A stretch of 35,145 nt of DNA from Opitutaceae bacterium (GCA_005799525.1 SYGN01000060.1:1-35145), one strand, 5' to 3'. Counted from the first letter of the stretch, positions 1 to 35,145 are shown. The notes: generated by a model not told the origin, from the letters alone. Made by a program: numbers and translations.

Positions 1-773
1 ACCCGCTGTCGGTGCTGATGCTCGCCGGCATTCGCGAAGTGCTCGTCATCTCCACCCCCACCGATCTCCCGCTCTTCAAGAAACTCCTCGGTGACGGCAC
101 CAACCTCGGCCTCAAGCTCTCCTACGCCGAGCAACCCAGCCCCGACGGCCTCGCCCAAGCCTTCCACATCGCCGGCGACACCGGCTTCCTCACCGGCTCC
201 GAACCCTCGGCCCTCGTCCTCGGCGACAACCTTTTCTACGGCCACGATTTCACGCGCTCGCTCGAAGCCGCCGGGGCCCGCACCATCGGAGCCACCATTT
301 TTGGCTACCACGTCTCCGACCCCACCAGCTACGGCGTCGTCGAGTTCGCTGCCGATGGTCGCGTCCTTTCCCTCGAGGAAAAACCCGCGCAACCGAAATC
401 CAACTACGCCATCCCCGGCATCTATTTCTACGACGCTGATGTCGTCAAAATCTCGCGCACCCTCAAGCCCTCCAAACGCGGTGAACTCGAGATCACCGAC
501 CTCAACCGGCTCTACCTCGACGCCGGCACTCTCCGCGTGGAACTCCTCGGCCGCGGCACCGCCTGGCTCGACACCGGTACGCACGACTCCCTCCTCGAGG
601 CCGCTCAGTTCGTCTCTGTCATTGAAAATCGTCAAGGCCTCAAAATCGCCTGCCTCGAAGAGATCGCCTACCGCAAAGGTTGGATCGACCGCGCCGGCCT
701 CAACGCCAACATCACCCGTCTCGGCAAATCCTCCTACGGTGCCTATCTGCGCCGCCTCGCCTACGAGGCGTAG
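1..773 (+). CDS. rmlA: Glucose-1-phosphate thymidylyltransferase (RmlA/RfbA), 5'-truncated by the window edge
   Basis: Frame 3 reads PLSVLMLAGIREVLVISTPTDLP...LVLGDNLFYGHDF...FGYHVSDPTSYGVVEF...SLEEKPAQPKSNYAIPGIYFYD...RGTAWLDTGTHDSLLEAAQFV, typical of RmlA. It is open to the window start; the listed ORF start at 12 is an internal GTG. Confidence 0.95.
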   Translation, partial: PLSVLMLAGIREVLVISTPTDLPLFKKLLGDGTNLGLKLSYAEQPSPDGLAQAFHIAGDTGFLTGSEPSALVLGDNLFYGHDFTRSLEAAGARTIGATIFGYHVSDPTSYGVVEFAADGRVLSLEEKPAQPKSNYAIPGIYFYDADVVKISRTLKPSKRGELEITDLNRLYLDAGTLRVELLGRGTAWLDTGTHDSLLEAAQFVSVIENRQGLKIACLEEIAYRKGWIDRAGLNANITRLGKSSYGAYLRRLAYEA

Positions 774-885
774 GGCCACCGCTCGTCCGCGCGCCGCTAC
801 CCGCCAGCGCCACCGCCACCTTAAACTTAAACTTCGACCTTAAACTCGCGGGGCGCGCCGCGCGCCGCGCGCCCCGCGTCCCCGC

Positions 886-1833
886 GTGCAGGCCAGCTTC
901 ATTATACCCCTCTTCAACAACCTAGCGCTCACCCGCGCCTGTGTTGCGAGCCTGCAAGCCACGCTCCCCGCCAGCCTGACGCACGAAATCATTCTCGTCG
1001 ACGACGGTAGCACCGACGCCACGCGCGCTTGGCTCAGCACACTCGCTCCGCCGTTCCGCGTCGTCCTCAACGATCGCAATCTCGGCTACGCCGGCGCCAA
1101 CAACCGCGCCATCACCCACGCCCGCGGCGACGTGCTCGCCCTCCTCAATAACGATCTCGTTTTACTCCCGCGTTGGCTCGAACCCATGCTCGGCGCCTAC
1201 CGCTCGCTCGCCGACCGCGCCGGCCTCATCGGCAACATTCAACTCGACGCCCGCACGGGTGCCATCGACCACACCGGCATCATCATCAATCAGCAGGTCA
1301 AACCCGTTCACGACCGCGCCCTCCCAGCGCGTCGCTCGCGTTTCTTTTCCACCGTCCGCCCCGTCCCCGCCCTCACCGGGGCCTGCGTCCTCGTCGAACG
1401 CGCGCTGTGGCAGCAACTCGGCGGCTTCGACGAGCGCTACGTCAACGGCGGTGAAGACGTCGACCTCTGTTTCCGGGCCCGCGCCCTCGGCCGCACCAAC
1501 GCCGTCGCGCTCACCAGCGTCGTCCGCCATCACATTAGCGCCTCGGTCGGTCGAAAACTCCGCGACGAAGAAAACTCCTACCGCCTCGCCCGCCGCTGGC
1601 AGCAGGAACTCGTCACCGACCCCGGAGCCCTCCGCGAGTGGTGCCGCGAATGCTCCGAAAAAATCCTTCGCGAGCCCCGCTACGAGGACCGTTCCCTCGC
1701 CCTGCGCTCATTTCTCTATCTCCAGGGCCTAACCCGCACACCGCCCCCCGAAGCCCTCGCCGCCCTCACCGCGGCCCTCGCTCAAGAATTCGCCCACTGG
1801 GAAAAGATGTTCCCCTCCGTTCCGTCGCCTTAA
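886..1833 (+). CDS. GT2-family glycosyltransferase (rhamnosyltransferase-like)
   Basis: ASFIIPLFNNLALTRACVASL...EIILVDDGSTDATRAW...LNDRNLGYAGANNRAI...DVLALLNNDLVLLP...GGEDVDLCFRARALG: GT-A nucleotide-binding and DxD-like motifs. GTG start; no alternative start after the upstream in-frame stop. Confidence 0.88.
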   Translation: MQASFIIPLFNNLALTRACVASLQATLPASLTHEIILVDDGSTDATRAWLSTLAPPFRVVLNDRNLGYAGANNRAITHARGDVLALLNNDLVLLPRWLEPMLGAYRSLADRAGLIGNIQLDARTGAIDHTGIIINQQVKPVHDRALPARRSRFFSTVRPVPALTGACVLVERALWQQLGGFDERYVNGGEDVDLCFRARALGRTNAVALTSVVRHHISASVGRKLRDEENSYRLARRWQQELVTDPGALREWCRECSEKILREPRYEDRSLALRSFLYLQGLTRTPPPEALAALTAALAQEFAHWEKMFPSVPSP

Positions 1834-1850
1834 ACTTCAACTCAGTTCCT

Positions 1851-2798
1851 TCAACTGGCGCCACCGCCGCCTCCACGGCGCACGTCCCGCACCACCGCCT
1901 GCGGTCGCTGATTCACCGCCAGAAACATCCGGCCGACATATTCGCCAATCAGCCCCAACAGCACCAGCTGCGTGCCGGAAAAAATCAGCATCGCCGCCAT
2001 CAGCCAGCCCCAGCCCGTCGCCGGCCCCTGATCCCACCACCACAACCACGCGACCGCACCCAGCGCCACCATGCCCACCGCCGCAATGATCAGACCCAGC
2101 ACCGTTGCCACACGCAGCGGCTGAACTGAAAAATTGATCCACGCACTCAGCCATAGCCGCAGTAAACGGCTTAAGGTATAAGTGCTCTCACCGGTCACCC
2201 TGGCCTCGTGTTTCACGGCAATCGACCCGATGCGTTGCGTCACCTGCAGCAACAAACCGTCAATATACGGAAAGGGACCAGGGTAGCCCACCACCTCCTT
2301 CGCCACAAACGCAGTCACACAACGAAAACTCGAAAGATAAAATCCCGGTGGTTTGTCGAGAGCCCAATCGGTCATGCGGTTCGTGAACCAACTCCCGAGA
2401 TTCCGCCACGCCGAGTGCTGCTTCACCGCGTAATGGCCAAACACCACGTCGAGCCCCGTCGCCTGCGCATGCCGCCACAGCCGCACCGCTTCCACCGGCG
2501 GATTCTGCCCATCGTCGTCGAGATTGACGAGGTGCGCCCCGCGTGCGTTCCGCCACCCCGTGAGCACCGCGTTGTGCTCGCCGAAATTTCGCGCGTGCTC
2601 GACATAGGTGATCGGCACCCGCGCGTTCTTGACCAACTCCCGGCACACGTCCGCCGTCCCATCCGGACTCCCGTCGTTCACCAACACGATCTCGTGCCCG
2701 CCCTCGATCTGCAGCTCCTCGATCGCCCGCACCACGGCCCCGATGGTCTCGGCGCTGCGATAAAGCGGGATGACAAAACTGAGAGCAGGTTGGGACAT
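1851..2798 (-). CDS. GT2-family polyprenyl-phosphate glycosyltransferase with C-terminal TM helices (ArnC/GtrB-like)
   Basis: MSQPALSFVIPLYRSAETIGAVVRAIEEL...EIVLVNDGSPDGTADVC...NFGEHNAVLTGW...LDDDGQNPPVEA plus two C-terminal hydrophobic segments. Start placed at internal ATG (MSQPAL). Confidence 0.88.
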   Translation of the reverse strand: MSQPALSFVIPLYRSAETIGAVVRAIEELQIEGGHEIVLVNDGSPDGTADVCRELVKNARVPITYVEHARNFGEHNAVLTGWRNARGAHLVNLDDDGQNPPVEAVRLWRHAQATGLDVVFGHYAVKQHSAWRNLGSWFTNRMTDWALDKPPGFYLSSFRCVTAFVAKEVVGYPGPFPYIDGLLLQVTQRIGSIAVKHEARVTGESTYTLSRLLRLWLSAWINFSVQPLRVATVLGLIIAAVGMVALGAVAWLWWWDQGPATGWGWLMAAMLIFSGTQLVLLGLIGEYVGRMFLAVNQRPQAVVRDVRRGGGGGAS

Positions 2799-2886
2799 CT
2801 GCGCTGAATAGTCGCAAAACACCTCTCACCCGCAAGAAAACCCGTGTTTCTTTTTTTGCGCCTCCTACGCCTGCTCGCGGCCAAGC

Positions 2887-3888
2887 TCAGACGTAATACC
2901 GCAACTCTTTCCGATAATACGCCAGCGTCCGCTTCAGAGCCGTGCGCAAGTCCGTCCGCGCCCGCCAGCCCAGTTTCTTCCGAATCAACTGGTCGTCCGC
3001 GTAGTAGTCCCCGATATCAATCTTCTTCCGCTCCGCCGGAAACGTCTTCACGACATAGTAACCTCCTCCATTCAGCTCCACGAGCATCGCCGCGAGTCCT
3101 TCCAATGTCACTGGCGGCGGCCCGCCTAAATTAAAGACTTCGCCGACCGCCTCGTCTTTTGCGGCCGCGAGTAAAAATGCCTCCACCGCATCGTCGACAT
3201 AAGTGAAATCGCGCAGCTGCTCTCCGCCCCATACTTCGAACGCCTCCCCTTCGACCAGCCGGCGAATCCACACCCCCACAAATGTCTGCCGCGCATCCTT
3301 CACCCGCATGCGCGGCCCGATTGTGTTCGTCAGCCGCAACGCCGTCGCCCGAATCCCGTGCACCCGCGAATACAGCAGGTGAAACGACTCGCCCGCGAGC
3401 TTGTTGATCCCGTTCACGTCCACCGGCCGCAGCGGATGCTTCTCGTCCACCGGTAAATAATCAGGCTTCCCATAGATCTGCCGCGTACTCGCAAACACAA
3501 TTCTCACGCCGGGATTGTGCACGCGACAGGCCTCGAGGATCGCCAGCTGTGCCCGCCCGTTAATGTCCAAATCCGTCTGCGGATCCGTCATCGAATCCAT
3601 GTGACTCGTCTGCCCGGCGAGATTGAAAAGAAAATCCTGCCCTCGCACGAGCGCAGGCAACTTCGGCCAGTCACGCACGTCGGCGACGTGCACTTTCACC
3701 TTCCCCGTCAGCCCAGTGAGGTTGCGCCGATTCCCACCATATTCCGGAATCAACGAATCCAACACACTCACCTTCGCCCCGAGCCGCACCAACTCCCGCG
3801 CGAGATTCGAGCCAATAAAGCCCAGCCCACCAGTGATCAGCACGCGTTTCCCCGCATAAACTCGCCGTAAATTTTTCGTTTCAGCCAT
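2887..3888 (-). CDS. NAD-dependent epimerase/dehydratase (extended SDR, nucleotide-sugar type)
   Basis: KRVLITGGLGFIGSNLARELVRLGAKV, VFASTRQIYG, RLTNTIGPRMR, RDFTYVDDAVEAFLLAA. Start at MAETKN (cat at 3886-3888), not the longer ORF start. Confidence 0.88.
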   Translation of the reverse strand: MAETKNLRRVYAGKRVLITGGLGFIGSNLARELVRLGAKVSVLDSLIPEYGGNRRNLTGLTGKVKVHVADVRDWPKLPALVRGQDFLFNLAGQTSHMDSMTDPQTDLDINGRAQLAILEACRVHNPGVRIVFASTRQIYGKPDYLPVDEKHPLRPVDVNGINKLAGESFHLLYSRVHGIRATALRLTNTIGPRMRVKDARQTFVGVWIRRLVEGEAFEVWGGEQLRDFTYVDDAVEAFLLAAAKDEAVGEVFNLGGPPPVTLEGLAAMLVELNGGGYYVVKTFPAERKKIDIGDYYADDQLIRKKLGWRARTDLRTALKRTLAYYRKELRYYV

Positions 3889-3974
3889 GGGCCCAACAAT
3901 ACAGCCCGCCCTGCCGCCGCGCGCCAATCTCAAATCTCCCCGCGACTCAACGACCGCGCCCTCTGCGGGCAGGC

Positions 3975-4048
3975 GGTCCCGCCGCTCACGCAGCGGGCTA
4001 CCGGACTCCTGCGATTTCCTCTGTAGCCCGCTTGTGAGAAGCGGGACC
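3975..4048. repeat. REP-like inverted pair (two near-identical 26-27 nt hairpin units in opposite orientation)
   Basis: Unit 1 GGTCCCGCCGCTCACGCAGCGGGCTAC (3975-4001); unit 2 GTAGCCCGCTTGTGAGAAGCGGGACC (4023-4048), whose reverse complement is GGTCCCGCTTCTCACAAGCGGGCTAC. Confidence 0.85.
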
Positions 4049-4090
4049 AACGCGTAGATGAGACCACCGGCTCGGAGATGCGCCCCTCGC

Positions 4091-6343
4091 CTACCGCCGC
4101 ACCGCAAACTCCAGTCCAAACACACACAGCCCCAGCGCCCGCGTCTCCCCTCCCACCGCTCCCAGCCACGGCTGCGCCGACTTCAGCGCCACCTTCGCCC
4201 CGCCCGGCGGCACGACGATCTCCGGAAAAAATGTTCTCACTCTCTGCCCACTCAGATTCCTCGACGCCACCGCGCCGCCCGGCTGCCCCGCGCCCTCACC
4301 CTTCGCCCCCGTCACCTCCAGCGTCAAGTCGCGCGCCCCCAGACTCCACCCGTCCAGCGTGCACGTCACCCGCAGCGGCCACGTGTGAGGGTTCTCGATC
4401 CGGAGTGTCCCCTCACCCTTCGTCCACCGCCAACGCGCCCCCGCCTTCGCCTCGCTCTCTTCCTCATACCAGCCTTCGCCCACCGTCACTCTCAAGAAAT
4501 CCGCGCTTCGCGTATCCACCAGCACGATCCCTGGCGCGATCTGCCTCCGTCCGCCCGCCGCGGGCTTTACTGTAATCATCCCAGCCTCGAGATCCCACTC
4601 ACCCCGCAACGCCGTGCGCCAGCGCCCTTCGTAGGTATCCGTAAAAAAATACTGCGGCTTCTGGAGCAAAAATGCGTTCGCCCACAGGCGCGACCACATG
4701 TCCGGCAATAACACATTCACCGACGCCACGTCCGCCATCGCTTCGATCTTGCGCACTTCCCGCAGCCCTGCGTCGACGATCCGCGGCGCCGTGGCCAGCC
4801 GCCACGCAATCATGCCGGTGCCGACCACGTTGCCCAGTAACACCACACCCGCGACGCCCATCACCCCGATCCACTCCGTCAATCGCTGGCTCCACCGCAG
4901 CGTGATCCACCAGCAAAACGCCGGCAGCATCACCGGATAGAAAACCGCAAACACCTTGAACGCATCATAGCTCGCGTTCGTGCCCAGCTGCGCCCCTCGC
5001 CATTGGAGAAACGCATACCCCGCCAACACGGGCAGCGTAACCGCGAGTGCGATCCAGGTTTTTTTCCGCCGCTCACTCACCGCGCGCAGCGTGGCCCAGA
5101 CGAGCAGCCCGATCACCGCCGCCGCCAACACCCACCTGACCCCACCCCAGCCCCACGGCGCCAACTCCGGCCCGCTCACCAACCCCAGCCAACCTTCCGG
5201 CGTCAGCGCCGGAATCTTCCAGCCAAAGTCATACGTTCGCAGCAGCTGAAACCGTTCGATCAACCCCGCCACACGGCCCGCAAACACCCCGCCACACACC
5301 GCCAGCGGTGCCAGCATGACCACGAACCATCGGCCCAATCGCCGCCACTCGCCGTGCCACAGCGCCAACCCGCTCGCATACGCCACCGCCGGCACCAAGC
5401 ACAGCACCACGAAAAAATTATAACTCCCCAGCACCAGCCAGTAACCGATCGCCAGCACCCCCGTGAAACTCAGCCCGCGCGCCCACGTCAGTCGCCCGCG
5501 CCACAACGCCACCCCCGCCCACGTAATGAGCCCGACGGCCACCGCGGCCAATAGCTGTCCGGGCGTCACGTGCCCGACCCCATACCAATTCAGCGGGCTC
5601 AGCCCGTAGAGCACCGCCACCGCCGCACTCGGCGCTCCGCTGAACCCAATCACCGCCCGCGCCATCCAAAACACCACCGGCAGCGACCCCGCCAACAGCA
5701 CCATCGTCAGTAGACTCGTCAGCTCGTCCGGCGTGCACCCGAGCACCGATCCATTAAACGCGATCAGCGCCGAGGGCGTGAAGTGATTCAACCGCGTCCA
5801 GTATTCGAAAAAATTATCCGCCCCGTGCACCCGCACCACCTCCGTTAAACCGAGAAACCCACTCCGGTCCGTGCGTGCAAACTCCTGCAACACCCGCGCA
5901 CCCGCCGCGTAGTCGCCCGCATCGCAGCTCGCCAGCGAGATCGTCGTCAACGTCTGAGACGCCCACGCCAGGGGCAAGACCAACAGACCGAGCACACCCA
6001 CACTGGCGAGCCACACCACGCCGATTCGCTGCATATCCACCCACGCCCTCCAAGGTCGGAGCCCGCTTGCGGGCGATCCCTTCCCACCGCGCCCCACGCG
6101 CCCCACCCCCACCGCCAGCAAAACCACCGGCACCACCTCGCTCCACCACGCGTATCCGTTCGTCCCCTTCAAGCCCCCCATCGCCCCCGCCCATACGACC
6201 GCCGACTGCAAGGCCAACCCCGCCGGCACCACGAGCACCGGCCAAAACCGCCGCCAGCCCCGCGGCATCGCCAGCATCGCCAACCCCGCACCCCACCACA
6301 GCACGTGTAACAGCAAAGCGAATGCGGCCGGGAAATGAATCAT
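4091..6343 (-). CDS. Large polytopic membrane protein, GT-C/oligosaccharide glycosyltransferase-like, with a soluble C-terminal region
   Basis: Start MIHFPAAFALLLHVLWWGAG; many hydrophobic segments, long extracytoplasmic-type loops, C-terminal soluble module GWYEEESEAKAGARWRWTKGEGTLRIENP. ATG overlaps the stop of the upstream methyltransferase gene (ATGA). Confidence 0.75.
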   Translation of the reverse strand: MIHFPAAFALLLHVLWWGAGLAMLAMPRGWRRFWPVLVVPAGLALQSAVVWAGAMGGLKGTNGYAWWSEVVPVVLLAVGVGRVGRGGKGSPASGLRPWRAWVDMQRIGVVWLASVGVLGLLVLPLAWASQTLTTISLASCDAGDYAAGARVLQEFARTDRSGFLGLTEVVRVHGADNFFEYWTRLNHFTPSALIAFNGSVLGCTPDELTSLLTMVLLAGSLPVVFWMARAVIGFSGAPSAAVAVLYGLSPLNWYGVGHVTPGQLLAAVAVGLITWAGVALWRGRLTWARGLSFTGVLAIGYWLVLGSYNFFVVLCLVPAVAYASGLALWHGEWRRLGRWFVVMLAPLAVCGGVFAGRVAGLIERFQLLRTYDFGWKIPALTPEGWLGLVSGPELAPWGWGGVRWVLAAAVIGLLVWATLRAVSERRKKTWIALAVTLPVLAGYAFLQWRGAQLGTNASYDAFKVFAVFYPVMLPAFCWWITLRWSQRLTEWIGVMGVAGVVLLGNVVGTGMIAWRLATAPRIVDAGLREVRKIEAMADVASVNVLLPDMWSRLWANAFLLQKPQYFFTDTYEGRWRTALRGEWDLEAGMITVKPAAGGRRQIAPGIVLVDTRSADFLRVTVGEGWYEEESEAKAGARWRWTKGEGTLRIENPHTWPLRVTCTLDGWSLGARDLTLEVTGAKGEGAGQPGGAVASRNLSGQRVRTFFPEIVVPPGGAKVALKSAQPWLGAVGGETRALGLCVFGLEFAVRR

Positions 6344-7146
6344 TTGTCCGCGTTTTTTCTGCCCTCGACGCTCAGCTTTCCATCCGGCTTTCTTGCCACC
6401 GCAAATACCGACGAACCCCACGCCCACCGCCCACCGACCTGCAACCACGCATGTTCCGGCGCGACCAACAGGCGGAACATCGCATCCACCACCGCCGGAT
6501 AGTCCTTCATGTCGCTCGTGTCCTTCGCTGACCGCCACAACTTGCGCTTCGCCCACAGCAACGGAAACGGCAGCGCATTCAGATGCGTGCTCCATCGATC
6601 CACCAATCCGGCTTCCCGCATGAGCGTCTCCACCTCGGGCCGCGTGTAACGATGTTTCGTCTGACACGAATCGTCATGATACGACCACATCCACATATAG
6701 GCCGGCACTGTGATCACCACCACGCCGCCCGGTTTCAGCACCCGGAAAAACTCCTGCATGGCCACATCCGCGGCGTCCACCTGGCAAATCACGTCCGCCG
6801 ACACCACCGCATCAAAACTCGCGTCTGCAAACGGCAGCGCCGTTACACTCGCCTCGCGAATATCCGTGTACTTCCCGCATCGCTGCCGCGCCAGCTCACA
6901 CGCGATCGGCATAAAATCGATGCCGCTCCACGTCCAACCAGGTTGTTGTCCGGCCAACCGCACAATCATCCCACCCGTGCCACAACCCGCATCCAGCACG
7001 AGTTTTTTTCGCTGGGGATGCGGTGCTCCCGCCGCGTCCCTTGCGTCCACTCGCGCCAACTGGCGCGCGACATGCGCATGCAGCGACCGGAAATACCACA
7101 TCCGGTCCTCGACCTCCGCGAGCTTCAGATATTCGTCGTTATTCAT
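6340..7146 (-). CDS. Class I SAM-dependent methyltransferase
   Basis: VLDAGCGTGGMIVRLA...FMPIACELARQRC...ALPFADASFDAVVSADVICQV...FRVLKPGGVVVITVPAY: Methyltransf_11-type motifs. Confidence 0.9.
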   Translation of the reverse strand: MNNDEYLKLAEVEDRMWYFRSLHAHVARQLARVDARDAAGAPHPQRKKLVLDAGCGTGGMIVRLAGQQPGWTWSGIDFMPIACELARQRCGKYTDIREASVTALPFADASFDAVVSADVICQVDAADVAMQEFFRVLKPGGVVVITVPAYMWMWSYHDDSCQTKHRYTRPEVETLMREAGLVDRWSTHLNALPFPLLWAKRKLWRSAKDTSDMKDYPAVVDAMFRLLVAPEHAWLQVGGRWAWGSSVFAVARKPDGKLSVEGRKNADK

Positions 7147-7242
7147 GCAGGTCTAGCCATTGGGATCACCGCGCCGCCTGCCCGCAACATTATCCATTGC
7201 CGCACGCCGCTGTCCTCAGTCCTCTCTCCCTGTCCTTTGCTC

Positions 7243-8289
7243 ATGCGCCGCCTCCTCGCCCTCCTCGACACCCCCGCCGGCCGCGCCGGCCGTTACGCCT
7301 GCTCTGCTCTCCTCGTCGCCGCCCTCGTGGGGAGCATCGACTGGCACCAATTCTCAGGCCTCCGCGGCAAATTCTCCCTCGCCCCCGTCGCGGGCGCCAC
7401 GCTCGTCGCCGGCATTACCTTTCCGCTGCACGCGTGGCGTTGGTGGCTCCTCCTCCGCGCGCAAGGCCTCACGCTGTCGCTTCACTGGGCCCACGTCGTC
7501 ACCTGGATCGGTAATTTCTACAACGCCTTCCTCCTCGGCGGACTCGGCGGCGACGCCGCCCGCGCCTTCTATGTTTGCCGCGACGCGCCCACATCCCCCC
7601 CTGGCACGAGCATCCCGCCCGTGTCGTCCACCTCCACCACCTCTCCCGTGTCCGCCTCGGCCGCCGGCCTCGCCGCCACTGTCCTCGACCGTATTCTCGG
7701 CCTCGTCGTTCTCCTCAGCCTCGCTGTCGTCACGTTACTGCTAAAACTGGATACCGTCGCCCGGCATACCGAGTTACGCCTCCTCCTCGTGCTTTGCGCC
7801 GCTCTCTCAGTGGCGAGCGTCGTGGCCTTTGTTTTTCTCTGCCGCCGTCCTCCGGCCTGGCTCGCTCGCGGTCTTGGCGAACAGCGGACCGCCACGCTCG
7901 CCGACATTTTCATCCGCGCGCGCGCGACTCCCTCTGTTTTTCTCTCCGCCCTCGTCGTGAGCTACGCTATCTGGCTCCTCGATTTCCTCTCCGTGTGGCT
8001 GCTCGCCCGCAGCGTCGGTTTTCCGCTCCCCTTCATTGAAGTCTCGCTCGCGATGTCCGTCGCGTATGCCGCCACCGTGCTGCCCGTGAGCGTCGGCGGC
8101 CACGGCATCCGCGAGGGCGCGCTGCTGGGCATGCTCGCTCTCCTCGGACTCCTCCCGGACGATGCCTCCCGCCAACTCGCCCTCCTCCTCGCCGTGCTCG
8201 TCTGGGCCGTGAGCGTGATCTGGAGTCTGTTCGGTGGAATCACCGCACTTTTTGCACGCCGCCTGCTGCCGTTCTCCGCCTCCCCATAA
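7243..8289 (+). CDS. Lysylphosphatidylglycerol synthase TM region / AglD-like (UPF0104-type) integral membrane protein
   Basis: MRRLLALLDTPAGRAGRYACSALLVAALVGSIDW..., WIGNFYNAFLLGGLGGDAARAFYV, LDRILGLVVLLSLA, AMSVAYAATVLPVSVGGHGIREGALLGML: hallmark motifs of this family. Confidence 0.85.
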   Translation: MRRLLALLDTPAGRAGRYACSALLVAALVGSIDWHQFSGLRGKFSLAPVAGATLVAGITFPLHAWRWWLLLRAQGLTLSLHWAHVVTWIGNFYNAFLLGGLGGDAARAFYVCRDAPTSPPGTSIPPVSSTSTTSPVSASAAGLAATVLDRILGLVVLLSLAVVTLLLKLDTVARHTELRLLLVLCAALSVASVVAFVFLCRRPPAWLARGLGEQRTATLADIFIRARATPSVFLSALVVSYAIWLLDFLSVWLLARSVGFPLPFIEVSLAMSVAYAATVLPVSVGGHGIREGALLGMLALLGLLPDDASRQLALLLAVLVWAVSVIWSLFGGITALFARRLLPFSASP

Positions 8290-8336
8290 GCCGTTGCCAA
8301 CGTCCTCACCTCGCCCTTCCCTCCGCTCCCGAATCC

Positions 8337-10028
8337 ATGCGTTCCGCTCACCGCACGCCTCCCGCCGGCGGCGCCTTCTCCCGGCGTTTCACCGACTACG
8401 CGGGTATTTTCTTCGACGAATTTGCTCCTGATTCCGCCTGGATTCGCGAGTGCGGCACGATTCACCTCCCGCCGCTCGGCGGCGTCCGCGCCCTCGTGCT
8501 CCGCGGCGAAGTCCGCCCCCATCCCGACGCCCGCGGACTTGAAACCGCCGCGCCCGGCCTCGACGTTCTCCTCAACGACCGCCGCGTCGGCTCCGTCTTA
8601 GCCCTCATGCCCGGCCCCTGGGAAATCACCCTCACCCTCCCAGCCTCCCCTGACCCCAAACCCCAGAGCCTCACGCTCAACCTCCGCCTCACCGGCACCA
8701 CCGTCACCAACACCCTCGCGTGGCTCGGGCGCGTCTCCGGTCTCGCCTCGCTCCAACGCTTCCGCTCCCAAAACAAAAACCGCCAGCTCCGCCTCGTCAG
8801 CATCGCCACCCCCGAGGGCGAACTCATCTACGATTTCTCCGTCCGCCACGCGCCCTCTTCGTCCGCCTTCGCCCGTACCCACACCCAACTCGGACTCAAC
8901 ATTGCCGGCTTTCTCACCGCCGACCTCGGCGTCGGTGAATCCGCCCGCTGCATGGTCCGCGCCGCCGATGCCGCCGGTCTCCCCGCCGCCCTCGTCCCTT
9001 TCAAGCTCAAATGCAAAAATCGCCAAGGCGACCGGACCTACGCCTCTCGCCTCCAAGCCGACAATCCCCACGACGTAAATGTCGTTCACATTGATCCGCC
9101 CGCCTCGCGCGATCTTGACCACCACCACGGTCCCGCCTTCCGCGCCGACAAATACAATATCGGCTATTTCGCTTGGGAACTACCTGAGTTTCCCGACGCC
9201 TGGACAACCGCCTTCGACTACTACGACGAAATCTGGACGCCCAGCGATTTCGCGACCGCCGCCATCGCGCAGAAGTCGCCTCTTCCCGTGCTCACCATGC
9301 CGCACGCCATCGCGTTCAACCGCCCCACGGAAACCACCGCCGCCCTCCGCGCCCGCCTCGGCCTACCCGCCGACCCATTTCTCTTTCTCACCCTCTTCGA
9401 CCTCAACTCCTACGCCGAACGCAAAAACCCCCGCGCCGTCATCGCCGCCTTCCGCCTCGCCTTCGCCGCCGCCTCCGTACGGAGCGCCGGTTTCCCCTCC
9501 GCCCGCTCCGCCCCCGCCCTCGTCATCAAAGTCCAAAACGTCGCCGGTAACGAAGCCGACTTCGCCGCCCTCCGCGCCGGCGTCGCCGATCTCCCCGGCA
9601 CCATTCTCCTGACTGAAACGCTATCCCGCGCCGACATCTACGCCCTCGAAGCCGCCTGCAATTGCTTCGTGTCCCTGCATCGTTCCGAAGGTTTCGGCCT
9701 CGCCGTCGCCGAAGCGATGTATCTCGGCAAACCCGTTATCTCCACCGACTGGTCCGCGACCTCCGAGTTCGTCAACGCGTCCAACGGCTGCCCCGTCCGC
9801 GCCCCGCTCATCACGCTCGACCGCAATCACGGCCCCTACGCGAAAGGCTCCACGTGGGCCGACCCCGATCCCGCGCACGCCGCCGAGCAAATGCGCCGCC
9901 TCTTCGCCGACCCCGCTCTCTGCGCCGCGCTCGGCGCCGCCGCCCGCACGACTATTGAGTCCCGTTTCTCCCCCGCTGCCATCGGCACCCGTTACCGCCG
10001 TCGGCTCGAAGTCATCGCCACGTTCTGA
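8337..10028 (+). CDS. GT4-family glycosyltransferase with an extra N-terminal domain
   Basis: N-term FTDYAGIFFDEFAPDSAWIRECGTIHLPPLGGVRALVLRGEV...; GT core GLNIAGFLTADLGVGESARCMVRAADAAG...FVSLHRSEGFGLAVAEAMYLGKPVISTDWSATSEFV. Confidence 0.88.
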   Translation: MRSAHRTPPAGGAFSRRFTDYAGIFFDEFAPDSAWIRECGTIHLPPLGGVRALVLRGEVRPHPDARGLETAAPGLDVLLNDRRVGSVLALMPGPWEITLTLPASPDPKPQSLTLNLRLTGTTVTNTLAWLGRVSGLASLQRFRSQNKNRQLRLVSIATPEGELIYDFSVRHAPSSSAFARTHTQLGLNIAGFLTADLGVGESARCMVRAADAAGLPAALVPFKLKCKNRQGDRTYASRLQADNPHDVNVVHIDPPASRDLDHHHGPAFRADKYNIGYFAWELPEFPDAWTTAFDYYDEIWTPSDFATAAIAQKSPLPVLTMPHAIAFNRPTETTAALRARLGLPADPFLFLTLFDLNSYAERKNPRAVIAAFRLAFAAASVRSAGFPSARSAPALVIKVQNVAGNEADFAALRAGVADLPGTILLTETLSRADIYALEAACNCFVSLHRSEGFGLAVAEAMYLGKPVISTDWSATSEFVNASNGCPVRAPLITLDRNHGPYAKGSTWADPDPAHAAEQMRRLFADPALCAALGAAARTTIESRFSPAAIGTRYRRRLEVIATF

Positions 10029-10161
10029 GCCCAGCGTCGGTAGATTTCTCGGCAGCGTCTTTTTCGCCGCGTTACCGCCGGCCTCGCCTCCCCGCCGCGT
10101 GGCCACCACCCTATCACCGGATCGATCCCCTCGCCCCCGCCCCCCCGGCTCACTACCTCCC

Positions 10162-13113
10162 ATGAAAATCCCCTCTCTGCTCAGCGTGTGCGTCGCCTTT
10201 TTCGCCAACACTGTCGTGCTGGCGTCTCTGGCGGCCGCGACGGCGACGCCCGGCTTGATCACGGGCGTGGTCGTGAATCTCGCCACGAAGGATCTCCTCG
10301 CGGGGGCACGTATCCAAGTCGAGGGCCTCCCCAGTGAAACGAGCAGCGAACGCGGGGGCGTCTTTACTTTTCCCGCTCCGGCCGGACCTTGCACCCTCAT
10401 CATTTCCTTTGCTGGTCTCGAGACGAAGCGCGTGGCCGTACTCGTCCCCGCGGGCGGCGAGGTGAGGGCAGAAGTCGGCCTCACCGCCGCAATTTACCAG
10501 CTCGAAAAATTTACCGTGAGCGGACTGCGCGAGGGACAGGCCTTGGCGATTCAGTTACAAAGCCAAGCCGACCATGCCAAAACCGTGGCCGCGACGGATA
10601 CCTTCGGCAACCCCGCCGCCAATCCCGGTGAACTCCTCATGCGCCTGCCGGGCGTCGCCGTGAACTTTGTTTCGGGCGAGACGGTGGAGATTTTTATGCG
10701 CGGCATGGGCACGAGCTTCATCTCGCTGATGACGGACGGGAATAATCTCGCCTCGTCTGTCGGGACCTCCTCAAGCCGCGATTTCCAACTCACCGCACTC
10801 GACACGGGCAATATTGAGTCCGCGGAAATTGTCCGCGCGCCGACCCCCGACATGCCCGCAAATGCGATTGCGGGTTATCTCAATCTGGTTTCCAAACGCG
10901 GTTTTGATCGGCGTGGCCGCCGCCTCGATCTGACGCTGGGTACGCGCTGGACCGATTTCTACGCAGGCAAGAGCCCGGCGAAAGATCCCGCTCAACTGGA
11001 CCTGATCACGGTCAATTATTCCGATGTCTTCAGCGTTTTTGGGGGCAAGAAAAACCTCGGAGTTGCCTTCAATGTCAGCCATCGCTCGGCACCAACGCTG
11101 ACGGACGCCGTGGGTGGCATCGGCGCCGCGGCGGCAGGCGCGGGACATGTGTTGCCCACTGCGACGAACGGGCTCACCTCGCCGCTCTTGCGGGCGATGG
11201 GCTCAGGTGAGACCTATGCGCCCACGCATAAGCAAAACCTCGGGCTTAACCTGGATTACAAGTTGGGCGACCGCTCCTTCATTTACCTCAGAAATACCGG
11301 CAACCTCAACCTGACGCCGGAGGTCGCGAGCATTTATCGGCAAACCACATCGACGACGGCCGCAGCCGCCAGTTACGAGCCCGGCAGCACCTACGAGTGG
11401 CAGCGCGCGTTGCCCATCGCGGGCTCCCGATCCGAAGTTTTCTCGGGGCAGTCCCGAAAAAAAGCGACCACCTATGCGGCGTCGACCGGACTCGAGCATA
11501 AACTCGCCGGCGGAGCGGGATTGCTGACCTTTGATGCGAGCTATTCGCGGGCGACGACGTGGTATCCTATTAATGCGGACATCATCGCGGATGTGACTGG
11601 CATCGGCTGGCAGATCGATCGGCGCAACCAGCCCGCGTGGTATCCGGCGTTTACCCAGACAGCGGGCCCCTCGATCTACGACCCCGCGAACTACACGCCA
11701 CGCTCCTATATCCGTCGCTCCTATCGGGCCCCGGCCGAGCGTATCGGGCTTCGCGCCGATCTCAGGCGCAATCTCGCTACCGCGATTCCCGCTTATTGGA
11801 AAGTGGGGGCCCGCCATGAGCTGGATCGGCGGGAACAGGATACTACTTTAGAAAACTACACCTTCACCGGAGCGCGCGGGATCACGCCATTTCTCGGAGT
11901 GCAATTCAAGCAAGGGGCCGGCCACTATGGACCATTCCCATTTGTCCTCGCGCCGGGAGCGGGCGGGAGTCGAGATCTGGCGGAACGACCGGACCTCTGG
12001 ACGCAAACCGCGGCCGATGCCTACAACAGCGTCACGAGTTCGCTGTCTGGGGACGCGCGCTTCGCCGAGGTGATCGACTCGGCTTATGCGCTGGGCGGGC
12101 TGACCTTGGGCAAAGTGCGCTTCCTCGGGGGCGTGCGCGCCGAACAGACCGAGAACACCGGGACCGCCTATCGTCGCAGGACTTCAGCGGCGGGCGGCAC
12201 CACCTCGCTTACGACCTTGCCGCCCGCACAAAATGCAGCGCGGGCGCGGGCCCAATTCGCGCTCGGACAATTCACGACGACCGGTAATTATGTGAATGTA
12301 TTTCCCGGACTCCATGTGGTGGCGGAACCCTGGTCGCGGCTACAACTACGCGCCAGTTATCACGCCTCCATCACCCGGCCAGCAGTGGGCAGCTTACTCC
12401 CCACCACCAACGTCAACGAAGAGACGCGGATCATCACCGCCGGAAATCCTGATCTGCGGCCCTACACCGCGGATAATTTCGAAGTGGCTGTGCAAAAATA
12501 TTTTGAGCCGGTCGGGCTCTTCGAGGTCAGCGTATTTTTGAAGGAAATTGCGAATTACACGCGCTCGATTGACACGGCGCTCATGGGCGGCGCCGACAAC
12601 GGTTTCGAAGGGCAGTTCAGCGGCTACACTCTCCGCCAAGTGCAGAATACGGGCAGCGCGCGCATTCGGGGTTTCGAAGTGAGCTACCAACAGCAGTACA
12701 CGTTTCTGCCGAGCTTTTGGCGAGGCTTCGGCTCGTTCGCCAACTTCAGCTACACGCAGGCCGAGGGAGATTTCGGCACGACGACCTTTCAGCGACAATT
12801 GGCGAACCAACGCCCGCGCGTCGCCAACGCCGGCCTGTCCTACGTCGGCCGCGGTGCGCAATTACGGCTCCTCGGAAACTGGAACGGCCGTTACTACCGC
12901 AGCGGGGAAGGCAATGCCTCCGTCTACAGCGACCCCCGGCTGATAGTCGATTTCAAGGCCCAATACCGGATCAACCGGCACTGCGAAGTTTATCTGGATG
13001 TCCTGAATCTCACCAACGAATTTAACCAAACATTTGTGCGTGACGGCGGCCTGAAATACAATTCTCAGAAGCAGGGCACGCTGTACGCGGCCGGGCTCAA
13101 ACTAACGTATTAA
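10162..13113 (+). CDS. TonB-dependent receptor with N-terminal carboxypeptidase-regulatory-like domain
   Basis: Signal peptide MKIPSLLSVCVAFFANTVVLASLAAA; TPGLITGVVVNLATKDLLAGARIQVEG; plug-like PGELLMRLPGVAVNFVSGETVEIFMRGMGTSFISLMTDGN; C-terminal beta-strand GTLYAAGLKLTY. Confidence 0.92.
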   Translation: MKIPSLLSVCVAFFANTVVLASLAAATATPGLITGVVVNLATKDLLAGARIQVEGLPSETSSERGGVFTFPAPAGPCTLIISFAGLETKRVAVLVPAGGEVRAEVGLTAAIYQLEKFTVSGLREGQALAIQLQSQADHAKTVAATDTFGNPAANPGELLMRLPGVAVNFVSGETVEIFMRGMGTSFISLMTDGNNLASSVGTSSSRDFQLTALDTGNIESAEIVRAPTPDMPANAIAGYLNLVSKRGFDRRGRRLDLTLGTRWTDFYAGKSPAKDPAQLDLITVNYSDVFSVFGGKKNLGVAFNVSHRSAPTLTDAVGGIGAAAAGAGHVLPTATNGLTSPLLRAMGSGETYAPTHKQNLGLNLDYKLGDRSFIYLRNTGNLNLTPEVASIYRQTTSTTAAAASYEPGSTYEWQRALPIAGSRSEVFSGQSRKKATTYAASTGLEHKLAGGAGLLTFDASYSRATTWYPINADIIADVTGIGWQIDRRNQPAWYPAFTQTAGPSIYDPANYTPRSYIRRSYRAPAERIGLRADLRRNLATAIPAYWKVGARHELDRREQDTTLENYTFTGARGITPFLGVQFKQGAGHYGPFPFVLAPGAGGSRDLAERPDLWTQTAADAYNSVTSSLSGDARFAEVIDSAYALGGLTLGKVRFLGGVRAEQTENTGTAYRRRTSAAGGTTSLTTLPPAQNAARARAQFALGQFTTTGNYVNVFPGLHVVAEPWSRLQLRASYHASITRPAVGSLLPTTNVNEETRIITAGNPDLRPYTADNFEVAVQKYFEPVGLFEVSVFLKEIANYTRSIDTALMGGADNGFEGQFSGYTLRQVQNTGSARIRGFEVSYQQQYTFLPSFWRGFGSFANFSYTQAEGDFGTTTFQRQLANQRPRVANAGLSYVGRGAQLRLLGNWNGRYYRSGEGNASVYSDPRLIVDFKAQYRINRHCEVYLDVLNLTNEFNQTFVRDGGLKYNSQKQGTLYAAGLKLTY

Positions 13114-13556
13114 AAAGGCCGAGCGAAACGAGGTCGGAGCGAGCCCAACGGTTTCCTCGTATCAACGCCGACCGACCACGAGAAGATTCGCAGCGCAGCG
13201 CAGAAACGACGGTGATGCCATGTGTTCGGCTACGGGTTTTTACGACGACGCACGAACGTTGCTGGATGCGATTTCGAATCCGCCGTCAGGAGTCAGGGCG
13301 GGGACATCCGTGAACGATTGACAGCCGGTCAGCGCGCGAGGGTTAGCGTGGAGGGGGGATTCACGCGAGTTTCTTTCGCCGCGCCCCTGACCTCAGCACG
13401 AGCATCTCTCGATCGGTCTCCGCCGACGCGACGCGTCAGGCGGACCGGCAACACGTCCGTCGCCGGGCTTGGCGGCCGGAAGGCGGGTCCTGCGCGGAAC
13501 CCACCATCGCGATATTCCGAGCCACGCTGCAGCGCCGCGTGACCGCGGTTGTTCGC

Positions 13557-14615
13557 TCACCAGCTCCGGCTCCGCGTAGTTCCCGGCACCGCGACAAACC
13601 GCGTGTCCAGCCCCCTCCACTCGCTCCACGTTTCGCCGAAACTGATCCGCCGGTCGGGCGAACGGTTCACCCACGCCACCTCCGCAACTTCGCCCGGCGG
13701 CGTAAACCGGATACCCCAAATCGGATCGAACGCCTCTGTCGACAGCGAATACCGCATGTCGCCCAGCACGCCCGCATCCACCGGACTGCGCGCCACCCAC
13801 CCGTCACAAAACCACACCAGCCGCGCAAATGACCGCTGCCGGTCCCGCGCGCGCTCCGCCGTCGTGAGATCCTCCTCCCGCACCCGGGCCAACGCCCACC
13901 CCGCCCGCACCGTCGCCTCGCCGGTCAGCCCCACGCGAATACGGTCGGCATAGATTTTCCCCTCCCACACATAGAGCGCGCGCCACACGATCAGGTTGCC
14001 CAACGTCGGCATCACCTCGATCCGCTCCGGCAGATGGCCACGCGATGCCGCCACCGCCGCCTGCGCGCCTACGGCCCGCCCCTGTTGCACCACGCCCAAG
14101 GTCAAATAACTCGCCGCCACCGCGAGCCCCACCCCGGCCGCCGCGCGTTGCCCTCGCCACAACGCCACCACCAACCCGACCGCCAGCGGGAGCGTGACCA
14201 CCGGGTCCACCACCGCCACCACATCCCATCCATAGCGGCGATCCGTCAACGGCCACAGCAGCAGCGTCCCGTAACTCGTCGCCGCATCCAGTAAACAATG
14301 ACTGATCCACGCCACCAGCGCGCAGCCCCACACCGCGACAAAATTTCCGCGCCACCGCTCGCGCCACGGCCGATACAGCGCCAAAATCCCCACGACCACC
14401 GCCGCGCCCAGCGGGGCCAGCGGCAACGCGTGCGTGAAGTGCCGGTGATACTCCACTGCCACCAGCGGATCTGTCGCGCTCCCGATAAAAATATCGAGGT
14501 CGGGCGCGGCCCCCGCTGCCGCCGCCACTCCTGCCGCCGTTGCCCGCCCGAGCTTCCGGCCAAAGCCCACCCAGCCCAAGCTCGCTCCGAGAAGTGTGTG
14601 CGTCAGTGGATCCAA
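13557..14615 (-). CDS. YdjM-like metal-dependent membrane hydrolase (LexA-binding inner-membrane hydrolase family)
   Basis: MDPLTHTLLGASLGWVGFG...AAPDLDIFIGSATDPLVAVEYHRHFTHALPLAPLGAAVVVG: HTLLG, PDLD and HRHFTHAL motifs. Predicted TTG start. Confidence 0.85.
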   Translation of the reverse strand: MDPLTHTLLGASLGWVGFGRKLGRATAAGVAAAAGAAPDLDIFIGSATDPLVAVEYHRHFTHALPLAPLGAAVVVGILALYRPWRERWRGNFVAVWGCALVAWISHCLLDAATSYGTLLLWPLTDRRYGWDVVAVVDPVVTLPLAVGLVVALWRGQRAAAGVGLAVAASYLTLGVVQQGRAVGAQAAVAASRGHLPERIEVMPTLGNLIVWRALYVWEGKIYADRIRVGLTGEATVRAGWALARVREEDLTTAERARDRQRSFARLVWFCDGWVARSPVDAGVLGDMRYSLSTEAFDPIWGIRFTPPGEVAEVAWVNRSPDRRISFGETWSEWRGLDTRFVAVPGTTRSRSW

Positions 14616-14668
14616 GGCCGATGACGAAATTCACTCCAGCCTCCGACGCAACCCGCCGCGCCACGAAA

Positions 14669-15592
14669 TCACCGCGCCAGCTTCCGCAACCACATCTGCC
14701 CGCCACCACCGCGCGCGCACAGCGGCATGTGCTCGCGGAACCACGCGTGCCGGGTATTGAACAACCACCCCGTGAACAGTTCGATCCGATAGCATGGGTT
14801 GTTCATCAAAAACGCGCGGAGCAAATATTGCTCGTTCCACGCCCGTCCCTCGTCGAGCCACTCCCGCGGATACTCCAAGTTTCCCGCCACATCGTGGATA
14901 TGGATAATCACGCCCGGGGCCAAGATCGGCAGCACGTCGAAAAATAGCCGGTTTACATCGCTCCCTACTTTACTGACGTGCGATGAATCGATGAATAATA
15001 CATCATTTTCCCCGAGTGCCGCGAACGTCTCCAGCGGGACGTCCTGCACAATTTTCTCGATGAGCGTCACCCGCCTTTCATCACCCGCCCGCAACAACGG
15101 CCGCAACCGCGCCATGTCGGGATCGATGAACGAGAATTCCGGCGCCCCGATGCCGCCGTGATCGCGCGCATCCAGCATCGCCGCCGAACTAAAGCCCGAC
15201 CCCACCTCGATAATGCGCTGCGGCTGCGCCTCCCGCAGCATCGCCCACAACATGATCGCGTCGAAGTGCCCGTAGGACGGATTGTCCAAAAAGAACCGCC
15301 GCCCCTCGACCTCCTTTTCCGGATACGGTTGCTCGGAGTAGAATCGGGCGAAGCGCTCCAGCCGCGCCGCCTGCCCCGCCTCGTTCAAATCCACGTCCGG
15401 AAACGGGGGCCCGAAGCCGCCCCGCGCGAAGACGGCGGCGATTTCATCCCGCGACGGCAGCGGCGAATAAAAATGCCCCGGCGGAAAAAACCGCGCCCAC
15501 TCCGCCTGCTGCTCGCGCAACCGTGCATGGTCCCGCTCCAACCGGCGGAACTCCGGAAACCATCGCAAAATATCTCGCACGCCCAATCCCAT
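14669..15592 (-). CDS. Class I SAM-dependent methyltransferase (Methyltransf_24-like)
   Basis: RIIEVGSGFSSAAMLDARDH...FIDPDMARLRPLL...DVLFIDSSHVSKVGSDVNRLFFDVLPILAPGVIIHIHDV. Confidence 0.85.
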   Translation of the reverse strand: MGLGVRDILRWFPEFRRLERDHARLREQQAEWARFFPPGHFYSPLPSRDEIAAVFARGGFGPPFPDVDLNEAGQAARLERFARFYSEQPYPEKEVEGRRFFLDNPSYGHFDAIMLWAMLREAQPQRIIEVGSGFSSAAMLDARDHGGIGAPEFSFIDPDMARLRPLLRAGDERRVTLIEKIVQDVPLETFAALGENDVLFIDSSHVSKVGSDVNRLFFDVLPILAPGVIIHIHDVAGNLEYPREWLDEGRAWNEQYLLRAFLMNNPCYRIELFTGWLFNTRHAWFREHMPLCARGGGGQMWLRKLAR

Positions 15593-15598
15593 GGTGCC

Positions 15599-17203
15599 CT
15601 AGCGTGGCCCGTCGGACGGCGTCACGACGAACTCCAAATTAAAAATACTGAACGACAGCTGGCGCGGATCGCTGCCCACCTTGCGCCCCACCTTGTCGCT
15701 CACAAACCGCAGCCCCACGCCGCTCTCCGGCAGCAGGCAGCCAAATTTGAAGAACCCTTTCTTTTCGCCCACTTCCCCCGACCACACCATCGCCTCACCC
15801 GCGAAAATCCGCACCGTGCGCGCATCGAGAGCCGCGATATTTCCGCGCACCACCAGCGCCAGCGGCCCGCCCGCCTCGTTGCGCAGCCGCAATTGGGAGT
15901 CGCCCGCGCTCCAGCGCCAGTGATCGCCATTAAAATTCTCCGGACCGGACCACCCGCCTTTTAATTCCACGTGCACCGCCTCGACCACGGCACGCTCACC
16001 GGCCAGCTGATAAAACTCCCGCGCCGGCGGCGTGAATTCCTTGTAGGAGGCGATCACCGTCAGATTGCCCACGATCAACACCGCCAGCCATTTTCGCCCC
16101 CGCGGCACGAGCATGTTAAACGCCAGCGTCATCGGCAGCAGCACGCGGGTCGACGCGCCTGGAAAACCCTCCCACACTGGCGTCGAGAGGAACACCAACA
16201 TCCCCGCAAACACCGCGCCGATCCGCCACCACGCGTCCGCCGGACGCCAGCGGAGTGCGAAAAACAGCCACTGTACCGTGAGCGCCAGCGTGGCCGCGAC
16301 GGTGGCCCAGTTTAGCCACGCATCGCCACCGGCAGAAAGATTCCCCACCGCGTCGCCCCATTTCTCGGCTAGTCCGGCGAGCGGGAGCGTGAAGTTGCCC
16401 AGCCCCGGATCGTCCGCCGGACCAAATTTCCACCGCACATAGCCCATCCAAGCGAACAACGGCAGCGCCACGGCGACCGCCGTCAGTGCCGGCCGCCACC
16501 ACGTCCGCGGCGCACGCCAATCAAAATCAGCAACCCCCGCCACCGCGAGCAGGCTCGTTTCTTTGCCCAATCCCGCCAACGCGAGCACGACCCCGCCCCG
16601 CGCGCGCTGCCCGGTCTCCACCCAGCGCATCGCCAGCGCCACCAGCAAGAGGCTCGGCGCATCGACGAGGGAGTGCCGCACACTCATGCACACCCCGTGC
16701 GAAAACATCACCGCCGCCCAGCGCAGAAAATCTTCCCCGCTCGTCGGCGGAAACCACCGCAGCAACACCCACCCGAGTGCCAGCCAACAGAGCACGTTGA
16801 GCAACGCATGCGCCTGCACGATCCACGCCGGCTGCCCGAGCCCGAGCCCCCACGCCGCCCAACAAAACAAAATGCGCTTCGCCCGATAGGGCAGGTTGTC
16901 GATCGACGTTTTTAACTCCGGATTTTCGAGCGTCGGATTCAGCGCGAGTTGCACATAATAGGCTCCGTCGTAGCCGGAAGAATCTTCGTAGACATAGTGC
17001 GGCACCCGCTTCAGCTGCGTCACCTTGTTCTCGCCCACCCGGTCACCAATCGAAATCAAACTCGAAAACCCCGTCTTCGAATCGTAGAATTTCTGCACCG
17101 CCGACAGGAAAACGACCGCGCTCACCAAGCACAAAATCTTGAACGGCAGCGCCAGCGGCGTCCTCACCCAACCCACGTTCTGGGGTGCGGGCCGGGGGCT
17201 CAT
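15599..17203 (-). CDS. Polytopic membrane protein with soluble C-terminal domain (paralog of 18911-20473)
   Basis: Start at MSPRPAPQN or the upstream M at 17224. GYDGAYYVQLALNPTLENPEL...YRAKRILFCWAAWGLGLGQPAWIVQAHALLNVL...GKETSLLAVAGVADF. Multiple TM segments. Confidence 0.8.
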   Translation of the reverse strand: MSPRPAPQNVGWVRTPLALPFKILCLVSAVVFLSAVQKFYDSKTGFSSLISIGDRVGENKVTQLKRVPHYVYEDSSGYDGAYYVQLALNPTLENPELKTSIDNLPYRAKRILFCWAAWGLGLGQPAWIVQAHALLNVLCWLALGWVLLRWFPPTSGEDFLRWAAVMFSHGVCMSVRHSLVDAPSLLLVALAMRWVETGQRARGGVVLALAGLGKETSLLAVAGVADFDWRAPRTWWRPALTAVAVALPLFAWMGYVRWKFGPADDPGLGNFTLPLAGLAEKWGDAVGNLSAGGDAWLNWATVAATLALTVQWLFFALRWRPADAWWRIGAVFAGMLVFLSTPVWEGFPGASTRVLLPMTLAFNMLVPRGRKWLAVLIVGNLTVIASYKEFTPPAREFYQLAGERAVVEAVHVELKGGWSGPENFNGDHWRWSAGDSQLRLRNEAGGPLALVVRGNIAALDARTVRIFAGEAMVWSGEVGEKKGFFKFGCLLPESGVGLRFVSDKVGRKVGSDPRQLSFSIFNLEFVVTPSDGPR

Positions 17204-17296
17204 TCCTCGCTCCACCCTCCGCATGGCCGGGCGTGCGGTCCGGGTGGCACCGGCGTCCCGCCCGTGAGTCCGTCGGCGTGGTCTGCAAACTGAAGC

Positions 17297-17329
17297 GCGC
17301 CCGTATGCGGACGCGGCCGATACGGGCGC
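17297..17329. repeat. 10-bp perfect inverted repeat GCGCCCGTAT / ATACGGGCGC in a divergent intergenic region
   Basis: Arms 17297-17306 and 17320-17329, exact reverse complements. Confidence 0.85.
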
Positions 17330-17384
17330 TTGTCATCCAAATTTATCACGTGCAGTTTACCGCATAACAGAACGCGAGCGCGCC

Positions 17385-18914
17385 ATGTCAAATCCGAATC
17401 CCCCCGTCCACCCGGCGCCCGCTCCCCGTTGGTTCGTCGGTCTGGCCGTTCTGTTCCTCACGGTCTACGGCCTGTTCCTCGCCACCCACGCCACCACTGT
17501 CGCCGGCGGCTCCGATTCCTCCGGCTATCTCAACAGCGCCCGGCTCCTCGCCGCCGGCCATCTCCAAGCCGAACTGCGCGTGCCGGCCGAGTTCGGCCCG
17601 CCATCCGGGCTCAACCGCGCGCTGTTCGCCCCGCACGGTTTTTTCCCCCACCCCGGCAATGCCCAGCTTCCGCCAACCTATCCCGTTGGCCTCCCGTTGC
17701 ACTTCGCTGTCGCCGGCCAACTCCTCGGCTGGCACCTCGGCCCACTCAGCGTCGAACTCGGCAGCGCCCTCGCCGCGCTCTGCCTCTGCTACCTGCTCGG
17801 CCGCGAGCTCGGGATTGGCCCGTTCCTCGCCGCCGCCGGCGCCGCTGTCCTCGGCACCTGTCCGGTCTTTATTTTCACCTCCATCCAACCCCTCAGCGAC
17901 ACCCTCGCGACGACGTGGACGCTCGCGACCGTCTACACCGCCGTCCGCGCCCGACGGCACCGCGGGTGGGCCGCCGCCAGCGGCGTCGCGTTTGCTGTCG
18001 CCGTGCTCGTTCGCCCGACCAACGCCGTGCTGCTCCCCGCCCTCGTCGTGCTCCTCGGCTGTGATTGGCGTCGTTTGACGCTTGTCGCGCTCGGCGGTGC
18101 CCCCGGTGCACTGTGGCTCGGTTACTACAATCACACGCTCTACGGCGGTGCCCTCCGATCCGGCTACCTCGACTGGCGCGCCGCCTTCAGCAGCGACTAC
18201 GCGCCACCGACCCTGCTGCACTTTGCCCACTGGCTCGGGTTGCTCCTGCCCGCCGTGCTCGTCGTGCTCCCGCTCGCCGCGCCACTCGCCCGCGATTTCC
18301 GCAACCGCACCCTCGTCGCCCTTGCGCTCTGGTTCTCCGCCCTCGTCGCCGTCTACGCCTGCTACGAAGTCTCGCGTGAAGTGTGGTGGTGCCTCCGGTT
18401 CATCTTGCCCGCCCTGCCCGCCCTGATCCTCGCGGCCTTGCTCGGCCTCGAAGCGCTCGCGCAACGATTGGCTGCTACGCACCGCACCGCCTTCCTCGCA
18501 GCGACCACCGCCGTGCTCGTCGTGTGGGCGGTCGCCGGCTCCACCTATTGGACCAACCGCCTCGGCGTGCTCTACACCAAAGGCTACGAGCAAGTCTACG
18601 CCGACGCCGGCGACGCCGCAAAAAAACTTTTTCCCAAGGATGCGCTCGTCCTCTCCTTGAACACTTGCGGCGCGCTCTACGCCTACACCGATTTCGCCAT
18701 CCTGCGCTGGGAACAACTCGACCCCACCCAATTCGCCCGCTTCGCCGCCCTCGCCCAAACTGCCGGCCGACCGATCTGTGCCGTGCTTTTCGACACTGAG
18801 GAAAAAGACGCCCTGCGCGAACGCTGTCCCGGCCAGTGGACCCGCGTCCGCTCGGTGAAAAATGTCGGTCTTTGGCGCCTCGCGCCCCCGCCCACTCCCG
18901 TGCCCGCGCAATGA
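17385..18914 (+). CDS. Polytopic membrane protein, GT39/PMT-like glycosyltransferase
   Basis: Multiple hydrophobic segments; GGSDSSGYLNSARLLAAGHL...LPPTYPVGLPLHFAVAGQLLGWHLGP...ALLVRPTNAVLLPALVVLLG: architecture typical of Dol-P-Man-type GT-C enzymes. Confidence 0.72.
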   Translation: MSNPNPPVHPAPAPRWFVGLAVLFLTVYGLFLATHATTVAGGSDSSGYLNSARLLAAGHLQAELRVPAEFGPPSGLNRALFAPHGFFPHPGNAQLPPTYPVGLPLHFAVAGQLLGWHLGPLSVELGSALAALCLCYLLGRELGIGPFLAAAGAAVLGTCPVFIFTSIQPLSDTLATTWTLATVYTAVRARRHRGWAAASGVAFAVAVLVRPTNAVLLPALVVLLGCDWRRLTLVALGGAPGALWLGYYNHTLYGGALRSGYLDWRAAFSSDYAPPTLLHFAHWLGLLLPAVLVVLPLAAPLARDFRNRTLVALALWFSALVAVYACYEVSREVWWCLRFILPALPALILAALLGLEALAQRLAATHRTAFLAATTAVLVVWAVAGSTYWTNRLGVLYTKGYEQVYADAGDAAKKLFPKDALVLSLNTCGALYAYTDFAILRWEQLDPTQFARFAALAQTAGRPICAVLFDTEEKDALRERCPGQWTRVRSVKNVGLWRLAPPPTPVPAQ

Positions 18915-20473
18915 GCTCGTCGCCCCCGTCTCTACGTCGCCGCTTCCTCCTGCGCGCGGCCGCCCTCGCCGTCGTCACCCTTTTCGTCGCCCTCATCGCC
19001 CGCTTCTGGCACCCCGTCTACGGCTTCACCTCGCTGATCCAACTCGACGCGCCGAACGACGATTTGAAAATCGCCGCCTTCCGCGAACTCCCCGTGTTCG
19101 TGCACCGCGACAACGGCGGCTACGACGGGCTCTACTACGCGCAGATCGCCCACGATCCCACGCTGCGCGATCCCGAGCTCCCGCGCGCGATGGACAACCT
19201 CGGCTACCGCGCCCGCCGCATTCTCCCGCCCGCCCTCGCTTGGCTCCTCGGCGCCGGCCAGCCCGCGTGGATCATCCACACGTATCCGCTCCTCAACCTC
19301 ATCGCGTGGTTCGCCCTCGCGGTCCTGCTCTGGAAACTTCTCGCCGTCACCGACGCCCGCGGCCTGCTCGCTTGGACCGGGGTGCTCTTTTCCGCCGGGG
19401 CCCTCGCCAGCGTGCGCCTCGCCCTCACCGACCTCATCGCCCTCACGATTCTCGCGGCCGCCCTCCTCGCCGCCGAACGGTCGCGGCACCGCTCCGCCAC
19501 CGCCCTCCTCGCCGCTGGCGCCCTCGCCCGCGAGACCGCACTCCTCGCCTTCGCCGGCCTCGCCCAACACCCGTTCTTTTCACTCCGCAATGTCGTTCGT
19601 GCCTTCCTCGTGACTCTTCCGCTCGCCGCCTGGCTCGTTTACCTCCGCTGGCGCATCGGTCCCGCTGATGCCGGCTGGGCCAACTTCACTTTCCCCGGCT
19701 CCGGTCTGGTCCAAAAATGGGCCGCCGCCACGTCCGCCCTGTTCACCATCTCTGACCACAGCCTCGCCTTCACCACGTGGCTCGCGACCCTCGGCCTCAC
19801 CGCGCAGGCGATATTCTTCGCCACCTGCTGGCGCCTGTACGACCGGTGGTGGCGTATCGGCATCGCTTACACGATCCTCCTCCTCTTCATCGGCACCGCC
19901 GTCTGGGAGGATTTTCCCGGTGCCGCGCTGCGTGTCCTCTTGCCCCTCACGCTCGCCTTTAACGTCCTCGTCCACCGCACCCGCGCGCCGCTCGCTTGGT
20001 TGCTCATCGGCAACCTCACCGTGTTCGCCGGCCTTGTGGGTCTCCGTGATGTGCCGACCGATCCCCGCGAACTCGCCGCCTTCAGCTCCTCCGGGACGGC
20101 GGGTATCGCGCGCACCGGCGAGGGCTGGTCCGGCCGCGAGGAACACGGTCGCCATCGCTGGTCTTGGTGCAGCGGACAGGGCACCGTGACCCTTGAAACG
20201 TGGCCCCGCCACCGCGCCACTGTGCAGCTCGATTTCTCCCTCCGCGCCGTCACTGCGCGCACCGTCATTTGCCACCACGAAGGCCGTGAAATCTGGCGCG
20301 CCGCCGTTGGCCCGACACGCTCGCACCATACCGTCGCCGTGCGCAGTGAACACGGGCGCGCCACCCTCGTGTTTTCCAGCGACACCCCGCCCCAGCGCGA
20401 GGGCCCGCATGCCAACGCCCGCGATCTGTCGTTTGCGCTTTATGATCTGCGGCTGGCGCTGCCAAAACCCTGA
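18911..20473 (+). CDS. Polytopic membrane protein with soluble C-terminal domain (paralog of 15599-17203)
   Basis: MSSSPPSLRRRFLLRAAALAVVTLF...GYDGLYYAQIAHDPTLRDPELPRAMDNLGYRARRILPPALAWLLGAGQPAWIIHTYPLLNLIAW. ATGA overlap with the upstream gene. Confidence 0.82.
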   Translation: MSSSPPSLRRRFLLRAAALAVVTLFVALIARFWHPVYGFTSLIQLDAPNDDLKIAAFRELPVFVHRDNGGYDGLYYAQIAHDPTLRDPELPRAMDNLGYRARRILPPALAWLLGAGQPAWIIHTYPLLNLIAWFALAVLLWKLLAVTDARGLLAWTGVLFSAGALASVRLALTDLIALTILAAALLAAERSRHRSATALLAAGALARETALLAFAGLAQHPFFSLRNVVRAFLVTLPLAAWLVYLRWRIGPADAGWANFTFPGSGLVQKWAAATSALFTISDHSLAFTTWLATLGLTAQAIFFATCWRLYDRWWRIGIAYTILLLFIGTAVWEDFPGAALRVLLPLTLAFNVLVHRTRAPLAWLLIGNLTVFAGLVGLRDVPTDPRELAAFSSSGTAGIARTGEGWSGREEHGRHRWSWCSGQGTVTLETWPRHRATVQLDFSLRAVTARTVICHHEGREIWRAAVGPTRSHHTVAVRSEHGRATLVFSSDTPPQREGPHANARDLSFALYDLRLALPKP

Positions 20474-20481
20474 GCGTCGCC

Positions 20482-21744
20482 ATGCCCGCCCCGATTCTCA
20501 TCGACCTCACCCACACGAGCCACACCCGCGCGCGCACCGGCATCCAACGCGTCGCGCGCTCCCTCCACACCGCTCTCGGCTCCGACGCCCGCGCCATCAC
20601 TTACGACCCCCACGCCCGTACTTGGCGCCCCCTTGAGCCGTGGGAAACGGACAGTCTCACCGCCGCCCCCTCCTCCGAAAAACGCGGCACGACTTGGCCT
20701 CTCTCCGCCCAACTTCGCGGCCTCGCCCACCGCCTCCTCAGCTCCTCCGACTCTCCGTCTCTTAACGCTCAAAGCTCAACGCTCCGCTCATCGTTCGGCC
20801 TCCTCGTCCCCGAGGTCTTCTCCGCCAGCACCGCCGCCGTCCTTCCCGCGCTGCTCAACGCCGTCGCCGGCCCGCGTGTCGCGATTTTCCACGACGCAAT
20901 CGCCCTCAAATTTCCCGAGCTCACTCCGACAAAAACCGTCGCCCGCTTTCCCTCCTATCTTCGCGAGCTCCTCGCCTTCGACGGCATCGCTGCCGTCTCC
21001 GAAGATTCCCGCGACTCTCTCCGCGACTACTGGCGCTGGCTCGGCATCGCCCATCCGCCCCCCGTCCAAGCCATCCCCCTCGGCACCGAACCGGTTTGTC
21101 ACGTATTAAGTGACAAACTTCCCGCGCCCGCCGCCAGCGGTCCCCCTTTCGTTTCCGTTGCCGACGCTCAGCGCTCAGCGCTCAGCGCTCAGCCCATTCC
21201 GACTATCCTCAGCGTCGGCTCCCTCGAAGGCCGCAAGAACCACCTCGCCCTCCTCGACGCCTGCGAACAACTTTGGTCCGCCGGCACGCGTTTCGAACTC
21301 CGCCTCGTCGGCCTCGCCCATCCGCAGACCGGTCGGGCCGCCCTCGCCCGCTTGCGAGCTCTCCAGGCCGCCGGACGCCCGCTCCGCTACGACGGACCCG
21401 CGACCGATACCGCGCTCGATTCCGCCTACGCCTCCTGTGCCTTTACGATTTACCCTTCACTGATCGAAGGCTTCGGCCTGCCCGTCATCGAAAGTCTCGC
21501 ACACGGCAAACCCTGCATCTGCTCCGCCCGCGGCGCCCTCGGCGAATCCGCCCGCGACGGTGGCTGCGTCGCGCTGGCCTCCGTCGACGTCGCGCACTTG
21601 GCTGCCGCCGTCCGCCGACTGCTCGACACCCCGACTGAAGTTGCCGCGCTTGCCCACGCCGCCCGCACCCGGAAACTCCGCTCGTGGTCCGACTACGCCG
21701 CGACCCTCACCGCGTGGATGCAGATGCTGAAACGACGCAGCTAA
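20482..21744 (+). CDS. GT4-family glycosyltransferase
   Basis: ILIDLTHTSHTRARTGIQRVARSLH...VAIFHDAIALKFPE...TILSVGSLEGRKNHLALLDAC...YPSLIEGFGLPVIESLAHGKPCICS. Contains heptanucleotide repeats in frame. Confidence 0.9.
   Translation: MPAPILIDLTHTSHTRARTGIQRVARSLHTALGSDARAITYDPHARTWRPLEPWETDSLTAAPSSEKRGTTWPLSAQLRGLAHRLLSSSDSPSLNAQSSTLRSSFGLLVPEVFSASTAAVLPALLNAVAGPRVAIFHDAIALKFPELTPTKTVARFPSYLRELLAFDGIAAVSEDSRDSLRDYWRWLGIAHPPPVQAIPLGTEPVCHVLSDKLPAPAASGPPFVSVADAQRSALSAQPIPTILSVGSLEGRKNHLALLDACEQLWSAGTRFELRLVGLAHPQTGRAALARLRALQAAGRPLRYDGPATDTALDSAYASCAFTIYPSLIEGFGLPVIESLAHGKPCICSARGALGESARDGGCVALASVDVAHLAAAVRRLLDTPTEVAALAHAARTRKLRSWSDYAATLTAWMQMLKRRS
20765..20785 (+). repeat. Degenerate heptanucleotide repeat, 3 units (ACGCTCA AAGCTCA ACGCTCC), inside the GT4 gene
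   Basis: Read directly: ttaACGCTCAAAGCTCAACGCTCCgctca. Confidence 0.8.
21164..21191 (+). repeat. Heptanucleotide tandem repeat, 4 units (ACGCTCA + 3x GCGCTCA), inside the GT4 gene
   Basis: Read directly: ccgACGCTCAGCGCTCAGCGCTCAGCGCTCAgccc. Confidence 0.9.
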
Positions 21745-21838
21745 AGCAGAAATCCGCCGGCGTCTCGCTCTCGTCCCACCGGAACAAACCGCCTTTCCGT
21801 TTGCCAACGCGCAAACGCAAACCCACCTTCCCTCCCAC

Positions 21839-23035
21839 ATGGCGCTCTCCTTCTTTACCAAAAACAAAAAGGCAATGCTAGCCCGCTGTCGCGATGATTA
21901 CGCGACCAAGATGCGGTTGAAATACGCCCCCTACTACCACGCCATGGAGGCCCAGAAGGGCACCACCGTAAAACTTGATGGCCGCGAGATGATTATGCTC
22001 TCGAGCAATGATTATCTCGGGTTGTCGTTTAACCCCAAAGTAATCGAAGCCGGCCGTGCGGCACTCCTCAAATGGGGCACGAGTACGACCGGTGCCCGCA
22101 TCTCCAACGGTTCCCGCACGTTCCACCTCGAGCTGGAGGAAAAACTCGCGAATTTCCTCGGCCGCGAGGCCTGTCATGTCAGTACCGCCGGCTACATCTC
22201 CTGCCTCTCAAGCATCGCCTCCTTCGCCCAAAAGGGCGACGTCATCCTCGCCGATAAAAACATTCACTCGTGTCTCTGGGACGGCATCCGTCTCTCAATG
22301 GCGACCGTCGAGCGCTTTTCCCACAACAGTCCCGAAGACCTCCGCGACGTGCTCGCCGCCACCAACCGCGACGCGACCAAAATGTTGGTCATCGAAGGCG
22401 TTTATTCCATGGAGGGCCACATCGCCCGCCTCCCCGAGATTTCCGAAATCGCCGACGAACACGGCTGCTTCACGGTCCTCGACGATGCGCATGGCTTCGG
22501 CGTCCTCGGCCGCCACGGCCGCGGCACCGTCGATCATTTCGGCCTCAACGATAAAGTGGACGTCATCTGCGGCAGCATGTCGAAGTCCCTCGCCAGCACC
22601 GGCGGCTTCGTCGCCGCCTCGCGCGAAGTGATCGAATATCTCCGCACCAATTCGAAACAGACCGTCTTCTCCGCCGCCATTAGCCCCACCCAGGTCGCTT
22701 GTGCGCAAGCCTCACTCGAGCTGATGCAGACCGAGCCCCACCACCTCGAAAAACTCTGGTCGAATACGAAAAAATACCGCGCGATGCTCAAGTCCTTGGG
22801 CCTCGACACCTGGGAAAGTGAAACTCCCGCCGTGCCCATCGTGCTCGGCTCCAAGGAGCGCGTTTACCCGTTCTGGAGGGCGCTGCTCGAAAAAGGCGTC
22901 TTCACCGTCATGTCGATCGCGCCCGCCGTCCCCGCCGGTAAGGACCTCATCCGCACCGCCATCTCGGCGCTGCATACGGACGAGCAGCTCGAAAAAATCG
23001 CCGATGCCATGGCGTATGCGGTGAAAAAACTGTAA
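21839..23035 (+). CDS. Alpha-oxoamine synthase family PLP enzyme, serine palmitoyltransferase-like
   Basis: IMLSSNDYLGLSFNPKVIEAG...GARISNGSRTFHLELEEKLANFLGREA...VLDDAHGFGVLGRHGRGT...CGSMSKSLASTGGFVAA (PLP-Lys with SKS). Family certain, substrate not. Confidence 0.9.
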   Translation: MALSFFTKNKKAMLARCRDDYATKMRLKYAPYYHAMEAQKGTTVKLDGREMIMLSSNDYLGLSFNPKVIEAGRAALLKWGTSTTGARISNGSRTFHLELEEKLANFLGREACHVSTAGYISCLSSIASFAQKGDVILADKNIHSCLWDGIRLSMATVERFSHNSPEDLRDVLAATNRDATKMLVIEGVYSMEGHIARLPEISEIADEHGCFTVLDDAHGFGVLGRHGRGTVDHFGLNDKVDVICGSMSKSLASTGGFVAASREVIEYLRTNSKQTVFSAAISPTQVACAQASLELMQTEPHHLEKLWSNTKKYRAMLKSLGLDTWESETPAVPIVLGSKERVYPFWRALLEKGVFTVMSIAPAVPAGKDLIRTAISALHTDEQLEKIADAMAYAVKKL

Positions 23036-23135
23036 GCCGCAGAAATTCAGTCGAAAGCCACGTGCCGAGAGCGGAGAGCAAAACCAGACGGTGACGCTCG
23101 CTTACCGGCGTGACGGCGCGCAGCTCCGTTTTTGG

Positions 23136-23159
23136 GCTCTCAACTCTCAGCTCTCAACT
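23136..23159 (+). repeat. Heptanucleotide repeat, 3 units (GCTCTCA ACTCTCA GCTCTCA) plus partial ACT, intergenic
   Basis: Read directly: gggCTCTCAACTCTCAGCTCTCAACTgcgg. Confidence 0.8.
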
Positions 23160-23212
23160 GCGGCTCGGAAACGGCTGGCCCAGATAGTTCACACCCCACT
23201 TGACCCCATGCA

Positions 23213-23278
23213 TTTCACAGAGCGGACAAGGTGTTTGGCTCCGTCAGCTCGGTTCGGACCTCTGTGCGCTCTGTGAAA
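23213..23278. repeat. 12-bp perfect inverted repeat TTTCACAGAGCG / CGCTCTGTGAAA between convergent genes
   Basis: Arms 23213-23224 and 23267-23278, exact reverse complements. Confidence 0.85.
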
Positions 23279-23323
23279 AAAAGATTTTCTTCAGAAAAGT
23301 GTGATTGCTGCGGGCTAGGCCTT

Positions 23324-24343
23324 TCAGGTTTTCAACCCGCCGCGCAGCGTCTCGGCCGCCTCAGCCCACGTGGGCAAAGCCCGCGACGTGGCCTCTGCGG
23401 CCAGCATCGCGTGCAGCGTATTTTCCGTCAGCACCCGCCGAAGCGCCGCCTTCCATTTGGCCCGATCATTCAGCGCCACGGGCAGGCAACCGCCGCCCGC
23501 CGTATTTTCCCGCAACACCGGTAAGTCGCTGCACACACAGGGCACCCCCATCCACAGAGATTCCAGCACCGGCAGTCCACATCCCTCCGCGAGCGTCGGC
23601 ACCACACTGGCCCGCGCCGTCGCGTAGAGAGCCGTGACGGCGGCATCACTCGCCGCTTCGTGATAATGCAGCCCACCGTTTTTTCGACTGAGCGCTTTAA
23701 TCCGACGCAAAATCGGCGCTCCAAAATGCGGATTCACACGCCCCACGAGATGAAGTTCAAACTCCAGTCCTTCGCCCCACAACTCCTCACTCACATCCAG
23801 CAAAAACATCTGGTTCTTGCGTGGCTCGAGAATCCCCACGCTCAACAGACTCGGTCTCGCCGGCGTCGCGCGTAGCGTTAACCGCGGCGCCGAATTAAAA
23901 TCGGCCCCCAGCGCGAGCACCTCCACCGGCGGAGTCTTGGCAAGCCCCTGCCAGCGCCAGAATCCCAGCAACTCCTCTCGGCTCGCCGCCGACACCGCCC
24001 AGACGAGGTCAAACTGCGCGAGTAGCTTCAGGTAGCCCGGATGGCGCGCCACACTCTGCGGCCAAGTAATGTGCGGGTGCGTCAACGGAATCGCGTCATG
24101 AAAAATCGCCGCCGTCCGTCCTTCGCGTTTCTCCAAAAAGGCCGTAAACCCCGGCCGTTCTTCCTCTGAAAACAACTCTCCGGTGAAAAACCAATCGTCC
24201 GCCCGCAACGTCGCGCGATCCCAGGTCGGCCAACGCACCTCCGTCGCCACGCCCCGCAGACCATCGGCCAAGCGTGCACTCACCCGCATCAATCCTGAGC
24301 GATGGCCCGCCCCTCCGGCCTTCGTGACATCGAAATGGATCAT
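23324..24343 (-). CDS. GT4-family glycosyltransferase (paralog of 20482-21744)
   Basis: MIHFDVTKAGGAGHRSGLMRVSARLA...AIFHDAIPLTHPHITWPQSVARHPGYL...SLLSVGILEPRKNQMFLLDV...VPTLAEGCGLPVLESLWMGVPCVCS. ATG overlaps the upstream gene's stop. Confidence 0.88.
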   Translation of the reverse strand: MIHFDVTKAGGAGHRSGLMRVSARLADGLRGVATEVRWPTWDRATLRADDWFFTGELFSEEERPGFTAFLEKREGRTAAIFHDAIPLTHPHITWPQSVARHPGYLKLLAQFDLVWAVSAASREELLGFWRWQGLAKTPPVEVLALGADFNSAPRLTLRATPARPSLLSVGILEPRKNQMFLLDVSEELWGEGLEFELHLVGRVNPHFGAPILRRIKALSRKNGGLHYHEAASDAAVTALYATARASVVPTLAEGCGLPVLESLWMGVPCVCSDLPVLRENTAGGGCLPVALNDRAKWKAALRRVLTENTLHAMLAAEATSRALPTWAEAAETLRGGLKT

Positions 24344-25551
24344 CGCCCAATCGACCGCTTGAACAACGCGAGCACTCGCTCGGCATTGCCGTGCGCGTTG
24401 AAGTTTTCCTCCACCCATACCCGCGCCGCTCGCCGCAGTTTCTCGGCAAACACATCGTCCCTCGACAACCGGCGCAACGCACTCACCCACACCTCCGTCG
24501 ACTCCACCGGCACGACAAGTCCCGTCACTCCTTGCGTCACGGCCTCGGTCGTCGCAGCCACCGGTGAGGTGATGACGAGCACGCCGACCGACATCGCCTC
24601 GGGAATCACATTCGGCAAACCATCACGGTCCCCGCTGGGCGCAATCACCCCCGTGTGCAACAGAACATCCGCCCATGCGAGTTGGCTCCACACTTCATGA
24701 TGCGGCAAATGTCCGGTAAACGTCAGATTCGCCGCGATCCCGAGGTGGCCCGCGAGTTTCTCCAGCTCCGGCAGCAACGGTCCCTCCCCCACGATCCGCG
24801 CTTCAAAGGCCACCCCCGCAGCACGCAGCGCGGCATAGACGCGCAGTTGATGATCGAGACCTTTCTTCTCCACCAATCGCGCCACGCACACCAGCTGCAA
24901 CGGCTCACGCGATGCTCGCAGCGGCTTTAACGCCGGCAGTCGATCAAGACCGCGGCGTATGCAAAAAATCTTCTCCGCCGCCAGCCCGCGCGCCACCAGC
25001 GCCTTGCGCCCCATCTCCGTTGACGTGTGGACGAAGGCGGCATGCGCCAACTTATCATTCAGCCACCAGTCGCCGCCGTGCTCATAAATATCGTAGGCGT
25101 GTGCCGCCGCACTGAAGTGATGCTGGTCGAGCCGCCACAGCAGCCAAGCCGCCGTCGCGGGCGCACCACCCCACGCAGCGTGGATGAGCGCCGGTCGGTT
25201 AGCCCTGAAATGCCGGGCAAAAATACAGGCGAAACCAGCCCCAAGCATATTCTCCCAAAAGTTAATCCACGACGGCGCCCGGCGCGCGGAGAGTCCGGCC
25301 AAGACTTGCCGCAAGACCCCTGGCCGGCGCCACGACTCATAGGGAATCATCCAAAAAAGGGTCAACAGTCGCCACTTGTTGAAGGTCGCAACCGGCAGTC
25401 CCCGAAACATACCCCCACCTCCCCAGAGCGAATAGAGCCGCAGATTCACCCCATGCGCACGCATCGCGATGATTTCTCGCTGGAGAAAAGTCTCCGTGGG
25501 CTTCGGGAACGTCGTAAAAAGATAGGCGATGACAGGCGCTTCGGTCGACAA
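24340..25551 (-). CDS. GT4-family glycosyltransferase (colanic-acid/exopolysaccharide WcaL/AmsK-like)
   Basis: VIAYLFTTFPKPTETFLQREIIAMRAHG...HVHTSTEMGRKAL-like region, LVCVARLVEKKGLDHQLRVYAAL...IAPSGDRDGLPNVIPEAMSVGVLVITSPVAATTEAV. TTG start. Confidence 0.88.
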   Translation of the reverse strand: MSTEAPVIAYLFTTFPKPTETFLQREIIAMRAHGVNLRLYSLWGGGGMFRGLPVATFNKWRLLTLFWMIPYESWRRPGVLRQVLAGLSARRAPSWINFWENMLGAGFACIFARHFRANRPALIHAAWGGAPATAAWLLWRLDQHHFSAAAHAYDIYEHGGDWWLNDKLAHAAFVHTSTEMGRKALVARGLAAEKIFCIRRGLDRLPALKPLRASREPLQLVCVARLVEKKGLDHQLRVYAALRAAGVAFEARIVGEGPLLPELEKLAGHLGIAANLTFTGHLPHHEVWSQLAWADVLLHTGVIAPSGDRDGLPNVIPEAMSVGVLVITSPVAATTEAVTQGVTGLVVPVESTEVWVSALRRLSRDDVFAEKLRRAARVWVEENFNAHGNAERVLALFKRSIGR

Positions 25552-25621
25552 AGTAGCAAGAAGCTAGAGCGCCACCCGCGCCGTGGCCAAGCGCATTACG
25601 TTCCGCCGCAGAATCGCAGCC

Positions 25622-26860
25622 CTACGCCTTTCCGCTCGGCGCGGACGGTGCACTGCTGCCGTTCGACGGCGGAAAAGCCCAGCGTTTCAGCTTCGCTCCG
25701 ACGACTTCGTTGGCCATTCCCACGAGCTCCTCGATCAGCAGCGTCGGATCCTCCACGTAACGCAGTTTCAGAAAATTCTCCCGCACCGCCGCGTAGGCCG
25801 CCGGCGTCGCCATCCACCGATCAATGAGCCGGGTAAAGTCCACCGCATCCTCAACTTTCTCCGAAGCGGCGCCATTGCGGAAAAATTTCCACGTCAGCTC
25901 CTCCTGCGGCATGATCCCACCAAACGCATTGAAGATAATCGGACACTGAAAATGCAGGGCCTTCGCGCAGGTCGTCGTGCCACCGCGCGTCACAATCACA
26001 TCGCTCGCTTGCATGAATAAATGGACAATCTCCGAGTAGCCCTCGATGTGGCAGCCAAACTCGGGGTGCGTAGCACGCCAGTGCACGAGGTCGTTGTAGG
26101 TCTCCTTATTCTTGCCGCAAATCACGATCGCCTGCACGCGTTCGGCGTGCTTCATCAGCCCTTGCAGGAGGTCGAAGTGATTGTTCGCTCCATTGCTCCC
26201 CGTCGCGAGAAAGACCGTGAACTTGTCGGGATTGAGTCCGAGTTTTTTGGCCTGAAACACCCGCCGGTCCGCCGGGGTCAGCACCTCCAAGTGCGAGCGC
26301 GGCAACATCAGATAACCGCGCACGCGCGATTTTTCCGGCGCGATCCCTTGCTTGACCGCGTAGTCCGCCGCCGTCGGCGTACGCGAAAAATACCGGTCGA
26401 CCGTCGGCTCGATCCAGTTGCGCGAGTAGCCCCAGCCACCGGAAAATTCCCCGCAGTAGGTCGCGCAGCGCACGCGGTTGGCACCGAGCGTAGCCCGCGC
26501 GAGTTGAAAATAGCCGCGGTTGAGACAGTCGTGCACGCTGAACACGAGGTGAGGTTGGTAGTCCTGCAAGACCTTTAAATAATAGCTGGAACCAAACGTG
26601 ACGTCGCCCCGATTGAGCCAACTCAGCAGCTCGACGAAGGCGTAAAACCCACGGTGCATCCAAGGGGCCAACCGCTGGATGCGATTGTAAAGACCCACGC
26701 CCGCGCGGTTCACCACAGACGATTTCTCCAGCATCTGCTCGATGCGCACGTCGACGTCGTGCCGGTAAAGTTGAAAACACCACTCGGCAAACGCCTCCGC
26801 CCGCGCATCGTGACCACCACCGGTGCTGGCTGTGAGAACAAGAATACGGAGCTTGGACAT
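25622..26860 (-). CDS. MGDG-synthase/UgtP-like GT28 glycosyltransferase
   Basis: MSKLRILVLTASTGGGHDARAEAFAEWCFQLY (N-terminal GGGH motif) and C-terminal VTRGGTTTCAKALHFQCPIIFNAFGGIMPQEE. Confidence 0.85.
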   Translation of the reverse strand: MSKLRILVLTASTGGGHDARAEAFAEWCFQLYRHDVDVRIEQMLEKSSVVNRAGVGLYNRIQRLAPWMHRGFYAFVELLSWLNRGDVTFGSSYYLKVLQDYQPHLVFSVHDCLNRGYFQLARATLGANRVRCATYCGEFSGGWGYSRNWIEPTVDRYFSRTPTAADYAVKQGIAPEKSRVRGYLMLPRSHLEVLTPADRRVFQAKKLGLNPDKFTVFLATGSNGANNHFDLLQGLMKHAERVQAIVICGKNKETYNDLVHWRATHPEFGCHIEGYSEIVHLFMQASDVIVTRGGTTTCAKALHFQCPIIFNAFGGIMPQEELTWKFFRNGAASEKVEDAVDFTRLIDRWMATPAAYAAVRENFLKLRYVEDPTLLIEELVGMANEVVGAKLKRWAFPPSNGSSAPSAPSGKA

Positions 26861-26864
26861 GCGG

Positions 26865-27707
26865 TCAGGAAATCTTGAAATAAGTCGCTTGAATCCGGCG
26901 CTTGAGCGCCAGCGAACCAAAGCGAGAAATCAAGGGCGCGATCACCGCTTGGAAAAACCGTCCGATACGCACCGTGCCGCTGCGATTCCGCAACAGCGCG
27001 CGCCGTAGCTCCCCCGCAGCCTGCGCGGGCGCCGGCCCCGACTCCATCATCGCCACAAACGCCGTCCACGCCCGCGCCAACCGCGGACTCTGCGCCGACG
27101 CCGACTGCGGTCGGCGGACCGAGCCTTCGAAATCCGTTCGATAGTCGCCGGGACGCACATCGAGTATGACGACCTTCGCGCCGGAAACCTCCATCATGAG
27201 ACTTTCGTTGAGCGCGGAGAGCCCCGCCTTCGTGATATTGTAGGCCGACTGAAAGGGCAGCGGAAACTCCGCCGCCAGCGACGAGATGTTGACCAGCGCG
27301 CCCCGGTTCCGCTCCAACATCCCTCCCAGCGCAGCGTGCGCGAGTCGCGCCGTGTTGATGAGCATCACCTGCAGCTGCTCCGCCCACACCGTAAAGTCGG
27401 TCGCCGCAAATTCTGCGAATACTCCGTAGCCGGCATTGTTGATCACAAGGTCGAAACCTCCCGCACTCCGGTCGGCCGCACGAAACCTCGCTTCGGCCTG
27501 CGGACCGTCCCGCAGATCCAGAATAACCGGCGTGAACCGCTCCCCATGCTGAGTAACAAGCGCGTCGAGACGGGCGCCGTCGCGCGCCGTGCCCCAGACG
27601 CGGACCCCCTCGGCGAGCAGCATTTCCGCAAAGGCCCGGCCGAGGCCCGTGCTCGCACCCGTAATGAAGGCCGTGCGGTGCAGATCGGAAACGCGTGCGG
27701 CAGCCAC
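26865..27707 (-). CDS. Classical short-chain dehydrogenase/reductase with C-terminal extension
   Basis: RTAFITGASTGLGRAFAEMLLAEG, LVINNAGYG, VNISSLAAEFPLPFQSAYNITKAG (Ser-Tyr-Lys catalytic set). GTG start at 27707, 4 nt after the upstream gene's stop. Confidence 0.88.
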   Translation of the reverse strand: MAAARVSDLHRTAFITGASTGLGRAFAEMLLAEGVRVWGTARDGARLDALVTQHGERFTPVILDLRDGPQAEARFRAADRSAGGFDLVINNAGYGVFAEFAATDFTVWAEQLQVMLINTARLAHAALGGMLERNRGALVNISSLAAEFPLPFQSAYNITKAGLSALNESLMMEVSGAKVVILDVRPGDYRTDFEGSVRRPQSASAQSPRLARAWTAFVAMMESGPAPAQAAGELRRALLRNRSGTVRIGRFFQAVIAPLISRFGSLALKRRIQATYFKIS

Positions 27708-27711
27708 GGTG

Positions 27712-28974
27712 TTAGGCCACCCGCTTGAAGACCAGGGCGACGTTGGCACCGCCGAATCCGCTGCTGTTCTTAACGACAATCTTGGGCGGCGTGTTCTCCG
27801 TCGTGCGCAGAATATTGATACCTGCGCATTCGGGATCCAGCTTGGTGAGGTGCGCGTTGCCCGGTATAAATCCCTCCCGGATCGCCAGTGCGCAGAACGC
27901 GCTCTCCATCACCCCTGCGAGTGAAAGCCCGTGCCCGGTTAGCGCCTTCGTGCTGCTCACCGCAGGACGCAGCGCGGAATCCTGAAACACGGACCGCAGG
28001 GCGCGCGCTTCGGAAATGTCACCAATGAGCGTCGAGGTGGCGTGGGCGTTGACATAGTCCACCTGCTCCGGGGCGACCCCGCTGGCGCGGAGCGCGAGCG
28101 TCATCGCAGCAGCCGAGCCACTGCCTTCGGGATGCGAGATGGCGACGTTCCAACCATCTGACGCTTGGCCCCAACCCAACACTTCCGCGTAAGGTGTCAC
28201 GCCGCGACGCACGACCTCTGCCTCCGTTTCCAACACGAGCGCCACACCGCCGCCGGTGCCGACGAACCCGTCCCGCGCCGCGTCGAACGGCCGCGACGCG
28301 AGATTCGGGTCGGTCTGCAGCGACAGCGTGCGCATGCCGGCAAACGGCAGAATGGCATCGAGGTTACCATCTTCAGCCCCCACGACGAACATGCGCTTTT
28401 GTCGGCCGAGCTGAAGGTCATCCAACGCGAACCCAAACGCGTGCGCGGAGGACGCACAGGCGGACGAAAAACCACACGAGGAGCCTTGAATTTTGAAGGC
28501 CGCGATCAAATTGAAATTCAGCGTGCCCGCGATTGAAGCCACGATCCCCAACGGCGAACACCGCATCACCCCGACTTTGTTGAGTCGGTCGTTGTGGTAA
28601 TGCAGCAGGTAAGGCGATCCGCCTGACGCGGCGTAGAGGCCCGTGTGTGCATTGGAAATATCGGGCTCGGTTAGCCTGGCGTCGGCCACCGCCTGCAGCA
28701 TCGCGCACTGCGCAAAGAGCCCGTTCGGTGCCATCGTGCGCAAGAGCTCCCGCTTGATTTTGTAGCCAGCCGGAAACGTCCAGTCTTCCGGATCGGGGGA
28801 ATTCGTGGCGAAATCCTTGATCGTGCCAATCACCTTAACCGGAATCTCTGGCTTCTGGAACGGGGGAAAAACTTCAAAACCGTGGCGCAGTTCGCGGAGA
28901 TTGCGCGTCACGGTCGCGGCGTCGTTGCCGATGCTCGTGACAAATCCTAGGCCGGTGATAAAAACTCTGGGCAT
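27712..28974 (-). CDS. Beta-ketoacyl-ACP synthase (FabF/KAS-II type)
   Basis: MPRVFITGLGFVTSIGNDA...SACASSAHAFGFALDDL (Cys), YVNAHATSTLIGD (His), SSTKALTGHGLSLAG (His), SGFGGANVALVF. Cys-His-His triad intact. Confidence 0.92.
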   Translation of the reverse strand: MPRVFITGLGFVTSIGNDAATVTRNLRELRHGFEVFPPFQKPEIPVKVIGTIKDFATNSPDPEDWTFPAGYKIKRELLRTMAPNGLFAQCAMLQAVADARLTEPDISNAHTGLYAASGGSPYLLHYHNDRLNKVGVMRCSPLGIVASIAGTLNFNLIAAFKIQGSSCGFSSACASSAHAFGFALDDLQLGRQKRMFVVGAEDGNLDAILPFAGMRTLSLQTDPNLASRPFDAARDGFVGTGGGVALVLETEAEVVRRGVTPYAEVLGWGQASDGWNVAISHPEGSGSAAAMTLALRASGVAPEQVDYVNAHATSTLIGDISEARALRSVFQDSALRPAVSSTKALTGHGLSLAGVMESAFCALAIREGFIPGNAHLTKLDPECAGINILRTTENTPPKIVVKNSSGFGGANVALVFKRVA

Positions 28975-29167
28975 GCGTGCGTGGTGTGGCGGCGGCGCAC
29001 ATCCCGCCAAAGGGGAATGCACCGGACCGGGATACGAAATGAAAGGTGTTCGTGCGCGCCGGTCAACGCGGGAGCAGGCACCACAACACAAAAACAGCGA
29101 CCATCATGGTCGCCGGGGAATTTTGCCGAGCCCCACCTCGCGCGCGTTGGGCGGCGCGACGGTGGCG

Positions 29168-30166
29168 TCAGCCGGTCGCGTTCATCGCTACGCGCAACGG
29201 GGGCACCCCCGTTGCTGGCGCCACTGCGGCGCCGCCCTGATTCCCCGCATGCTCGGAAGAACCATTGATCGAAACGGGCGCATTGGCCGCGTCCACGATC
29301 AAAAAAGTGAGGGTGATTTCCTCGGCGATAACCGCCTTTTCCTGGCCGACCCGAATCGCGCCTTCAAACGTGGCCAGCGGCATTTTCATGCGCTTCGGCT
29401 TGATCGAAAGCGAAAGGATTTCGCCTGGTTTGCAGATGCGATGGGCGCGCACGCCTTCACAGCCGGTAAAAAAAATTGACTGCGGGCTCACGACCTTGCC
29501 GGGTTCGGTGGGCGCGCCTTCCAGCAAATAAAGCACCGCCAGTTGCCCCAACGCCTCCAGCATGATGGAGGCAGGCATCACGGGATTGTCCTTGAAGTGA
29601 CCCTGAAGAAAAAATTCCTGGCCGGTGATCTTATATTTGCCGTTGGCCGCCGTCGAACTCACCGACGCTTCGTTTAAGAAAAGAAAGGGCGGCTGCACCG
29701 GCATGACGGCACCGATGTGCTCAATCGGGATGAACTTCGTCGGCTTGGGCAGCACCAGTCCGCGGATCTTGCAGTCAATAAATGTCTTCACATCGCCCAC
29801 CGTGCGCAGATTGCGGAGCTCATCGTTATTGATCGTCATCTGGAGCACGTCCTCCACCAAAATAACGATTTCCATCATCGTAAGTGAGTCGATGCCGAGG
29901 TCCTCGATCAGTCGCAGATCATCGTCTGCATCCTTCAACTTGATGCGCAAATCCGGCTCGACAAAGCGCTCGATCACACCGATAACAACCGCCGGAACAT
30001 GCTCGGCATTACCAGTCTTGCGAAACTGCACCGCAGATTCAAAAGCCGAGGGAGAACAACGCTTCAACGCCTCGCGGAGCGCGGTTTCGTCCTCTGGAGA
30101 AAAGGGCTTGTTCGTCGACGGAGTCGGCTTGTTGGTGCCCTGATTTGGTAGGACTGGGTCTAGCAT
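29168..30166 (-). CDS. Fusion of acyl carrier protein and FabZ-like hot-dog dehydratase
   Basis: ACP: LRLIEDLGIDSLTMMEIVILVED (DSL serine). Dehydratase: QEFFLQGHFKDNPVMPASIMLEALGQLAVLYLLEG (His...Glu retained). Start at cat 30164-30166. Confidence 0.85.
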   Translation of the reverse strand: MLDPVLPNQGTNKPTPSTNKPFSPEDETALREALKRCSPSAFESAVQFRKTGNAEHVPAVVIGVIERFVEPDLRIKLKDADDDLRLIEDLGIDSLTMMEIVILVEDVLQMTINNDELRNLRTVGDVKTFIDCKIRGLVLPKPTKFIPIEHIGAVMPVQPPFLFLNEASVSSTAANGKYKITGQEFFLQGHFKDNPVMPASIMLEALGQLAVLYLLEGAPTEPGKVVSPQSIFFTGCEGVRAHRICKPGEILSLSIKPKRMKMPLATFEGAIRVGQEKAVIAEEITLTFLIVDAANAPVSINGSSEHAGNQGGAAVAPATGVPPLRVAMNATG

Positions 30167-30175
30167 TATTCGTGT

Positions 30176-30205
30176 TTTATATGTTACGGGACGCCGCGAT
30201 GTAAA
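30176..30205 (-). promoter_or_regulatory. Candidate sigma70-type promoter: -35 TTTACA, 18-nt spacer, -10 TATAAA
   Basis: Minus-strand reading TTTACAtcgcggcgtcccgtaacaTATAAAacacgaataATG. Confidence 0.5.
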
Positions 30206-30391
30206 TCCATTTCTTGGCCGCAATTTCCCAGAAACATCTGCGGCGGCGGCCACCGCTTCCGCGTCTGCATCGAAAATACGCCCGCCCAAGCCCATCGCTG
30301 CGCTTGCCAGAACCCCGCCACCGCCCCATCCCTCTGCCGTTATTCCAGCATACGTTGACTCACGCCTGCTGACCGCACTCAACACCAGCGC

Positions 30392-31558
30392 ATGTCCGCA
30401 ATTTCAACGGCTCCCAACGCCCGGCCGGTTTTTCTGATTACGCACGAGTTTTATCCGGTGCGGGGCGGTATCGCGACCTTCACCGAAGAAATTGCCCGCG
30501 CCAGCGCGAGTCTCGGCTACAACATCGAAGTCTGGGCCCAATCCGCTCCGACCGCCGTCGAACGTCCCGACTGGCCCTTCCGCCTTCGCCGCCTTCCGCT
30601 CAAGGGCACGCACGATATCTGGTGCCAAGCCCAACTCGCGCGCGAACTGATCCGCCACCGCCGCGAACTCCGCCGCGCCACCGTCTATTTGCCTGAACCC
30701 GGGCCGATGATGACGATGATGCTCCTGCAATTTTTCCACGCCTTCCGCCCGCGACGCCTCGTGCTCACGTTTCACGGCTCGGAAATCCTCAAGTTCACCC
30801 GCAGCCCCTTGCGTCGCTGGCTCGCCGGACAACTCATCCGCCGGGCCACTCGCATCAGCACACTCACCCATTACACGCAGGAACTGCTCGTCGCTCATTT
30901 CCCCGCGGCCGCCGAAAAGATTTTCCTCACTCCCGGCGCACTCCGCTCCGACTTCGCCGTCGGCCCGCCCAAACCCGCGAGCCCCCGGAAAAAAATCGTC
31001 ATACTCACCGTCGGCCGCCTCCACCCGCGCAAAGGCCAACTCCTCACCTTGCAGGCGTTGCAAACCCTCGCACCCGACGTTCGCTCGCGCCTCGAATACT
31101 GGGTCGTCGGCGGCCAGAGCAAGGGTAACTACGAGACCCAACTCCGCGTCGCCGCCGCCGAAAAACCCGATCTCGCCGTCCGCTTCTTAGGCAACATTCC
31201 CGACGAGGAACTCTCCGATCTTTACGACCGCGCCGACATCTTCGCTATGACGAGCGTCAACCTCGAACACAGTGTCGAGGGCTTCGGCCTCGTTTACCTC
31301 GAAGCTGCCGCCCACGGCTTGCCGGTCGTGGCTCACGACGTCGGCGGTGTTTCCGAGGCCGTCAGGGAAGGCGTCACCGGCCTCCTCGTCCCAACCCATC
31401 GCCCCGCCCAACTGGCCGCGGCTTTCGAAAAACTCATCCACGACGAGCCATTGCGCCGCAAGCTGGGTGCCGCCGGTCGCGATTGGGCGACGCGCAACTG
31501 CTGGAAAGAATCGGCCGCGGCCCTCTTCACTTCGTTCGACGCCGAGACCGAACCATGA
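30392..31558 (+). CDS. GT4-family glycosyltransferase (PimB-like)
   Basis: VFLITHEFYPVRGGIATFTEEIARASASLGYNIEVWAQ...ILTVGRLHPRKGQLLTLQAL...VEGFGLVYLEAAAHGLPVVAHDVGGVSEAVREGVTGLLV. Confidence 0.92.
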   Translation: MSAISTAPNARPVFLITHEFYPVRGGIATFTEEIARASASLGYNIEVWAQSAPTAVERPDWPFRLRRLPLKGTHDIWCQAQLARELIRHRRELRRATVYLPEPGPMMTMMLLQFFHAFRPRRLVLTFHGSEILKFTRSPLRRWLAGQLIRRATRISTLTHYTQELLVAHFPAAAEKIFLTPGALRSDFAVGPPKPASPRKKIVILTVGRLHPRKGQLLTLQALQTLAPDVRSRLEYWVVGGQSKGNYETQLRVAAAEKPDLAVRFLGNIPDEELSDLYDRADIFAMTSVNLEHSVEGFGLVYLEAAAHGLPVVAHDVGGVSEAVREGVTGLLVPTHRPAQLAAAFEKLIHDEPLRRKLGAAGRDWATRNCWKESAAALFTSFDAETEP

Positions 31559-31956
31559 TCTCCGTGCGCGCCCAGATCACCGTCCGCTACGCCGAAACCG
31601 ACATGATGGGCATCGTCTATCACGCGAATTATCTTCCGTGGTTTGAAGTCGCCCGCACCCAGCTCCTCCGCGAGCAGGGCTTCCCCTACCGTCAGCTCGA
31701 GACCGCTGGCTATCGCCTTCCCGTCCTCGAAGTCGCCGCCAAATATCGTCGTCCCGCGCTCTACGACGACACCCTCACGATCGTCGCCACCATTCGCGAA
31801 AAGCCGCTCTTGCGCATCTGGATCGATTACGAGGTTTTCCGCGGCGACGAACTTTTGGCCACCGGCCAGAGCGCCCATGCGTTCTGTGATCTCACGGGTC
31901 GGCCCACCCGGCCACCCGCAGCGTTCGTCGCACGGATGAACGCACTCTTTACATAA
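31555..31956 (+). CDS. YbgC/FadM-like 4HBT thioesterase
   Basis: MISVRAQITVRYAETDMMGIVYHANYLPWFEVARTQLLREQGFPYRQLE: D-x-MGIVYHANYL active-site region. ATGA overlap with upstream GT4. Confidence 0.92.
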   Translation: MISVRAQITVRYAETDMMGIVYHANYLPWFEVARTQLLREQGFPYRQLETAGYRLPVLEVAAKYRRPALYDDTLTIVATIREKPLLRIWIDYEVFRGDELLATGQSAHAFCDLTGRPTRPPAAFVARMNALFT

Positions 31957-33145
31957 CGAGTCCGGCCTCTGCCGCATATTCCGCGAGCACCGTCGCGTCC
32001 GTCTCCGTCGCCTCCGCTCCCGCGAGCAGGGCCCGGCCACCGAGGCGATACACCGCCCACACCGCATGCGCGCGCACCAACGCCAAATCATGGGCGCATG
32101 CCAACTCGACCAATGGCGGCAACAACGCGGTATCACCCGAATTCCCCGCCACCACGCAGGCGTTGCGCAACAGCCCGCCCAGCTTCACCCGCTTGATCGC
32201 CGTCCGCCGAAACACCTCCGCGAACCGCACCGGCGTCAGCCCCAAGATTTCCCGCAACTCCAGTTCCGCAATGTCACCCCGCACCGACAGCAGCATCTTC
32301 CGCCCTTCCTGCGCAAAGCGGTTCCACGGACACACCTCGAGACAGACATCACAGCCATAGATTCGTTGTCCGATCCCCGCCCGCAGTTCACGCGGAATAA
32401 CCCCCTTGTTCTCAATCGTCTGGTACGACACGCACCGGCGCGCATCCACCACACCCGGTTTCACAAAGGCGTCCGTCGGGCACGCGTCGAGACACCGCGT
32501 GCATTTTCCACACAACAGCCCGACCTCACCCGCCTGCTTCGTGTCGAGATTCTCCACTTTTTTCCGAATCGGTTCATCCGCCACGAACGCCACCTTGGTC
32601 AGAATCGCCGCCAGCAACAGCCAGTTCCCGTGTCGCCGGGAAATGAGCATCGCATTCTTACCGACAAATCCGATTCCCGCCCGCGCCGCCCACCCGCGCT
32701 CCAGCACCGGCCCCGTATCGACATAGTAACGATAGTCCCTTTCGCCGATTCCATAAAGCTCCTGCATGATTCGCCCGGCCGCGATGAACCCCGGCTTCAC
32801 CGTGTCGTGGTAATCCTCGTTCAACGCATAGCGCGCCCACGTCGGCCGCCCCGCCCTCTCGCCCACGCTCACGCCTTGCGTGGGAGAAGCCACGCCCCCG
32901 TCGCGTTGACCACCCTCCGCATAACTGATCCCCAGCATGATCGCCGAGCACGCGCCCGGCAGCACGAGCTGCGGATCGATCCGTTTGTCCGCCGTGCGCT
33001 CCATCCAGCCCATCTCCCCGTGCAGGCCCGCGTCCAGCCAGGCCCGCAAGCCATCGTCGTGTCCGCTCGCCAAGGTCGCGAACCGCACTTCGTCGAAACC
33101 CACTTCGCCCAACCGCCGCCGCAACTCCTCCTGCCGCGTATCCAT
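31949..33145 (-). CDS. queG: Epoxyqueuosine reductase
   Basis: LLCGKCTRCLDACPTDAFVKPGVVDARRCVSYQTIENKGVIPRELRAGIGQRIYGCDVCLEVCPWNRFA: two 4Fe-4S motifs plus the QueG signature. Start MDTRQEEL. Confidence 0.95.
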   Translation of the reverse strand: MDTRQEELRRRLGEVGFDEVRFATLASGHDDGLRAWLDAGLHGEMGWMERTADKRIDPQLVLPGACSAIMLGISYAEGGQRDGGVASPTQGVSVGERAGRPTWARYALNEDYHDTVKPGFIAAGRIMQELYGIGERDYRYYVDTGPVLERGWAARAGIGFVGKNAMLISRRHGNWLLLAAILTKVAFVADEPIRKKVENLDTKQAGEVGLLCGKCTRCLDACPTDAFVKPGVVDARRCVSYQTIENKGVIPRELRAGIGQRIYGCDVCLEVCPWNRFAQEGRKMLLSVRGDIAELELREILGLTPVRFAEVFRRTAIKRVKLGGLLRNACVVAGNSGDTALLPPLVELACAHDLALVRAHAVWAVYRLGGRALLAGAEATETDATVLAEYAAEAGLVM

Positions 33146-33699
33146 CAGCGTTGACCTCGCGCCCGCAGAAAATCCACCGCGTCGCGCCTCCACGCCCGCA
33201 TCACGTGACCCGCAATATCCATCAGCGGTCGCGAATCCGTGAGGATCACCGTACCGGACTGCCGGTAGATCGACTCACGCTGCGCGAACAGCGTGCGGAT
33301 GCGCTCCTCGGGATTTTCCGCCACCAGCAGCGGTCGGTTATGCTGCCGTGAGGTCCGCGCGAGAATCGTCTCCACCGACGCATGCAGACACACCACCACA
33401 CCTTGGCTCTGCAACGTCCCGAGCATCCCGGGTTGCACCACAAGCCCTCCGCCGCACGACACCACCGTTCGCTCCCCCGTATGCCCGCCCTCGATAAACG
33501 CCCGCTCCATCGCACGAAACGCCGCTTCCCCCTCCTGCGCGAAGATCTCCGGAATGGTTTTTTTCTGCTGCCGCTCGATCTCGTGATCGCTGTCGACCAT
33601 GTGAAAGCCGAGCTTGTGAGCCACGGCCCGGCCCACGGCGCTCTTGCCCGTGCCCATGAACCCAACGATGTAGAGATTGACGTCCGTTGCGTTCATCAC
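33145..33699 (-). CDS. aroK: Shikimate kinase
   Basis: LYIVGFMGTGKSAVGRAVAHKLGFHMVDSDHEIE...FRAMERAFIEG...VVSCGGGLVV...RPLL. Confidence 0.93.
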   Translation of the reverse strand: MMNATDVNLYIVGFMGTGKSAVGRAVAHKLGFHMVDSDHEIERQQKKTIPEIFAQEGEAAFRAMERAFIEGGHTGERTVVSCGGGLVVQPGMLGTLQSQGVVVCLHASVETILARTSRQHNRPLLVAENPEERIRTLFAQRESIYRQSGTVILTDSRPLMDIAGHVMRAWRRDAVDFLRARGQR

Positions 33700-33752
33700 G
33701 TGACCTCAGACGAAACGCACCGCCCGCCGCCTTGCCAAACACCAAAATCCCT

Positions 33753-34808
33753 ATGACAGGCCCACGCCCCAATTTTACCTTCGCGAGCGATAACACCGCC
33801 GGTATTTGCCCCGCGGCGCTCGCCGCCCTCACGGCCGCCAACTCCGACTGCGTCCCCAGCTATGGCGACGATCATCACACCGCCCGCACAAAAAGACTCT
33901 TCGCCGAACTCTTCGAGACCGACTGCGACGTCTTTCTCGTCTTCAACGGCACCGCCGCCAACGCCCTCGCGCTCTCCTCGATCTGTCAGCGCCATCACAG
34001 CATTTTATGTCACGCCCACGCCCACATCGAAACCGACGAGTGCGCTGCGCCAGAATTTTTCACCGGCGGCAGCAAACTCCTCCCGGTCGACTCGCCGGAC
34101 GCCAAGCTGCGCGCCGCCGATCTCGCGCCCGCACTCCAGCGGGGGCACGGCGTCCATTTCCCAAAACCGCGCGCGCTCTCGCTGACCCAATCGACCGAAC
34201 TCGGGACCATCTATACGCCCGCCGAACTTCACGCTTTGACCGACTGGGCGCACGCCCACGATCTCGCGGTTCACCTCGACGGCGCTCGTTTCTCGAACGC
34301 TGCCGCCGCCCTCCACAAGCGCGGCGATCACTCACCGGCCGATCTCACGTGGCGGGTCGGCATCGATGTGTTGTGTTTCGGCGGCACAAAAAACGGCCTC
34401 CTCACCACTGAAGCCATCGTGTTTTTCAACCGCGATCTCGCCCGCGAGTTTGCCTACCGCGTGAAACAAACCGGCCAGCTCGCGTCGAAAATGCGTTTCG
34501 CCGCCGCCCAATGGGACGCCATCCTCAGCGACGGTGCGTGGCGGCGTCACGCCGCCCACGCCAACCACCAAGCTCAGAAACTCTCCGCCGCCCTCACTGC
34601 GCTCGGTTGCCAACTCGTTACCCCCACAGAAGCGAACGGCGTCTTCGTCGAATTCGCCCCCGCCACCGTCGCCGCGCTTGAGGCCCGCGGCTGGCATTTC
34701 TACAAATTCGCCGGCCCACACGGCTACCGCCTCATGTGCTCGTGGGAAACAGCCGACGCGGACATCGCGGCCTTTCTGACGGACGCCCGCGCCGCCCTCG
34801 GAAAATAA
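33753..34808 (+). CDS. ltaE: Low-specificity L-threonine aldolase / beta-eliminating lyase family
   Basis: NFTFASDNTAGICPAALAAL...YGDDHHTARTKRLFAELFETDCDVFLVFNGTAANALAL...HLDGARFSNAAAAL...DVLCFGGTKNGLL. Confidence 0.9.
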   Translation: MTGPRPNFTFASDNTAGICPAALAALTAANSDCVPSYGDDHHTARTKRLFAELFETDCDVFLVFNGTAANALALSSICQRHHSILCHAHAHIETDECAAPEFFTGGSKLLPVDSPDAKLRAADLAPALQRGHGVHFPKPRALSLTQSTELGTIYTPAELHALTDWAHAHDLAVHLDGARFSNAAAALHKRGDHSPADLTWRVGIDVLCFGGTKNGLLTTEAIVFFNRDLAREFAYRVKQTGQLASKMRFAAAQWDAILSDGAWRRHAAHANHQAQKLSAALTALGCQLVTPTEANGVFVEFAPATVAALEARGWHFYKFAGPHGYRLMCSWETADADIAAFLTDARAALGK

Positions 34809-34836
34809 AAAGCCCCCGGCTCGCGCCGAGGGCTTT
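34809..34836 (+). terminator. Probable intrinsic terminator downstream of the threonine aldolase gene
   Basis: AAAGCCC-C-CGGC-tcgc-GCCG-A-GGGCTTT hairpin directly after the stop codon. Confidence 0.8.
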
Positions 34837-34879
34837 GCTTAAAGTTCGTCTGAATCTCGCGCGGGTTGTAGTCGCGAGG

Positions 34880-35145
34880 TCACTTCACCCCAGTTGCCGC
34901 CGCCGGCGCCGCGGGCATCGCCGCTGCGCCCGCCTTGATCTCGAGCAACTCGACGTCGAAGACCAGGGTCGACCCCGGAGGAATCGCACCCTTGCTGCCG
35001 TCATCGCCGTAAGCGAGGTGTGGCGGCACGTACAGCTTGATCTTACCGCCCTTGTTCACCTTTTGCAGCCCCTCGGTCCAACCGGGGATCACGCCCTCCA
35101 GCGGGAATTCCGCCGGCTCGCCGCGCTGCACCGAGCTATCAAACA
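34880..35145 (-). CDS. FKBP-type peptidyl-prolyl cis-trans isomerase, 5' part beyond the window
   Basis: [69 protein letters not shown]; frame open to the window edge. Confidence 0.93.

Follow-up and report, generated by a model that had tools for sequence, protein, structure and literature searches.

The locus at positions 20482 to 31956 of a 35,145-nucleotide stretch of DNA from an Opitutaceae bacterium (GCA_005799525.1 SYGN01000060.1:1-35145; the whole stretch is called the window below) probably makes a glycosylated amino lipid of the long-chain-base (sphingolipid) type from a dedicated pool of acyl-ACP. Its gene arrangement is far above chance, and the gene set is conserved within a single order of Verrucomicrobiota; a few families elsewhere in the class carry it too. 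Judged by its sequence, the locus resembles the opening steps of sphingolipid synthesis in bacteria, and it encodes a candidate SPT rather than an established SPT or ceramide pathway. SPT-based bacterial lipids are already known, and the product of the locus would be a further variation on them. A published description of the locus, or of sphingolipids or amino lipids of Opitutaceae, was not found in the open-access PMC literature.

In the proposed pathway a beta-ketoacyl-ACP synthase (KAS), an ACP-dehydratase fusion and an SDR would form a dedicated type II module that makes or completes an acyl chain carried by its own ACP domain. An alpha-oxoamine synthase (AOS) would condense that acyl-ACP with an amino acid and release CO2, yielding a 2-amino-3-ketone (a 3-ketosphinganine analogue); either the SDR or an enzyme encoded elsewhere would then reduce the ketone. 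The first sugar would be added by the GT28 glycosyltransferase and extended by GT4c and the other GT4s. The handover of the acyl-ACP to the AOS and the order of the steps are those that we infer. Proteobacterial SPTs favour a dedicated acyl-ACP (PMC11324152), and in SgaAB a chain-building PKS is coupled to an AOS to give sphinganines (PMC12134224).

All ten open reading frames of the 11.5-kb stretch were located at the positions given in a preliminary description of this DNA, and the families named there were confirmed using Pfam and NCBIfam. The six-gene minus-strand series that it reported (ACP-dehydratase, KAS, SDR, GT28, GT4c, GT4b) was present, but the near-zero spacing was not found at the ACP-dehydratase/KAS junction, where the gap is about 190 nt. 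Starts are uncertain for several genes (KAS most likely at 28974, GT28 near 26860, the 4HBT thioesterase at 31558 or 31483). The source genome is a 4.7 Mb draft, 84% complete, and its near relatives are Opitutaceae MAGs. Upstream of the locus (1 to 20473) lies an envelope-glycan island with a nucleotidyltransferase, two GT2s, an epimerase, an LPG-synthase-TM protein, a GT4, a TonB receptor and a methyltransferase; its large proteins orf15, mem509 and mem545 belong to one paralogous family across the relatives. On the other side (31949 to 34808) the locus is flanked by QueG-like, shikimate kinase-like and threonine-aldolase-like genes, their names being read from the sequence; the first two adjoin the 4HBT gene in many relatives.

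The alpha-oxoamine synthase

Alpha-oxoamine synthases of the SPT type condense an amino acid with an acyl thioester. The plus-strand gene at 21839 to 23035 encodes a PLP enzyme with an Aminotran_1_2 domain, for which the closest solved structure was the SPT of Sphingobacterium multivorum (3a2b/8guh, E 5e-96). The catalytic Asn, the stacking His, the Asp-His, the PLP Lys and the carboxylate Arg were all retained in the alignment. In a tree of 49 rows, 24 of which make up the locus AOS clade, this clade was supported at 100/100 and was joined with the Bacteroidota and proteobacterial SPTs and with the AOSs of ceramide-type clusters at 93/94. BioF, Kbl, HemA and the rhizobial RkpG all fell outside this group. 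The enzyme could be read as a housekeeping BioF or Kbl standing beside the operon by accident, given a fold common to all AOS families and a score of 332 bits with the BioF model, but the chance of this is negligible: the tree excludes such an identity, L194 and L196, Kbl-like relatives in the same family, grouped with E. coli Kbl and not with the locus AOS, the gene has no biotin or threonine gene neighbours, and its synteny is conserved. The preliminary description had called the enzyme SPT-like, and its position in the tree agrees with this.

Against the curated SPT models the AOS scored below every cut-off (NF047600, 389 of 640 bits; NF047599, 352 of 500; NF047603, 287 of 670). Controls from Bacteroides, Sphingomonas, Roseomonas and Klebsiella exceeded the cut-offs, and the AOS of the Rubrobacter ceramide-type cluster was likewise below them. 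The locus AOS clade is divergent (stem length 1.02), and this long stem may leave room for an activity other than that of SPT.

Residue Lys281 of SulA is a published marker of cysteate enzymes (PMC9304779). The window AOS and all 42 scored clade members have Ala at this position; cysteate is therefore not an expected substrate, and a cysteate or sulfonolipid synthase was excluded. Most clade members also have Ala in the G-x-R motif where SPTs have Ser, and after the stacking His they read HS[CS]LW versus HAS(I/L) elsewhere (HSCLW for HASIxD). Because of these clade-specific changes, the amino acid used may be one other than serine.

Chain module and glycosyltransferases

The KAS (27712 to 28974, minus strand; N- and C-terminal ketoacyl-synt domains) is FabB/FabF-like, with model scores of 304 and 302 bits. 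Its triad C173/H311/H348 and K343 were invariant among 12 aligned sequences. Since the genome carries three other KAS genes, 31-35% identical to that of the locus (four in total), the locus KAS is taken as a dedicated paralogue, and a role as the sole housekeeping KAS was excluded. The presence of these other genes, the nearest at 35% identity, supports the dedicated acyl-ACP pool that had been proposed for the locus. The ACP-dehydratase (29168 to 30166, minus strand) is an ACP with a DSL motif (PP-binding, 2e-6) fused to a FabZ-like hotdog dehydratase (FabA/Z, 4e-14), and in 15 aligned sequences D93-S94-L95 of the ACP and the FabZ-type H190/E204 were invariant. The active sites of the type II fatty acid module (KAS, ACP and dehydratase) are intact.

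The classical SDR (26865 to 27779, minus strand; adh_short, 4e-35) has the S-Y-K residues and FabG-like PDB matches. It scored 93 bits with the KdsR model (cut-off 400) and similarly with FabG-type models; its scores were in fact alike across many SDR families, FabG and 3-ketodihydrosphingosine reductase among them. SDRs can reduce the ketone of an AOS product. The SDR may instead act within the chain module as its ketoacyl-ACP reductase, because it lies beside the KAS, fits FabG-type models at least as well as KdsR and is missing in some loci; it adjoins the KAS in other orders too. With the KAS, SDR and dehydratase together, the cycle would run as far as a trans-2-enoyl chain. The Pfam scan detected no enoyl reductase among the locus genes, so a housekeeping enzyme would be used or the chain would be left unsaturated.

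Since an enoyl reductase is absent from the locus, a more specific pathway can be drawn, in which the chain module would end at the dehydratase step and trans-2-enoyl-ACP would pass to the AOS to give a 4-trans-unsaturated base, with the dehydratase replacing a desaturase and glycosylation following directly without N-acylation by bCerS. This version is a long shot. Still less probable is a polyene or aryl-polyene-like glycolipid made by the KAS, dehydratase and ketoreductase, with the AOS incidental or chain-releasing. The presence of KAS, ACP, dehydratase, SDR, thioesterase and glycosyltransferase genes and the absence of an enoyl reductase from the locus fit such a product, but the single KAS is of the FabB/FabF type, the locus genes include no chain-length-factor partner, aromatic starter enzyme or AMP-ligase, and the co-occurrence with the AOS would be left unexplained.

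In the glycosylated long-chain base that we favour, the likely lipid glycosyltransferase is GT28 (25622 to 26920, minus strand), which matched MGDG_synth (1e-5) and Glyco_tran_28_C (4e-7) in Pfam and the processive DAG glucosyltransferase and MGD1 in the PDB, and stayed under the PRK13609 cut-off (85 of 500 bits). GT28 enzymes of the MGDG/UgtP type glycosylate lipids; the acceptor here would by analogy be the long-chain base. The EpsE/WcaL-like GT4c (24340 to 25551, minus strand; family models) was the glycosyltransferase most often retained beside the AOS, distant families included. GT4b (23324 to 24490, minus strand; Pfam GT4 and synteny) is the final gene of the minus-strand series, and its paralogue GT4a (20482 to 21744, plus strand; Glycos_transf_1, 1e-18) precedes the AOS in most loci of the family. 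GT4d (30392 to 31558, plus strand; Pfam), divergent from the ACP-dehydratase, was retained beside that gene outside the order as well, and the YbgC/FadM-type 4HBT thioesterase (31483 to 31956, plus strand; TIGR00051 above cut-off) was retained adjoining GT4d. GT4a and the 4HBT gene are tied to the AOS less tightly than GT4c, GT28, KAS and ACP-dehydratase.

The sugar genes also bear on another reading, in which the acyl chain and the AOS would build the anchor of a surface polysaccharide and the GT4s begin a long glycan. The rhizobial rkp-1 region (FAS/PKS-like protein, AOS, SDR and capsule genes) has reportedly been proposed to make such a lipid anchor, and on pSymB of Sinorhizobium an SDR-containing large protein, an AOS, an SDR and capsule genes stand in a row. 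The four GT4s and the upstream nucleotidyltransferase, GT2 and epimerase genes of the window would suit this role. An anchor is nevertheless unlikely: RkpG falls in a different AOS branch of the tree, the MGDG/UgtP-like lipid glycosyltransferase is better conserved next to the KAS than any other sugar enzyme, and in the part of the window that was scanned neither a capsule polymerase nor an exporter was identified, several membrane proteins lying outside that scan.

Distribution within and beyond the order

The AOS was present in 44 of 57 relatives and, at a threshold of E <= 1e-90, in 127 of 234 genomes of Opitutales. The ACP-dehydratase was found in 121 of these 127 (odds ratio 66, Fisher p 9e-33, without correction for relatedness). 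The two genes were at most 15 kb apart in 53 of the 121 genomes, from eight families, the genomes being related and the counts thus non-independent. Two random genes of a 4-Mb genome lie within 15 kb in less than 1% of cases, and the chance expectation was under one or about one genome. Around the AOS, many genera of Opitutaceae retain the divergent series GT4b-GT4c-GT28-SDR-KAS-ACP-dehydratase, with GT4d and 4HBT after it. Reduced loci occurred in other families, consisting of AOS-GT4c-KAS-ACP-dehydratase (L064), the same with GT28 (L057), AOS-GT4c-ACP-dehydratase (L063) or the latter with GT4b (L059). In an independent start from the ACP-dehydratase, 51 loci extending beyond 9 kb on the operon side were collected, some of which end near the place expected for the AOS; KAS was present in 50, GT28 in 50, GT4c and GT4b in 38, SDR in 34 and AOS in 28.

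A phylum-wide sample of 289 genomes was searched with the ACP-dehydratase profile and the AOS. Each was found in 34 genomes, 31 of the AOSs being close orthologues, and 30 of the 31 genomes with a close orthologue also held the ACP-dehydratase. Outside the order the ACP-dehydratase was present in G262, G325 and G475, the same three genomes in which the AOS has a close orthologue (53-59% identity). G475 and G325 carry the AOS, GT4c, GT28, SDR, KAS, ACP-dehydratase and GT4d within about 14-17 kb, rearranged and at 33-59% identity; in G262 the AOS part and the ACP-dehydratase part are 70 kb apart. Nothing else argues as strongly for a joint function of these genes as this recurrence beyond the order. 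Synteny of the AOS with the minus-strand operon, which the preliminary description had left to be searched for, is thus conserved both in the order (53 of 121 genomes within 15 kb) and in two families outside it.

In 25 of 146 genomes the ACP, dehydratase and KAS were also found, usually as unfused genes, where no close AOS is present; the chain module would accordingly be older or more general than its pairing with the AOS and can serve another role. In L152 and L154, from families without a close AOS, the ACP and dehydratase are separate adjacent genes together with a KAS, and the ACP has a characteristic N-terminal extension (KRCSPET...) that is seen in the fusion too. L150 and L151 hold paralogous KAS-ACP pairs (KAS 55-56% identical) without a dehydratase fusion, adjoining a HisC-like or acyltransferase-like gene.

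The occurrence of the module without a close AOS in some families would fit two pathways within one envelope island: the KAS, ACP-dehydratase, SDR and GT28 would make a glycolipid, such as a glycosylated fatty-acyl or diacylglycerol lipid, while a long-chain base or ceramide would arise separately through the AOS. The island is full of other glycan genes, and many genomes of the order show no linkage between the AOS and the operon, the two lying far apart even in several single-contig ones (G067, G070, G165 and G193). Such a division is improbable, though the most credible of the alternatives, in that the co-occurrence is almost one-sided (121 of 127), the pair stays together beyond the order at 33-59% identity, and the ceramide synthase of a separate ceramide route is missing in 119 of the 127 AOS genomes.

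Ceramide genes and known systems

Ceramide-type reference clusters were taken from Klebsiella, Rahnella, Rubrobacter and Aureispira records, and their GNAT protein was labelled bCerS from gene order and mutual similarity. Using profile A2, full-length bCerS relatives were found in 9 of 234 genomes, eight of them among the 127 AOS genomes; this GNAT-type N-acyltransferase was thus not found in the other 119, nor in the 84% complete source draft. In a one-query search it was absent from 14 of 16 genomes. The locus holds no N-acyltransferase, and neither a CerR-type epimerase-fold reductase nor an AasR acyl-ACP synthetase is among its ten genes. A standard ceramide pathway is unsupported, bCerS being missing from most AOS genomes. 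Ceramide-type loci of two relatives (G165, G017) are separate from the locus and each have their own AOS; together with the rarity of bCerS in AOS genomes, this makes the locus AOS independent of bCerS.

The first of these (L192, G165:C1:3921000-3933000) is a second sphingolipid-type locus with a 1324-aa PKS-AOS fusion, a bCerS-like GNAT and an SDR, and with CDP-alcohol phosphotransferase-like and PAP2-like proteins, both assigned by eye. The second (L193, G017:C13:54000-65000) has a further SPT of proteobacterial type, which passes NF047599, beside an AMP-ligase-like gene; the locus AOS is also present in that genome. LpxC was found in 16 of 16 genomes tested, including the source genome. A glycosphingolipid replacing LPS as in Sphingomonas is therefore unsupported, and the locus lipid would be no simple LPS replacement.

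Of the interpretation in the preliminary description, the SPT-like AOS, the synteny and the dedicated pool were upheld: the two genomic results that it had named as refuting, an AOS clustering with BioF/Kbl and a lack of conserved synteny with the minus-strand operon, were not obtained. Its proposals for the target of the SDR and the acceptor of the glycan are carried forward as predictions, as is an amino acid substrate. If the proposed pathway is correct, a widespread order of Verrucomicrobiota has its own class of glycosylated sphingoid-type lipids, and fatty-acid building, amino-acid condensation and glycosylation are united in a single locus. It could then account for Spt-like proteins in Verrucomicrobiota genomes, which were described in 22 Black Sea MAGs (PMC11334938). 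It would also caution against taking an Spt-like gene as the mark of a ceramide producer, given that most carriers lack bCerS. The locus supplies named genes that can be tested in cultured Opitutaceae.

Among known systems, the processive diacylglycerol glycosyltransferases of the MGDG synthase/UgtP type (GT28) have domains in common with the locus GT28, which is below the PRK13609 cut-off. Rhizobial rkp-1 is similar in having a FAS/PKS-like protein, an AOS and an SDR beside polysaccharide genes (L185 of Sinorhizobium pSymB, whose genes we take to be rkpA-rkpG-rkpH); its chain builder, however, is one large type I protein, and RkpG belongs to another AOS branch than the locus AOS. The SulA/capnine pathway (PMC9304779) shares the AOS fold, the acyl-ACP donor and the catalytic residues, but SulA has Lys281 where the locus AOS has Ala. 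SgaAB of Pseudomonas fluorescens MYb115 (PMC12134224) likewise joins a chain-building synthase to an AOS for long-chain bases; SgaA is one iterative type I PKS, whereas the locus has a type II module with a fused ACP-dehydratase, plus lipid glycosyltransferases. The Caulobacter ceramide pathway (aasR, cerR, acpR, spt, cerS; PMC11324152) resembles the locus in its SPT-type AOS with a dedicated ACP and in its envelope lipid context. It differs in that the acyl-ACP of the locus would come from the KAS/dehydratase module and not from an acyl-ACP synthetase, in that bCerS is missing in 119 of 127 AOS genomes and AasR and CerR are absent among the locus genes, and in that the locus has GT28 and the GT4s where the Caulobacter type has phosphosphingolipid head-group genes.
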